Part shown: piece by piece, positions 1 to 64,000 of the stretch
Layout: every line of letters begins with the position of its first letter
Numbering within the stretch: the first letter of the stretch is position 1
Assembly: GCA_016777005.1 (NCBI GenBank)
Contig: JADHSF010000001.1
Span: 1-64,000, forward strand
Origin: SAR86 cluster bacterium
GTDB lineage: Bacteria; Pseudomonadota; Gammaproteobacteria; Magnimaribacterales; Magnimaribacteraceae
DNA: 64,000 nucleotides
Direction: 5' to 3'
Program-made: the position numbers and the translations under genes
Notes under the pieces: generated by a model
Told to the model about the DNA's origin: nothing
The model's database searches: none
What the model saw: the letters and a program-made list of their open reading frames with translations, nothing else

Positions 1-52
1 GCAGGACCAATTCGTTAAAAGCGAACTGCTCTACCGACTGAGCTAACGGCCC
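1..52 (-). tRNA. tRNA-Lys (UUU anticodon), 3' part cut by window edge
   Basis: The minus strand reads GGGCCGTTAGCTCAGTCGG, then an anticodon arm GTTCG-CTTTTAA-CGAAT, which puts TTT at the anticodon and gives a lysine tRNA. Acceptor 5' strand, D arm, anticodon arm and variable loop are present. The T arm and acceptor 3' strand lie beyond base 1. A tRNA-Lys downstream of the tol-pal-cpoB cluster is also known from Pseudomonas-type genomes, although queE and queC, which often sit between, are missing here. Confidence 0.95.
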
Positions 53-68
53 GAAAAAAAAAGCGTAT

Positions 69-74
69 ATTATA
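69..74 (-). promoter_or_regulatory. candidate -10 box for tRNA-Lys
   Basis: A perfect TATAAT on the minus strand lies 17 bases before the tRNA 5' end, overlapping the space after the cpoB stop. I see no convincing -35 box, so this is only a candidate. The tRNA could also be read through from the tol operon. Confidence 0.35.
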
Positions 75-77
75 GGT

Positions 78-752
78 TTACTCAACTAAATTCGACTCTT
101 CTTTTACAATTTCTTTAGATTTTTTTGCAAGCTGGGCAGCACCCGATTCAGGGAACGCCTCAATAACCCTATTATATTGAATTAATGACTCTTCTTCATT
201 ACCCTCTATTCTGAGTATCTCACCCATTTTATATAAAGCATCTGGACAACGAGAATGATCGGAGAATTGATCAATAACACTCTGATAACTTAATTTGGCA
301 TCTTCATACATTTCTTGAGCTAAAAATAATTCACCAGACCAGAAATAAGCATCAGGAGTATAAAGTCCATTAGGAAAAGAAATAATAATCTCTGAGAAAA
401 TATCTAGAGCTTCAGCAAATCTGGATTCTTCAAACAATACCAATGCTTGTTTAAATAAGTCTCTTTCAGGGTCTGGGCTTTCAAAGACATTTCGCTCTTC
501 TAATACTACTTGTGGATTGGAGAGCTTTGATAATTCCAAAATACGCGAATCAAGATCTAAGTATCTTTGTTGTTGCACTTCTAATGATCTGTCAACAAGT
601 ATAGAATTTTCTTCAAGAATATTTCTAAGATCCCTTATTTCTTCTTCAAGATTTACTATTTTTTGATATAAAAGCTCCAGACTTTCTTCTTGTTCTGAAA
701 CAATTATTGAAGAAAGAATGCAAACGAGACTAGTTAAAAAAAATTTTTTCAA
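78..752 (-). CDS. cpoB: CpoB (YbgF), periplasmic Tol-associated coordinator of PBP1B
   Basis: CpoB is a periplasmic protein that links the Tol machine to peptidoglycan synthesis by PBP1B. The 224-residue protein has a signal peptide (1-18), a coiled-coil region (about 25-75) and three TPR-type repeats (about 100-215) with the usual 'YxxAxxxYQxVIDxFP' pattern. It is the last gene of the tol operon, 5 bases after pal. The start is TTG: no ATG exists before residue 148, and only the TTG start includes the signal peptide. It is slightly shorter than the E. coli protein. Identification rests on both domain order and position and is firm. Confidence 0.9.
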   Translation of the reverse strand: MKKFFLTSLVCILSSIIVSEQEESLELLYQKIVNLEEEIRDLRNILEENSILVDRSLEVQQQRYLDLDSRILELSKLSNPQVVLEERNVFESPDPERDLFKQALVLFEESRFAEALDIFSEIIISFPNGLYTPDAYFWSGELFLAQEMYEDAKLSYQSVIDQFSDHSRCPDALYKMGEILRIEGNEEESLIQYNRVIEAFPESGAAQLAKKSKEIVKEESNLVE

Positions 753-757
753 ACTTC

Positions 758-1222
758 TTAGAAAGTTTTAACCAAGGCCCTTCTGTTTTGCGACCATGAC
801 CTTTCATTTGATCCATTGACGATTGGTTTTTCTTCACCATAACTAACGGTCTGGATTTTATCTGATGAGACACCATTAATAATAAGCAGCTCTGCAACTG
901 TTTTAGCTCTTTTTTCTCCTAATGCCAAGTTGTACTCTCTAGTACCTCTCTCATCACAGTGTCCTTCAACTCTAACATTGAGATCATTATCGTTGATGAG
1001 TTTAGCTAGGGTCCTAATTTTTATTCTTCCCTCTGAATTAACATCGGATTTATCATAAGAAAAATAAAGAACATTATTAGAAGTCATTCCACTATCAGAA
1101 TAAGCTCCTGATGCAGAAGCCGATATTGCTGTAGAGTCATTAGTTCTATCTGAAGAAACTGAGCTACAAGATGCAAGGACAATAATGATTGTGGTTAAAA
1201 AAGATTTTTGAGTAATATTCAT
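758..1222 (-). CDS. pal: Pal, peptidoglycan-associated outer-membrane lipoprotein
   Basis: Pal anchors the outer membrane to peptidoglycan and exchanges with TolB during constriction. A lipoprotein signal ends in a lipobox (LASC, Cys near residue 19), followed by a Ser/Thr-rich linker and an OmpA-like domain (about 50-154). That domain carries the peptidoglycan-binding pattern 'VEGHCDERGTREYNLALGEKRA'. An AGGAG ribosome site lies 9 bases before the ATG. At 154 residues it is slightly shorter than the E. coli protein (173). It sits between tolB and cpoB on the minus strand, as in other gammaproteobacteria. Confidence 0.97.
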   Translation of the reverse strand: MNITQKSFLTTIIIVLASCSSVSSDRTNDSTAISASASGAYSDSGMTSNNVLYFSYDKSDVNSEGRIKIRTLAKLINDNDLNVRVEGHCDERGTREYNLALGEKRAKTVAELLIINGVSSDKIQTVSYGEEKPIVNGSNERSWSQNRRALVKTF

Positions 1223-1261
1223 TTTTTAGTCTCCTGAGTTTATTATACTTTTATTTTTATT

Positions 1262-2557
1262 CTAATCTATTAAAGGCGACCAAGCCGGCTCTCTAGCCTC
1301 ACCCTTAAGTGAAGGCATTATAAACTTAGTTTTACCGTCCATAGTGATGCCAGCCAATATATCTCTATCGCCATCTTTGGTTGCATAGATAATGACATTA
1401 CCATTAGGTGAGATAGTAGGAGATTCATCTAAGTAAGTGTCAGTCAAAATTCTTACTTTTCCTGATCTAAAATTTTGAGTTGCAATATGAAAAACTCCAT
1501 TTCTCCTATGAACAAAAACTATACCTTTCCCATCAGGTAAATATCTTGCTCTGGCGTTATAAGTACCCTCAAATGTCAGTCTCTTAATTCTGTTATTTTT
1601 AACGTTTGCTTCATAAATTTGAGGGGACCCAGATCTATTAGATGTAAATAATAGACTTCTTGAATCAGGAGACCAATCTGGTTCAGTATCTATGCCAAAA
1701 TGTTTAGTTATTTGCGTCCAACTAGATTGCTCTAAATCATAAATAAAAAGATCAGGATTCCCAGATTTAGATAAAACAGCTGAAATCATATCTCCATTAG
1801 GAGACCAATTTGGTGAACTATTTATACCCTCCTCTAATTTGAGGCCTTTTCTCTTTGCTGAACTGAGTTCTTGTAAAAAAATTCGTGAAGTCCCCTCTTC
1901 AAAGGAGACATATGCAATTTCTTTTCTATCAGGCGACCAACTTGGAGACATTAATGGTTGAGGCGAAGAAAATAAGGAAATACTTTCGAATCCATCAATA
2001 TCAGATATCCTCAAATTATAATTAGGATCTTCAGAAGAAGGCTTATCTATGTAAGCCAGTTTGGTTGAAAAAATACCCGGTATACCTTGAATTTTTTCAT
2101 AAATCTTGTCGCTCATCTTATGAGCAACCTTTCTTAAAGACTTAATAGGACCGATGACATTGCCTCTATGAATTGATTTTTCTCTAGCGATATCAAAAAT
2201 AATATAATTGGTTTCAGTATTGCCGTCTAGGTTAGAACCTTTTGTGCCACCTATTACTAAATAATCTACTCCTAATAGCCTCCAATCTTTATAGTAAATT
2301 TCTTCCTTTGAAGTTGGCAGACTCAACATACTTTCAGGTGGCAAAACAACAAATTCACCAAAAGACTCTAAATCCGATTTAATTATTTTATGAAGATATG
2401 TTGTCTGAGTGCTTTCTAACTCCCATTTCATAGGGACAACCGCAATATTGATTGGATCGGCTATACCTCCCTTTATTTCTATACGTAATTGCGAATAGGT
2501 AAATGAAAAATAAAAGAAGAGAATGAAGGTCAGAAAAAAAATCTTAAATTTAAACAT
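1262..2557 (-). CDS. tolB: TolB, periplasmic beta-propeller of the Tol-Pal system
   Basis: TolB is the periplasmic protein that binds Pal and is pulled off it by TolA. The 431-residue product has a strongly hydrophobic signal peptide (1-22, cleavage after TYS), an N-terminal alpha/beta domain (about 25-165) and a six-bladed WD40-like propeller with repeated 'PxWSPDxxxI' blades (about 170-431). Length matches the family. It follows tolA by 14 bases, and pal follows after a 39-base gap holding the pal ribosome site. Confidence 0.97.
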   Translation of the reverse strand: MFKFKIFFLTFILFFYFSFTYSQLRIEIKGGIADPINIAVVPMKWELESTQTTYLHKIIKSDLESFGEFVVLPPESMLSLPTSKEEIYYKDWRLLGVDYLVIGGTKGSNLDGNTETNYIIFDIAREKSIHRGNVIGPIKSLRKVAHKMSDKIYEKIQGIPGIFSTKLAYIDKPSSEDPNYNLRISDIDGFESISLFSSPQPLMSPSWSPDRKEIAYVSFEEGTSRIFLQELSSAKRKGLKLEEGINSSPNWSPNGDMISAVLSKSGNPDLFIYDLEQSSWTQITKHFGIDTEPDWSPDSRSLLFTSNRSGSPQIYEANVKNNRIKRLTFEGTYNARARYLPDGKGIVFVHRRNGVFHIATQNFRSGKVRILTDTYLDESPTISPNGNVIIYATKDGDRDILAGITMDGKTKFIMPSLKGEAREPAWSPLID

Positions 2558-2571
2558 AAATTAAATATTTA

Positions 2572-3183
2572 TTATTCCGGACTGAAAATAAGGATAAAGT
2601 TCCTAAAGTGTTGATCGAATAAACTCATCTGCATACTTAGTCCTTCAAAAGATTTTACTTTTGAGATTGCAGTTAAAGCAGATTCATCAAAAGCTAGATT
2701 TCCGCTACCCTTTATAATTGATGCAGAAACAATCTCTCCAGTCGGTACAAGTATAATTTGAATCTCTGTTTTTAAATTAAACTTCAGTTGAGATGGTCTT
2801 TTCCAATTATCCATTACCTGACTCTTGATGATAGATGAAAAATTCTCTAACTCAGTCAGACTAATTAATTTATTTTTATCAACTTCATTACTTTGATTCT
2901 TTACTTCCAAAATTGAAATCTGATCCAGTTCATAATTTACGTCAGAAAGTTTTATTCTCTCAGGAGAGTCTTTATTTTGGATATCTTGTTCATTCTCCTT
3001 TGGTATCGAGATATTTCTTTTCTTTAATAAGTTTTTTTCTTGTTCAATTATTAAGTAAGCTTGGATAGGCTTACTTGTCTCAATATTAAATGCTTCAAGA
3101 TCTAAATTAAAAAAATTTGAGAAAGATAAAACTAAACCAAGATGAATGAATACAGACAAAATTAAGGGAGGAAAATAATTCAT
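2572..3183 (-). CDS. tolA: TolA, short form of the envelope-spanning Tol protein
   Basis: TolA transmits the TolQR motor's force across the periplasm. This protein has an N-terminal membrane helix (about 7-25), a short charged linker (about 50-110) and a C-terminal TolA/TonB-type domain (about 115-203, 'QVMDNWKRPS' onward). At 203 residues it is about half the length of E. coli TolA (421) because the long alanine-rich helical domain II is nearly gone. Its ATG overlaps the tolR stop codon by one base. Identity comes mainly from position plus the C-terminal domain. Confidence 0.88.
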   Translation of the reverse strand: MNYFPPLILSVFIHLGLVLSFSNFFNLDLEAFNIETSKPIQAYLIIEQEKNLLKKRNISIPKENEQDIQNKDSPERIKLSDVNYELDQISILEVKNQSNEVDKNKLISLTELENFSSIIKSQVMDNWKRPSQLKFNLKTEIQIILVPTGEIVSASIIKGSGNLAFDESALTAISKVKSFEGLSMQMSLFDQHFRNFILIFSPE

Positions 3184-3599
3184 TAATTTGATGAGATAGG
3201 CTTAGAAATAAGACCTATATCAATTGCTCCTGCCATTTGGAGTTCTGCCATAACAGTCATTACTTTTTCATATTTAACCTGTCCATCACCTCTAATGACA
3301 ACCTGAAGGCCAGGACTAGCTTCAATGATTTTAGAAACCGAAACATTTAGCTCATCTAAAGTAAGCGGCTTGTTTTTTGTTGAACCAGTTTCGAGAAATA
3401 AAGCGCCATCCCGATCAATAGAAACTATTAATGGTTCTGTATTTTGCACAGGTAAAGCTTCAGAAGAAGCTTCTGGCAAATTAACCTGGATACCCTGAAC
3501 CATCAAAGGAGCTGAGATCATAAATATGACCAGCAAAACCAACATAACATCAATATATGGAACCACATTGATGTCCGAGATTAAATTTCTTCTTTTCAC
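3183..3599 (-). CDS. tolR: TolR, ExbD-like proton-channel subunit
   Basis: TolR, with TolQ, forms the proton-driven inner-membrane motor of the Tol system. The 138-residue protein has the family start 'SDINVVPYIDVMLVLLVIFM', a single membrane helix (about 14-33) with the proton-carrying Asp (D17), and a periplasmic domain. The start codon is GTG, placed 2 bases after the tolQ stop; no ATG gives the conserved N-terminus. Confidence 0.96.
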   Translation of the reverse strand: MKRRNLISDINVVPYIDVMLVLLVIFMISAPLMVQGIQVNLPEASSEALPVQNTEPLIVSIDRDGALFLETGSTKNKPLTLDELNVSVSKIIEASPGLQVVIRGDGQVKYEKVMTVMAELQMAGAIDIGLISKPISSN

Positions 3600-3601
3600 T
3601 C

Positions 3602-4270
3602 TTAATCTGAATGTATATCCCTATACAAAACTGCTAAAAATTCTTCTTTAAAACCCTCAAAATTTGATAGGAGATTATCAGATTCCGAAATAAATTTATT
3701 ATAGGCAACAAGAGCAGGAATGGCAGCAAAGAGTCCAATTGCTGTAGCAATAAGTGCTTCAGAGATACCAGGTGCTACAGCTGAAAGTGTTGCTTGTGAT
3801 GCCCCTGCTAATCCCCTAAAGGAATTCATTATCCCCCACACAGTTCCAAATAAACCCACATAAGGGCTGACTGAAGCGACTGTAGCAAGAAATGGTAAAT
3901 GCTTTTCCAGCAAAGATTGTTCTTTCGCTAAAGCAACACGCATATTTCTTTGAACACTATCCATAACAATGTCTGGACCTAAACTCTCTTTTGTAAGCCT
4001 CTTATAATCAAGATAACCTACTTGAAAAATGTACTCAGCCCCTACTGGATTATGATTTTCTTCTTGGCTTGAAGATAAAAGTGCATCTAAACCCGCATCT
4101 GACCAAAAACTAATTTCGAAATCTAATAACTCCTGACTAATTTTTTTTATATAAAGCCAACGTTCAAAAATGATCATCCAAGAAACAATCGATGCAAGGA
4201 TTAAGATAATTATTACCGTCTTTACAACAACACTTGCATTCAAAAAAAGTTCTAATATTGAAAGTTCCAT
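3602..4270 (-). CDS. tolQ: TolQ, ExbB-like motor subunit
   Basis: TolQ is the multi-helix inner-membrane part of the Tol proton motor. The 222-residue sequence has membrane helices at about 15-35, 125-150 and 165-190, with the conserved stretches 'ATVASVSPYVGLFGTVWGIM' and 'ISEALIATAIGLFAAIPA'. It lies 4 bases downstream of ybgC, in the usual ybgC-tolQRAB order. Confidence 0.97.
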   Translation of the reverse strand: MELSILELFLNASVVVKTVIIILILASIVSWMIIFERWLYIKKISQELLDFEISFWSDAGLDALLSSSQEENHNPVGAEYIFQVGYLDYKRLTKESLGPDIVMDSVQRNMRVALAKEQSLLEKHLPFLATVASVSPYVGLFGTVWGIMNSFRGLAGASQATLSAVAPGISEALIATAIGLFAAIPALVAYNKFISESDNLLSNFEGFKEEFLAVLYRDIHSD

Positions 4271-4274
4271 AAGA

Positions 4275-4673
4275 CTATAAGAGTAGTTTTTTCATTCCCG
4301 TATGTAAATACTCAGGCAAAGCTGCAGGAATAAAAGTTTCAGAATCAAGGCTACCGCATTTTATAGTAGCCTTAGCAATTTCTTGATTATTACTAAATGC
4401 AGTTTGCTCAAAATCAAAACTTACTTTTCCTAATTTAACTAAATCCGTTTTTATTACTAATTGGTCATCAAGTCTTGCGGGCTTGAGAAGTTTTAAATCT
4501 AAGCTTCTAACAACAAAAATAATCTTTTCTTCCATAAGCTTCATCTGTTCATAGCCAATTGCTCTTAATAATTCCGTTCGAGCTCTTTCAAAAAATTTAA
4601 GATAGTTAGCATAGTAAACCACTCCTTGAGCGTCTGTATCCTCGTAATAAACTCTCAAAAGATATTCTTGCAT
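4275..4673 (-). CDS. ybgC: YbgC, acyl-CoA thioesterase of the tol operon
   Basis: A hotdog-fold (4HBT) thioesterase, 132 residues, starting with the family motif 'YYEDTDAQGVVYYANYLKF'. The catalytic Asp is D14. The His that follows in the E. coli protein (VVYH) is Tyr here (Y21), a substitution also common in alphaproteobacterial members, so activity is still plausible. YbgC acts on acyl-CoA and is linked to phospholipid metabolism near the Tol complex. Its ATG overlaps the stop of the upstream nuclease gene by one base (TAATG), which suggests coupled translation. Confidence 0.95.
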   Translation of the reverse strand: MQEYLLRVYYEDTDAQGVVYYANYLKFFERARTELLRAIGYEQMKLMEEKIIFVVRSLDLKLLKPARLDDQLVIKTDLVKLGKVSFDFEQTAFSNNQEIAKATIKCGSLDSETFIPAALPEYLHTGMKKLLL

Positions 4674-5089
4674 TAATCTAATTCTTCGTGATCCTGAATA
4701 TCTTTGGAGTAAAGTTCTTTTAAAAGGAAAATAAAATCATCCCACAGTAAATCCGCAGTAAAAGGAGAGTCTATATGTAAATTGGGATTGATTGCCCCTA
4801 GTGGAACTCTGACTTTAATGGGCCTTCTATCAAATTTGTAAACCAAAGCTGGGATTCCTTTATTTCGTGTTGCGTCTAGAACTTGTTTCCACCAAGCCTC
4901 GAGAGGTTCAGCACCAGATGCATATCTTTTGCATTCAAGATACCAATTACCCAGCATAAGATCAGGTAAATGTTTTTCTCTAGTTTGTTCAAGAATTCTT
5001 CTTATATTTTTTTTTAAACCTAAATCATTTGTAAGGAGATTGGCTACTTCCCTTTCGAAAGAAGCTCCTTTATTTCTTGAATTAGCCAT
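4673..5089 (-). CDS. phage-type PD-(D/E)XK endonuclease, possible Holliday-junction resolvase, in the ruvCAB position
   Basis: This small protein (138 residues from the ATG at 5089) begins 'RNKGASFEREVANLL', then has 'PDL' (D43) and 'ECK' (E52, K54). That is the E...PD...ExK core of PD-(D/E)XK nucleases such as archaeal Hjc. The following 'WWKQVLDATRNKGIPALVY' and 'RRPIKVRVPL' resemble a small endonuclease group I know mainly from phages and prophages. The longer ORF-track start (5128) is rejected because it runs 38 bases into yebC; the ATG at 5089 sits one base after the yebC stop. The 3' end overlaps ybgC. In Pseudomonas-type genomes this interval between yebC and ybgC holds ruvC, ruvA and ruvB. 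Nuclease fold is well supported; junction resolution is inferred. Confidence 0.8.
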   Translation of the reverse strand: MANSRNKGASFEREVANLLTNDLGLKKNIRRILEQTREKHLPDLMLGNWYLECKRYASGAEPLEAWWKQVLDATRNKGIPALVYKFDRRPIKVRVPLGAINPNLHIDSPFTADLLWDDFIFLLKELYSKDIQDHEELD

Positions 5090-5090
5090 A

Positions 5091-5837
5091 TTAATCCAGT
5101 TGTTCGAACATACCATCAGCAAATTCAATATTTGAAGTTACATTCTGAGTATCGTCAAGGTCTTCGAGCATTTCTAATAATTTATATACCTTAAGAGAAG
5201 TATCTATATCAGCTTGAACTGTAGTTTCAGGCACTAAGGATATTTCTGAGTCATCAATTCTGAAATCTTGGTTAATTAAAGCATTTTTAATATTTTGAAA
5301 GTCTTCTGGAGAAGAGCTTACAGTAGTTGTTAGATCTTCATTTATCTCTATATCTTCAGCACCTGCTTCAATAGATACTTCCATAATTTGTTCAGCATCT
5401 TGTTCCGAAGAAACAGTTATTATTCCTTTTTTTTCAAAAAGGTAAGAAACCGATCCGTTTGTTCCAAGATTTCCTCCAGATTTAGTAAAGGCATGTCTGA
5501 CTTCAGCCACTGTTCTATTATTATTGTCTGTCATAGACTCAACAATGATTGCTATTCCACCTGGACCATAACCCTCAAAGCTGACTTCTTCAAGATTTTC
5601 TCCCTCGAGACCTCCTGCTCCTCTTTGCACAGCTCTTTCGATAGTATCTTTGGTCATATTGGCAGCTAAGGCTTTATCAATGGCTGTTCTAAGTCTAGGG
5701 TTATCATCGGGAACCCCGCCTCCCAATTTAGCTGCAACTGTCAGCTCTCTTATCAGGACAGAAAATATCTTTCCTCTTTTTGCATCCTGCCTACCTTTTC
5801 TATGCTTTATATTAGCCCATTTTGAATGACCTGCCAC
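5091..5837 (-). CDS. yebC: YebC/TACO1-family protein (translation factor or transcriptional regulator)
   Basis: A 248-residue YebC protein with the N-terminal signature 'AGHSKWANIKHRKGRQDAKRGK' and the typical three-domain layout. Family members help ribosomes through difficult proline-rich stretches, and some are reported as DNA-binding regulators (PmpR in Pseudomonas). The start is GTG, one base after the aspS stop codon. It lies between aspS and the nuclease gene, its usual place upstream of ruvC. Confidence 0.95.
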   Translation of the reverse strand: MAGHSKWANIKHRKGRQDAKRGKIFSVLIRELTVAAKLGGGVPDDNPRLRTAIDKALAANMTKDTIERAVQRGAGGLEGENLEEVSFEGYGPGGIAIIVESMTDNNNRTVAEVRHAFTKSGGNLGTNGSVSYLFEKKGIITVSSEQDAEQIMEVSIEAGAEDIEINEDLTTTVSSSPEDFQNIKNALINQDFRIDDSEISLVPETTVQADIDTSLKVYKLLEMLEDLDDTQNVTSNIEFADGMFEQLD

Positions 5838-5838
5838 T

Positions 5839-7614
5839 TTACTCCTCCTTATCTAATCCATGGAACCTTATATGAAGTTCATCTAATTGATCTTGTGCCG
5901 CATGTCCTGGAGCATCAGTCAGTAAACATGAAGCAGTTTGAGTTTTGGGGAAGGCTATAACGTCTCTTATTGAATCTGAATGCGTCATCAACATAATCAA
6001 TCTATCGAGTCCAATAGCTAGTCCAGCATGCGGTGGACAACCATGCTGAAGGGCTGAAATCAAAAAACCAAACTTTTCTTCGGCTTCTCTTTCATCTATT
6101 TTCAGAAGACTTAAGACTGTTTTTTGCATTTCTTGATCATGGATTCTTACAGAACCACCCCCAAGCTCAGTTCCATTCAAGACTATATCATAGGCATCAG
6201 TTAAAGCTTCAAGAGGAGCATTCTTGAGACTCTCGATAGAGCATGTAGGAGCCGTAAAAGGATGGTGCAATGGAGTAAGGTCGCCCGACTTATTTTTTTC
6301 AAACATAGGAAAATCAGTAATCCAACAAGGTGCCCAGTCACATATTAAAAGATCTAAATCTTTGGCCACTAGATCTCTTAAAGCAGCCAAAGAATCATTC
6401 ACTATATTGCTTTTACCAGCTCCGAAGAAAATAATGTCCCCTTCCTCTACTTCCAATGTTTTCATAAGAGATGAAATTATTTCATCATCTATAAATTTTA
6501 TTATAGGAGACTGAAGGCCTTCCTTACCCTTTGATAGATCTTCTACTCTTATATACGCCAATCCCTTTGCGCCATAATTAGCTACAAAATTTGTATAGTC
6601 GTCAATCTGCTTTCGAGTAAGAGATTTACCATTGGGAACCCTAATTGCAGCAATCCTTGAATCATCATCATTAGCAGGTTCGCTAAACACCTTAAAATCA
6701 CAGTCCTTGAATAATGTCTTTACCTCTAAAAGTTGTAAGGGATTTCTTAAATCAGGCTTATCAATGCCGTACTTTTCTATTGCATCCTTGTAGGATATTT
6801 TAGGAAATTCACCTAACTCGATAGATAAAGATTCTTTAAAAACATCTTTTATCATATCAGTAATTAAATTCATCACTACTGAGGAATCAGCAAAAGATAA
6901 TTCAATATCTAGCTGAGTGAATTCTGGTTGTCGATCTGCTCTAAGATCTTCATCTCTAAAGCATTTTGCAAATTGATAGTATCTCTCAAAACCAGATGCC
7001 ATAAGAGTTTGCTTAAATAATTGAGGAGATTGAGGTAAAGCAAAAAATGAGCCTGGAAATGTTCTACTTGGGACCAAATAGTCTCTAGCTCCCTCAGGGG
7101 TCGCTTTAGTCAAGATAGGTGTTTCAATTTCAATAAATTCTTCATTGCTTAAATAATTCCTGAGACGAGAAGAAACTTTTGATCTTAATCTAAGATTTTG
7201 TTGCATTTCAGATCTTCTTAAATCTAAGAATCTATATGTTAAACGAGTCTCTTCTCCGACTGACGTGTATTCATCTAATTGAAACGGAAGAGGTTTAGAA
7301 GGATTTAATATATCTAAATGTGAGGCAACTATTTCTACTTCACCTGTTGCGAGGTTAGAATTTATTGTCCCCTCAGGTCTTTCTCTTACCAAACCTTTAG
7401 AAAAAACTACATATTCATTTCTGCAATTCTCAGCGAGAGCAAATGTCTCTTCTGAGTCAGGGTTATAGACTACTTGCACAAGTCCATCTTCGTCTCTAAT
7501 GTCAAAGAATATTACACCGCCGTGATCTCTTCTTCGATGAATCCATCCAGCAACTGATATTTCTTGTCCGATCAAATCTATATTAATTTGATTACATTTA
7601 TGTGTTCTTTTCAT
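5839..7614 (-). CDS. aspS: aspartyl-tRNA synthetase, probably non-discriminating (Asp/Asn)
   Basis: A full-length bacterial AspRS (591 residues): N-terminal anticodon-binding OB fold (1-110), class II catalytic core with motif 2 around '[18 protein letters not shown]', the bacterial GAD insertion (about 280-410) and motif 3 '[13 protein letters not shown]'. His31 ('RRRDHGG') and Gly82 match the Pseudomonas aeruginosa enzyme, where these residues allow charging of tRNA-Asn; the E. coli enzyme has Leu and Lys there. With gatCA at the other end of the window this suggests Asp-tRNA-Asn is made and then amidated. It follows the FmdB-like gene by 4 bases. Confidence 0.97.
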
Positions 7615-7618
7615 TTTT

Positions 7619-7894
7619 TTATATAGATTCTTTTTTTGTTACAGAGGTATCTTTAGTTTTTTTGTCTGGCTTAGCAGGAGAAGTACTTTCGTTATCGCTT
7701 TTAGCTATATTTTTTTTGTTCCCGGTTTTGAAATCTGTCTCATACCATCCTGTCCCTTTAAGCCTAAATGATGGGGCTGTTGGCATCTGAGAAAAGTTAG
7801 GATTTTTAATTTTGAAATCATCTAATTCGGAGATTCGCATCTGTTTCTCAAAAATCTCTTCGGTTTCTATATTTTTAAAAATGTATGTTGGCAT
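7619..7894 (-). CDS. FmdB-like small protein without its zinc-ribbon cysteines
   Basis: A 91-residue protein beginning 'MPTYIFKN' with a central '[14 protein letters not shown]' element and a Lys/Ser/Thr-rich tail. The start and 'LKGxGWYxTD' match the FmdB-type putative regulatory proteins that usually precede aspS in gammaproteobacteria. Normal members carry two CxxC pairs between these elements; this one has no cysteine at all. The 'MPTYxFKNxET' start also resembles small proteins I recall from T4-like marine phages. It is the first gene of the aspS operon. Function is unknown, and the zinc-ribbon role cannot apply here. Confidence 0.75.
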
Positions 7895-7944
7895 AAAAGG
7901 GTTGCTCAGTATTAAATGTAAGGTATTTATTCACTCAGGATGCA

Positions 7945-7953
7945 ATTATAGCA
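7945..7953 (-). promoter_or_regulatory. extended -10 promoter for the fmdB-like/aspS operon
   Basis: The minus strand has TGCTATAAT, a perfect -10 hexamer with the TGN extension, 51 bases before the ATG of the FmdB-like gene. No good -35 box is seen, as is common for extended -10 promoters. Confidence 0.5.
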
Positions 7954-7972
7954 ATTTTTATTATATAGATTC

Positions 7973-8000
7973 TTGAAAACCAGCTATATGTTAGTATTAG
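7973..8000 (+). promoter_or_regulatory. candidate promoter for proS
   Basis: TTGAAA (7973-7978) and TATTAG (7995-8000) are separated by 16 bases. If used, transcription would start about 7 bases before the proS ATG, leaving almost no leader; no Shine-Dalgarno sequence is visible there either. Confidence 0.35.
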
Positions 8001-8013
8001 TAAAAATAAATTT

Positions 8014-9288
8014 ATGAAAGCTTCAAAGTTAATTCTAGGTACTCAAAGAGAAAATCCTGCAGATGCAGAGATTGTTAGTCACCAATTAATGATTAGAGCT
8101 GGGCTAATCAGGCAAGTTTCTTCAGGAATATACAATTGGCTCCCTTTGGGGAAAAAAGTACTTCAGAAGGTTGAGGATATTATAAGAACTGAAATGAATA
8201 ACTCGGACGCGCAAGAAATTTTAATGCCAATGGTCCAACCAGCTGCTTTATGGGAAGAATCTGGAAGAATTGATCAATATGGTCAAGAATTACTAGTTTT
8301 CCTAGATAGGCATGATAATAAATTTTGTCTTGGGCCTACTCATGAAGAAATAATTACTGATCTTTGTAAGAATCTTCTTACTAGCTATAAACAGTTACCA
8401 GTCACTCTTTACCAAATCCAAACAAAATTTAGAGATGAAATAAGGCCTAGATTCGGGGTGATGAGATCTAGAGAATTTATTATGAAAGATGCCTATTCTT
8501 TTGATTTAAATAAAGAAGGCCTTGATCAAAGTTATGCGATCATGAAGGGCGCTTATATAAATATTTTTAATCGCCTGGGTTTGGACTATCGTATTGTAAA
8601 GGCAGACAGCGGAGCTATAGGAGGTTCTGACTCTGAGGAATTTCATGTATTGGCTGATTCGGGTGAGGACCTTTTAGCTTTTAGTGATAAGAGTGATTAT
8701 GCAATTAATGCTGAATTGCTTACAGAACTTCAAGAGGGACAAGATCCTTATTCATTAGAAGGTAAGCAAAGTCCAGATGGGAAAGGTAATCTTAAATTGA
8801 AAAAAGGGATAGAGGTAGGTCATATATTCAAACTGGGTAAAAAATATTCAGAAATCCTTAATTTAAGAATCCAAGGAGAAGATGGTGACATCAATCCTGA
8901 GATGGGTTGCTATGGTATTGGAGCTTCAAGAATTGTTGCTGCAGCAATAGAACAAAATCACGATGAAAAAGGCATAGTATGGCCTAAATCATTATCCCCC
9001 TTTCAAGTTGCATTGGTTGAAGTCAACTCAAAAGATAACAAAGTTGTGAAGGATAAATGTAATGAAATCTATCAATTACTAAAAGATAACAACATTGAAA
9101 CATTATGGGATGATAGAGACAAAAGACCTGGTGTAAAATTTTCTGATATGGAAGTAATCGGCATCCCTATGACAATTATCGTTGGGGAGAGAACTCTAGA
9201 AACTGGTCAGATAGAAATTAAGAAAAGAAAAGATGAGAAACCAGAACTGGTCTCTCATCAAGATCTTTTATCACTGATACTGAGCTAA
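8014..9288 (+). CDS. proS: prolyl-tRNA synthetase lacking the INS editing domain
   Basis: Class II ProRS that charges tRNA-Pro. The N-terminal catalytic part ('GPTHEEIITDL', 'KFRDEIRPRFGVMRSREFIMKDAYSF') and the C-terminal anticodon-binding domain closely follow the E. coli protein. The product is 424 residues instead of about 570. The roughly 150-residue INS domain, which hydrolyses Ala-tRNA-Pro, is missing: 'SDYAINAEL' passes through a short linker to 'DGKGNLKLKKGIEVGHIF'. The frame stays open through the junction, so this is a clean in-frame loss, not a frameshift. It converges on the thiolase gene with overlapping stop codons. Confidence 0.97.
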   Translation: MKASKLILGTQRENPADAEIVSHQLMIRAGLIRQVSSGIYNWLPLGKKVLQKVEDIIRTEMNNSDAQEILMPMVQPAALWEESGRIDQYGQELLVFLDRHDNKFCLGPTHEEIITDLCKNLLTSYKQLPVTLYQIQTKFRDEIRPRFGVMRSREFIMKDAYSFDLNKEGLDQSYAIMKGAYINIFNRLGLDYRIVKADSGAIGGSDSEEFHVLADSGEDLLAFSDKSDYAINAELLTELQEGQDPYSLEGKQSPDGKGNLKLKKGIEVGHIFKLGKKYSEILNLRIQGEDGDINPEMGCYGIGASRIVAAAIEQNHDEKGIVWPKSLSPFQVALVEVNSKDNKVVKDKCNEIYQLLKDNNIETLWDDRDKRPGVKFSDMEVIGIPMTIIVGERTLETGQIEIKKRKDEKPELVSHQDLLSLILS

Positions 9289-10463
9289 TCCATCCTCTCA
9301 ATGATCATTGCATTAGCTGTACCACCACCTTCGCAGATGGCTTGAAGCCCATATTTTACTTCCCTTCTTTCCAGTTCATGCAATAAGGTAGTCATTAACT
9401 TGGCACCAGTACCTCCCAAGGGATGTCCCAAGGCCATAGCACCTCCATTAACATTTAATTTATCTAGATCAGCATTTAACTCTTTTGCCCAAGCTAATGG
9501 AACGGGTGCAAACGCTTCATTAACTTCATATAAATCTATGTCCTCGATAGACATGGAAGCTTTTTCTAAAACATTTCTAGAAGCTGGTATTGGACCAGTT
9601 AACATTATTACTGGATCGTCTCCGGCTAATGCCAATGCGACTACTTTAGCTCTAGGTTTAAGTCCAAGTTTAGCTAATCCTGCATCATTAACAAGCATGA
9701 CTGCTGCAGCTCCGTCACAGATCTGACTTGATGTACCAGCAGTTAGAACACCATCCTCAGACAATGCATTTAGACCAGAAAGACTCTCAGAACTTGCATC
9801 AAATCTAATACCTTCATCAACAGTAACCATCTCTTTTTCGCCATTTGGAAGGTCACCCTCTACTGGAACTATCTCTCTATCAAAATATCCACCTTCTGTT
9901 GCGTTTACAGCTTTATGATGACTTGAAAGGGCAAATGCATCTAATTCTTCTCTGGACATGTCCCATCTTTTTGCCATCATTTCAGCACCTGTAAATTGAC
10001 TAAACTGAACTCCAGGGTATCTTTCACTTGTTCCTTTTCCGCCGTATGGCTGACCATGGCCCGCCTTGAAACTATCTATAACTGCAGCACCGATTGGTAC
10101 TTGACTCATTACCTCAACTCCGCCAGCAATAACAATATCTTGTGTCTCAGACATAACTGCTTGTGCTGCAAAATGAATAGCTTGCTGTGAAGAACCACAT
10201 TGCCTATCAACTGTAGTTCCTGGAACAGATTCAGGAAGAGAAGATGCAAGGACTGCATTTCTTGCTATATTCCCTGATTGCGCACCAGATTGGCTGACAC
10301 AACCGAAAATTACATCATCAATTTCTTCTGGGTTTACACCAGTCCTTTGAACTATTTCATCTAAAACGAGTGCACCTAAATCTGTGGGATGCCACTGACT
10401 TAACTTACCGTTTTTTCTTCCACCAGGTGTCCTGACGGCACCAACTATATATGCATTTCCCAT
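9285..10463 (-). CDS. thiolase (acetyl-CoA C-acyltransferase family)
   Basis: A 392-residue thiolase that either joins acetyl-CoA units or cleaves 3-ketoacyl-CoA. The nucleophilic Cys89 ('VDRQCGSS'), His347 ('GGAMALGHPLGGTGA') and second Cys377 ('ICEGGGTANA') are all in place. The last motif differs from the common 'CIGGGQG', so biosynthetic versus degradative use cannot be decided. AAGGAG lies 7 bases before the ATG, the clearest ribosome site in the window. The gene stands alone after recA, separated by a terminator-like hairpin. Confidence 0.93.
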   Translation of the reverse strand: MGNAYIVGAVRTPGGRKNGKLSQWHPTDLGALVLDEIVQRTGVNPEEIDDVIFGCVSQSGAQSGNIARNAVLASSLPESVPGTTVDRQCGSSQQAIHFAAQAVMSETQDIVIAGGVEVMSQVPIGAAVIDSFKAGHGQPYGGKGTSERYPGVQFSQFTGAEMMAKRWDMSREELDAFALSSHHKAVNATEGGYFDREIVPVEGDLPNGEKEMVTVDEGIRFDASSESLSGLNALSEDGVLTAGTSSQICDGAAAVMLVNDAGLAKLGLKPRAKVVALALAGDDPVIMLTGPIPASRNVLEKASMSIEDIDLYEVNEAFAPVPLAWAKELNADLDKLNVNGGAMALGHPLGGTGAKLMTTLLHELERREVKYGLQAICEGGGTANAMIIERMD

Positions 10464-10479
10464 ATTTACTCCTTGTTTT

Positions 10480-10511
10480 TAAAGAAAGTGGCGACTTAAA
10501 AGAGTCGCCAC
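10480..10511 (-). terminator. rho-independent terminator downstream of recA
   Basis: On the minus strand a 9-bp perfect stem (GTGGCGACT / AGTCGCCAC, 10488-10511) with a 6-base loop is followed by TTTCTTT. It lies in the gap between recA and the thiolase gene and is one of very few intrinsic terminators I could find in this packed window. Confidence 0.75.
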
Positions 10512-10553
10512 ATTCGAATCCTATAACAAAATAGGTCTTATGAGAAAAAGAAA

Positions 10554-11573
10554 TTAATCCTCTTTATTAATCGCGTCCATTACCTGTTTTTCTATTGTCT
10601 CTAGTAATTTAGGATTCTCCTTCAAGAATTCAATAGAATTAGCCTTTCCTTGACCTATCTTCTCACCATTATAACTATACCAAGCGCCTGCTTTTTCAAT
10701 AATATCTAGATCAGATCCTTTATCTATAAGTTCACCGAGACGATTTATTCCCTTGTTGTAAAGAATTTGGAACTCTGCTTGTTTGAAAGGTGGAGATACT
10801 TTATTTTTTACAACTTTCACTCTTGTTTCATTACCCACTGCCTCATCACCATCTTTGACAGTTCCTATTCTTCTGATATCCATTCTCACTGATGCATAAA
10901 ATTTGAGTGCATTACCGCCGGCTGTAGTCTCAGGACTACCGAACATAACACCTATTTTGTGGCGAATCTGGTTAATAAAAATAACTAAGGTATCTGATTT
11001 TTTAACATTACCAGTTATTTTTCTAAGAGCTTGTGACATAAGTCGTGCCTGAAGACCGACATGATGATCGCCCATTTCACCCTCTATTTCAGCTTTCGGT
11101 ACTAGTGCGGCTACAGAATCAATAACCAATATATCTATCCCACCAGACGAGACCATGATATCTGCAACTTCTAATGCCTGTTCACCAGTGTCTGGTTGGG
11201 ATACCAAAAGCTCATCTACCTTGACTCCAAGCTTCTCGGCATACAATGGATCGAGTGCATGTTCTGCATCGATAAAAGCAGCCGTTCCACCTAATTTTTG
11301 GCATTGAGCTATGACCTCTAATGTCAATGTTGTTTTACCAGAAGATTCAGGTCCATAAATCTCTACTATTCTTCCTCTGGGCAATCCACCTATGCCAAGT
11401 GCAATATCAAGACCCAAAGAGCCTGTTGGGATAGCTGGTATCCTCTCATGCCTCTTATCGCCCATGCGCATAACAGTTCCTGCACCAAACTGACGCTCTA
11501 TTTGCCCTAAAGCACTATCTAATGATTTTGATTTATCTACTTCTTTAATGTCTGTCACCTTTTTTTGAGCCAT
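10554..11573 (-). CDS. recA: RecA recombinase
   Basis: RecA forms the ATP-dependent filament for homologous recombination and stimulates LexA self-cleavage. The 339-residue protein has Walker A 'GPESSGKTT' (74-82), the L1/L2 DNA-binding loop regions and the usual C-terminal domain with a mildly acidic tail. A GGAG site precedes the ATG. A full LexA operator and a TATAAT box lie just upstream, so expression should be SOS-controlled. recX, which usually follows, is absent; a terminator comes next. Confidence 0.99.
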
Positions 11574-11599
11574 AATATTTCTCCGTTAGAATATTATGC

Positions 11600-11605
11600 A
11601 TTATA
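11600..11605 (-). promoter_or_regulatory. recA promoter -10 box
   Basis: A perfect TATAAT on the minus strand, 27 bases before the recA ATG. The spacer and -35 region fall inside the LexA box, which fits repression by LexA. Confidence 0.6.
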
Positions 11606-11610
11606 CAAAA

Positions 11611-11630
11611 TACTGTATAAATAAACAGTA
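11611..11630. promoter_or_regulatory. LexA operator (SOS box) of recA
   Basis: TACTGTATAAATAAACAGTA matches the gammaproteobacterial SOS box TACTG(TA)5CAGTA: the CTG-N10-CAG core and both outer TA pairs are intact. It lies between pncC and recA, overlapping the region upstream of the recA -10 box. Confidence 0.9.
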
Positions 11631-11642
11631 TTATTTATATTA

Positions 11643-12131
11643 TTATTTCAATAACTCTATGGCCCCTTCTAGGCCTGTAATTACAGTCTGATATCTTACT
11701 TCGTTTCTGTTGCCTTCGAATAGAAAAGTTGACTTTATAGTCTCGCTTCCTTTGAGCTTCCAAGCTACACATACCGTACCAACAGGCCTTTCATCTGTTC
11801 CTCCACCTGGACCTGCTATACCGCTTATTGCAATTCCAAGATCAGCATGGCTTTCATCTAATGCTCCTGTCACCATCTCCTTTACCACTTCTTCACTAAC
11901 TGCTCCAAAAGTCTTAAGAGTATCTTTGGATACACCTAATATCTTCTGTTTAGAAATATTTGAGTATGTAATGAAACTGCAACCAAACCAAGCAGAGCTG
12001 CCAGGAACTGAGACTATTGATTGAGAAAGTAGACCTCCTGTACAGGACTCTGCAGAAGTAAAAAACATTTTATTCTTCTGCAAAAGAGCACCTAAATCAG
12101 CGCTAAGGATTTCTAAATTATTTAATTCCAA
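11643..12131 (-). CDS. pncC: PncC-type nicotinamide-nucleotide amidase (CinA C-terminal domain)
   Basis: A stand-alone CinA C-terminal domain (162 residues) that deamidates nicotinamide mononucleotide for NAD salvage. The conserved 'TSAESCTGGLLS', 'FITYSN', 'GAVSEEVVKEM' and 'SGIAGPGGG' stretches are present. The start appears to be TTG; the first ATG (residue 22) would cut into the fold. It precedes recA, as in Pseudomonas and E. coli. Confidence 0.92.
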   Translation of the reverse strand: MELNNLEILSADLGALLQKNKMFFTSAESCTGGLLSQSIVSVPGSSAWFGCSFITYSNISKQKILGVSKDTLKTFGAVSEEVVKEMVTGALDESHADLGIAISGIAGPGGGTDERPVGTVCVAWKLKGSETIKSTFLFEGNRNEVRYQTVITGLEGAIELLK

Positions 12132-12154
12132 TTTGTAAAATAATATTAATGATC

Positions 12155-12182
12155 ATTAGAACAGATATGAAATGTTTGTCTA
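12155..12182 (-). promoter_or_regulatory. candidate promoter for pncC
   Basis: TAGACA (-35, 12177-12182) and TCTAAT (-10, 12155-12160) on the minus strand are 16 bases apart, each one mismatch from consensus. It lies 24 bases before the pncC TTG start. Confidence 0.4.
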
Positions 12183-12205
12183 GTTGGTGGTTACTGAAAT
12201 ATTCG

Positions 12206-12219
12206 TAAAATGATAAAAT
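12206..12219 (+). promoter_or_regulatory. candidate -10 region for fdxA
   Basis: Two TAAAAT hexamers occur here; the second forms TGATAAAAT, an extended -10. Either would start transcription within about 10 bases of the fdxA ATG, which has no clear ribosome site. Confidence 0.3.
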
Positions 12220-12227
12220 GATTTTTA

Positions 12228-12551
12228 ATGGCTTTTATCGTTGGTGACGCTTGTGTCAAATGCAAATTAACAGACTGTGTTGAGGTGTGTCCTGTTGACT
12301 GTTTTTATGAAGGGCCGAATATGCTTGTGATCAATCCGGATGAATGTATAGATTGCGCACTGTGTGAACCAGAGTGTCCAATTGACGCTATTTATTCCGA
12401 GGATGAGGTTCCAGATAACCAAATAAAGTATATTGAACTAAATGCAGAGCTATGCATGGAATGGCCTAATATTGTAGAACAAAAGGATCCCCTTCCGGAT
12501 TCAGATCAATGGAAAGAAGTAGAGGATAAATTTGAAATGATTGAGCGCTAG
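12228..12551 (+). CDS. fdxA: FdxA, 7Fe-8S ferredoxin
   Basis: A 107-residue ferredoxin with one [3Fe-4S] and one [4Fe-4S] cluster, of the Azotobacter FdI type, acting as a low-potential electron carrier. Cysteine groups '[14 protein letters not shown]' and '[12 protein letters not shown]' supply the ligands, and the tail has the family's '[12 protein letters not shown]'. In Pseudomonas fdxA lies on the rpoS-mutS side of recA; here it is present but reads towards the DUF368 gene and shares a CTAG stop overlap with it. Confidence 0.96.
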
Positions 12552-13351
12552 CTTTTGCCAATGTATTTAAAGAATAAAACCAAAACTATCCCTAAGAAAG
12601 AACCAATCAAAAAAGGTTGTAGATTAGATACATAGATTGTGTCCATAGGTTGATTCTGCCAAATGAGCGGAATACAAAATATGATCAAGCCAAAAAATAT
12701 AGACAAGAGTAAAGCTTTTTGCTTCTCATACAGTATCTTTATTAATCTAACTATACTTAATAATCCGATAACTGCACCGCTCAAAAAGATCAATATGATT
12801 TCCATATCTATATCCCTTACTGCCCCCAATACAAAAGAGTATGTGCCTAATAAAAGAAGAATAAAACTCCCTGATATCCCTGGAACAACTAGAGCAGTAA
12901 CTGCAAAAAAACCTGAAAAAAATAAATACCAAGGACTAATATCAATTAGCTCTCTACTTGGCATTAGAAACAGCAAACCGCAGATAATTAAAGAAATAAT
13001 AAGTCCAATGAAAAACGATCTAGATAATTTTGGCTTTAAAGGTTCAATAAAAACAGAGCAAAACAATAAAGAAGACAGGAAAGATCTAAATGCTATGGGA
13101 TATGCATCCATGGTGAATAAAATCAGGGCAGAAAGAGAATAAATCGAAAGCAACATACCCATAAACAAAATACTTATGAAATTGCCATCAATTCGACTCC
13201 AAGCAAGATTTAATTTTCTTTCGAGTAAGAGATGGATAAGTTCGTAATCAAAGCTTGAAATTGCTTTGATCAATCTTTCGTAAACTCCTAAGATTAGAGC
13301 TACAGTTCCGCCTGATATCCCTGGTATAACTTCGGCAATACCCATTGCCAT
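12548..13351 (-). CDS. DUF368 membrane protein, PopT-like undecaprenyl-phosphate transporter
   Basis: A 267-residue integral membrane protein with about eight hydrophobic helices and the DUF368 repeats '[23 protein letters not shown]' and '[19 protein letters not shown]'. DUF368 proteins (PopT) are known to flip undecaprenyl phosphate back across the membrane for reuse in cell-wall synthesis. Homologues normally have a few more residues before '[12 protein letters not shown]'; the upstream in-frame codons encode 'KKISIFIRG' but contain no standard start, so a non-standard start is possible. It sits where nlpD-rpoS follow pcm in Pseudomonas. Confidence 0.85.
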
Positions 13352-13389
13352 GCCTCTTATGAATATTGAGATTTTTTTATTCTTGATAA

Positions 13390-14073
13390 TTATGAAACCA
13401 CTCCCTTGAGTAAAGGAACAAACAAAACTTCTTCAAGCTTCTCTTCTATAAAAATATCTTTTGAAGTTCTCTTTATGAGCGTGAGGATTTGTTTATTACT
13501 ATCACCAACTGGAATAATTAATTTCCCCCCTACATTAAGTTTCTCTTTTAAAAATTGAGGAATTTCAAGAGGCGCTGCTGCAGATAAAATCGCATCATAT
13601 TTCTGGTCTCCAAGTTTATTTCCATCATCCACCATGAATTCCACATTATTAACTTTTAATTGCTTAAGAGTTTTCTTGGCTTTATCTTGAAGCGGCTCTA
13701 TCCGCTCAATAGAAGTAACTTTTTTAGAAAAGATAGCTAGTAGATATGTTTGATAGCCACAACCAGTTCCAATTTCTAAAGTTTTCTTAAGGGGAACTTC
13801 TGCTAACCTATCTCCAGAAACTAAGGCCTCTGTCATTCTAGCAACTATATAGGGTTGAGAAATTGTTTGCTGGTATCCTATTGGTAAGGCCAGGTCTTCA
13901 TATGCTCTTGTAGAAAGAGCCTCGTCTAAAAAAAGATGTCTAGGGCTATCTCTCATTGCCTCAAGTACCCTTACATCAGAAATACCTTTTTCAGTGAGTC
14001 TTTCGATAAGCCTTTGCCTAGTTCTCAATGAAGTCATCCCCTGCCCTTGGAGTAATTCTTTATCTAAGCTCAT
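13390..14073 (-). CDS. pcm: protein-L-isoaspartate O-methyltransferase
   Basis: Pcm repairs isoaspartyl residues in aged proteins using S-adenosylmethionine. The 227-residue protein has the SAM-binding 'LEIGTGCGYQTYLLA' and the family motifs 'PIGYQQTISQPYIVARMTE' and 'PVGDSNKQ'. Its ATG overlaps the surE stop by 4 bases (ATGA). A later ATG (residue 13) is also possible. It is followed by the DUF368 gene instead of nlpD-rpoS. Confidence 0.95.
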   Translation of the reverse strand: MSLDKELLQGQGMTSLRTRQRLIERLTEKGISDVRVLEAMRDSPRHLFLDEALSTRAYEDLALPIGYQQTISQPYIVARMTEALVSGDRLAEVPLKKTLEIGTGCGYQTYLLAIFSKKVTSIERIEPLQDKAKKTLKQLKVNNVEFMVDDGNKLGDQKYDAILSAAAPLEIPQFLKEKLNVGGKLIIPVGDSNKQILTLIKRTSKDIFIEEKLEEVLFVPLLKGVVS

Positions 14074-14837
14074 TTCTTTTGAAGGTTAAAATTTATATTG
14101 GGTTCAGTTTCATAAGAAAATTTAGGATAAATAGGAGAGATAGAAATAGTATTATTTTTAAGAGCGCTTATATCTGAATTAGATTCATTGGGAGGACAAT
14201 TCTCTCTATGAGAGGTCCAATAAGTTATTTGATCATCTTTTTCCTTTTCCACATGAGGAGGGTTTCTCTTACCCCATTTACCAATTGACGTAATCTCATA
14301 ATCTAAATCTGCGGAGAATACTTTATTAGGAGTATTAACATTAAGAACAATAGAGGAGTCAATTATACTGAGATCATAATTTTCAATAAGATCTAGAACC
14401 ACTTTTGCAGCAGTATCATAATTTGGGTCCATAAAACTTTCTGAGCCTGGTTGATGGAACGCAGCAGCAGATACAGCAATAGAAGGATAAGTTAACCATC
14501 TTCCTTCCAGGGCCGCGCCAACAGTTCCTGAATAGAGAAGATCTTCTCCCATATTAGCCCCAAGATTAATACCGCTGATAACTAGGTCAGGTGTCCATGG
14601 AGCAAGTTCGTGGATGCCAAGATAAACACAATCTGCGGGTTTGCCTGTAACGGAAACAAAACCATTATTATGGAATTTAGCTTTCATTGGTTGATTGACT
14701 GTAATAGAACAACCCGCTCCACTATGATTCGTCTCTGGTGCCACAACAAATAAATCTGCTGAATCCTTAAGAGTTTCGTATAGAGCTTCTAGGCCCGGCG
14801 CATCATAGCCATCATCGTTTGAGAGTAGTATTTTCAT
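14070..14837 (-). CDS. surE: SurE, 5'/3'-nucleotidase
   Basis: SurE removes phosphate from nucleoside monophosphates and short polyphosphate. The 255-residue product begins 'MKILLSNDDGYDAPGLEAL' with the metal-binding D8-D9 pair, then 'HSGAGCSIT' and 'SGINLGANMGEDLLYSGTVGAA'. The C-terminal part is less typical than the N-terminal two thirds. It lies 15 bases after ispF; truD, which often separates ispF and surE, is absent. Confidence 0.95.
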   Translation of the reverse strand: MKILLSNDDGYDAPGLEALYETLKDSADLFVVAPETNHSGAGCSITVNQPMKAKFHNNGFVSVTGKPADCVYLGIHELAPWTPDLVISGINLGANMGEDLLYSGTVGAALEGRWLTYPSIAVSAAAFHQPGSESFMDPNYDTAAKVVLDLIENYDLSIIDSSIVLNVNTPNKVFSADLDYEITSIGKWGKRNPPHVEKEKDDQITYWTSHRENCPPNESNSDISALKNNTISISPIYPKFSYETEPNINFNLQKK

Positions 14838-14852
14838 TATTCTAATATTTTC

Positions 14853-15320
14853 TTATTCAATTAAGCTTATGCAGTGGCAAGAGATTCCTTCTAAATTTCC
14901 TTCAAACCCCAGACCATCAGTAGTAGTCGCCTTGCAACTAATTTTATTAATATCTATCTCGAGGATACTAGATAAATTTTTTCTTATTATATCTCTATGA
15001 GGTATTATTTTTGGAACTTCACCTACATATGTAATATCTATATTAACTATAGAAAAATTATCTCTCTTTAGTTTTTCCATAACGGTAAGCAACATAGATA
15101 CGCTTGAAATGTCTTTTAAAGATTCATCTTCACTAGGAAAATAAGCTCCCAGATCTCCATAAGCGGCCGCTCCAAGAAGTGAATCAATCAAAGCATGAAT
15201 AATTATATCTCCATCGGAATGAGCCTCGATAGAATAATCACAGTCTATTTCAATACCACCAAGAGTAAGACTTTTTCCTGGTTTAATTTTATGAGCATCA
15301 TAACCTTGTCCAATTCTCAT
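14853..15320 (-). CDS. ispF: IspF, 2-C-methyl-D-erythritol 2,4-cyclodiphosphate synthase
   Basis: Fifth enzyme of the MEP isoprenoid pathway. The 155-residue protein opens 'RIGQGYDAHKI' (zinc ligands D8, H10) and has 'SDGDIIIHALIDSLLGAA' with the third zinc ligand His. The C-terminal 'KATTTDGLGFEG' is the nucleotide-binding stretch. It lies 4 bases after ispD. Confidence 0.97.
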   Translation of the reverse strand: MRIGQGYDAHKIKPGKSLTLGGIEIDCDYSIEAHSDGDIIIHALIDSLLGAAAYGDLGAYFPSEDESLKDISSVSMLLTVMEKLKRDNFSIVNIDITYVGEVPKIIPHRDIIRKNLSSILEIDINKISCKATTTDGLGFEGNLEGISCHCISLIE

Positions 15321-15324
15321 TTTG

Positions 15325-16017
15325 CTAATTCCTTTTTGTATTTATTATAGATTCAGCCAAGCTTAAGTCCTCTTGAAAGGTTATTTTTATATTATTAGCT
15401 GAGCTTTGAAATAAAAATATATCATCATCTAATTTATCAAAAAGAGAGGATTCGTCTGTTAGCTTATTCATTTCTATTTTATTCACATCGTAAGCCTGCA
15501 TTAAATTTGTATGCCTAAAAACCTGAGGTGTCTGAGCCTGCCATAGTTCTGATCTATCAACTGTTTGATTGATTCGTACTCCGTCTGAAGAAGCCTTCAA
15601 AGTATCTGAGCATGGGGTTGCAAAGATAGCACCAGAATTTTCCGACGAACAAAATTGAGTGAGAAATTCTTCAACCTCTTCATTCAACACACAAGGCCTA
15701 GCAGCGTCATGAATTAAAACATTCTCAATGTGTCCCTTTTCTGTCAAGTAGTCAAAACCTATCTTGACGGACTCAGCTCTATTCAAACCTCCCTCAACAA
15801 GATTTACTCTGTCGTCTTGGGTTAACTTATGACAATAAGGGTCCTCCTTAGAGACCATAATCACTACTTTCTTACATTGATCAAAACTCAAGAATAATTC
15901 TAATGAATAATCCAAGACGAATTGTCCATTAATTTTATGATATTGCTTAGGTTTATCGTTCTCAAAGCGCAAACCTAAGCCTGCGCTTGGTAAAATTACT
16001 ACAAATGGATCAATCAA
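15325..16017 (-). CDS. ispD: IspD, MEP cytidylyltransferase
   Basis: Third enzyme of the MEP pathway, attaching CMP to methylerythritol phosphate. The 230-residue protein has the nucleotide loop 'PSAGLGLRFENDKPKQY' and the motif 'VLIHDAARPC'. The start is TTG in an overlapping TTGA with the ftsB stop; no ATG is available before the conserved loop. Confidence 0.95.
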   Translation of the reverse strand: MIDPFVVILPSAGLGLRFENDKPKQYHKINGQFVLDYSLELFLSFDQCKKVVIMVSKEDPYCHKLTQDDRVNLVEGGLNRAESVKIGFDYLTEKGHIENVLIHDAARPCVLNEEVEEFLTQFCSSENSGAIFATPCSDTLKASSDGVRINQTVDRSELWQAQTPQVFRHTNLMQAYDVNKIEMNKLTDESSLFDKLDDDIFLFQSSANNIKITFQEDLSLAESIINTKRN

Positions 16018-16367
16018 TTTTTATTTTCTAAATTTTGTTCGTCAACTTCGTTTTTAAAGACATAAAACTTTTCACCTGGCTTTATCATTCCGAGCTCATA
16101 CCTGGCAGCACCTTCTAAGGCCTCTCTTCCAGAACTTAGCTTGTCTCTCTCTTCAGCTAAAATTTGATTATTATTTTTTAATTCAACCATTTCATCTTCT
16201 ATAGCTGCGATACTCTTATTTAACTCAGATAAATCATGATTGTTATGTTCACCAAACCAATATTGGTTTTGGGTTAAAGCAATTACTAGAAATAAAAAAA
16301 TAAGGCTAAAGCTGTATATAGGTTGAATTTTAAAAATTAAAAAAACTCTTTTAATTATCCTAAACAT
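16014..16367 (-). CDS. ftsB: FtsB, divisome protein
   Basis: FtsB forms a complex with FtsL and FtsQ at the septum. The 117-residue product has one membrane helix (about 17-33), the 'QYWFGE' segment, a coiled coil (about 44-78) and the family's 'REALEGAARYELGMIKPGEKFY'. It is about 14 residues longer at the N-terminus than E. coli FtsB and overlaps the end of eno by 13 bases; there is no later ATG before the coiled coil. The eno-ftsB-ispD order is typical of gammaproteobacteria. Confidence 0.93.
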   Translation of the reverse strand: MFRIIKRVFLIFKIQPIYSFSLIFLFLVIALTQNQYWFGEHNNHDLSELNKSIAAIEDEMVELKNNNQILAEERDKLSSGREALEGAARYELGMIKPGEKFYVFKNEVDEQNLENKN

Positions 16368-17626
16368 AACTCAGTTTCAGCCTCTATCATTAAAAGACGG
16401 TTATATTTTGCAACTCTATCAGATCTCGAAGGAGCTCCAGTTTTAATTTGTCCCGAACCTACGCCGACTGCTAGATCCGCTATAAAAGTATCCTCAGTCT
16501 CTCCTGATCTATGAGAGATAACAGTTTGGAAATTATTTTTGGTTGAAGTCTTGATAGCATCAAAAGTCTCCAGAAGAGTACCTATTTGATTTACTTTAAC
16601 CAAAACAGCGTTTGCAGCATGAGTCTCAACACCTTTGGTGATTCTTTCAGGGTTTGTTACAAATAAATCATCCCCAACTAGCTGAACATCAGTTCCGATA
16701 GATTCGGTTAGTTGTTCCCAACCTTCCCAGTCATCCTCATCCAATCCATCTTCTACAGAAGTAATAGGATATTTTAAACACAGTTCCTTTATATAATTAA
16801 TCATTTCAATTGTTGTGAACGACTTTTTCATTCCTTCTAAGTGATAAGAGGAATTGGAATAGAACTCAGTCGCTGCTATGTCTAGACACAAAGAAATCTG
16901 ATCGCCTGGTTTGTAACCTGATTTCTCTATAGCAATCATAATTAAATCTAAAGCTTCTTCAGGTGATTTCAGATTAGGAGCAAATCCTCCTTCATCACCA
17001 ACCGAAGTGCTTAATCCTTTAGATTTTAAGATACCTTTTAGAGTTTGGAAGACCTCAATTCCTGCCCTTAAAGATTCAGCGAACGAACTAAATCCTTTTG
17101 GTTGAATCATAAACTCTTGAAAATCTATAGGATTGTCTGCATGAGCTCCACCATTGAGAATATTCATCATTGGAAGCGGTAAATTCTTTATGACCTTCTC
17201 GTTACTAAATTCTGAGTATTTTTCATTTAAAAAACTGTATAAAGGTATCTTTCTTGAATTAGCAGCAGCTTTAGCAGATGCCATCGATACAGCTAATATA
17301 GAGTTTGCTCCTAGATTACTTTTATTGGCAGTATCATCAAAATCAATCATCAACTGATCATTTATAATTAGATCATCTGGATTTTTTCCCTTTAACAAGG
17401 AATCTATTTCAGTCTGAATGGAACCTACAGCGTCAAGAACTCCCTTGCCAGAGTATCTTGTCTTATCTCCATCTCTTTTCTCAATTGCTTCGTGTTGACC
17501 CGTCGATGCTCCTGATGGAACAAAAGCTGTCCCAGAAGAACCATCTTCAAGGCCAACTGTTGCAGCTACAGTAGGGTTACCCCTGGAATCTATAATCTCA
17601 AATCCCTTTATTGATTTTATTTTCAT
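16355..17626 (-). CDS. eno: enolase
   Basis: Enolase interconverts 2-phosphoglycerate and phosphoenolpyruvate. The 423-residue sequence has the N-terminal 'IDSRGNPTV', loop 'PSGASTGQHEA', the catalytic 'GDEGGFAPN', the catalytic Lys in 'VLVKVNQIGT' and the signature 'ISHRSGETEDTFIADLAV'. Length is slightly below the E. coli protein (432). It follows kdsA by 13 bases. Confidence 0.98.
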   Translation of the reverse strand: MKIKSIKGFEIIDSRGNPTVAATVGLEDGSSGTAFVPSGASTGQHEAIEKRDGDKTRYSGKGVLDAVGSIQTEIDSLLKGKNPDDLIINDQLMIDFDDTANKSNLGANSILAVSMASAKAAANSRKIPLYSFLNEKYSEFSNEKVIKNLPLPMMNILNGGAHADNPIDFQEFMIQPKGFSSFAESLRAGIEVFQTLKGILKSKGLSTSVGDEGGFAPNLKSPEEALDLIMIAIEKSGYKPGDQISLCLDIAATEFYSNSSYHLEGMKKSFTTIEMINYIKELCLKYPITSVEDGLDEDDWEGWEQLTESIGTDVQLVGDDLFVTNPERITKGVETHAANAVLVKVNQIGTLLETFDAIKTSTKNNFQTVISHRSGETEDTFIADLAVGVGSGQIKTGAPSRSDRVAKYNRLLMIEAETELCLG

Positions 17627-17639
17627 AAATTTTATACGA

Positions 17640-20128
<2,489 letters not shown>

Positions 20129-20200
20129 TTAAAAATTGTCTTCTCTACGATGGGATTACAGGTTAACAAAAACCAGTGAAAGGAACAACAAAATTAAAAA

Positions 20201-21274
20201 TTAAGCAGATAGATCTATAGGTTTTTCCAACTCTGCCCATGAAATATCATCAGATGTATGTGACTCAAACTCTAAAACGCCTAATTGATCATATAGAGGT
20301 CTTACCTTATCAGTAAGTAGTCCTATTCTGGAAAGGTTAGGTACTACTCTAGAGAAAAGTAATCTTTGGAATTCTAAAGAAAATCCAGCATCATTAGAAA
20401 ACTCTCTTGCTTCATCTTCATTCCATCCAAACCTTCTAAAAACATCAGTAGGAAATAATCTTTCTTTGCTTATCACACAAGCTTCATAAGCAAACATAGC
20501 TCTATCTTCCCTTTCTTCTTCAGTTAAATTTTCTATGAAGTCTTCAAGATAATTAACACCAAAAGTCACATGTCTTGCTTCATCCCTAATAATTAAATGA
20601 AGAATATCCCTTAAAACAGGATCGGGTGTGACAGCTTTTGCAGTATTAAAAGCTGCCAGAGCTAAGCCTTCAATAATAATTTGCATTCCTATTAACTTTA
20701 AATCCCATCTTTCATCTGTCAAAATTTTATCCAAGAGACTCTTCAATCCTGAACCTACTGGGTACATAAGCTTTGATCGATTTTGTATGTATTTAGTAAA
20801 AGCTTCAACATGTCTAGCCTCATCAAAAGCTTGAGAAGCTGCATAAAGTTTTGCTTGATAAGTTGGTGCACATGAAACCAACTGAGAAGCAACAAGAAGT
20901 GCTCCTTGTTCTCCATGAAGAAATTGACTAAATTGACTTGCACCTCTATGTCTTAAAAACTCTCTTTTCTTTTCATCACTTAGCTTCTTATAGGGAGGGT
21001 ACTCATCCCAGAACATTACAGGTATTTCTTCCGAAACAACTAAAGGCCTATCCCAATCGATATCCATAGAGACGTTCCAATTAAGTTTCTTTCCCAGCTC
21101 ATAAAGCTTTGCGATTCTATTATCTTGTACTGAATAATCCCAGTTAAAAGTTCCTGTAAGAGATGTTTTAAAAATCTCTGCTATATCTTCTACTTCTTTT
21201 GGGCTTAATTCTGGCTCCACCTCTGCATAATCTCTTATTTTTCTTGGTGTTTCTTCGGTATATTGAATCTTCAT
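20201..21274 (-). CDS. ferritin-like di-iron protein, putative oxygenase
   Basis: A 357-residue protein with the six-ligand di-iron pattern of the ferritin/R2 superfamily: E122 ('HGEQGAL'), E152 and H155 ('DEARHVE'), E202 ('IEGLALAAF'), E232 and H235 ('DEARHVTF'). The double 'DEARH' layout resembles AurF-like N-oxygenases and related uncharacterised di-iron oxygenases more than storage ferritins. Flanking regions (1-100 and 240-357) are soluble and I do not recognise them. It stands alone between pyrG and dnaB with gaps of about 90-100 bases, so its substrate cannot be read from context. Confidence 0.75.
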   Translation of the reverse strand: MKIQYTEETPRKIRDYAEVEPELSPKEVEDIAEIFKTSLTGTFNWDYSVQDNRIAKLYELGKKLNWNVSMDIDWDRPLVVSEEIPVMFWDEYPPYKKLSDEKKREFLRHRGASQFSQFLHGEQGALLVASQLVSCAPTYQAKLYAASQAFDEARHVEAFTKYIQNRSKLMYPVGSGLKSLLDKILTDERWDLKLIGMQIIIEGLALAAFNTAKAVTPDPVLRDILHLIIRDEARHVTFGVNYLEDFIENLTEEEREDRAMFAYEACVISKERLFPTDVFRRFGWNEDEAREFSNDAGFSLEFQRLLFSRVVPNLSRIGLLTDKVRPLYDQLGVLEFESHTSDDISWAELEKPIDLSA

Positions 21275-21372
21275 ATGGTTTTTATCAGTTTATCTAGCGA
21301 ACAAAGAGTAATTTAACAATTAATAGTCTGCATGAGAAGATAAGAATATGTCGGGGTTATGACAAAAAAAAT

Positions 21373-22803
21373 TTAAGTATCTTCATTTTCATCAAAATAT
21401 TGAGGAGGATATCTATCACTCTTGGCAAGATTTTGAAAAGTTGCTGTATTCTCTACGAAAGCTACAGGAACAGCTTTTGTGGGACCGTTCCTCTGTTTAG
21501 CAATATTAACTTCTGCCTTTCCCTTACTTTCTAAGTCTGTAGGATCATAGTAGGAATGCCTGTATAAAAAAGCAATTACATCTGCGTCTTGTTCAATAGC
21601 CCCTGAATCTCTCAAATCAGCCAGGATAGGCCTTTTATTTGGTCTAGTTTCAACAGCCCTATTAAGCTGAGACAAAGCTATGACAGGAACGTTAAGTTCT
21701 TTGGCGAGTGCTTTTAAAGACCTACTTATTTCACTTATCTCAGAAACTCTATTATCTCCCCTTCCGGGTATTTGCATTAACTGTAGATAGTCAATAACTA
21801 TCATTGCTAAATCTTTATTTTCCCGTTTTACCCTTCTCGCCCTTGCCCTAATTTCTGAAGGTGATAGTGCAGGAGTATCATCTAGTAAAATATGCTTTTG
21901 ACTAAGCACGGATAAAGCCTTGTCTATACCTGCCCAGTCATGCTCTTCTAGCTGTCCTCTCATCAACCTTTGAAGGTCAATATTAGAGATACTTGAAATA
22001 AATCTTCTTACTACTTGCTCAGATGACATTTCCATACTGAATAGCAACACAGTTTGATCAGTTTGGCGTGCAACATTTTCGGCTATATTGAAAGCAAATG
22101 CAGTCTTACCCATTGATGGTCTACCTGCGATAATAATTAGGTCTGATTTTTGAAAGCCTAATGTGACCTCATCGATTTCGGTAAAGCCTGTACTTACACC
22201 AACAAGAGAACTGCCGCTTTCAGATGATTCTTGAATGTCAGCATAAACAGGTCCAAGCAATTCTTTTACTTCTCTTGGTCCTACAGATCGGTTGAGGTCA
22301 TCTCTCAGGCTAAGAATTTTTTCTTCAGCTTCATCGATAATCCTATCACTGCCTGAAGCATCTGACTCTTTGGCAACTTTAGAAATATTATCTGCTGCTA
22401 TGATTAGCCTTCTTAGATTAGATCTTTGCTTGATGATATCAGCATAACTTTGGATATTAGCTACACTTGGAGTCTCTTTAGCTAGTAAGGCCAAATAATC
22501 CTTTCCACCAGAATTAATAAGTTTTGGAAGATCTCCGTTGCCTTCAATTGCTTCTTGAACTGTAATTACATCTACGGGCTTTCCTGCATCTTGAAGGGCA
22601 TTGATAGTTCTATAGATTAACCGATGTTCTTCTTTATGAAAGTCATCTTCTTTAACAAGATCTGAAACAATATCCCATGTTTCGTTTTTGAGCATGATTC
22701 CACCAAGAACGGCTTTCTCAGCTTCTGTTGAGTAGGGTAATTCTCGATTTGATAAAGTATCTAATGCCATAACCTGTTTCTTAGGGGGAACCAATTCTCC
22801 CAT
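21373..22803 (-). CDS. dnaB: replicative DNA helicase DnaB
   Basis: Hexameric helicase that unwinds DNA at the replication fork. The 476-residue protein has the N-terminal primase-interaction domain ('STEAEKAVLGGIML'), a linker and a RecA-like motor with Walker A 'AGRPSMGKTAF', 'MIVIDYLQLM' and 'ALSQLNRAVETRPNKRP'. No intein is present. It follows rplI, as in the usual rpsF-rpsR-rplI-dnaB order. Confidence 0.98.
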   Translation of the reverse strand: MGELVPPKKQVMALDTLSNRELPYSTEAEKAVLGGIMLKNETWDIVSDLVKEDDFHKEEHRLIYRTINALQDAGKPVDVITVQEAIEGNGDLPKLINSGGKDYLALLAKETPSVANIQSYADIIKQRSNLRRLIIAADNISKVAKESDASGSDRIIDEAEEKILSLRDDLNRSVGPREVKELLGPVYADIQESSESGSSLVGVSTGFTEIDEVTLGFQKSDLIIIAGRPSMGKTAFAFNIAENVARQTDQTVLLFSMEMSSEQVVRRFISSISNIDLQRLMRGQLEEHDWAGIDKALSVLSQKHILLDDTPALSPSEIRARARRVKRENKDLAMIVIDYLQLMQIPGRGDNRVSEISEISRSLKALAKELNVPVIALSQLNRAVETRPNKRPILADLRDSGAIEQDADVIAFLYRHSYYDPTDLESKGKAEVNIAKQRNGPTKAVPVAFVENTATFQNLAKSDRYPPQYFDENEDT

Positions 22804-22830
22804 TTGGACAAGTTTATGACAAGTTACTTT

Positions 22831-23286
22831 TTAATTATCTTCCAATGCCGTAATCTGAACTAAGACAGATTGTATGACCTCTGGATGCAATTCAATATCC
22901 AGCCTATATTCGCCTAATTCTTTTAAAGCTCCCTCTGGCAATCTGACAGCACTCTTTTCAATTTCAAAACCTTTTTCCGTAAGAGCATCGGCAATTTCTC
23001 TGGTGCCTATTGAACCGTATAGAGTGCCTTCCTCAGAAACAGAAGCTGAAATTTCAATTGATAGACCTTGCATTGCTTCAGATTGTTTTGTAGCAGTACC
23101 TTTTCTATCTGCCTCAGCCGTCATGAGAGCTTCTTTTCTCTTCTCATACTCAGCTTTATTTTCATCATCAGCTCTAACAGCCTTTCCTGTAGGTATAAGG
23201 AAATTTCTACCGTAACCTGATTTAACATTAACTAGATCACCAGGATCTCCTAATTGTGCAACCTTCTCTAAAAGTATTAATTCCAT
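22831..23286 (-). CDS. rplI: ribosomal protein L9
   Basis: Large-subunit protein L9, 151 residues, opening 'MELILLEKVAQLGDPGDLVNVKSGYGRNFLIPTGKA' with the N-terminal rRNA-binding domain, the long connecting helix (about 45-75) and a C-terminal domain. It lies 3 bases after rpsR. Confidence 0.98.
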   Translation of the reverse strand: MELILLEKVAQLGDPGDLVNVKSGYGRNFLIPTGKAVRADDENKAEYEKRKEALMTAEADRKGTATKQSEAMQGLSIEISASVSEEGTLYGSIGTREIADALTEKGFEIEKSAVRLPEGALKELGEYRLDIELHPEVIQSVLVQITALEDN

Positions 23287-23289
23287 AGC

Positions 23290-23553
23290 TTAATTATAGT
23301 GTGAGTCTGTATAAGGTATAAGTGCAAGATGTCTCGCTCTCTTTACAGCCTTGTTGAGTTGTCTTTGATATTTTGCTGAAGTTCCAGTCATTCTTGCAGG
23401 GATTATTTTTCCTGTCTCAGTAATATACTCTTTAAGTAATTTGATATCTTTAAAGTCTACTTCTTCTATGCCTAGAGAAGAGAACTTACAATACTTAGGA
23501 CGGTTATCGTAATCACCCTTCCTTTTAAAATTCTTCTTTTGTTTTTTAGCCAT
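23290..23553 (-). CDS. rpsR: ribosomal protein S18
   Basis: Small-subunit protein S18, 87 residues, with the conserved '[16 protein letters not shown]' and '[30 protein letters not shown]'. S18 pairs with S6 in the ribosome. Its ATG overlaps the rpsF stop by one base. Confidence 0.98.
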
Positions 23554-24038
23554 TATTCACTCTCCTTTTTTTCTTCATTAGAAGCAACTTCAGGTTTCTC
23601 TTCAGGTTTCTCTTCAGGTTTCTCTATTTTGCTTGATGAGGCAGCTTGTGCACCTCTGTCAACATTTTTGCTAACTTGCTCTCTAGCTTCTTGATAAGAA
23701 TCTTTATCATTGTCTTCTTTTGTTTGTAGCAGAAGAGCTGAAGTATCAGTATGTGCTTTTTTAGCAATTAAGATTAAATTACGAATTATAGAATCATTAA
23801 ATTTAAAAGAATTCTTAATTTCGTCTATGGTTTCTTGATTACATTCAATGTTGAGAAGACCATAACTAGCCTTGAACTGATCTTGGATAGGATACGCTAG
23901 CTTCCTATTACCAATATCCTCTGAGCGATGAACATTTCCACCAGACTCTTTAACTAGCTTATCTAATCTTGAAATTATGGGAGAAGTTTGATCGGATTGA
24001 TCGGGGTGTACTAAAAATACGATTTCGTAGTTTCTCAT
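23553..24038 (-). CDS. rpsF: ribosomal protein S6 with charged repeat tail
   Basis: Small-subunit protein S6: the fold occupies about 1-100 ('[17 protein letters not shown]', '[23 protein letters not shown]'). The C-terminal tail (about 105-161) is Lys/Glu-rich, contains a repeated 'EKPE' unit and makes the protein about 30 residues longer than E. coli S6. A stem-loop leader lies directly upstream. First gene of rpsF-rpsR-rplI-dnaB. Confidence 0.97.
23589..23624. repeat. three exact 12-bp tandem repeats inside rpsF
   Basis: The unit TTCAGGTTTCTC occurs three times in a row without mismatch, encoding the 'EKPE' repeats of the S6 tail. The 12-base unit keeps the reading frame, so copy-number changes would only lengthen or shorten the tail. 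Confidence 0.95.
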
Positions 24039-24043
24039 TGTTT

Positions 24044-24092
24044 GCCTCGTGGTTTAAAGCTCTCATGTTAATCATGTAGAGCAAGGTGAGGC
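24044..24092 (-). promoter_or_regulatory. rpsF leader stem-loop, candidate S6:S18 autoregulatory element
   Basis: On the minus strand GCCTC (24092-24088) can pair with GAGGC (24048-24044), enclosing an inner hairpin GCTCT-A-CATG/CATG-AGAGC with internal loops ACCTT and TTTAAACCAC. The 3' GAGG is also the rpsF ribosome site, so folding would hide it. Leaders that bind the S6:S18 complex are known upstream of rpsF in many bacteria and have a comparable architecture. The usual CCG element is not exact here (CCACG), so assignment is tentative. Confidence 0.5.
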
Positions 24093-24113
24093 GCATTTTA
24101 TTTACATCTAGAG

Positions 24114-25067
24114 CTATTTGCAAGATAAAAGAAGGACTTTAATCACAACATCGCTGAAGCTTAGGCCTTCATAAGAAGCCGCCTTAGGCAATAAACTAGT
24201 TTCCGTTAAGCCCGGAATAGTATTTACCTCGATTATCTGAAAATTTCCTTCTTTATCTTCAATAAAATCTACCCTTCCCCAATGACTACAACCTAATGAA
24301 GAGAAAGCATGCCAAGCGTAGTCTTTTATTTCTTGTAATTTTTGAACAGATAAGTCTGCCATTGCATATTCTGTTCCTGAAGCAGCATATTTTGAATTGA
24401 AATCATAGAATTCTCCAGCTGGCTGAATGTGAATAGGATGAAAGATTTCATTACCTAGGATCGCAACCGTTAATTCTCTGCCTTCTACAAAAGCCTCAAC
24501 CACAATAGAAGAATCATACCTGGCTGCTTCTCTCATAGCCTCTTCTAGGCTACCTTGTCCAGGTCTAACGATAGTAATGCCAAAGCTTGAACCTTCGTTT
24601 GCTGGCTTAACAACAAACGTCTTATCAAGAGCAGTTATGTCTTCTTCCCCAGATAAATGAGGGGTTAGTTTCATTTTAGAATTACCAGCATTTACTATTT
24701 CTACGAAATCAGGAGTGGGTAAAAGTAACTCTCTCCAAATTTTTTTTGCTTCAGTTTTATTCAAGGATATTTGACAAGACAATGCATCGCTTCCGGTAAA
24801 TTTTATGCCCTTTGATTGAAGAACATCTTGAATAAATCCATCTTCTCCACCTCTTCCATGAAGCGCTATGAAAGCTACATCATATTCTTCAGAAATATTA
24901 TTTGCATCTTCCTCTGAGATTAAATCTATATGTGTATGCAAAATATCATTTTCTTGCAATGCCTTTGAAACAGCAATACCAGATTTTAGAGATATATCTC
25001 TTTCTGCAGACCATCCACCCGAGAGGACTAATATTTTTTTTTGCTTTAAGGTTGCAATTGAATCCAT
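24114..25067 (-). CDS. ddl: D-alanine--D-alanine ligase
   Basis: ATP-grasp ligase making D-Ala-D-Ala for peptidoglycan. The 317-residue protein has 'VLSGGWSAERDISLKSG', 'ALHGRGGEDGFIQDVLQ', 'VVKPANEGSSFGI' and the C-terminal 'EVNTIPGLTETSLLPKAA'. It ends the dcw cluster, directly after murC. In most gammaproteobacteria ftsQ-ftsA-ftsZ would follow; here a short gap leads into rpsF. Confidence 0.97.
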   Translation of the reverse strand: MDSIATLKQKKILVLSGGWSAERDISLKSGIAVSKALQENDILHTHIDLISEEDANNISEEYDVAFIALHGRGGEDGFIQDVLQSKGIKFTGSDALSCQISLNKTEAKKIWRELLLPTPDFVEIVNAGNSKMKLTPHLSGEEDITALDKTFVVKPANEGSSFGITIVRPGQGSLEEAMREAARYDSSIVVEAFVEGRELTVAILGNEIFHPIHIQPAGEFYDFNSKYAASGTEYAMADLSVQKLQEIKDYAWHAFSSLGCSHWGRVDFIEDKEGNFQIIEVNTIPGLTETSLLPKAASYEGLSFSDVVIKVLLLSCK

Positions 25068-26459
25068 CTAAAAATGTTCCCTTTCAAATTGCTTGCTGAT
25101 AGAAGATATGTCTCCCGCTCCCTGAAAAATAAATACTGTATTTATGTCAGGTGAATCAGTGATTCTCTTTAAAACAAGATCTTTATTCTCAACTAGCTCA
25201 ACATTAGAAAAACCTGAATCTTCTAAAGATTTCTTGATATTTGAACTATCTATTCCTTTTATGGGCTTTTCTCCAGCGGGATAAACGTCCAAAAGTATCA
25301 AATTATCGACATCCTTTAAAACCTGAATAAATTCATTAAATAAATCCTTTGTTCTGGTATATCTATGTGGCTGAAAAACCATAGTTAAATTATGTTCGGG
25401 ATAAGAATTTTTTATTGCTTCGATTGTTCTTTGTATCTCTGTAGGATGATGTCCATAGTCATCTATATAGACTTTGGAAGATTTCTCATTAACCTGCTCT
25501 CCTAATATTTGCATGCGCCTATCAATGCCCATGAAGCCCTCAAGAGACTCCTTTATGACTTTGAGAGGAATATTCTCTAGTAAGCATAAAACGATTGCTG
25601 CTGCTGCGTTAAGAGCGTTATGTTGACCCAGCATATTGAGGGTGATGTCTATTGAGTTAAGGTTGGAAGTAATCTTAAAAGTAGATCTCCTGCCATCAGA
25701 CTCGTACTCTGAGAGCACATAATCATTCTTAGGGTCAAAGCCATAACTTATGTGTGACCTTTGAAAGCTTGTTTTGAGTTCACTTATAATGGGATCATCT
25801 CCACACACTATAGAAATTCCATTAAAAGGAAGTTTTTTTATAAATTCTAAAAAAGCATTTTTTAGATTATCAAAATTATCTTCGTAATTAATTAAGTGAT
25901 CAGGTTCGATGTTTGTAATTACAGAAATTGAGGGTTGAAGCAGAAGAAAGGATTTATCACTTTCATCAGCCTCAGCAATTAAGTACTCTCCTTTGCCCAG
26001 TTGTGCGTTGGAATTGAAACTATTAATGATACCTCCATTTATAAATGTTGGATCCAATTGGGCGTGGCTCATAATAGAGGCTATCAAGCTAGTTGTGGTT
26101 GTCTTGCCATGCGTACCTGCGACGGCAATACCTCTTTTATTGTTCATTAAACTGGAGAGCATTTCTGCTCTAGCCAAAACAGGTATCAATCGTCTTTTGG
26201 CTTCAAGAATCTCCGGATTATCGTCGAGTATAGCTGTAGATCTTACGACCATCTCAACTCCATCTAGATTTTCCGATTTATGATCGTAATAGACATTAAT
26301 ACCCAGATTCTCAAGGCGAATGGTATTAGATGAATTTGAATTGTCAGAACCAGAAACTAGATAACCTAAATTATTCAACACCTCGGCAATGCCGCTCATA
26401 CCGCTGCCGCCAATACCAATGAAATGGATATTTTTTAATTTAAAACTTGAGGGATTCAT
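25068..26459 (-). CDS. murC: MurC, UDP-N-acetylmuramate--L-alanine ligase
   Basis: Adds L-Ala to UDP-MurNAc. Mur ligase of 463 residues: N-terminal UDP-binding domain ('HFIGIGGSGMSGIAEVL'), central ATP domain with 'AGTHGKTTTTSL' and a C-terminal domain with 'VYIDDYGHHPTEIQRTIEA'. It overlaps the end of murG by 20 bases; an upstream in-frame alternative is not needed. murB, which sometimes follows murC, is not present. Confidence 0.98.
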   Translation of the reverse strand: MNPSSFKLKNIHFIGIGGSGMSGIAEVLNNLGYLVSGSDNSNSSNTIRLENLGINVYYDHKSENLDGVEMVVRSTAILDDNPEILEAKRRLIPVLARAEMLSSLMNNKRGIAVAGTHGKTTTTSLIASIMSHAQLDPTFINGGIINSFNSNAQLGKGEYLIAEADESDKSFLLLQPSISVITNIEPDHLINYEDNFDNLKNAFLEFIKKLPFNGISIVCGDDPIISELKTSFQRSHISYGFDPKNDYVLSEYESDGRRSTFKITSNLNSIDITLNMLGQHNALNAAAAIVLCLLENIPLKVIKESLEGFMGIDRRMQILGEQVNEKSSKVYIDDYGHHPTEIQRTIEAIKNSYPEHNLTMVFQPHRYTRTKDLFNEFIQVLKDVDNLILLDVYPAGEKPIKGIDSSNIKKSLEDSGFSNVELVENKDLVLKRITDSPDINTVFIFQGAGDISSISKQFEREHF

Positions 26460-27504
26460 TAATACAATTAAATATTCTTTCTGAAGTGGAACTTGGGAAA
26501 ACCTTTCCCGCTGCTCGTTTCATTGAGTTTCTTTTATTATCATCTTTTTCGAGATCAATTAGAAGTTCGTATAGGATTTCAGCATTAGAAATATCAGATT
26601 CGATCATCTGAGCAGCTCCTCTATCAGCAAGAAATTTAGCATTAAAAAACTGATGATTATCGGCAGACCAGGGAAGCGGAAGTAAAATACATGCTTTTTG
26701 TGCTGAGCAGATCTCCGTAACACTCATCGCCCCAGAACGAGAAATAATAATATCGGACTCTCTATATGCTGTAGCAATATCTTCAATAAATTCTTTAATG
26801 ACAAACTTTACTCCAGATTTTATATAAGCTTCTTTGAGTTTGGTTGTATTAAGTTGCCCCACTTGATGTGTAAGAATCCAATGTGAGAGATTTTTTTTAT
26901 CATGTATGGCTTGAATTAAAATATCATTAATTTGCTGTGACCCTTGACTGCCACCAAGAATCAAAATTCTAAACTTATCGTCTTTTATCTTATCTAATTC
27001 TGCGATTCTAGAAATTTCATCTCTTATAGGATTGCCTACATTAATCACTTTTTGGGTCGCTTGTTTAAAAGTCCCAGGAAAAGCTTCAAAAGTTCTTTTT
27101 GATGTCCTGTGTAATATCCTATTAGAAATACCCGGTATGCTATTTTGTTCATGAATGTATAAAGGACATAAAAAAATAGTTGCCAAGCCTGGAGCCAGAG
27201 ACAGATACCCTCCAGTTGATATTGCCAAATCAGGTTTTATCCTAATAATTAAGACAATACTCTTTAGAATTGAGATTGATAAAGTAAAAATCGCACCTAT
27301 CTTTTCAATAAAATTTTTTCCTAAGAAACCCTTTGCTTGAATAGGGAAGAAATGAAAGCCTTCCTCTAAAGCTATTCTCTCCTCTAGACTATCTAATTTT
27401 CCAATCCAAGAAATATCATTTCCGTGTTCTTCAAATTTCTTAGCGATAGTGAGTGCTGGAAAGACATGTCCTCCTGTACCTCCGGCAATCATGAGTATTT
27501 TCAT
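26440..27504 (-). CDS. murG: MurG, lipid II-forming N-acetylglucosaminyltransferase
   Basis: Transfers GlcNAc to lipid I on the inner leaflet. The 354-residue GT28 enzyme has 'IAGGTGGHVFPALTIA', 'STGGYLSLAPGLA', 'HEQNSIPGISNRIL' and 'ILGGSQGSQQIND', with the acceptor and donor domains in order. Start overlaps the ftsW stop (ATGA). Confidence 0.97.
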   Translation of the reverse strand: MKILMIAGGTGGHVFPALTIAKKFEEHGNDISWIGKLDSLEERIALEEGFHFFPIQAKGFLGKNFIEKIGAIFTLSISILKSIVLIIRIKPDLAISTGGYLSLAPGLATIFLCPLYIHEQNSIPGISNRILHRTSKRTFEAFPGTFKQATQKVINVGNPIRDEISRIAELDKIKDDKFRILILGGSQGSQQINDILIQAIHDKKNLSHWILTHQVGQLNTTKLKEAYIKSGVKFVIKEFIEDIATAYRESDIIISRSGAMSVTEICSAQKACILLPLPWSADNHQFFNAKFLADRGAAQMIESDISNAEILYELLIDLEKDDNKRNSMKRAAGKVFPSSTSERIFNCINESLKF

Positions 27505-28673
27505 CAGAATTCGGCTCTATGTTTTATTATCGCTATGGGCATTGAATTTTTATTTTCATAGTCTACCCTTAAAATTAATCCGATCATTAAACAAACCATT
27601 ATTAAGTTTGTACCTCCATAACTTATTAATGGCAAGGTTAAACCTTTAGTTGGAAGCAGGCCACAAGCGACCCCTACATTGATAAAGGTGTGCATTCCAA
27701 GAAGTAGCGCAACTCCATATGAAAAATAAAAACCAAAAAAATTCTTTCTAAGGAGAGATTCTCTACCGATATAAAATATTCTAAATGATAAAGCAAAAAG
27801 CAAAGCAACTATCATTAGACCACCTAAAATTCCTGTCTCCTCGACAATCACTGAAAAGATAAAGTCAGTATGTGCATCGGGTAAATAACCCATTTTCATA
27901 AGGCTTTGACCTAGCCCAACACCAAACCAGTCTCCTCTTCCAATAGACATTAAGGATAGGGTCAATTGATATCCACTGCTCCAAGGATTACTCCACGGAT
28001 CCATAAATGAAATAATCCTCTCCCATCGCCAGGGTACAAGAGCAATCATTAGGAATATTCCTATACATCCAAGAAGAGCGACCACCATAAATTGTTTTAA
28101 CTTTACTCCAGCAACAAATAAAACCCCAAGGACAGCTATAAATATAACAGCAGATGAGCCTAAATCAGGTTGTATCAAAATTACTGAAATTACACTGATA
28201 ATAATTAATGCAGGTCTAAAAAAACCCATCCAATGTGATTGAATTTGTTTGATACGTCTTACAGAATAACAGGACACATAAAGTATACTTAGAAACTTCA
28301 TTACCTCTGAAGGCTGCAAGCCAAAGCCAGCAATTCTTACCCATCTATTAGCCCCATTGACCTCTACGCCTATTCCCGGAACAAAAACTAAAAGTAGTAA
28401 CAAAAATCCTAAGGTTAAAAGCAATCTATCGTAAGTTAACCAAAAATTTAATGGGATTAAAAAAAATATTAGCAATCCGATAATACCCAAAATAAAATGA
28501 ATTAATTGTCTGTTAAATAGTGCCGAAGGATTTCCATATATTAAATCTGAGAAATGCACAGCTGCAGAAGCTAAAATTAAAAGACCACAGAAGCTAAGCG
28601 TTAAGAATAAAAAAATTAATATGAAATCTAGCTTGAGGTAGTCAAAATTGTGAAAAAAATTTAATCTGTCCAT
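27504..28673 (-). CDS. ftsW: FtsW, septal SEDS peptidoglycan glycosyltransferase
   Basis: A SEDS-family membrane protein of 389 residues with about ten helices that polymerises lipid II at the septum together with FtsI. Conserved parts include 'GANRWVRIAGFGLQPSEVMK', 'QPDLGSSAVIF', 'DAHTDFIFSVIVEETGILGG' and the final 'LPLISYGGTNLIM'. It sits between murD and murG, which marks it as FtsW and not RodA. Confidence 0.96.
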   Translation of the reverse strand: MDRLNFFHNFDYLKLDFILIFLFLTLSFCGLLILASAAVHFSDLIYGNPSALFNRQLIHFILGIIGLLIFFLIPLNFWLTYDRLLLTLGFLLLLLVFVPGIGVEVNGANRWVRIAGFGLQPSEVMKFLSILYVSCYSVRRIKQIQSHWMGFFRPALIIISVISVILIQPDLGSSAVIFIAVLGVLFVAGVKLKQFMVVALLGCIGIFLMIALVPWRWERIISFMDPWSNPWSSGYQLTLSLMSIGRGDWFGVGLGQSLMKMGYLPDAHTDFIFSVIVEETGILGGLMIVALLFALSFRIFYIGRESLLRKNFFGFYFSYGVALLLGMHTFINVGVACGLLPTKGLTLPLISYGGTNLIMVCLMIGLILRVDYENKNSMPIAIIKHRAEF

Positions 28674-29966
28674 CTACAGATCATTCACAAGTTGCTTAAA
28701 CCTGTCTCCTCTTTCCTGATAATCACTGAACATATCTAAACTTGAGCATGCAGGTGAAAGCAAAACATAATCACCTTCTTTTGCCATTGATACTGTAATT
28801 CTAAATGCTGACTCTAAGTCTAGTACACTCAACGACTCCGAGTGTTTATTCATTGAATTAAAAATCGTTGCTTTGTCTTTTCCGTAAATAAGTATTTTTC
28901 TTACATTACTTAACTCAGATAAATCTGCAGAAAGAATATCCTGCCCTTTTAGGTCTCCTCCACATATCAGATAAATATTTCCGTCTTGACTATATTGATT
29001 AGCTGAACTTACTGCCTTTATCATTGCATCAATATTTGTAGCTTTTGAGTCATTAATATAGCTAACGCCTTCACATTGCTTAATAAACTCAAATCTATGC
29101 GGTAATTTTCTAAAGCTCTTAAGGCTCTTTAGGATACCTTCATAGAGATTTTTATTATTTTTAATGCCCTTATAATGCTTTGAATACGTATTTAAGACCT
29201 CAATGCTAGCTCTTAAATTTTGTTTATCGTGTAGAGGCCAATCTAATAGAGTAGAAGACTCTAAAAAACCTTTTGGTAACTCATGATTATGATAATTCTT
29301 GTAATCCTTATCTAAAGAATTTCTATTATTAAAAGAAATATTAAAAGCAGAATGCTTCAAGACCTTTTCTTTTATTGCCTTGTACTCTTTAAAAGTTCCA
29401 TGCCTATCTAAATGGTCTTGTTCTATGTTTAAAAGTAAGCCTATTTCAAATTCAATTTGATTTAATAATTCGAGTTGAAAACTCGAAACTTCAATAATAG
29501 AGACATCGACCTCTTTTCCTAAATAATCAAGTACAGGTTCTCCTATATTGCCTAAAGCAGCTATCTTTAAATTGGGATAAAAAAACTCAAATAAGTGCTT
29601 GATTAATAGGCAAGTAGAAGTCTTACCATTTGTTCCTGTAACTAATATCTTTGTACTTTTATGAGTTACCAGAAATTCTTGTATATCTGATGAAACTTCT
29701 AATTTATTTTTTCTTGCATGACCGAAAATTACATGATCACTTGGTACTCCAGGACTTGGATAAATCTTTGAGACCTGTGAAAAAAGCTCATTGTCCAGTT
29801 TCGGATTAATAACGACTTTAGGAATCTCTTGGATAATTCTTTTTAGATTAGGATTATCTTTCCAGTCTTCTATCAAAAATATTTTTTCGTAAGATTTAGA
29901 TAAATAATCTATTAGTGAAGAGCCTGTTGCACCAAGGCCAATGACTAATGGAAATTTCTCTTCCAC
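28674..29966 (-). CDS. murD: MurD, UDP-MurNAc-L-Ala--D-Glu ligase
   Basis: Adds D-Glu to the stem peptide. Mur ligase of 430 residues with 'LGATGSSLIDYL' near the start, ATP loop 'ILVTGTNGKTSTCLL', 'NDSKATNIDAM' and a C-terminal 'YVLLSPACSSLDMFSDYQERG'. The start is GTG, 5 bases after mraY. The stop TAG directly precedes the ftsW ATG. Confidence 0.96.
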   Translation of the reverse strand: MEEKFPLVIGLGATGSSLIDYLSKSYEKIFLIEDWKDNPNLKRIIQEIPKVVINPKLDNELFSQVSKIYPSPGVPSDHVIFGHARKNKLEVSSDIQEFLVTHKSTKILVTGTNGKTSTCLLIKHLFEFFYPNLKIAALGNIGEPVLDYLGKEVDVSIIEVSSFQLELLNQIEFEIGLLLNIEQDHLDRHGTFKEYKAIKEKVLKHSAFNISFNNRNSLDKDYKNYHNHELPKGFLESSTLLDWPLHDKQNLRASIEVLNTYSKHYKGIKNNKNLYEGILKSLKSFRKLPHRFEFIKQCEGVSYINDSKATNIDAMIKAVSSANQYSQDGNIYLICGGDLKGQDILSADLSELSNVRKILIYGKDKATIFNSMNKHSESLSVLDLESAFRITVSMAKEGDYVLLSPACSSLDMFSDYQERGDRFKQLVNDL

Positions 29967-29971
29967 CCTTT

Positions 29972-31054
29972 CTATCTAAGCCTAAGAAGAGCTAATCCAA
30001 GCAAAACCAACATAAATGTAATAATCCAAAACCTGACAATTACTCGGGGTTCGGGCCAGCCTTTTAACTCATAGTGATGATGCAAAGGAGCCATATTAAA
30101 TACTCTTTTACCTGTTATCTTAAATGAAGCTACTTGAACAATAACTGATAATGCTTCGATTACAAATAACCCGCCCATTACCAGTAATACATATTCGTGT
30201 CTTATGATCACAGTCACAATACCTAAAGCAGCTCCTAGAGACAGAGAACCTACATCACCCATAAAAACTTGGGCAGGATATGTATTGAACCAAAGAAAAC
30301 CTATTCCTGCACCTACCAAAGCACCACAAAATACTATCATCTCACCTGTACCAGGCAAATAAGGTATATTTAGAAAATCTGAATAAATAATATTTCCTGC
30401 CAGATAACCTATTATACCTAGTCCTGCAGCTACCATTACACAAGGTAAAATGGCAAGTCCATCCAATCCATCGGTTAAATTAACAGCATTGCTAGTTCCT
30501 ATGACTACAAAGTAGGAAAGTGCTATGAAACCTAACCCCAAAGGAATAGAAACATCTTTAAAAAATGGAACTATCAAACTGGTTTCAGCTATATTTTCTT
30601 GGCTTATATAAAGGTAAGAGCATGCAATGAGAGCAATAATAGACTGCCAAAAAATTTTATTAGAAGCGGATAGTCCATCGCTAGATTTATATTTTATCTT
30701 TAAACGATCATCTGCCCAGCCCAGAATACCGAAGGACATTGCCGTTAGAAACGCTACCCATAAATATCTATTTTCTAAGTCTCCCCATAAAATTACGCTT
30801 AGGAATATAGAACTAAGTATTAGTGTACCCCCCATAGTTGGCGTTCCTTGTTTAGAAAGATGAGTTTCAGGACCCTCTTCTCTTACGACCTGCCCAACCT
30901 GTATATCTTTCATTTTATTTATAAACCTTGGACCCAAGATTAATGAAAAAATTAACGAGGTTAATGTTGCTAATATTGCCCTAGTAGAAAGAAACTCAAC
31001 GACACGAAAAGGGCCAAAAAACTCGGAAAGATATTCAAATAATGGTAGTAGCAT
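29972..31054 (-). CDS. mraY: MraY, phospho-MurNAc-pentapeptide translocase
   Basis: Integral membrane enzyme that makes lipid I from UDP-MurNAc-pentapeptide and undecaprenyl phosphate. The 360-residue protein has about ten helices and the catalytic stretches '[19 protein letters not shown]', '[13 protein letters not shown]' and '[15 protein letters not shown]', plus '[12 protein letters not shown]' near the end. Confidence 0.98.
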
Positions 31055-32389
31055 TTAATTTTTTAGTTTATCGGCAATAAGGTCCATTCTTGTTGATCTT
31101 GAGCCTTTCACTAATAATATAGTGTTCTGGTCTAATACTGAAACTAAGTACTCATATATCTCATCATGATTATCAAAAATTATTAAAGAATCCGTTTTAT
31201 CTAAATCAATGGATGACCATGTATCACCCAAGAGAAGGGTTTTGTCTGTTTTATCCTTAGCATAATGATACATTTCTTTATGAATCTCAGCCGACTCTTC
31301 TCCTAATTCTTTCATTTCTCCAAGTACACAAATTTTCTTTCCTTTCATTTCTTCTAACGAATCTAGAGCATTCTTCAACGAAGCAGGATTAGAATTGTAA
31401 GAATCATCTATTAAAATTGAACCAGATTTTAATTTAAATATCGACAACCTTCTTTGAGGAAGATCTACAGCTACAAGGTTCTCTTTGATTTGAGATAATC
31501 CAATACCACAATGAAAAGCCACTCCAAAAGATAGGGCGGCATTCAGCGCATTATGAAATCCAATGCCATTTATGAGTAGCTCTTCTTTTGAGCCATCAAA
31601 ATATAAATTAAAACCGGTAAGATTATTCTCTAAATCTGACTTTATTCCCGATATCCTAAAATCAGATTCTTTGTCAAAACCAAATGACAAGACTTCTTTT
31701 GCATTAGTTCTGTCTTTCCAGGATTGATAAAAATTTGAGTCTTTTGGTAAAAAAGCAATTCCATTATTTGTTTGGAAATCTAAAATATTTCCTTTCTCTA
31801 CAGCAATAGAATTTGTATCCGAAAGACCATCTAAATGACCCATTGATACATTAGTTATAGCAGCAATATCTGGATTTACTTGCCTAGTTAATATTTCTAT
31901 TTCACCAGGTTCGCTAGTTCCCATTTCAATCACAGAATATTGAAAATTATTTTGCAAGGTAAGCAAGGAAAAAGGGACGCCTATCTGATTATTCATGTTC
32001 CCCAATGTTCTATGGCAGTTGTTATCTTTATTCAGAAGACTAAAGATAATTTGTTTAGTACTTGTTTTGCCATTTGTGCCAGTGATCCCAATTACCTTAC
32101 CTCTAAATTCATTTCTGTTATAAGCAGCAACACTACTCATAAAGTCAAAGGTATCATCGACAAGAATTTGAGGAAAATCTATATGGGTTGATTGACTTAC
32201 AACAGCAGCTGAAGCACCTTTCTGTTTTGCTTCTGTTAAGAATTCATGGCCATCAAAATTTTTACCTAACAAAGAAATATATAATTCACCAGGACTGATG
32301 GTTCTGGAATCTATACTAAAACCTTCAAAGTTAACGGACTTTCCAATGAGCCTACCTTTAGAGATTTGAGCTAGTTGGTTTAAATCCAT
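31055..32389 (-). CDS. murF: MurF, UDP-MurNAc-tripeptide--D-Ala-D-Ala ligase
   Basis: Completes the pentapeptide by adding D-Ala-D-Ala. The 444-residue Mur ligase has the N-terminal domain ('SIDSRTISPGELYISLLG'), ATP loop 'VIGITGTNGKTSTKQI' and 'LIDDSYNSNPASLKNALD'. Gene ends directly at the mraY start, and begins 3 bases after murE. Confidence 0.97.
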   Translation of the reverse strand: MDLNQLAQISKGRLIGKSVNFEGFSIDSRTISPGELYISLLGKNFDGHEFLTEAKQKGASAAVVSQSTHIDFPQILVDDTFDFMSSVAAYNRNEFRGKVIGITGTNGKTSTKQIIFSLLNKDNNCHRTLGNMNNQIGVPFSLLTLQNNFQYSVIEMGTSEPGEIEILTRQVNPDIAAITNVSMGHLDGLSDTNSIAVEKGNILDFQTNNGIAFLPKDSNFYQSWKDRTNAKEVLSFGFDKESDFRISGIKSDLENNLTGFNLYFDGSKEELLINGIGFHNALNAALSFGVAFHCGIGLSQIKENLVAVDLPQRRLSIFKLKSGSILIDDSYNSNPASLKNALDSLEEMKGKKICVLGEMKELGEESAEIHKEMYHYAKDKTDKTLLLGDTWSSIDLDKTDSLIIFDNHDEIYEYLVSVLDQNTILLVKGSRSTRMDLIADKLKN

Positions 32390-32392
32390 AAC

Positions 32393-33847
32393 TTATTTTA
32401 TTTTCAAGAATTCAGATACTATATCTTCATCATTAAACTCAAGGAGTGCATTTCCGATATTTTGGTGAGATTCGTGTCCTTTTCCTGCAATTAATAATAC
32501 ATCTTTGTTTGAACTTTTCTTAAATTCAGTAAGAATCTTCTCTATTGCCTCTCTTCTGTCAGGAAATATTAAAATATTTTCTGACGATTCTGTCCCTGAA
32601 AGAATATCACTAATGATCACTTTTTCATCTTCCCTTCTAGGATTGTCATTAGTCAATACAACCACATCGGCATATTGTTCAGCCACACTACCCATCAAAG
32701 GTCTTTTTTGCTTATCACGATCCCCTCCACATCCAAATAAACACCAAATCATACCTTCATGACTTCTTCGGATTTCTTTTAATGCACCTTCAAGTGCGTC
32801 AGGAGTGTGGGCATAGTCAATATAGATTGGATTCTTTTCATTAAAGATCCTCTCTAATCTGCCTTTGGGTAGAAGTATGTCTTTACTGATACTTGAAATT
32901 TCTCTAAGAGATTTCCCTTCTAAGACAAGAACGGCAATAGAGCAAATAATATTTGAAGCAAGATATCTAGAGATTGTGCTTAGATCGAAATTAATGTTAT
33001 CTTCAAAAGCTTTAAGGTTTACATTGAGACCTCCTTTAGATTTCTCAAATGTAGCATAGAAATCTGCCTCTTTCTCAATAGAAACACTATAAGTCTTTTG
33101 ATTTAATTTCTTCAGTTCTTGGTACAGATTTTCTCCAAATTCACTATCTATACAAATGATGTTGTTATTTGGTGATAAATCATAAAAGAGTTTCTTTTTT
33201 GAATTTTGATAGTTTTTTAGACTCCCATGATAATCTAAATGATCATGAGAAAAACTGGTTAAAATGGCGTAATCTATTTCTAGCCCAGCCAATCTATTCT
33301 GCTCTAAGCCATGGGAAGAGGCTTCCATGGCTATATATGAGGCTTTATTATTTAGAGCATCTCGGAGGAAACTATTGATCTGGATTGGATGTTCTGTAGT
33401 CAAAACTGATTCTTTAAGGGTATAACCGTCAATAGAAGAATTGATCGTGCTCATGTAACCGCATTTACTTTGCAGTAAATTACTCATACCAGAGAAAGTC
33501 TCAACAGAGGTTGTTTTTCCATTGGTGCCAGTAACACACACTATTTTCAATTTAGTGCTTGGGAGACCGTAAAATCTTGAAGCAAATAAACCTAAGTATT
33601 CTCTTAAATCAGGAAAGTAAATAATGTTTTGGTCCTTAGTACTTATCTTGTTGTCCGATATAACTAAAGCAGCTCCTTTTTCTAATGCCGAATCTACAAA
33701 ATCAATGCCATCTTTTTTATGCCCCTTTAGCGCAAAAAATAGACCCCCAGGAGATAAGGATCTACTATCAATATGAAGACTTGAAATTTCTATGTCCTTA
33801 AAACCCTCTAGATCAGAGAGTTCAAATAAAAAATCAGAAGTTTGCAT
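32393..33847 (-). CDS. murE: MurE, UDP-MurNAc-dipeptide--meso-diaminopimelate ligase
   Basis: Adds the third stem-peptide residue. The 484-residue Mur ligase has 'VTGTNGKTTSVETF', 'YIDYAHTPDALEGAL' and the motif DNPR ('LTNDNPRREDE'), which marks enzymes that use meso-diaminopimelate, as expected for a Gram-negative cell. Directly follows ftsI. Confidence 0.97.
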   Translation of the reverse strand: MQTSDFLFELSDLEGFKDIEISSLHIDSRSLSPGGLFFALKGHKKDGIDFVDSALEKGAALVISDNKISTKDQNIIYFPDLREYLGLFASRFYGLPSTKLKIVCVTGTNGKTTSVETFSGMSNLLQSKCGYMSTINSSIDGYTLKESVLTTEHPIQINSFLRDALNNKASYIAMEASSHGLEQNRLAGLEIDYAILTSFSHDHLDYHGSLKNYQNSKKKLFYDLSPNNNIICIDSEFGENLYQELKKLNQKTYSVSIEKEADFYATFEKSKGGLNVNLKAFEDNINFDLSTISRYLASNIICSIAVLVLEGKSLREISSISKDILLPKGRLERIFNEKNPIYIDYAHTPDALEGALKEIRRSHEGMIWCLFGCGGDRDKQKRPLMGSVAEQYADVVVLTNDNPRREDEKVIISDILSGTESSENILIFPDRREAIEKILTEFKKSSNKDVLLIAGKGHESHQNIGNALLEFNDEDIVSEFLKIK

Positions 33848-35497
33848 CTATATCTCAAGGTCCCTTAATAAAAATATTTGCTCCATAATGCTGGAAAATA
33901 AAGGAGCTGATACTTTACCGCCAGAGTAATCATCCCCAGCAAGTCCATGCAATACAACGACTGCTAAAAATTCTGGGCTATCATGAGGTACGAAACCTGC
34001 AAATGTTGCCGTGTAAGTAGTCTCAGCCTCAACAGTCTCTTTGGCAGTGCCCGTTTTACCTGCAACTACCCACTTTGCAAGTTTAGCTTTAGATGCGGTT
34101 CCTCCTTGTGAGTTAACCGTACTAACAAGCATGTCCACTATTTTTTGATTTGTATCTTCATTAATAACCCTTTCATTTAAAGATTCGGCAAAAGAATTTT
34201 CTTTAAATAAATTTAACTCTATGAAATTTCCTTGATTGGCAAAAACCGAATAGGCCTGAGCAATCTGAAGGGCCGATAAAGTCATTCCATAACCATAACA
34301 AGAACTCACTTTATCTCTTAAAGTAAATTGAGTTTCGTGAGGTAAAAAGCCTTCTCTTGCAGGCAGCATAATAGACGTAGGATATCTGCCGATACCAAAT
34401 TTTTTATAATAGTTTACTAGATGTTTTATATCCTGACCTTCACATAATTTGATCATTCCAACATTACTTGAATAAGAAATAATTTCTGAGAGATTAAGCT
34501 GACCATAATCTCGAAAATCACTTGTTTTATATCCTTCAAACTCAATCCATCCTGGAGAGGTATTAACTATTAAATCTTCATGTATTTTTTCTGATTCTAG
34601 AATTGCAGACATGGCCAAAGGTTTGAGTACAGAACCTGGTTCAAAAACATCTATTGTTGCTCTATTTCTAAGTATAGACATATCATGAAAGTTTTTTCTA
34701 TTAGAGGGATCGAAAGAAGGATGATTTACTAAAGCAAGTATATCGCCCGATTTAGGCTCAATGACAACCACTGATCCTGCCTTGGCATTATATTTTTTAA
34801 CAACCTTATCTAGTTCATGATAAGCAATTGACTGGATATTTATATCTATAGTTAATTGAATATCATTTCCTGAAACAGCCTCTATTCTTTTACCTTCAAG
34901 TTTACTATTTCTTGAACCTTTAATTCCTTGAAAGCTGCCCTCTTTTCCTAAAAGCTCGTTATGAAATACTAGCTCTGTACCTTGAATGCCTCTTCTGTCG
35001 ATATCTGTAAGACCAACAACATGAGAAGTGATATTTTTCTCCGGATAACTTCTTCTTAAATTTTCTCTAAAATAAATTCCTGGAATCTTCTGACTTTTAA
35101 TACTTGTTCTTATTTGATTATTGACATTCCTACTAATTTCTTTGAATCCAGAAGATTGCTTTTTTAATCCCTCAAGTAAGATAACAGGATCTTGATTTAA
35201 GGCACTGGAAAGAAAAATAATATTTTCTTTATCATATGTAAATTGGGAGAAATCTAAACCAACGCTATAACCTTTTACATCCAATGCAAGAACTTTATTA
35301 TTTCTATCTAAAATCTTTCCTCTAGATGCTAAAAGAGAATAATTAGAATCTAGCCTACTAAAGACTTGATCATCAAGAAAAATATCCTGATAAATTTGAA
35401 GGTAGATCAGTCTAGCAATTAGAGAGCAAAACCCTAAAAGAATTATTAATTGGATAAATACTACCCTTCCCGAAGAATAGAGAATCCTAGTAGACAT
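33848..35497 (-). CDS. ftsI: FtsI (PBP3), septal peptidoglycan transpeptidase
   Basis: Class B penicillin-binding protein that cross-links septal peptidoglycan with FtsW. The 549-residue product has a short cytoplasmic start, a membrane helix (about 13-33), the pedestal domain, and a transpeptidase domain with 'EPGSVLKP' (SxxK), 'SYSSNVG' (SxN) and 'AGKTGTAKE' (KTG). It begins 10 bases after the ftsZ stop, whereas in nearly all gammaproteobacteria it follows ftsL. Confidence 0.97.
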   Translation of the reverse strand: MSTRILYSSGRVVFIQLIILLGFCSLIARLIYLQIYQDIFLDDQVFSRLDSNYSLLASRGKILDRNNKVLALDVKGYSVGLDFSQFTYDKENIIFLSSALNQDPVILLEGLKKQSSGFKEISRNVNNQIRTSIKSQKIPGIYFRENLRRSYPEKNITSHVVGLTDIDRRGIQGTELVFHNELLGKEGSFQGIKGSRNSKLEGKRIEAVSGNDIQLTIDINIQSIAYHELDKVVKKYNAKAGSVVVIEPKSGDILALVNHPSFDPSNRKNFHDMSILRNRATIDVFEPGSVLKPLAMSAILESEKIHEDLIVNTSPGWIEFEGYKTSDFRDYGQLNLSEIISYSSNVGMIKLCEGQDIKHLVNYYKKFGIGRYPTSIMLPAREGFLPHETQFTLRDKVSSCYGYGMTLSALQIAQAYSVFANQGNFIELNLFKENSFAESLNERVINEDTNQKIVDMLVSTVNSQGGTASKAKLAKWVVAGKTGTAKETVEAETTYTATFAGFVPHDSPEFLAVVVLHGLAGDDYSGGKVSAPLFSSIMEQIFLLRDLEI

Positions 35498-35507
35498 GGT
35501 CTCCTAA

Positions 35508-36656
35508 TTAATCTAACTGTGTTCTTACAAAGGAAGGAATATCCAGATATTCATCATTATCTGTTTCTTTTTTTAAAGCCTTTTCTACAAGTGGTGGATT
35601 TTCTAGAAGTTGTTTGGCTGCATCACTCAAAGGTAAAGGTTTCCTTTCATTTATAGAATTTAGGCTGTGGGGTTTATTTGCAGCTGTCTGTACAGAAGAA
35701 TTTAATCCTGTGGCAATGACAGTTACTGTTAAATCATTTGAAGATGATTCATCTAAAACCGTCCCAGTAACTATGATCGCTTCTGGAGAAGCAAATTCAT
35801 TAATACAATCCCCAACTGCTTTTATTTCTCCCAAAGAAAGTTCGGGTCCTGCAGTTATATTAACCAGAACTCCTTTTGCGTCTTTAAGACTTATATCTTC
35901 TAGAAGCTTGCTTGCTATTGCTTGTTCAGCTGCAATTCTTGCTCGATCAGGTCCACTAGATGTACCTGTACCCATCATTGCAGTTCCTTTTTCGGACATG
36001 ACAGTTTTTACATCAGCAAAATCTACATTTATTAATCCAGGTCTAATTATAATATCCGAAATACCTCTAACAGCTCCGCCGAGTACGTCATTTGCCTGTT
36101 TGAAGGCTTCGAGCATGCTGCAATCTTCTCCAAGAACTTCTAAGAGTTTCTGGTTAGGTATTGTTATCAATGAATCAACTTCTTCAACTAATTCTTTAAT
36201 GCCCTCTTGGGCAATCTTCATTCGCTTAGCTCCTTCTAATTCAAAAGGTTTAGTAACAACCGCTACTGTAAGAATTCCAAGTTCTTTAGCTACTTGAGCT
36301 ACTATTGGAGCAGCGCCTGTACCTGTACCTCCACCCATTCCAGCTGTTATGAAAACCATATCAGTGCCTTTGAGCATATCTCTAAGCTTATCTCTATCCT
36401 CAAGAGCAGCCTCTCTTCCAATCGCAGGATTTGCTCCTGCTCCTAGTCCATCGGTTATCTCCATACCTAGAATAAGTTTAGTACTAGCATTATTCTTATC
36501 TAGAGCCTGCTTATCGGTATTAATAGAAATGAACTCAGCGCCTTCAATGCCACATTCGACCATATGCTGCACAGCATTTCCGCCACCGCCTCCAACACCT
36601 ATAACTCTTATTGAAGCATTTCCTTTAACTTCCTCTATAATTTCCCACTCACTCAT
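35508..36656 (-). CDS. ftsZ: FtsZ, tubulin-like division ring protein
   Basis: GTPase that polymerises into the Z-ring. The 382-residue protein has 'IRVIGVGGGGGNAVQHMV', the tubulin signature 'GGGTGTGAAPIVA', a variable linker and the C-terminal peptide 'DEYLDIPSFVRTQLD' that binds FtsA. lpxC, normally downstream, is absent; ftsI follows instead. Confidence 0.98.
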   Translation of the reverse strand: MSEWEIIEEVKGNASIRVIGVGGGGGNAVQHMVECGIEGAEFISINTDKQALDKNNASTKLILGMEITDGLGAGANPAIGREAALEDRDKLRDMLKGTDMVFITAGMGGGTGTGAAPIVAQVAKELGILTVAVVTKPFELEGAKRMKIAQEGIKELVEEVDSLITIPNQKLLEVLGEDCSMLEAFKQANDVLGGAVRGISDIIIRPGLINVDFADVKTVMSEKGTAMMGTGTSSGPDRARIAAEQAIASKLLEDISLKDAKGVLVNITAGPELSLGEIKAVGDCINEFASPEAIIVTGTVLDESSSNDLTVTVIATGLNSSVQTAANKPHSLNSINERKPLPLSDAAKQLLENPPLVEKALKKETDNDEYLDIPSFVRTQLD

Positions 36657-36681
36657 ATCTAACCTCTCTTTTAATTAATTG

Positions 36682-37908
36682 TTAAAGATTTCCGCCAAAC
36701 CATCTAGAAATCCTATTTAAAATATTCTTGTCTCTGTGTATATAATTTAAATGATCCTCTTGCATTTGCTTCTTTCCATATAGCAATAGACCAACCGATG
36801 TAGCATAAATTGGGTTATTAATAATCTCAGAAAAACCTTCAACTGAATGAGGCGAGCCCATTCTCACTGGAGAATGAAAAATCTCTTCTGCTAATTCTGT
36901 GGCCCCTTCAATTTTTGATGCTCCACCAGTCAACACTATCCCTGCAGGAATTAATTCATCAAAGCCGCTTAGACTTAACTTCTGTTGAGCCATACTAAAT
37001 ATCTCTACATATCTTCTTTCTAAAACATCTGCTAATGCCTGTCTTGATAACTCTCTTTCCGGTCTTCCTCCCATGCCAGGAACCATCATAATTTCTTCAG
37101 GTCTTGTCATTGAGCTTACGGCACAGCCATATCTTTGTTTAATTGTTTCTGCTTGCGTAGGAGGAGTTCTGAGAGCTTGAGCGATATCATTCGTCACATG
37201 ATCACCAGCTATTGGAATAACATCTGTAAAACAAATAGATCCGTCAACAAAGACTGCGATGTCTGTCGTTCCTCCACCTATATCAATTAAACAAACTCCC
37301 AGATTTCTCTCGTCTTCAGTTAATACGGAGTAGCTCGACGCAAGTTGCTCTAAAACAAATGCTTCAACATCTAAACCAGCTGCACTTATGCATTTATGGA
37401 TATTTTGAGACGAATTTTCGCTGCATGTTACTAGATGCACCTTAGCTTCTAATCTTGAACCTGCCATCCCTAGCGGTTCCTTGATACCATCTTGTTTATC
37501 TATGATGTAATCTCTAGGCAATACATGCAGTAGTCTTTGATCTGCAGGTATTGCCATAGCCTGAGCAGTCTCAATTACTCTATCTACATCAGTGAACTTG
37601 ACTTCACCATCACGTATAGGAACAACGCCTTCAGAGTTTAGACCTCTTATATGGCTTCCAGAGATACCAACATAACAAGATCCTATATGACAACCAGCCA
37701 TACTTTCTGCTTCTTCAATCGATCTTTTTATAGCTGTTGTTGTTGATTCAATATCGACAACAACTCCATTCTTGAGACCCTTAGAGGTGTGAGTGCCTAG
37801 ACCTGTTATTTCAATTTGTGGCCCTCTTGCTTCTGCAACAATAGCCACTACTTTTGATGTTCCTATATCAACACCTACAAGCATTTCATTCTTACTTACG
37901 TTACTCAT
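36682..37908 (-). CDS. ftsA: FtsA, actin-like tether of the Z-ring
   Basis: Membrane-bound actin homologue linking FtsZ to the divisome. The 408-residue protein has 'LVGVDIGTSKVVAIVAEA', 'CLIDIGGGTTDIAVF' and 'GIVLTGGASKIEG', and ends in the amphipathic membrane-targeting helix 'NRISRWFGG'. It overlaps the ftsQ stop by 4 bases. An internal ATG at residue 9 is an alternative start. Confidence 0.97.
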   Translation of the reverse strand: MSNVSKNEMLVGVDIGTSKVVAIVAEARGPQIEITGLGTHTSKGLKNGVVVDIESTTTAIKRSIEEAESMAGCHIGSCYVGISGSHIRGLNSEGVVPIRDGEVKFTDVDRVIETAQAMAIPADQRLLHVLPRDYIIDKQDGIKEPLGMAGSRLEAKVHLVTCSENSSQNIHKCISAAGLDVEAFVLEQLASSYSVLTEDERNLGVCLIDIGGGTTDIAVFVDGSICFTDVIPIAGDHVTNDIAQALRTPPTQAETIKQRYGCAVSSMTRPEEIMMVPGMGGRPERELSRQALADVLERRYVEIFSMAQQKLSLSGFDELIPAGIVLTGGASKIEGATELAEEIFHSPVRMGSPHSVEGFSEIINNPIYATSVGLLLYGKKQMQEDHLNYIHRDKNILNRISRWFGGNL

Positions 37909-38567
37909 ATTGCCTTCTCCATTTTTTCAGTGCTTATTGCAATAGCATTTCTGTATCTTAGATCTATATATTTGCTATGGTCTTTATTTCCTGAGCTCAG
38001 CTCGAACAGTATAAATTGCTCGAGACGTTCGAGCTGAACCCGGAAATCCCCTTTATTGAATAAGTAATTTGTTCCATAATTATCTTGTGCTTTTATAAAA
38101 TCAGTACCCTCCTGACCCAAGTGTTGTAATTTATTTCCCTTAAGATTAAGAACATTTTGCATAAGTCTTGCATAATTTAATAAAATTTCTACCTGATCAT
38201 CTGCACCAGAAATTGAAATCAGACTTAGGTTTTTTGACATACCGCCAGGAGATATAATCTTTCCTTCTTGTGTAAAAAATCTATCGTTTTCTAAAATAGC
38301 TAAAGGTTGATGTTCTTCAATTTCAATCAATGTTTTTTCATTGAAATTTTGAGTTGCCTTTATTATTGACACCCAAGAATTTGAAAATATTTCGTCTTTG
38401 TTGTTTGTTTGAACATTATTTACATGATTAGAAATTTTTGGTTCTAAAATAGCCATATTCGAAATGATTTCTTTTGAAAATTTTATAATGATTTGCTGAT
38501 CCGCAGACTGATTTTGAACAGAACAACCCGTCACCATTAGTAAAACAATGATTAGAAAGGACCTCAT
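37905..38567 (-). CDS. ftsQ: FtsQ-like divisome protein with a lipoprotein signal
   Basis: Recognised from position (ftsL-ftsQ-ftsA) and from FtsQ features: a POTRA-like part ending in 'NSWVSIIKATQNFNEKTLIEIEEHQPLAI' and 'FFTQEGKIISP', then a beta domain with 'RVQLERLEQFILFEL' and 'KYIDLRYRNAIAIS'. FtsQ bridges FtsA and FtsN sides of the divisome through FtsBL. The N-terminus is unusual: no 20-residue cytoplasmic tail, and 'MRSFLIIVLLMVTGC' reads as a lipoprotein signal with a clean lipobox (V12-T13-G14-C15). At 220 residues it is shorter than E. coli FtsQ (276). Both gene ends overlap neighbours by 4 bases, so the start is tightly fixed. Confidence 0.82.
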   Translation of the reverse strand: MRSFLIIVLLMVTGCSVQNQSADQQIIIKFSKEIISNMAILEPKISNHVNNVQTNNKDEIFSNSWVSIIKATQNFNEKTLIEIEEHQPLAILENDRFFTQEGKIISPGGMSKNLSLISISGADDQVEILLNYARLMQNVLNLKGNKLQHLGQEGTDFIKAQDNYGTNYLFNKGDFRVQLERLEQFILFELSSGNKDHSKYIDLRYRNAIAISTEKMEKAI

Positions 38568-38854
38568 CTGACTGAGCTCCTGTCTAAATAAATATTTTTA
38601 TCAGAAGCAGGGATAGTCATGCCTAGACTTTCAGTAGCGAATTTTCTCAAAGATATATGATTCTTAAAATACTTTACCTCTTCTAAAAGAAGGTTAGATT
38701 GAAAAGATAGGTCCTCTTTTTCTAATTTTAAATTTTCTAACACAGAAAATGATTTTCTATACTCATATGTCTGAAGTATCAATGCATAAGAGCTTATAAA
38801 AGAAGTAATTATCAATAGAGATATAAATATGATTTTGAAATTATCTTGTATCAT
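38564..38854 (-). CDS. ftsL: FtsL, divisome coiled-coil protein
   Basis: A 96-residue bitopic protein: short cytoplasmic start, membrane helix (about 8-27), coiled coil (about 30-75) and a short tail with 'RKFATESLGMTIP'. It pairs with FtsB and activates FtsWI. Placed after rsmH as usual, overlapping it and ftsQ by 4 bases each. Confidence 0.9.
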   Translation of the reverse strand: MIQDNFKIIFISLLIITSFISSYALILQTYEYRKSFSVLENLKLEKEDLSFQSNLLLEEVKYFKNHISLRKFATESLGMTIPASDKNIYLDRSSVR

Positions 38855-39732
38855 ATTTTTTCTGCCACTCTGAGGATTGCACTTCTGCTTCGTGGGTTTG
38901 TAGACATTTCAGTATTGGTAGGTTTTAAAAATTTTTCTCCAAAATATTTAAATTTTATATTTGAACCTATCCTGTCTTTTCCCTGAAAAAACCTCTTAAC
39001 AATCCTATCCTCCATAGAATGAAAACTTATAACAGCCAATCTACCACCACAACATAGAACATAACTGGCAGCTTCAAGAGCGCATTGCAGCTCATATATC
39101 TCTTGATTTATGAACATTCTGATAGCTCTAAATGAATTTGTAGCAGGATGTTTCTTCGATCTTTTGTAAACACAAGAAATAATAAGATCAGATAATTCCT
39201 TAGTAGATTCGATAGGTTTTTTTTCTCTTGATTCGCAGATTTTAGAAGCTATTTTTCTAGATGCTCTCTCTTCTCCTAAGGTCCAAAGTACATCTTCAAT
39301 TTCTTTTTTTGTAGCTGAATTAATCCATTCAGCTGCTGTTTGGCCCTGAGATGTATCAATCCTCATATCTAAAGGTCCATTTGATTGAAAACTAAATCCT
39401 CTTTCTGGATCATCAAGTTGTGTTGAGGAAATGCCTAAATCTATTAAAATTCCATCTATCTCACTGTCTTTAAAGAGTTTATTTAAATTAGAGAATGAAT
39501 CATTAATTAATTTAAATCTTATGTCATCAGTGAATTCTGAAGATAAATTCAAAGTAGCCATCTTATCTTTCTCTATTGAAGTCAAAGCTCCATCCTGATT
39601 TAGCTTTTTAAGAATTTTTAGTGAATGCCCTCCAGCTCCGAAAGTACAGTCTATATATCTACCATTTTGCTTAGAGACAAGATTCTCTAGCACTTCATCT
39701 ACCATTACCGCTTCATGGGTAGAATTGATCAA
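38851..39732 (-). CDS. rsmH: RsmH (MraW), 16S rRNA m4C1402 methyltransferase
   Basis: SAM-dependent methyltransferase for C1402 of 16S rRNA. The 293-residue protein has 'HEAVMVDEVLENL', 'YIDCTFGAGGHSLKIL', 'IDGILIDLGISSTQLDDPERGFSF' and 'VISFHSMEDRIVKRFF'. The start is TTG overlapping the mraZ stop (TTGA); the next ATG (residue 10) would cut the conserved start. rsmI, which methylates the same nucleotide's ribose, lies just across rnpB. Confidence 0.97.
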   Translation of the reverse strand: MINSTHEAVMVDEVLENLVSKQNGRYIDCTFGAGGHSLKILKKLNQDGALTSIEKDKMATLNLSSEFTDDIRFKLINDSFSNLNKLFKDSEIDGILIDLGISSTQLDDPERGFSFQSNGPLDMRIDTSQGQTAAEWINSATKKEIEDVLWTLGEERASRKIASKICESREKKPIESTKELSDLIISCVYKRSKKHPATNSFRAIRMFINQEIYELQCALEAASYVLCCGGRLAVISFHSMEDRIVKRFFQGKDRIGSNIKFKYFGEKFLKPTNTEMSTNPRSRSAILRVAEKI

Positions 39733-40208
39733 AACGGTATCTCCTCCAAACTCATTGGAAGATCCGCAATTAAATCTTCTCCTTTAATCTGGAGTCCAGA
39801 TTGCTTTTTTTCCCAGTTATCCAGGTTCCACAATTCAAATTTTGAGCCCATACCGACAAGAGCAACGTTTTCTTTCAAGGTTAAATCAGCAAATTCTCTT
39901 AAAATTTGAGGAATGAGAAGTGTCATTCTCTCACCAACCTCAAAATCGGTTACTGAGGCATTGCCTAATATTTTCCACTGAATAGACCTTACTTTTTGAT
40001 TAAGACCTCCAAGTGCCTCAAATTTCTGCGAAATCTCTTTCCATAGCTTTCCAGGATAGATTATTAATGCAGGGTATTGAGGATCTTTTGTAATAATCAT
40101 TTCCCCTTCGCAACTTGCCCTCAAAAGTTCTCTATATCTTGCAGGGATGACAATTCTACCCTTTGTATCAAGGGTTAAATTACTAGATCCATATATGCCT
40201 ATACTCAT
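39729..40208 (-). CDS. mraZ: MraZ, transcriptional regulator of the dcw cluster
   Basis: MraZ is a ring-forming AbrB-fold repressor of its own operon. The 159-residue protein has two domains: the first with an intact 'DTKGRIVIPARYRE' and the second with a weaker match, 'VGERMTLLIPQILREFADL'. It heads the dcw operon and is preceded by three phased AAAGTG boxes that are probably its own operator. Confidence 0.97.
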   Translation of the reverse strand: MSIGIYGSSNLTLDTKGRIVIPARYRELLRASCEGEMIITKDPQYPALIIYPGKLWKEISQKFEALGGLNQKVRSIQWKILGNASVTDFEVGERMTLLIPQILREFADLTLKENVALVGMGSKFELWNLDNWEKKQSGLQIKGEDLIADLPMSLEEIPF

Positions 40209-40223
40209 TTTATGTACTTATTA

Positions 40224-40247
40224 GCAAGTAATATTACATTATCTTGC
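40224..40247. promoter_or_regulatory. inverted repeat in the mraZ leader
   Basis: GCAAGATAAT and ATTACTTGC (minus strand) form a near-perfect inverted repeat with one unpaired base and a 5-base loop, 16 bases before the mraZ ATG. It touches the innermost AAAGTG box. It might be an RNA hairpin in the leader or a second protein site. Confidence 0.45.
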
Positions 40248-40272
40248 ACTTTGGCACACTTTTACACACTTT
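40247..40272 (-). promoter_or_regulatory. three phased MraZ boxes (AAAGTG) upstream of mraZ
   Basis: On the minus strand AAAGTG occurs at 40272-40267, 40262-40257 and 40252-40247, an exact 10-base period (AAAGTGtgtaAAAGTGtgccAAAGTG). MraZ is known to bind short GTG-containing direct repeats spaced about one helical turn, and AAAGTG is the form reported in Mycoplasma. The boxes lie 39-64 bases before the mraZ ATG. Confidence 0.8.
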
Positions 40273-40368
40273 AAATAAAATTACTAGTTAAAATGAAAAG
40301 AAAAGTACACTAAATAAAACTTGCAATTTACTGAATATAAAAAGATTGAAATAGATAATTTCTTGGGG

Positions 40369-40705
40369 AGTGAGTCAGCCTATAAGCCGGGTTCTGTCGT
40401 GGATAATCATTCATCTAGATTTTGCGTCACCACAAAATTCAAGCAACCTACCCTGGTCCAGCCAGGACTGACTTAAGGACCTCTATTTGGTCTTGCTCCA
40501 GACGGGGTTTACCATGCCATATACAGTTACCTGATATGCGGTGCGCTTTTACCGCACCTTTTCACCCTTACCTTAAAATATAAGGCGGTTTATTTTCTGT
40601 TGCACTATCCGTAGATTTGCACCTCCCAGGAGTTACCTGGCGTCTTGCCCAATGGAGCCCGGACTTTCCTCTCAAAATTTGAGCGATTATCTAGCTGACT
40701 CTGGC
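40369..40705 (-). ncRNA. rnpB: RNase P RNA, bacterial type A
   Basis: RNA subunit of the ribozyme that trims tRNA 5' ends. The minus strand has the hallmark 'GAGGAAAGTCCGGGCTCC' near the 5' end and 'ACAGAACCCGGCTTATAGG' near the 3' end, and P1 can form between GAGTCAGC and GCTGACTC at the two termini. Ends are placed from P1 and are accurate to a few bases. It fills most of the largest non-coding stretch (40209-40738) and lies just downstream of rsmI, as in Pseudomonas. The remaining part of this stretch is the mraZ promoter region. Confidence 0.97.
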
Positions 40706-40738
40706 CAATTGTATAGCTAAAAACAAAGTTAAAGAAGG

Positions 40739-41578
40739 TCAGTCTTTAATCTTAATTTTATAAATATCATTTCTTTTTTTATTTAAAATTTCTGATCCTA
40801 ATTCAAAGGCTAGTTTTTGATCTAATTTATCCATCAGAATCTCTAATATTCTTCTATCTTCTTCGGAAATATCATTTTCTCTAGCTTCATGAATTCCTTC
40901 AATAACAATTACAAACTCTCCTTTTGACCCAAACTCAGATTGGCTGATAAGATCTTTTACTGTTTTGATATCACCTCGATAGAAAGTTTCATGAAGTTTC
41001 GTTATTTCTCTTGCAATCATAATTCCAGTCTCTGCCGAAAGTTCTTCAGACAAAGTATCCAGTAGTTTATTTATGCGTCTTCCGGACTCAAAAAAAATAC
41101 AAACCGATGAAGAGGAAGATATTTTTTTTAAGAGTATCTTTTTTTCTTTTTCTTTACGTGGAAAAAATCCATAAAAACTTAAGTTTTCTAGATTAAAGCC
41201 TGAAACACTAGCAGCAGCTATCACAGAGGTTACGCCCGGAATGGGAATAATAGTTATACCAATCTCTATGGCTGCTTGAAGCAAATAATGACCAGGATCT
41301 GAAATTAAAGGAGTTCCTGCATCGCTAATCAAAGCAATATTTTTTCCTGATTTGAGTTCATTTATTAAAAAAGTAGTTTTGGTTTTTTCAGAAAACTTAT
41401 GATAGGAAGTTAGTTTTGTATCTATGTCGTATCTACTTAAAAGTTTTCTAGAAACTCTTGTGTCCTCAGCTGCACAAATATCAACTTTATTCAGCACTTC
41501 AATCGCCCTTAATGTAATATCATCTAAATTACCTATTGGTGTAGAGACTACGAAAAGAGAGCCGTAATTTTTACTCAT
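40739..41578 (-). CDS. rsmI: RsmI, 16S rRNA 2'-O-methyltransferase (C1402)
   Basis: Tetrapyrrole-methylase-fold enzyme that methylates the ribose of C1402. The 279-residue protein has 'LFVVSTPIGNLDDITLRAIEVL', 'CAAEDTRVSRKLLSRY', 'ALISDAGTPLISDPG' and 'IPIPGVTSVIAA'. Its start codon lies only 6 bases from the divergent lpoA start. Confidence 0.97.
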   Translation of the reverse strand: MSKNYGSLFVVSTPIGNLDDITLRAIEVLNKVDICAAEDTRVSRKLLSRYDIDTKLTSYHKFSEKTKTTFLINELKSGKNIALISDAGTPLISDPGHYLLQAAIEIGITIIPIPGVTSVIAAASVSGFNLENLSFYGFFPRKEKEKKILLKKISSSSSVCIFFESGRRINKLLDTLSEELSAETGIMIAREITKLHETFYRGDIKTVKDLISQSEFGSKGEFVIVIEGIHEARENDISEEDRRILEILMDKLDQKLAFELGSEILNKKRNDIYKIKIKD

Positions 41579-41584
41579 GAATTT

Positions 41585-42712
41585 ATGAAAAATAAAATTT
41601 TAATTTTGCTCATCTTCTTAATCAGCGGATGTTCTAGCATTCCAAAGAGCGATCAAGAGGAATCAATTGATACGCTGTTTAAGAAACCAGAAATCAACTA
41701 TAAAACAAACTCTCTACCAAAAGTAATAAAACTATATTACTTAGAAAATAATGATAATCATAGATTGCCTGATGAGGTTAAAGGATTTTTTGAAAACTTA
41801 TATTTTTACAACTCAAAAATTAATTATCAGCCTAAAATAATATTGTCTCCTCTTAATTCAAAAATATGTGAAAGTAATAAAAATATAGATTTAACTGTAA
41901 TTTTTGAAATAAATCTCGCCAATGAAAGGCTAAAAGACTTCAGTTGTTTAAGCAGAATCTCGAATACAAAAACATTATTAATATCTAATAATATTAATAG
42001 CCAATTAAGGTTTGACAACAATTTCATAATTTCTCGAGAACTGGAAAAGGAAAAATTGGTAAATCTTATCTCCTCAACTAAAGGTCTTATTGTTATTGAT
42101 AGTACTAAAACATTAGATAAATTTAGTATTACAGAATCTATTTTAGAGACAAACCAGCGGGTTACTGAACAAAGAACTTATGAAAGCGAACTAAGCAGCC
42201 AAGATATGTTTGCAGATGTCTTAATGGTGAATAGAAGTAAGGAAAGATTAAGAAAATTATCAAGGAGATTATCAAGAGAAATTAAAGGCAACACGAGGAC
42301 AAGGGAAGATATAGATACATTTTTTCTCTCCGTAGGCCTAGATGAAGCAAGGAACTTAAAACCAGCGCTTGACTACATAGCAGAAAATGATTTAAAAGTT
42401 TTTATATTAAATAGTTGGAAGAATAATATTACCTATAAGCTCAAGGATAAAGATTTAATAGGTTCAATTAACTCTGATATTCCTTTCATGATGCCAATTA
42501 AAATTCCCTTGCATCTTAACAGCTCAAATAAAACAAGGGAGTTCGCCATGGGTTATGACGCTTTTGAAATTATGTTGCTGCGATATGGCACAAACAATAA
42601 TCAAAAATTTATTTATAAGGGGTTAACTGGAAAAATAAATCCCAATAACAAGAGGATAACAAGAGAGGCTTATATTTTTAAGATATCGGAAGAAGGCATT
42701 GAGATTCTTTAA
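41585..42712 (+). CDS. lpoA: LpoA-like outer-membrane lipoprotein, shortened
   Basis: LpoA is the outer-membrane activator of penicillin-binding protein PBP1A. This 375-residue lipoprotein has a lipobox (ISGC, Cys16) and a C-terminal periplasmic-binding-protein-like half matching LpoA: 'TREDIDTFFLSVGLDEARNLKPAL', 'KDLIGSINSDIPFM', 'GYDAFEIMLLRYG', 'YKGLTGKI' and 'REAYIFKISEEGIEIL'. E. coli LpoA is about 680 residues; the N-terminal TPR domain is absent or reduced. The divergent position next to rsmI supports the call. Confidence 0.8.
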   Translation: MKNKILILLIFLISGCSSIPKSDQEESIDTLFKKPEINYKTNSLPKVIKLYYLENNDNHRLPDEVKGFFENLYFYNSKINYQPKIILSPLNSKICESNKNIDLTVIFEINLANERLKDFSCLSRISNTKTLLISNNINSQLRFDNNFIISRELEKEKLVNLISSTKGLIVIDSTKTLDKFSITESILETNQRVTEQRTYESELSSQDMFADVLMVNRSKERLRKLSRRLSREIKGNTRTREDIDTFFLSVGLDEARNLKPALDYIAENDLKVFILNSWKNNITYKLKDKDLIGSINSDIPFMMPIKIPLHLNSSNKTREFAMGYDAFEIMLLRYGTNNNQKFIYKGLTGKINPNNKRITREAYIFKISEEGIEIL

Positions 42713-42717
42713 TTTTT

Positions 42718-43356
42718 TTAAATGTCTCTTATATCTCTCTCTAACTCAGAGAGACTGTTAATGAAACAAGGCTTAGTAAATACCCTTTGCATATAGGCAT
42801 AAATTGGCTTGGTTTTAGTATCTTTCTGAAGTTCAATTTCTATAAGAGGTAATCTCCAAAGAATAGGTGCTATACAACAATCCACTAGGCTAAACTCATC
42901 CGACATAAAATAAGGCTTTTCTTTAAGAATTAATGACATTCCAAGAATTTGCGATTTTAAATCGGCACGCAGTTTTTTTGCTTTCGCCTCAGTTGGAGTA
43001 CCGCTGATTAATTCATCAAAAATCCCACACCAATCTCTTTCTATTCTTTGTGTAAATAGTCTTATATGGGCTCTAGAGACTGGATAAACAGGAAGAAGTG
43101 GGGGATGCGGAAAACGTTCATCCAGATATTCCATTAGAATAAGAGAGTCATATAAACATACATCTCTATCGACCAAGACAGGTAATTCTGCATAAGGGCT
43201 TACTTCCAGAATTTCATTACTCAAGTTATTAGTATCTGAATCAATTATTTCACTAGTTACACCCTTCTTCTCCATTACTATTCTTACTCTATGACTATAA
43301 TGATCCATTGGATCTGAAAAAAGTGCCATTGACGTTCTATTACTAAGAGATACCAT
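42718..43356 (-). CDS. sspA: SspA, stringent starvation protein A
   Basis: A GST-fold RNA polymerase-binding protein that modulates stress transcription. The 212-residue sequence has the thioredoxin-like N-terminal domain ('MALFSDPMDHYSHRVRIVMEKKGV', 'SPYAELPVLVDRDVCLYDSLIIMEYLDERFPHP' pattern) and a helical C-terminal domain. It closes the rplM-rpsI-petABC-sspA cluster. sspB, its usual partner downstream, is missing; the gene runs into convergent lpoA. Confidence 0.93.
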   Translation of the reverse strand: MVSLSNRTSMALFSDPMDHYSHRVRIVMEKKGVTSEIIDSDTNNLSNEILEVSPYAELPVLVDRDVCLYDSLILMEYLDERFPHPPLLPVYPVSRAHIRLFTQRIERDWCGIFDELISGTPTEAKAKKLRADLKSQILGMSLILKEKPYFMSDEFSLVDCCIAPILWRLPLIEIELQKDTKTKPIYAYMQRVFTKPCFINSLSELERDIRDI

Positions 43357-43375
43357 AAAAACTCCGATTGGGAAA

Positions 43376-44206
43376 TTAGTGAAGATCTTTCTTAAATTCT
43401 CTATAGAGAAGATAACTAAGCATTGTGAAAATAAATAAATACAACAGAGTATAAGTTCCGATTGATTCCCTTTCTGTCTTCATAGGATCTGTCATGTAAG
43501 CCAAAAAGTTTGTTAAATCCAGCATAGCTTCATCAAACTCTTCAGGGTTTAGCTGGCCAGTTCCAGCTTCAACTTCAAGAAAACCACACTGTTCTTGAGT
43601 AAGCCTCTCTCCGGTAAGAGGATCTTGTCTAATCCCTCCATTTTCTGCAACAAACGATACCTGCCTACATACTGATTGAGGAGTTCCTTGAAGATCAACC
43701 AAAACATGAGGCATTCCTACATTCTCATAAACCTTATTATTTACCCCTAAAGGCCTTGATTCATCAATATAAAAACTCTTCAAATAAGTATAAACCCAAT
43801 CGGGACCTCTGAGGCCAGCCTCTAAAGTTAAATCAGGAGGAGTATTTCCAAACCACTCTTTTGCTTCCTTTGGATCCATGCCTACTTGAATAAGATCACC
43901 CATTTTTTGATCACCGAAAATGAGATTGTCTTTAAACATATCGAGAGGAATCTCTAAATCTTCAGAAACCTTTTTATATCTGGCATACTTTAAAGAGTGA
44001 CATCCCAAACAGTAATTCATATAAATCTGAGCACCTCTTTGAAGGGAAGGCTTGTCGGTTGCATCAACATAAGCCTTATCACATTCACCTTTGGTAAGAC
44101 CATCTTCGGACAAATAGTTTCCGCAGGCCGCTCCACCCGCCGCACTTAAGTTACCCGCAAGTAGACTAACTCCAAGTATAACTATGCTCAGGGAAATATT
44201 TCTCAT
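43376..44206 (-). CDS. petC: cytochrome c1 of the bc1 complex
   Basis: Membrane-anchored c-type cytochrome of respiratory complex III. The 276-residue protein has a signal peptide (1-21), haem motif 'CLGCHSLKYARY', 'WFGNTPPDLTL', and a C-terminal membrane helix ('TLLYLFIFTMLSYLLYREFKK'). Start overlaps the petB stop by 4 bases. Confidence 0.96.
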   Translation of the reverse strand: MRNISLSIVILGVSLLAGNLSAAGGAACGNYLSEDGLTKGECDKAYVDATDKPSLQRGAQIYMNYCLGCHSLKYARYKKVSEDLEIPLDMFKDNLIFGDQKMGDLIQVGMDPKEAKEWFGNTPPDLTLEAGLRGPDWVYTYLKSFYIDESRPLGVNNKVYENVGMPHVLVDLQGTPQSVCRQVSFVAENGGIRQDPLTGERLTQEQCGFLEVEAGTGQLNPEEFDEAMLDLTNFLAYMTDPMKTERESIGTYTLLYLFIFTMLSYLLYREFKKDLH

Positions 44207-45441
44207 GAAAGTTGAATTCTGTCTGGGACAGGCTTGCAGGTTTCATATTTGGTATAGATGGGCATCAATAGGAAGTAAGAAAAATATGTAACTGTAAAAA
44301 ATTGGGCCAGTAAGGTTCCAAGTGGAGTAGATGCAACTGAACCTAAATATCCTAGAACAAAGAAGCTAATTACAAATAACGTCAAAAAGAATTTGCTGTA
44401 GAAGCCTTTGTATTTAATTGATTTGACAGGACTCCTGTCTAACCAAGGGAGAGCAACGAATATTGCTATACCTGCTGCCATAACCACAAAACCAAGAAAT
44501 TTAGCAGAGAGTCCAAGAACAGGGAAAGTAATAGCTCTTAACATTGCGTAATAAGGTGTGTAATACCAAGAAGGAACAATATGTTCGGGAGTCTTTAAAT
44601 TATCAGCTGCTTCATAATTTACATATTCGATTACATACCCTCCTCCGTCTGGATAAAAGAACATTATTGCAACAAAAAATATCAAGAAAACACCTATGGC
44701 ATAGAGATCATGAGTTATGTCATAAGGAAAGAAAGGTTTAGTGTCCAGAGGAACGCCGTCCTCATCTTTAAATTTTTTGACGTCTACTCCATCAGGGTTA
44801 TTTGACCCAACTTCATGAAGCGCAAGAATATGAACGAAAACGACTGCTATGAGTGCCAATGGTAAAAGGACTACATGAAAAGCAAAAAGCCTAGTTAATG
44901 TGATACCAGAGATTAAATAATCTCCCCTGATCCAGGTAAGTAAGTCTTCTCCAATATAAGGGATAGAGCCGAATAGAGACATTATTACTTGAGCTGCCCA
45001 GAAGGACATTTGTCCCCATGGGAGAACATATCCAGTAAAGCCTAACATGCAGAGTAGAAGATAAGTTATCCACCCAAGAACCCATAACAGTTCTCTTGGC
45101 TTCTGATAAGAACCATACATCATTCCCCTAAACATATGCAGGAATATCAAAGCAAAGAATGCTGAAGCCCCAGTGGTATGCATATAACGTATAATGTAAC
45201 CATACTGAACATCTCTCATTATGTATTGTATTGAAGCAAAGGCTCCCTCGGCAGTAGGTTCATAATTCATTAAAAGCCATATTCCAGAAGCCAATTGAAT
45301 TACCAAAACAACAACAAGTAAAACTCCTGCAAGATACCAAATATTCATATTGATAGGAGCAGGATATTTTGTAAGATGCCTTTCGATAGTTGCAGTTAAA
45401 GGCAATCTATCATCGAACCAATTCATTAATTTTGTGACCAT
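44203..45441 (-). CDS. petB: cytochrome b of the bc1 complex
   Basis: Integral membrane subunit with the two b haems and both quinone sites. The 412-residue protein has the haem His pairs in 'RYMHTTGASAFFALIFLHMFRG' and 'FHVVLLPLALIAVVFVHILALHEVGSNNP', 'GYVLPWGQMSFWAAQVI' (Qo side) and 'PSWYYTPYYAMLRA' (the PEWY position reads PSWY). Eight to nine helices as expected. Confidence 0.97.
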   Translation of the reverse strand: MVTKLMNWFDDRLPLTATIERHLTKYPAPINMNIWYLAGVLLVVVLVIQLASGIWLLMNYEPTAEGAFASIQYIMRDVQYGYIIRYMHTTGASAFFALIFLHMFRGMMYGSYQKPRELLWVLGWITYLLLCMLGFTGYVLPWGQMSFWAAQVIMSLFGSIPYIGEDLLTWIRGDYLISGITLTRLFAFHVVLLPLALIAVVFVHILALHEVGSNNPDGVDVKKFKDEDGVPLDTKPFFPYDITHDLYAIGVFLIFFVAIMFFYPDGGGYVIEYVNYEAADNLKTPEHIVPSWYYTPYYAMLRAITFPVLGLSAKFLGFVVMAAGIAIFVALPWLDRSPVKSIKYKGFYSKFFLTLFVISFFVLGYLGSVASTPLGTLLAQFFTVTYFSYFLLMPIYTKYETCKPVPDRIQLS

Positions 45442-46037
45442 TAGACTAATTCTCCATCTTCCCCAATAACTAAAATGTCATCGGATTTAAAATAATGGGG
45501 GGGCACAGTCAAATTATCAGGTGCAGGCACTCCTGCGTATACTCTTCCAGCTAGATCAAACTTAGAGCCATGACATGGGCAGAAAAAACCTCCCTGCCAT
45601 TCGGAATCAAAATCTACAACTCCTAATTGAGGATAGTATTTTGGGGCACATCCAAGATGAGTACAAACTGCTGATAAAACAGATATGCCTACTTTTCGTG
45701 ATCTATATTTATTTTTTGCATAGATTGGTTGAGCTTCAATCTCTGAGTCCGGATCAGCTAGTCTTTCTAAATTCATATCTATTTTATCTATAGATTCTTC
45801 AGAGTGTTTTACCACATAGATCGGTGTTCCTCTCCACTCCACAATTATCATTTCTCCCGGAGATAACCTACTGATATCAGCTACTGCTGGCGCTCCTGCT
45901 GCTTCTGCTGCTGCGCTAGGGTGAAATGCACTAATGAATGGTACGGCTGCACCAGCTATACCTACGGCTCCTACTGCTGAAGTAGCACCTATTAGAAATT
46001 TTCTTCTTCCTGGATTAGGAGGAGATTTTGGCTGCAT
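45441..46037 (-). CDS. petA: Rieske iron-sulfur subunit of the bc1 complex
   Basis: The [2Fe-2S] subunit that takes electrons from ubiquinol. The 198-residue protein has a Tat-type start 'GRRKFLIGATSAVGAVG' and the two cluster motifs 'CTHLGCAP' and 'CPCHGSKFD'. Directly follows rpsI; its stop overlaps the petB start by one base. Confidence 0.97.
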   Translation of the reverse strand: MQPKSPPNPGRRKFLIGATSAVGAVGIAGAAVPFISAFHPSAAAEAAGAPAVADISRLSPGEMIIVEWRGTPIYVVKHSEESIDKIDMNLERLADPDSEIEAQPIYAKNKYRSRKVGISVLSAVCTHLGCAPKYYPQLGVVDFDSEWQGGFFCPCHGSKFDLAGRVYAGVPAPDNLTVPPHYFKSDDILVIGEDGELV

Positions 46038-46038
46038 A

Positions 46039-46425
46039 TTACCTTTTTGAGTATTGAGGTCTTTTTCTTGCCTTCCTTAGACCAACTTTTTTCCTTTCAA
46101 CTTTTCTTGAATCACGTGTTAAGAAGCCTTCTGCTTTCAACACAGGCTTTAAGGTTTCGTCATATTCGATTAAAGCGCGAGCAATTCCTAATCTAATCGC
46201 ACCCGCTTGTCCAAAACTACCACCACCGGCAACTGTTGCTTTAATGTCAATCCCTTTAACTAGCTCGGTTGTTACTAGAGGCTGTTTTACAACCATCTGT
46301 GCAACTTCTCTTCCAAAATAAGTCTCTAATTTTTTCTTATTAACTGTAATTTCGCCAGTTCCTTTTTGAAGGAAGACTCTTGCTGTTGAGGTTTTTCTTC
46401 TACCTACTGTTATGATTTGATCCAA
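46039..46425 (-). CDS. rpsI: ribosomal protein S9
   Basis: Small-subunit protein S9, 128 residues, with '[13 protein letters not shown]', '[19 protein letters not shown]', and the basic C-terminus '[17 protein letters not shown]' that reaches the P-site tRNA. The start is TTG, 9 bases after rplM; no ATG is near. Confidence 0.98.
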
Positions 46426-46434
46426 TTTATTTTC

Positions 46435-46863
46435 CTATATATCTAAAGTGACTGGTTTTTGAGCAGCGTGAGGGTGGTTATCATCATTGTACACCTTTAA
46501 TTTAGTGAACATTTGTCTACCTAATTTACTTTTTGGTAACATGCCTTTAACAGCACTTTTAATTGCGTCACTAGCTGAGTTTTCCATAATATCTCTTAAA
46601 GGTTTAGACTTTATTCCACCGGGATATCCTGAGTGTCTATAATAAATTTTTTGGTCTAATTTCTTTCCCGTTACATGTATTTCATTAGCATTGACTACTA
46701 CGACAAAATCACCGAGATCTGCATTAGGAGTATATTCAGGTTTGTTCTTACCTGACAATATACTCGCAACTTCAGAAGCCAGCCTCCCAAGGGTTTTACC
46801 CTTAGCATCTATTAATAACCAGGATTCTTCTATGTCGGTTCTTTTGTAACTTTGTGTTCTCAT
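46435..46863 (-). CDS. rplM: ribosomal protein L13
   Basis: Large-subunit protein L13, 142 residues, with 'WLLIDAKGKTLGRLASEVASIL', 'HSGYPGGIKS' and 'AVKGMLPKSKLGRQMFTKLKVY'. First gene of the rplM-rpsI-petABC-sspA transcription unit; a good promoter lies upstream. Confidence 0.98.
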   Translation of the reverse strand: MRTQSYKRTDIEESWLLIDAKGKTLGRLASEVASILSGKNKPEYTPNADLGDFVVVVNANEIHVTGKKLDQKIYYRHSGYPGGIKSKPLRDIMENSASDAIKSAVKGMLPKSKLGRQMFTKLKVYNDDNHPHAAQKPVTLDI

Positions 46864-46901
46864 TAAGATAATTTTTGTTGAAATCTTGCGAAGGCGCCAG
46901 C

Positions 46902-46930
46902 ATTTTAATGCTTACAACTATCTTATTCAA
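46902..46930 (-). promoter_or_regulatory. promoter for rplM-rpsI-petABC-sspA
   Basis: Minus strand TTGAAT (46930-46925) and TAAAAT (46907-46902) with a 17-base spacer, about 39 bases before the rplM ATG. Two bases off in the -35, one in the -10. The 142-base gap also serves divergent degS, for which I see no clear promoter. Confidence 0.55.
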
Positions 46931-47005
46931 CTAGAACTTTACAAAATTATGCATTCAAGTCGTTAATAATGTATCTTTTCTGTAAATGAAGCGTTAAAAA
47001 GAGAC

Positions 47006-48070
47006 ATGTTTAATAACAAAAATATTTATTTTTATATAATTTTCTTACTAATTGGAGGTGTTTTAGGTTTTTTTTATTCTTATATCTGCTTAGCAAGTGA
47101 AGATGATATATCTAATGGCGATAAAACATTAATCAATTTCTCCTATAACCAAGCAATTGCAAGAGCCTCTCCAGCTGTAGTGAATATCTATAGCGAGCAG
47201 GTAGTTGGCAAGGAAAGTCAACGAAAAACAAGAAGATTTAACCCAATTTTTGATAAGAAAAGTAACAGTATAAAAACCAGTTTGGGGTCTGGGGTTATAT
47301 TAAGTTCAGATGGGTATATTCTGACTAATCAGCATGTAATAGGAGATATATCTTTAAAAATAACGGTTGAGTTATTCGATGGAAAAAAATATAAGGCACA
47401 TCTAATTGGTATTGATAGAGGTACTGACCTGGCTGTTCTTAAAATAAGCAATAGTGAGGCAATATTCCCGTCAATAGAAATAGATAATTCCGACAAAGTT
47501 AAAATAGGAGATATTGTTTTAGCTATAGGCAATCCTTATGGACTAGGTCAATCAGTCAGTATGGGAATTATTAGTGCGACCGGAAGAGAGTTTGAAAATC
47601 CTTATTCTAGTTATATTCAGACCGATGCTTCAATAAATAAGGGTAATTCAGGTGGCGCTCTCATAGACACACAAGGAAGATTAATAGGCATCAATACTTT
47701 GATTAGATCTTCAAGCGGAGGCTCAGAAGGCATAGGATTAGCAATTCCGTCAACAAATGCACTTGAAATAATAAGTGATCTCATTCAATACGGGGAAGTA
47801 AGGCGAGGTTGGCTTGGCTTCAGTATAGATAAACAGAGTTTAATAACTCTGGGCAAGCTAGTTATTTCGGCAGTTGTTACAAATGGACCTGCCGAAATAG
47901 GAGGTCTTCAAAAAAATGATATTTTAATTTCAATAAATGACAGCGAACCATCTTACGAAAACTTATATAAGACCTTCGCAAGGTCTAAACCAGGAGATGT
48001 AATTAAGCTAGAAATCCAAAGAAAAGAAGAATTTTTAGAATTAGTTTTTACAGCCAAGATGAAAAGTTAA
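47006..48070 (+). CDS. degS: DegS/AlgW-type membrane-anchored serine protease
   Basis: HtrA-family periplasmic protease with a single PDZ domain. The 354-residue protein has an N-terminal membrane anchor (about 7-28) without a cleavage site, the catalytic triad His ('TNQHVIG'), Asp ('RGTDLAVL') and Ser ('KGNSGGAL'), and one PDZ (about 265-350). One PDZ plus an anchor marks DegS, which senses misfolded outer-membrane proteins and starts anti-sigma (RseA/MucA) cleavage. Its TAA stop overlaps that of convergent hisD. Confidence 0.88.
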   Translation: MFNNKNIYFYIIFLLIGGVLGFFYSYICLASEDDISNGDKTLINFSYNQAIARASPAVVNIYSEQVVGKESQRKTRRFNPIFDKKSNSIKTSLGSGVILSSDGYILTNQHVIGDISLKITVELFDGKKYKAHLIGIDRGTDLAVLKISNSEAIFPSIEIDNSDKVKIGDIVLAIGNPYGLGQSVSMGIISATGREFENPYSSYIQTDASINKGNSGGALIDTQGRLIGINTLIRSSSGGSEGIGLAIPSTNALEIISDLIQYGEVRRGWLGFSIDKQSLITLGKLVISAVVTNGPAEIGGLQKNDILISINDSEPSYENLYKTFARSKPGDVIKLEIQRKEEFLELVFTAKMKS

Positions 48071-49365
48071 ATGTTTAGTCTTTTCTCAGCTGCAATTGCA
48101 TGTGCGGTTAATCCCTCAGCCCTTGCAATCTTAGATGTATGATCTACATATTCTTTAAATTGATTAATATCCTTATTTTTGTTGAGAGATACATAACTGT
48201 AACTAATCAAAAAATCTTCAACTGATAAAGGAGAACTAAATCTTGATGATGAATTTGTGGGGAGAATATGGCTAGGACCCAATACATAATCAGATAAGGA
48301 AATTGCTGAATCTTTACCTTTCATTATTAAGCCTGCGACTAAGCTGCCTTCCTCTTCGTAATGATTGTGGTCAAAGGCAATGTGGAGATGCTCTGGTGCA
48401 ATCCTATTGATAATCTCTTTTGCCTGCCCCAAATCATTAATTGAAATAAATAAACCATTGGACTCAATGGCATCTTTAATAATTTGGTGCCTTTGAAGAG
48501 ACACAATCTCTTTAGTTATTATTTTTTTCACTTCATCTATCAATTTATCTGAAGATGAAATCATAACAGCAGATGCATCTGAATCATGCTCTGATTGTGC
48601 CATTAGATCCCACGCTATTGTTTCAGGATCAGAAGTATCATCAGCAAGAATAACAATCTCAGAAGGTCCTGCGATGGAATCTATACCAACCTCGCCAAAA
48701 AGTTGTTTTTTAGCTTCTGCAACAAATGCATTTCCAGGTCCTATGATTTTATCTACTTTAGATACTTGATCTGTACCCAATGCCAGTGCAGCTATAGCTT
48801 GAGCGCCACCTATTTTATAAATTTTATTTACACCTGCTACTTTTGCCGCAGCTATTGTTAAAGAATTCAATATTCCATTTCGAGCGGGAGTTGTAAGTGA
48901 AATATCTCTTACACCGCAAGCCAGGGCTGGGGCCGCTGCCATCAAAACAGTTGATGGATAAGAAGCTTGTCCACCGGGAATATACATCCCCACTGAATCT
49001 ATGACCCTAAATTTTCTTTTTACATCATCATCGGGTGGCTCTAAATTTAAACTTTCATAGCATTTAGACTGGTAATTCGAAATATTTTCAAAAGCAAACT
49101 CCAATGATTCAATTAGCTCATGATCCACGTCATTGGTGGCTTTTTCGAATTCTTGTTGAGAAATTAAGAAGTTATTACAATCAAAGTTATCAAAATCTTT
49201 CGTGAAAGATTTCAGTGCAATATCTCCGTTGGTCCTTACTTCTGAGATAATTTTCGCTACAGTAGCTGCAACCATATTTGAGCTTTGATTCTTTCGATCG
49301 AGATAAGAATTTAATCTTTCATGGAAAGAATAGTCTTCGTATTTTATGGCACTGAAAGTTAACAT
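48067..49365 (-). CDS. hisD: HisD, histidinol dehydrogenase
   Basis: Last step of histidine synthesis (histidinol to histidine). The 432-residue protein has 'GMYIPGGQASYPSTVLM', 'IGGAQAIAALALGTDQV', 'IAGPSEIVILADD' and zinc-site 'SEHDSDASA'. Start overlaps the hisG end by 7 bases. hisC, next in Pseudomonas, is absent; degS converges instead. Confidence 0.97.
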   Translation of the reverse strand: MLTFSAIKYEDYSFHERLNSYLDRKNQSSNMVAATVAKIISEVRTNGDIALKSFTKDFDNFDCNNFLISQQEFEKATNDVDHELIESLEFAFENISNYQSKCYESLNLEPPDDDVKRKFRVIDSVGMYIPGGQASYPSTVLMAAAPALACGVRDISLTTPARNGILNSLTIAAAKVAGVNKIYKIGGAQAIAALALGTDQVSKVDKIIGPGNAFVAEAKKQLFGEVGIDSIAGPSEIVILADDTSDPETIAWDLMAQSEHDSDASAVMISSSDKLIDEVKKIITKEIVSLQRHQIIKDAIESNGLFISINDLGQAKEIINRIAPEHLHIAFDHNHYEEEGSLVAGLIMKGKDSAISLSDYVLGPSHILPTNSSSRFSSPLSVEDFLISYSYVSLNKNKDINQFKEYVDHTSKIARAEGLTAHAIAAEKRLNI

Positions 49366-49988
49366 GCAGCAAGCGAATCTTTTATTTCATTGATGAGATC
49401 AGATCTTGTTTTTAATGAGGCTTTATTTGCTATTAACCTTGTAGAGATTTCGGAAATAGTTTGAATCTCTTTTAAGCCATTCTCTTTGAGTGTTGCACCA
49501 GAATCAACTAAGTCAATAATTGCATCTGAGAGACCTAATATCGGTGCAATTTCTTGAGCTCCATTTAGATAAATTATTTCTGCTTGTATTCCTATAGAGT
49601 TCATAAATTTAGTTGCACTTTTAGGATATTTTGTTGCTATTCTTAATTTACTAGAGCCTGAAAGAATATTCTGAGTCCCTGCTAAGGATAGTCTGCATTT
49701 TCCTAGGCCTAAATCTGACAGCTCAACAAATTCTTCTTCTTCTTTTTCCATTAGAATATCTTTACCTACAACTCCTAAATGGGCAGACCCCGAAGTTATA
49801 TAAGTTGGAACATCCCAGCCTCTTATAACAAGAACCTTTACCTTTGGATGCTTGGTATCCAATAGCATTTTCCTAGATTTCCTTGGATCATCTTTGAGCG
49901 CAAATTGAGTTTCTTGCAGAGAAGGAATAAAGTCGTCGTAGACCCTGCCCTTAGGCAGAGCTAGTATAAATGAATCATTTTCTTTCAT
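49359..49988 (-). CDS. hisG: HisG, ATP phosphoribosyltransferase, short form
   Basis: First, regulated step of histidine synthesis. The protein (209 residues from the ATG at 49988; the track starts two codons earlier at a TTG) has 'LALPKGRVYDD', 'GSAHLGVVGKDIL' and 'AIIDLVDSGATLKENGL'. It lacks the C-terminal regulatory domain of the long form, so by family rule it should need the separate HisZ subunit, which is not in this window. Confidence 0.95.
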   Translation of the reverse strand: MKENDSFILALPKGRVYDDFIPSLQETQFALKDDPRKSRKMLLDTKHPKVKVLVIRGWDVPTYITSGSAHLGVVGKDILMEKEEEEFVELSDLGLGKCRLSLAGTQNILSGSSKLRIATKYPKSATKFMNSIGIQAEIIYLNGAQEIAPILGLSDAIIDLVDSGATLKENGLKEIQTISEISTRLIANKASLKTRSDLINEIKDSLAAC

Positions 49989-49996
49989 ATTCAAGT

Positions 49997-51256
<1,260 letters not shown>

Positions 51257-51865
51257 TTAGACAGACGCCACCCATTTTTTAATTACAAGATCAATATCTC
51301 CTTGGTTCTTCTCCATGAGTGAATAAAATTGATTTCTGAAGATTTTTCCAAGATTCATTCCATTAATTTCTATATTGATTATTTTCCAACGGCCCTCCTG
51401 ATCTAAGTACATGCTATACCTTCCAGGATAGGTGTTAGATGATGTAACTATCTCAATATAGACTCTCGCTTTAGTTTTGGACTGTTGAGGTTTGGTAGGA
51501 GAAAGGACGTTTATCTTCTCATCTTTAAATTCCACAAGAGTACTTGAATAAGTCTCCAGTAAACTATTCTCAAAAACTAATGAAAAAGCTTGCATCTGAT
51601 CAATTGAAGCTGCCTTTGAGTACTTTCCCATAACATTCTTGGCTATTCTATCGAAATCAACAATTGGTTTAAAAGCATCACTTATTAGTCTCGTGAAACT
51701 ATCTGGATCTTCTTCAAATAATTCATTTTGTGTTTGGATAATCTCAATAATATTATTATGAGTCATCTCAGCATACTGATGAGCTAAAAGACCATCGTCA
51801 CTGGGATACAAGCCTGAAGTAAAAGTTAAAATCAAGGCAAATATTTTTAATTGGAGAATTTTCAT
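51257..51865 (-). CDS. mlaC: MlaC, periplasmic phospholipid-carrier protein
   Basis: MlaC shuttles phospholipid between the outer-membrane MlaA complex and the inner-membrane MlaFEDB transporter. The 202-residue product has a signal peptide (1-20) and the Ttg2D/MlaC domain, including 'FDRIAKNVMGKYSKAAS' and the C-terminal 'IINIEINGMNLGKIFRNQF'. In E. coli and Pseudomonas it sits in mlaFEDCB; here F, E, D and B are not next to it, and it starts an operon with murA-hisG-hisD. Confidence 0.92.
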   Translation of the reverse strand: MKILQLKIFALILTFTSGLYPSDDGLLAHQYAEMTHNNIIEIIQTQNELFEEDPDSFTRLISDAFKPIVDFDRIAKNVMGKYSKAASIDQMQAFSLVFENSLLETYSSTLVEFKDEKINVLSPTKPQQSKTKARVYIEIVTSSNTYPGRYSMYLDQEGRWKIINIEINGMNLGKIFRNQFYSLMEKNQGDIDLVIKKWVASV

Positions 51866-51899
51866 AAGAGATTAATATGATTTGGTAAATTAAAACACT

Positions 51900-51908
51900 A
51901 TTATATCA
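51900..51908 (-). promoter_or_regulatory. extended -10 promoter for mlaC-murA-hisG-hisD
   Basis: Minus strand TGATATAAT: a perfect -10 hexamer with a TGN extension, 35 bases before the mlaC ATG. The -35 hexamer at 17 bases is poor, and the palindrome GTTCTTAGAAC covers that area. Confidence 0.5.
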
Positions 51909-51920
51909 TCTGGAAAACTC

Positions 51921-51931
51921 GTTCTTAGAAC
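51921..51931. promoter_or_regulatory. palindrome GTTCTTAGAAC between mlaC and yrbG
   Basis: An 11-base perfect inverted repeat (GTTCT-T-AGAAC) at the -35 position of the mlaC promoter and 15 bases before the yrbG ATG. Its place suits a repressor or activator site serving both genes, but short palindromes also arise by chance. Confidence 0.3.
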
Positions 51932-51945
51932 AAAAAGAAATAATT

Positions 51946-52899
51946 ATGATAATTGCAATATCCGCAATAGCTTCTGGGGTTGCCCTAATATGGATTAGCG
52001 CTGAACGATTAGAGAAATATTCTGTTCTTACTGCTAAAAATTATGGGTTATCCCCATTTTTTATTGGCTCTACGGTTATTGCGTTTGGGACCTCGGCACC
52101 AGAAATGCTTACTACTTTCTTTGTATCTCTTGAAAATAAAGGATCAATGGTTATCGGGAATGTGATTGGTTCAAATGTGGCCAACCTGTCATTAGTTTTT
52201 GGATCAATGCTGTTAATTGTTTCTTTAAAGAAACTTACTATCCAACAAAATCTTAATATCTATCAAAATCTATTAATACTTTTAGCTTCTACTATGCTTG
52301 TTTGGGTAATTATTGCCACAGATCCGTTTAGCGTAATTGCTTCCTCAATTTTATTGATTGCTCTTTTTTTAGTGATTATGTTTTGGTACAAAAATAGTTC
52401 TATAGAAATTGATTCTGATGAAGAAAATGAAGAACAGCCAAAGAATGTAACCTTCAAACTAGCACTATCCCTAGTATTTCTTGTCGGAGCAGCATGGCTA
52501 ATCACTTTTGGAGCCAATCAAATTCTAGATCAATTTAATTTAGGTCAACTTTTTATTGGCTACACTGTTCTTGCCATAGGAACTAGTTTGCCAGAGATTG
52601 CGGCTTCAGTTTCTCTTGCATTAAAAGGAAGGTATGAAACAGTTTCAGGAACTCTTATAGGGTCTAATATATTTAATGGCCTATGTGTTTTAGCTATCCC
52701 AGGACTCTTCTCTAATCCCGAAATGAATGCCGGCTGGAATTATGTTAGCTGGTCGCCCCTTCTGCTTGTCTTGTTTATAGTAACTTTTCTATTCGCTAGC
52801 TTTATTTTTTACATATCAAAGAAAGAAAGAAAGGCTAGCTTTTTTATAAGTATTTTCTTTTTAAGTTCTTACTTTATTTCACTTTATTTTGCTTATTAG
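51946..52899 (+). CDS. yrbG: YrbG-type sodium/calcium exchanger family protein
   Basis: CaCA-superfamily cation antiporter, 317 residues, about ten helices in two inverted halves. Each half carries an alpha repeat: 'STVIAFGTSAPEMLTTFFVSL' and 'YTVLAIGTSLPEIAASVSLAL'. A charged cytoplasmic loop (about 155-168) separates the halves. It begins the kdsD-lpt-rpoN cluster, as in E. coli. Confidence 0.92.
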   Translation: MIIAISAIASGVALIWISAERLEKYSVLTAKNYGLSPFFIGSTVIAFGTSAPEMLTTFFVSLENKGSMVIGNVIGSNVANLSLVFGSMLLIVSLKKLTIQQNLNIYQNLLILLASTMLVWVIIATDPFSVIASSILLIALFLVIMFWYKNSSIEIDSDEENEEQPKNVTFKLALSLVFLVGAAWLITFGANQILDQFNLGQLFIGYTVLAIGTSLPEIAASVSLALKGRYETVSGTLIGSNIFNGLCVLAIPGLFSNPEMNAGWNYVSWSPLLLVLFIVTFLFASFIFYISKKERKASFFISIFFLSSYFISLYFAY

Positions 52900-52912
52900 A
52901 TAAATTTAACTC

Positions 52913-53881
52913 ATGAAAAAAATCAACCACCTTAAATCCGCAAGAAAGACATTAAAAATTGAAGCAAAAGGTTTGGAAGAGCTAGCCAAATTACTTTCAA
53001 ATGATTTTAATGATGTTTGTAATAAACTCCTTAAGACTAAAGGAAAAATTATTACTTTAGGCATAGGAAAATCTGGTCATATAGCAAAGAAAATTTCAGC
53101 AACACTTTCAAGTACAGGCTCTCCATCAAGCTTTATAAATGCCGGAGAAGCGCTGCATGGAGATGTTGGAGGTATAAATAAAAATGATAAGGTTTTGATT
53201 TTCTCACACTCCGGTCAAAGTGAAGAAATAATAAACCTTTTGCCCTATTTAAAATCAGTTGGTTGTGACTACTTCTCAATTACTGGCTCCAAAACATCCG
53301 TTATAGCTAGAAATGTATTAATTAATATAGATACAGGAGTATCTGAGGAAGCCTGTCCTCTGGATCTTACACCAACAACTAGTACTACAGCAGCCTTAGC
53401 TCTTGGTGATGCTATAGCTGTAGCGCTATTAGAGGCTAAAGATTTTAAAAGTGACGACTTTGCTAAGTCACATCCAGGAGGAAAACTAGGAAAAAGATTA
53501 ATAACAAAAGTAGATGACTTAATGACTCAAGGAAAAAATCTACCTAAGGTAACTCCAAAAACGACATTATCTAAAACTCTTATAGAAATAAGCTCTAAAG
53601 GCCTTGGCGTAGCTCTTGTGATAGACAACAAATCCCTGAAAGGTATTTTTACAGATGGTGACTTAAGGAGAACACTTAATAACGAGAGCGAACCTTTAAG
53701 CGAAGACATATCAAAGTTCATGACAAAAAAAACTAAATCTATCTCAAAAGATAGCCTAGCCATTGATGCACTTGAGGTTATGCAAAACAATAAGATCTAT
53801 TCTCTTGTTGTGTTAGATCAGACTAAAAATCCGGTTGGAATAATTAGGATGCATGATTTGATCGAAGCAGGATTGGTTTAA
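52913..53881 (+). CDS. kdsD: KdsD, arabinose 5-phosphate isomerase
   Basis: Makes arabinose 5-phosphate, the KdsA substrate, from ribulose 5-phosphate. The 322-residue protein has an SIS domain ('GIGKSGHIAKKISATLSSTGSPSSF', 'SHSGQSEEI') and two CBS domains (about 200-322). kdsC, normally next, is missing. Its stop overlaps the next ATG by one base. Confidence 0.96.
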   Translation: MKKINHLKSARKTLKIEAKGLEELAKLLSNDFNDVCNKLLKTKGKIITLGIGKSGHIAKKISATLSSTGSPSSFINAGEALHGDVGGINKNDKVLIFSHSGQSEEIINLLPYLKSVGCDYFSITGSKTSVIARNVLINIDTGVSEEACPLDLTPTTSTTAALALGDAIAVALLEAKDFKSDDFAKSHPGGKLGKRLITKVDDLMTQGKNLPKVTPKTTLSKTLIEISSKGLGVALVIDNKSLKGIFTDGDLRRTLNNESEPLSEDISKFMTKKTKSISKDSLAIDALEVMQNNKIYSLVVLDQTKNPVGIIRMHDLIEAGLV

Positions 53882-54585
53882 TGAAAAATATTTTCCTATT
53901 TCCTTTCCTGTTTATTATCCACTTGGCGTTATCGTATAACTTGACTGGTGAAATTATTGATAACGAATATCAGTCCAACTCATATATAGAAAGACCTAAT
54001 TTTTATGTTTTTAATACCAATCAGTCTTTGCAACTTAAGGGAGACCAAGCTCGCCTAAAAGGGGATTCTCAATATTTTATAAAAAATGTTGATGCGTCCT
54101 TGGTGAGTGCTTTTTCTGAAAGCAATATCACTTCAGAAGAGGCCAATTACGATAAGAATCAAGAGACAATAGAATTTGAGCAATCTGTTAACTTTTCACA
54201 TAGCAGAGAAAAAGATAATTTCTCTATCAATACTGAGTTTTTGGGCTTCGATATAGCTAATTCAAAACTTTTTACAGACAAAAGAGCTGAAGTCAACTTT
54301 AATAAAATAAAAATTAATTCTGATGGGGTGATTTTAGAAACTCTATCAGGGATCATTAGTGCAGAATTTAAGAAGGGGAATTTAGAGATTCAAAATTTAG
54401 ATTCTATTTACAAAGGATCTGCAGATAAAATAATCATTCTCTCAGAAGACAATACTTTAATTCTGGAAGGTCAGGCTATATTTGATCAAGTGGGTTTAAT
54501 CCTACAAGCAGATTTAATCCATTATGACTATCAAGAAAATAAAATCTTAAAATCTATAAATTCTGAAATTAAAAATCAAATATGA
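53881..54585 (+). CDS. lptC: LptC-like protein with an added LptA/OstA-like repeat region
   Basis: Located between kdsD and lptB, where lptC and lptA normally lie as two genes. The 234-residue product has a hydrophobic N-terminus (about 4-18), an LptC-like beta-strand region (about 25-160), and a further segment (about 158-234) with 'YKGSADKIIILSEDNTLILEGQAIF' and 'LQADLIHYDYQENKILKS' that reads like the OstA repeat of LptA. LptC and LptA pass lipopolysaccharide from LptBFG across the periplasm. Single gene may cover both roles; that is inference. Function in Lpt is well supported by position. Confidence 0.72.
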   Translation: MKNIFLFPFLFIIHLALSYNLTGEIIDNEYQSNSYIERPNFYVFNTNQSLQLKGDQARLKGDSQYFIKNVDASLVSAFSESNITSEEANYDKNQETIEFEQSVNFSHSREKDNFSINTEFLGFDIANSKLFTDKRAEVNFNKIKINSDGVILETLSGIISAEFKKGNLEIQNLDSIYKGSADKIIILSEDNTLILEGQAIFDQVGLILQADLIHYDYQENKILKSINSEIKNQI

Positions 54586-55304
54586 AACTTGGTATTGAAA
54601 ACCTTCACAAGCAATATGCAGATAAGATTGTAATTGAAGGAATTACTTTTGAACTAAGTCAGGGTGAAACTATAGGTATTCTGGGACCTAATGGGGCCGG
54701 TAAGACAACTTTATTTTATATGATTGCAGGACTTATCAATCCTGATTTAGGAAATATTTATCTAGGTAATGAAATAATCAATAAAGAATCTATATCCAAA
54801 AGAACTTCTTTAGGCCTATCCTATCTTCCTCAGGAATCATCTATTTTTAGAGGACTAACTGTAGAGGAGAATATACTTTCATCGCTGGAACAAAGAAAGG
54901 ATTTAAATCCAAAAGATAGAAAAGAATTGTTGGAATCTTTATTAGATGAATTCAATCTTTCAGAATTTTCGAAAACTCAAGGAATAAAGTTATCAGGTGG
55001 CGAAAGGAGGCGAACAGAAATTGCGAGATCGCTTGCATCCGATCCAAAATTTATATTGTTAGATGAGCCTTTTGCTGGCATTGATCCTCTGGCAGTCTCA
55101 GATTTAAAACAAACTATCCAAAAGCTTAATCAAAAGAACATAGGTGTATTGATTAGTGACCATAATGTTAGAGACACTATGAATATTTGTACTAAAGTTA
55201 TAGTGGTTAGCCAAGGTAAGATAATAGCCAATGGCAATCCTGACGATATTGCTAAAGATCCTACGGTCAAGGAAGTTTATCTCGGACACAACTTCCAGTC
55301 TTAA
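54582..55304 (+). CDS. lptB: LptB, ATPase of the LPS exporter
   Basis: ABC ATPase that drives LPS extraction by LptFG. The 240-residue protein has Walker A 'GPNGAGKTT', Q-loop 'YLPQESS', signature 'LSGGERRR' and Walker B 'FILLDEPFAGIDP'. Overlaps the preceding lptC-like gene by 4 bases; rpoN follows after 3 bases. Confidence 0.97.
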   Translation: MKLGIENLHKQYADKIVIEGITFELSQGETIGILGPNGAGKTTLFYMIAGLINPDLGNIYLGNEIINKESISKRTSLGLSYLPQESSIFRGLTVEENILSSLEQRKDLNPKDRKELLESLLDEFNLSEFSKTQGIKLSGGERRRTEIARSLASDPKFILLDEPFAGIDPLAVSDLKQTIQKLNQKNIGVLISDHNVRDTMNICTKVIVVSQGKIIANGNPDDIAKDPTVKEVYLGHNFQS

Positions 55305-55307
55305 GAC

Positions 55308-56591
55308 GTGAAACAAAGTTTAAAGCAGAAACAGAAACTTTCGCTGAATATTACCGCCAACCTCGGTAATCAAATTAAATTATTATCTCTAAGTGGCTTT
55401 GAGATCAGTTCGAAACTTAATGAACTGATAGAAAATTACATATTAGAAGATGACAAACAAATAAAATATTTCAAAGATGAATTTTTAATAGATCAATATA
55501 AAAATACCCTATATTCAAATGATGGATTTGAAAATCGATTCTCATTAGATATCAATGAAACAGAATTAAAACAAAAATTATTTGATCAACTTTCAATTGA
55601 GTCTTTAAATCAGATTGAGAATCTAATTGGTGAATTTTTAATAGATTCGATTGAGGACAATGGAAGATTAGATCCAGAGTTAGATTATGAAGATATTAAA
55701 AGAATAGTCTTAGAGGATTTTCATACTCATATTGAAGATCATGACATTGATGCAGTGCTCTCAATTATTCAAAACCTTGACCCACCAGGATGCGCATTTA
55801 GATCAATCGATGAATCTCTAAGTATTCAAATTGAAAACTTAAATTTAGAAGCCAAAGAAAAGCTCGAATTAAAAGAAAAAATACAAGATTTGGTATCAAA
55901 TAAAATTTCATTACAGGACTTGCCTGATCATTTTAAAGAAGTATTACTTAAGCTGTCTTTAAATCTAGGAGGCAGTTTTGGTCAATCCTCAAAAAATTAT
56001 ATAAGACCTGACCTGATAGCCATAAGAGATAAAAATCTTTGGCATGTATCGCTAAATGATGACTTCATGTCTCAAGATCTTCTAGAAAAAATAAAAGACA
56101 AAGTTGAATCCTCTAATAAGGATGATGGTAGCTCTATATCATTCTTAATAGGCCTAGAAAGAAGACAACAAACCCTTTTCATGGTTGCTAAATTCTTAGT
56201 TGAAACTCAAGAAAATTTTTTAAACAACTTGGCTGAAAAGAGAGCGCTATCTAACAAGCAGGTAGCTAATTATTTAAAAATCAGCGAATCAACAATTTCA
56301 AGGATAGTAAGAAATAAATATATTCAATTACCAGATAAGATAATTCCACTAAAAGATCTTCTTGAAAAAAGGTTAAATAAGCCGGAAAGAGGAAAGGATG
56401 TCACGTTGAGTGATTTAAAATTCCTTATTGAAAAATTAGTATCAATGGAAGATAAATTGAACCCGCTAAGCGATGAAAGTCTTAAATTTCAACTAAAAAA
56501 TGAATTCGAAATCCTTTTATCCCGAAGAACTATTGCCAAATACAGGCAAGAGCTGAAGATTCCTCCTTCAAGACTTAGAATCAAAAAGTAA
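55308..56591 (+). CDS. rpoN: RpoN, sigma-54 factor, diverged
   Basis: Sigma-54 directs RNA polymerase to -24/-12 promoters and needs enhancer-binding ATPases. The 427-residue protein has the region I start, the core-binding middle, an HTH part 'LKISESTISRIVRNKY' and the RpoN box 'LSRRTIAKYRQELKIP'. Several normally fixed residues differ: region I has few glutamines, 'HEST' is 'SEST', and the 'LKYFF' segment reads 'LKDLL'. The start is GTG, 3 bases after lptB. hpf and ptsN, which usually follow, are absent; yhdP converges. Confidence 0.92.
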   Translation: MKQSLKQKQKLSLNITANLGNQIKLLSLSGFEISSKLNELIENYILEDDKQIKYFKDEFLIDQYKNTLYSNDGFENRFSLDINETELKQKLFDQLSIESLNQIENLIGEFLIDSIEDNGRLDPELDYEDIKRIVLEDFHTHIEDHDIDAVLSIIQNLDPPGCAFRSIDESLSIQIENLNLEAKEKLELKEKIQDLVSNKISLQDLPDHFKEVLLKLSLNLGGSFGQSSKNYIRPDLIAIRDKNLWHVSLNDDFMSQDLLEKIKDKVESSNKDDGSSISFLIGLERRQQTLFMVAKFLVETQENFLNNLAEKRALSNKQVANYLKISESTISRIVRNKYIQLPDKIIPLKDLLEKRLNKPERGKDVTLSDLKFLIEKLVSMEDKLNPLSDESLKFQLKNEFEILLSRRTIAKYRQELKIPPSRLRIKK

Positions 56592-56592
56592 T

Positions 56593-59500
56593 TTATTCTT
56601 TCGATGTCTCAAACCAGCCCGAAAAATCAGTTTTAGGGTCAGACAAGGTACCCCTTACAGTCCAAGATCCTGAGCTAAGTTGATCTAGATTTCTTTCAAA
56701 AGCCTTACCAGCTATATATACAATTCCCGCTGTTACAGGACCTCCTAATAAGAACGCATAAGCTGGAAGATACTCTCTCAGCGGCAATGTCATCAAAACC
56801 TCTAGATTAAGATTAGTAAAGGATCCAGTGTCATCTTTATCAACTTTTCCTTCCCATCTGAATTCACTTGATCCACTTCTGAATATTAAAGGCTTTGAAA
56901 TTGAAATTGAAGTTTTAGCTATCTTAAAATTGCCACGAACTGAATCTGAGCTAAACCCTGATTGGTATAACTTTCTAAAATCTAAATTAGTAACTTTCTC
57001 AAAAGAATCAGTGATGTTGAAAATGTTAATGAGCCTCAATAGATTATTAGGTGTGGGCATGTCCTCTCTATCTTGAATTAATAAACCATTAATATTAAGT
57101 GATACTTCTCCAAGAATATTTTTGTAACTTATCTGCCAAGGCAGAGAGTCCCAATAAATATCTACTTCGGTTGAAATTGTATCCATTTCAAAGTTTGGAT
57201 TTATTCCAAATTGCTTAAACCCTTTTTCTGGTGAGCCTGAGTATATTTTTGATTTAAGTGCAGTTTGCCAACCCAAACTTTCTTTTACAATTTCAAGCCT
57301 TGAAATGCCATCCCTAGTGCTTGTTAATCCCCATTTACCATAAATACCCTCGAGATTATTAAGTTTTAATAAACCGCTTGAAGGCTCCACATCAAATTTC
57401 CACTTACCATAGTCATTGGAATTAAGAATGAGTAAATCAGTTTCAAAAGAAAAACTGGTATTTAAATTATTAAAAACATTCAAAAATGCAGAATCTCCGA
57501 GCGAGTCATTTAAATCAATTTTTAAAAATCTGAAGTTTATTTGCGGAAGAAGATCTTTCTCTTTTGGAAGGAAAATCTTGCCTTCAAAATCATCATTTGA
57601 AATTTTAAATGCGTAGTTTTCTTTAGATTTTTCAGAGTAGATTCTTGTCTTAGGAATAATGAAGTCTGAATACTTAACCTCATTTATGACCAAGTTTTTA
57701 ATGTTAAAATTGAATGACTGGTCATCGAATGTTTGGTTTTCTAAATTTAGCAAACCCAAATCAAATTTCTTAAAGGTACCAATTAGTGAAATGATGCCTG
57801 GTTCTGTAGTTATACTTTGCTTATCTACACCCGCTATAAGATAGCCCTGCTTTTTGTCTGACGAAAGATCAAGTTTACCTCTTAGTACGTCTCCATACTT
57901 AAATCTTAGTTGAGAATAATCTTTTGTGTGAGCAGGATAGTATTGAAAATTAAAACCAATCTCTTCATTTTTAAATTTATAAAATGGATCTGAAAGAGAA
58001 ATATTTGTACCTATTAAATCTGAAGAAAATTGAATGAAACTTTTTCTAACTTTTACTCCTTTCTTAAAAGAAGGAATATTGATATCTATAAAAACTTGAG
58101 AAGATCCTGTAATTTTATCTTCTAAAGATTTAGGAATGAATTTTCTTAGCTGAACTATCTCTGTTGCACTAAAGACTGAATAATCAGGTGAGCTTATATT
58201 ATTATCAATTTCGAAGGAAAGAGGAACTGAGTTAAGTTTTAGTGAAAGAAAGGCTTCTTTTAGACCATCTGTACTATCATATTGAATTGAAGAAAATATA
58301 TTTTTTATATTAAAATCTAGAGGATTTATATTAAAACCTCCTTTCTTAATTTCAGTAGAAATCTTTAAATTTGAAGATAAAGACAATAACTCCATCTTTC
58401 TTGTTAAGGGTGAATGATAAATGTAATTAGTAAGATGGAGACCTTCAACATCTGTTAATTGAGATTCCTCGCCTTCAAATAAACCTATAATTGAAGAGAA
58501 TGGTCCACTTGCATTTCCTTCTATCTGGAAAAAGTAATTTTCTTTATTTGTATATGTTTGAACTTTTGCATCGATAGCAGAACCAAGAAAATTGCCTCTT
58601 TTTAAATCACCTAAAAAATTGAAGTCATTAACTTTGAAATCGCCACTAACATCTCCTATTTTATAACTGTTGATGTTGATGCACATATTTTCAGCCGAAC
58701 CAATCAGGCCAAAAGTAGCAGAGTTATCTTTATAGATTCTATCAACAGGGCCCCTATAAATTAAATCCGCACCTTCTGCTGAACCACACTCAATAAGACT
58801 CTTCAGAGTTTGCTTTGTTCCAGAAAGATATGGAGTATTAGGAAATAATAAGAAAGCCGAATTGTAATTTATTTTTTCTGCCCTTACTCTAAGATTAAGA
58901 TCGCCTAAGCTTGTTACAGGGACTGGTTTTAAGTCTAAAAGTCCTGTTAACCTCTCTCCATTTAAAACACCAGAAAAGACCGATGGGAAAACCTCTAGTC
59001 CTAGAGATGAAATATTGAAATTAATATGAGAATTAAACTCATCAAAACTAAGTCTTTCATCTAAAAAATCCTTTGAAGCAACAGATAATCGAGGTGAGGA
59101 TATTTTAATTAAAGATTTACCATCATCTAATTTAATTTGGCCTGCTAGACCTTGAACATTTATTGCTTCTGAAAGTATTTCAATATCTTTAAATGAGGAT
59201 CTAAAGAATTCTGAGTTTAGATCTATAGATGAATCAATCAACTCTCCTTTGACATTTATATCTAAACCGTAACTTTGAATCAGTAGGTTTATAATTTTAG
59301 TTTTTGATAAGTCTATCTTGGGGAAAATAAATACGGGATTCTTGAAATCTAAATCAACAAAAAAATCAGGAACTCTAAGGGTATTGTCATAGTTTAAAAA
59401 GGAGCTTACTTGCAATAAGTAAGAGTCTGAATCTTTTAGATTGAAACTCGATGAAAAAGCCTTTATACCCAATAAACTTTTACTCAATGAGGCATCAAAA

Positions 59501-60204
59501 TTTCCTCTAAGATTTAAAAGTTCATTTTGAAGAAATGAAAAGTTAATAAATGAGTTAATCTCTCCATCGAAATCGCAATTTTTGCAGAATTGGGAGATTA
59601 ACTTTTGACTTACTAAAAAATTAGAAGCGCTTAGATGACCCCTTAAAAGAGCCCCACTTGTATTCTCTTCACTGAGCACTTTTACTAACATGCTATTAGA
59701 TTTTTTATCCAGCAGACTAAGCTCTAAACTAGGACCATCTTTATCAAGAACATAAGATAGCCTGCCTTTCAATAAAATTTTATTACCATCAGAAATATTA
59801 ATATTTCTCAGATTGAGCTCTGTAATTTTGGTGAGAAAATTTAAAGACCCTTTGAGATTAAGTGTTTCCTCTTTGTTTCCTTGGAAATAATTAGCCTCTA
59901 TTTCAGAGATGTTGATTTTTGAAATTAGATTACCTCTCAATAAATGCATCAAGGAGAACTCTAACCAAAGATCTTTGACGAAAAGTCTCTGATCTTTATT
60001 TACAAGATTAATATCTTTAAAATAAATAGAGGGCTTTAGAGGGTGCCAGTTTGACTCTACAATGGTGAAGTTTGAATTTGCATCAAAATTAGAAAGAATT
60101 AGGTATTTATAAAACGTGTTTTGTAAAACAATACTTGAAACAATTAGTATGATCCCTAAATAAAAAGGTAGAATCCAAGCCACTATAGAGGTAATTTTTT
60201 TCAT
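56593..60204 (-). CDS. yhdP: YhdP, AsmA/TamB-like phospholipid-transport protein
   Basis: A very large (1203 residues) inner-membrane-anchored protein with an N-terminal helix (about 10-32), a long series of beta strands, and a C-terminal 'YAFLLGGPVTAGIVYIAGKAF' segment typical of YhdP. AsmA-family proteins (TamB, YhdP, YdbH) form bridges carrying phospholipids to the outer membrane. In most gammaproteobacteria maf and rng separate mreD from yhdP; here yhdP follows mreD by 7 bases. Confidence 0.88.
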   Translation of the reverse strand: MKKITSIVAWILPFYLGIILIVSSIVLQNTFYKYLILSNFDANSNFTIVESNWHPLKPSIYFKDINLVNKDQRLFVKDLWLEFSLMHLLRGNLISKINISEIEANYFQGNKEETLNLKGSLNFLTKITELNLRNINISDGNKILLKGRLSYVLDKDGPSLELSLLDKKSNSMLVKVLSEENTSGALLRGHLSASNFLVSQKLISQFCKNCDFDGEINSFINFSFLQNELLNLRGNFDASLSKSLLGIKAFSSSFNLKDSDSYLLQVSSFLNYDNTLRVPDFFVDLDFKNPVFIFPKIDLSKTKIINLLIQSYGLDINVKGELIDSSIDLNSEFFRSSFKDIEILSEAINVQGLAGQIKLDDGKSLIKISSPRLSVASKDFLDERLSFDEFNSHINFNISSLGLEVFPSVFSGVLNGERLTGLLDLKPVPVTSLGDLNLRVRAEKINYNSAFLLFPNTPYLSGTKQTLKSLIECGSAEGADLIYRGPVDRIYKDNSATFGLIGSAENMCININSYKIGDVSGDFKVNDFNFLGDLKRGNFLGSAIDAKVQTYTNKENYFFQIEGNASGPFSSIIGLFEGEESQLTDVEGLHLTNYIYHSPLTRKMELLSLSSNLKISTEIKKGGFNINPLDFNIKNIFSSIQYDSTDGLKEAFLSLKLNSVPLSFEIDNNISSPDYSVFSATEIVQLRKFIPKSLEDKITGSSQVFIDINIPSFKKGVKVRKSFIQFSSDLIGTNISLSDPFYKFKNEEIGFNFQYYPAHTKDYSQLRFKYGDVLRGKLDLSSDKKQGYLIAGVDKQSITTEPGIISLIGTFKKFDLGLLNLENQTFDDQSFNFNIKNLVINEVKYSDFIIPKTRIYSEKSKENYAFKISNDDFEGKIFLPKEKDLLPQINFRFLKIDLNDSLGDSAFLNVFNNLNTSFSFETDLLILNSNDYGKWKFDVEPSSGLLKLNNLEGIYGKWGLTSTRDGISRLEIVKESLGWQTALKSKIYSGSPEKGFKQFGINPNFEMDTISTEVDIYWDSLPWQISYKNILGEVSLNINGLLIQDREDMPTPNNLLRLINIFNITDSFEKVTNLDFRKLYQSGFSSDSVRGNFKIAKTSISISKPLIFRSGSSEFRWEGKVDKDDTGSFTNLNLEVLMTLPLREYLPAYAFLLGGPVTAGIVYIAGKAFERNLDQLSSGSWTVRGTLSDPKTDFSGWFETSKE

Positions 60205-60211
60205 ACCAATA

Positions 60212-60715
60212 TTAAATTCTAATTTTCCTTCGTCTAAACTCTCTAAGGATGAAAAACATAGGTATCCAAATAAGAGACGAAAGTATAGCGAAGAGAAAAG
60301 AATCTAAAAGATAATTTCTATCTGAAAGATTAAGACCTGGAGCCATATCATTAAAATCAAAACCAAATGCAAGCTTGAATATAAAAAATAGAAAAAATAG
60401 AGTTACCGATTGCTGCCACATTGGAGAGACTCTAAATTGATAAAAAAAACGTTGGCAAATGTAAGTTATCAAGACGAATAAAGCAGCATGTAATCCTAAC
60501 AATGTTCCCGTGGATACATCCAATAGCAGTCCAAAAAATAAAGCCTCAAAGATCCCCACTCTATCTGGCAAGGCCATATTCCAATAAATTAAAACTAATA
60601 AAGTTAAAACTGGTTTCCAGAGTATAAACATTTCAGGCGTAACATAAATATCAATTACAAAAGCCAAAAATAAGGAGCTATTAATCCAGAATTGATTCAA
60701 GAAAGATCTATTCAT
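60212..60715 (-). CDS. mreD: MreD, rod-shape membrane protein
   Basis: Small membrane protein (167 residues, about five helices) of the elongasome. It has the family stretch 'LPDRVGIFEALFFGLLLDVSTGTLLGLHA' and the basic C-terminus. Overlaps the end of mreC by 8 bases. Confidence 0.93.
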   Translation of the reverse strand: MNRSFLNQFWINSSLFLAFVIDIYVTPEMFILWKPVLTLLVLIYWNMALPDRVGIFEALFFGLLLDVSTGTLLGLHAALFVLITYICQRFFYQFRVSPMWQQSVTLFFLFFIFKLAFGFDFNDMAPGLNLSDRNYLLDSFLFAILSSLIWIPMFFILREFRRRKIRI

Positions 60716-61562
60716 GCTTGTAGATTAAAAAAAAGTCCTGATTAATGGGAGTCTGAGAAAAGTCTATTTCTATCCTCAAAAATTCACTATCAGCAGGATC
60801 GTCTATAGAAATAATTTCTCCAACTAATATATTTTGAGGAAATATACCTCCCAAACCTGATGTAAATATTTTTTCTCCAATGTAAAATTTAGAAGTTTTC
60901 TTAACATAACTCAGTTGTCCTGTCCTTTCTAAGCCAAACCCTTTTAGTGTAGAGTGAATTGAACTGGTCCCTGAAACAACTGGAATTGATGACCTAATAT
61001 CTTGAATCAAAAAAACTTCTGCCGTAGAAATGCCTACGTTACTAATCCTACCTACTAATCCCTTCTCGGAAATAACAGAATTATTAATTTTAATATCATG
61101 ATCCCTTTCTATATCTAAAACTAATAAAGGCTGGAAAATATTTGAAGATAGAAGATTCTTTTTAGAAATTTTGAAACTTTCTTTATTAAGATTAGATGAA
61201 GACCAAAGAGTATTTATTCTTTCTAAATCAATAGCGAGTTTTTTTGCCAGCTGGTTAGTGGCTTTTAATTTTAAATTTTCTTCTTCAAGAGTTTTAACTC
61301 TTTTATCCAAAGTTACTCTGGCTGAGATGAAAGAACTTGTTATATCTGCAACATATCCTGGAAAATCAATTACCAAGCTTATGGGTTTAAGGATTTCATG
61401 GCTAACCAATCTCAAAGTAGAAGAAGTTTCAAACTTCACATCACTTATCATGAGACAAATGCAAAAGATTACAGCAAAAACAACTCTCGAGCGTTTCATA
61501 GCGGGGATAGCAAATATCGCCTCGCTACTTATATAAGAAACCTTGTGTTCTCGCTTGAGCAT
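60708..61562 (-). CDS. mreC: MreC, rod-shape elongasome protein
   Basis: Periplasmic elongasome organiser that activates PBP2/RodA. The 284-residue product has an N-terminal membrane helix (about 26-42), a coiled coil (about 70-105) and two beta-barrel domains ('GLVGRISNVGISTAEVFLIQDIRSSIPV', 'GLGGIFPQNILVGEIISI'). A second ATG at residue 22 (MKRSRVV) is an alternative start. Confidence 0.95.
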   Translation of the reverse strand: MLKREHKVSYISSEAIFAIPAMKRSRVVFAVIFCICLMISDVKFETSSTLRLVSHEILKPISLVIDFPGYVADITSSFISARVTLDKRVKTLEEENLKLKATNQLAKKLAIDLERINTLWSSSNLNKESFKISKKNLLSSNIFQPLLVLDIERDHDIKINNSVISEKGLVGRISNVGISTAEVFLIQDIRSSIPVVSGTSSIHSTLKGFGLERTGQLSYVKKTSKFYIGEKIFTSGLGGIFPQNILVGEIISIDDPADSEFLRIEIDFSQTPINQDFFLIYKHE

Positions 61563-61607
61563 AGATAAATGATACTCAGAGAGGATTAATAAAGATATCT
61601 TAAAGTA

Positions 61608-62645
<1,038 letters not shown>

Positions 62646-62687
62646 TTAGTTTCCCGTTAAGAATTGCTTTGATTCTATTTAAATGTA

Positions 62688-62716
62688 ACTCTAGCAATAG
62701 CATTGTTTTTGAGCAA
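62688..62716 (-). promoter_or_regulatory. candidate promoter for mreBCD
   Basis: Minus strand TTGCTC (62716-62711) and TAGAGT (62693-62688) with a 17-base spacer, 43 bases before the mreB ATG. Both hexamers have two or more mismatches. I see no clear promoter for gatC in the same gap. Confidence 0.35.
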
Positions 62717-62766
62717 GCTACAATATGCTACATTACCCATCTTTTTAAAATAATACATTCAAAAAT

Positions 62767-63063
62767 ATGGCTCTAAGCGACAAAGAATTAAAAGAAATTT
62801 CTTACCTTGCAAGGATAAATGTAAAGGAAGAATCATTTTCTTCATTGAAAAAGGAACTTGAACAGATCTTAACTCTTTTTGAAGAACTCAACGAAGCTGA
62901 CACGTCATCTGTAGATGCCATGTCGCATCCTCTAGATCTATCTCAACCAACAAGAAAAGATGAAGTTACTGAAGAAAATAAAAGAGATGAGCTGCTTAAA
63001 AATGCACCTTCTGTTAAATCAGGACTCTTTATTGTTCCTAAAGTGATAGACGGAGAAGCATAA
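62767..63063 (+). CDS. gatC: GatC, subunit of Asp/Glu-tRNA amidotransferase
   Basis: A 98-residue linker subunit that stabilises GatA on GatB. It begins '[22 protein letters not shown]' and has the conserved '[16 protein letters not shown]' belt. One base separates its stop from the gatA ATG. Confidence 0.95.
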
Positions 63064-63064
63064 A

Positions 63065-64000
63065 ATGGATCTGCACAAACTTTCTCTTAAAGAACAACTA
63101 GAAGGCTTAAAAAAAAGTGAATTTACATCTGTAGAGCTGACTTCGCATTACCTTAAAAGAATTTCTAAACATGACGAAAAGTTCAATTCATTTATAACAG
63201 TAACTGAAGAGAATGCTCTGATGCAGGCAAAAGCAGCTGATGAGCGCTATAAAAAAGATAAATCTCTTCCTCTTGACGGAGTACCTATCGCTCATAAAGA
63301 TATTTTTTGCACCAAAGGAGTAAGAACAACTTGTGGGTCAAAAATGCTGTCAAATTTCGAAGCTCCCTACTCTTCAACGGTCTATACAAAGCTTGATGAA
63401 CATGGCATGGTGATGTTGGGGAAAACAAATATGGATGAATTTGCGATGGGTTCATCAAACGAGACAAGTTACTTTGGTCCAGTTAGCAACCCGTGGGATA
63501 CTGAATATGTTCCTGGAGGATCTTCTGGAGGCTCTGCATCTTGTGTTTCTGCTGAGTTAGCACCGATAGCAACAGCAACTGATACCGGTGGTTCTATTAG
63601 ACAGCCAGCATCTTTATGCGGTCTAACTGGAATAAAACCTACCTATGGAAGGGTTTCAAGATATGGAATGATTGCTTTTGCTTCAAGTCTAGATCAAGGC
63701 GGTGTTGTAGCGAGGTCGGCTGAAGATGCTGCATTAATTCTTGAAGGAATGTCTGGGCATGACCCAAAAGATTCAACTAGCTTAAAACTGCCATCGCCAG
63801 ATCTTACAAAGAATCTTAAGGATTCTATACAAGGCATGAAAATTGGCCTTCCTAAAGAATTCTTTGAACAAGATATGCCATCTTATGTAGAACAATCAAT
63901 CCAAGAAGCAATTGAAACTTATAAAAGTCTTGGAGCTGAAATCGTAGAAGTGTCATTAAAAAATATTAACTTATCGCTACCAATTTATTACATTATTGCT
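63065..64000 (+). CDS. gatA: GatA, amidase subunit of Asp/Glu-tRNA amidotransferase (partial, runs off the window)
   Basis: Not in the ORF track because it has no stop before the window end. From the ATG at 63065 the frame is open for 312 codons. GatA releases ammonia from glutamine for amidating Asp-tRNA-Asn and/or Glu-tRNA-Gln. The amidase-signature triad is complete: K78 ('AHKDIF'), S153 ('PGGSSGGSA') and S177 ('[10 protein letters not shown]'). gatB is expected just beyond the right edge. Confidence 0.97.

Follow-up and report, generated by a model that had tools for sequence, protein, structure and literature searches.

MraZ of Mycoplasma gallisepticum binds as an octamer to the target (AAAGTGKN3)3, and other factors, such as HsdC of Mollicutes, use comparable GTG repeats in direct orientation whose spacer differs by 1 nt (PMC5282649). 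In M. genitalium the motif is found once per genome, in the mraZ promoter, and the MraZ proteins of both M. genitalium and E. coli are described as repressors (PMC8475190). The MraZ site of Burkholderia cenocepacia consists of four 7-nt repeats with 3-nt spacers, adjoining the -10 element and located at the start point (PMC7761207). In N. elongata, deletion of mraZ lowers expression of the first cluster genes and its overexpression raises it (PMC9395523). Here we describe a 64-kb window (the whole stretch of SAR86 cluster DNA analysed, 64,000 nucleotides) in which AAAGTG repeats precede mraZ. Because these boxes are conserved in relatives and vanish where mraZ is lost, we consider it highly probable, at roughly 0.9, that they form the operator of MraZ, controlling mraZ and the division genes behind it by negative feedback.

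Phased AAAGTG boxes at the mraZ promoter

In the orientation of mraZ, the minus strand from 40272 to 40247 reads AAAGTGtgtaAAAGTGtgccAAAGTG (full array text, AAAGTGTGTAAAAGTGTGCCAAAGTG), its first base lying 64 bp ahead of the mraZ start codon at 40208. An earlier note had pointed to three AAAGTG boxes with exact 10-base phasing, and this held: the minus strand carries three perfect units whose starts are exactly 10 bases apart, with a phased-box score of 24/24, the maximum among ~2000 random 300-bp pieces of the window being 16. The features at and around the array, of which box 4 and the -10 overlap were not in that note, are as follows:

40367..40702, minus strand: rnpB, RNase P RNA (Rfam RF00010), the next gene upstream
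40292..40297, minus strand: -35 position TTCATT (weak, 3/6); sister genera have TTGACA at the same 18-bp spacing
40268..40273, minus strand: predicted -10 hexamer TAAAGT, in register with TATAGTG / TAAAGTG of relatives
40267..40272, minus strand: MraZ box 1, AAAGTG(TGTA), overlapping the predicted -10 hexamer
40257..40262, minus strand: MraZ box 2, AAAGTG(TGCC), near the predicted transcription start
40247..40252, minus strand: MraZ box 3, AAAGTG(CAAG)
40237..40242, minus strand: degenerate box 4, ATAATG, on the next turn after box 3; its core reads GTG in two sister families within the order
39729..40208, minus strand: mraZ, 159 aa, MraZ (PF02381)

With at most 3 mismatches allowed, the triple box gave three matches in the window, namely the array and its own +/-10 shifts, and window shuffles averaged 0.12 matches, none of 100 reaching 3. 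At the same tolerance it is a single site in the 1.2-Mb assembly (82.6% complete), which yielded no second MraZ target with up to 3 mismatches to the triple box.

Across the class, the majority of mraZ promoters have box 1 set into TTGACA-N17/18-TATAGTG, and several sister genera of the window retain TTGACA-N18-TAAAGTG. In these sister genera and in the class, the boxes clearly lie on the -10 element or directly behind it; in the window's own genus the -35 element is weak, and for this reason the putative transcription start near 40261, at box 2, is uncertain. Between the -35 and -10 positions, the window's family has a conserved CTAGTAATT, present in the window (40279-40287, minus strand) and in f1 relatives. 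No recognisable Shine-Dalgarno sequence precedes mraZ in window 40209-40240. Upstream, rsmI lies on the same strand as mraZ; no intrinsic terminator was seen between rnpB and mraZ, and read-through from rnpB may be an alternative source of mraZ transcript.

The encoded protein scores 64.1 bits against Pfam PF02381 (curated cut-off 23) and is 36% identical to E. coli MraZ. Its best NCBIfam match is TIGR00242 (87.4 bits, E 8e-25), under a cut-off of 98.35 that is a naming threshold and marks no defining trait; judged from this score, it is a divergent MraZ. The protein is intact, and so is its first DxxxR motif (D14-T-K-G-R18). The second reads ExxxR instead of DxxxR in the window's family (39912-39947, minus strand, residues about 88-99), and a 2-residue insertion directly follows its Arg in all aligned members of the order. 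Together, the altered motif and the insertion could change the DNA contact made by the second half of MraZ, for whose relatives solved structures exist (1n0e, 9qlr, 9sx6, 9qlg).

In the mechanism that we propose, MraZ would act as an AbrB-like, ring-forming regulator encoded just downstream of its operator. Several subunits of one oligomer would line up along one DNA face, with one GTG-centred box per subunit at each helical turn, a mode of binding that is consistent with the 10-bp period and with the literature. The -10 hexamer would fall mostly within box 1, and the start point and the early leader would be covered by boxes 2-4, so that bound MraZ would exclude RNA polymerase. The predicted outcome is that MraZ holds down its own gene, by negative feedback, together with the division and wall genes that run in the same direction, among which ftsQAZ is unusually near the front.

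Conservation of the boxes and loss together with mraZ

We searched 61 genomes for mraZ, and 48 carry it, counting the window. When the upstream regions of related mraZ genes were aligned, as the earlier note had suggested, the repeats proved to be kept: phased boxes stand at the matching place in 47/47 mraZ-bearing relatives of the order, all scoring 19-24 of 24 for three phased boxes (up to 200 bp upstream of mraZ). A score of at least 19 was reached by one of 1960 dinucleotide shuffles of the mraZ leaders. Position, orientation and phase of the boxes are maintained across families as the flanking DNA diverges. The family consensus is AAAGTGTGTA AAAGTGTGTA AAAGTGCAAG ATAATGTAAC, with boxes 1-3 nearly invariant and the fourth decayed and still in register. 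One sister family has a mostly decayed box 3 and a box 4 with a GTG core (..GTGTAAC); another has a variable third box and a mostly intact fourth. The simplest reading of these sequences is an ancestral four-box operator from which different boxes were lost in each family.

Five members of the order are without mraZ, and no phased boxes were found at the equivalent place in them (best scores 11-13, in the random range). In the mraZ-less family f4 (L236-L240), rsmI and rnpB are kept and ftsZ is directly next, ~35 bp after rnpB. Seven mraZ-less members of the class have no boxes upstream of rsmH either (scores 11-15). The site is absent where mraZ is absent: boxes and regulator go together, and their joint loss provides a natural knock-out that links protein to site without bench work. 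Two-box sites in the relatives are located at mraZ; the exception, seen in two species belonging to the window's genus, is one additional site (L263:1023-1038 and G012 C6:27889-27904) ~110 bp upstream of a TonB-receptor gene (the gene was read in L263).

The association extends well beyond the order. A blind scan of a species collection with the query AAAGTGNNNNAAAGTGNNNNAAAGTG listed at least 80 loci, and mraZ is next on the same strand in 50/80 of the triple-box loci listed. Among the matches listed, the exact triple box is found upstream of mraZ in Bacteroidota, Bacillota (including Clostridia), Actinomycetota, Spirochaetota and Pseudomonadota, with record titles that include Prescottella (Actinomycetota), Treponema (Spirochaetota) and several Pseudomonadota. 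The remaining listed triple-box loci, without mraZ, are mostly short tandem repeats. Arrays of AAAGTGARCT flanked by AAAGTGCCT / CTAAAGTT occur in Desulfobacterota and other genomes (L056, L058, L062, L094, L097, L100-L104, L108, L114-L117, L124, L126) and resemble a dispersed repeat family unrelated to MraZ. Within the class, 26/29 of the other mraZ leaders show three or more GTG cores spaced 10 bases apart.

These distributions bear on what the boxes are. Spaced AAAGTG units might be a short tandem repeat (a minisatellite) with no regulatory role, as several blind-scan matches, such as the AAAGTGARCT units in Desulfobacterota contigs, are indeed arrays. We rejected this origin, which was already largely refuted and which we regard as barely credible, because the boxes track mraZ, vanish with it, and hold place, orientation and phase across families. 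That a different regulator binds the boxes and merely happens to control the mraZ promoter is very improbable, if a shade less so: the resemblance of the HsdC repeats lends it some substance, but it sits poorly with the co-loss with mraZ, with the 10-bp unit shared by known MraZ sites and with the association with mraZ across phyla.

Other alternatives accept a MraZ site and concern its anatomy or its sign. The conserved ATAATG after box 3 could, instead of a decayed fourth box, be a -10 element or belong to a leader RNA structure, given that GATAAT resembles a -10 and that the leader of the window, folded by itself, is somewhat more stable than its shuffles (z -2.1). It is, however, in exact 10-bp register and carries GTG in two sister families, and folding 13 relatives jointly gives next to no consensus structure (-0.46 kcal/mol) and no compensatory change; we therefore hold this to be unlikely, and on the same consensus fold rejected a leader RNA hairpin. 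Slightly less likely still is that MraZ acts here as an activator or a context-dependent regulator and not as a repressor. The N. elongata expression changes, for both deletion and overexpression, favour it, whereas box 1 on the predicted -10 with boxes 2-4 downstream is a repressor position, and the MraZ proteins of E. coli and M. genitalium have been described as repressing. Because loss of mraZ lowers downstream expression in N. elongata, MraZ need not be a repressor in every species; at this locus we favour a MraZ operator that represses.

Position of ftsZ in the division cluster

With mraZ as its first gene, the window carries an apparently unbroken run of 15 genes, in which neighbours overlap or are separated by no more than about 30 bp; mraZ is followed by:

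38851..39732, minus strand: rsmH (mraW)
38564..38854, minus strand: ftsL
37905..38567, minus strand: ftsQ, divergent, assigned by profile comparison only
36682..37908, minus strand: ftsA
35508..36656, minus strand: ftsZ, the sixth gene behind the operator
24123..35497, minus strand: ftsI-murE-murF-mraY-murD-ftsW-murG-murC-ddlB, with gaps of at most about 30 bp

FtsQ has no Pfam assignment and was recognised by comparing its profile with that of E. coli-type FtsQ (E 1.6e-20 over 193 aligned columns). Given these overlaps and short gaps, the mraZ promoter probably drives a single long transcript, and control of the whole division set by MraZ is plausible. As in the canonical gammaproteobacterial dcw cluster, the same genes run from mraZ to ddlB; unlike in that cluster, ftsQ-ftsA-ftsZ follow ftsL instead of ddlB, so that ftsZ is gene 6 and not 15. 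The gene order thereby bears out the earlier proposal that ftsQAZ is now close to this promoter. A truncated cluster, with mur/fts genes missing between ftsL and ftsA, was rejected, these genes lying behind ftsZ.

The canonical order, with ftsQAZ after ddlB as in E. coli, prevails in most of the class and was found in 11/11 class genomes whose retrieved sequence covers the whole cluster. Two families, the window's own and a sister, have ftsQAZ (or ftsAZ, ftsQ being undetected) ahead of ftsI; in a third family, ftsZ alone directly follows mraZ and ftsA is still behind ddlB. Over the loci compared (window 24123-39732, L181-L198 and L236-L240), relocation from the end of the dcw cluster to its front concerns ftsQAZ in two families and ftsZ alone in two, and ftsZ is near the cluster front in every examined mraZ-bearing family of the order. 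A distant small genome (L249) likewise places ftsZ between rsmH and ftsI.

We tentatively suggest, at somewhat less than even odds, that this small-genome order brought ftsZ to the front of the MraZ cluster in two ways (ftsQAZ behind ftsL; ftsZ behind mraZ), making the operator a direct feedback switch that acts on ftsZ over a short distance, similar to the arrangement in mycoplasmas, and that one sub-branch then lost mraZ and boxes together, leaving ftsZ behind the RNase P RNA gene. The relocation would, we infer, serve tighter control of ftsZ. This shift in gene order is of more interest than the operator itself, and the rearranged cluster offers a testable case of whether division control in streamlined genomes is altered when ftsZ sits near a self-regulated promoter.

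Comparison with known MraZ sites

The array is a new case of an already known operator type and is ordinary in kind; what it adds is the co-loss control, the anatomy of four boxes with a -10 overlap, and the relocated ftsZ. It had been described as Mycoplasma-like rather than enteric, and the letters do fit the Mollicutes consensus, but the contrast with enterics fails: E. coli shares both the period and the GTG core, and the triple box stands at mraZ in several phyla. Altogether, these data point to the AAAGTG triple being a MraZ operator form in broad use, not a peculiarity of Mycoplasma, and the enteric GTGGG and Mollicutes AAAGTG forms look like variants of one operator.

With the Mollicutes (M. 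gallisepticum, M. genitalium), the locus shares the AAAGTG[T] unit, the period of 10 and three direct repeats upstream of mraZ, and, with M. genitalium, a motif that is single in the genome. It differs from them in that the SAR86 host has a full mur/fts set, the third box is followed by C and not G/T, a degenerate fourth box is present, and box 1 overlaps the predicted -10.

In E. coli K-12, the boxes upstream of mraZ are TCAGTGGGAA ATTGTGGGGC AAAGTGGGAA with a 10-bp period, the third box being AAAGTGGG. Both loci thus have direct repeats with a GTG core and three main boxes in the mraZ leader, whereas E. coli favours GTGGG after the core, is looser in the AAA, and has boxes that begin roughly a helical turn farther from the -10, on its downstream side. 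The B. cenocepacia site is similar in its 7-nt repeats and 3-nt spacers that adjoin the -10 and overlap the start point, with four repeats there as compared with three good and one decayed here.
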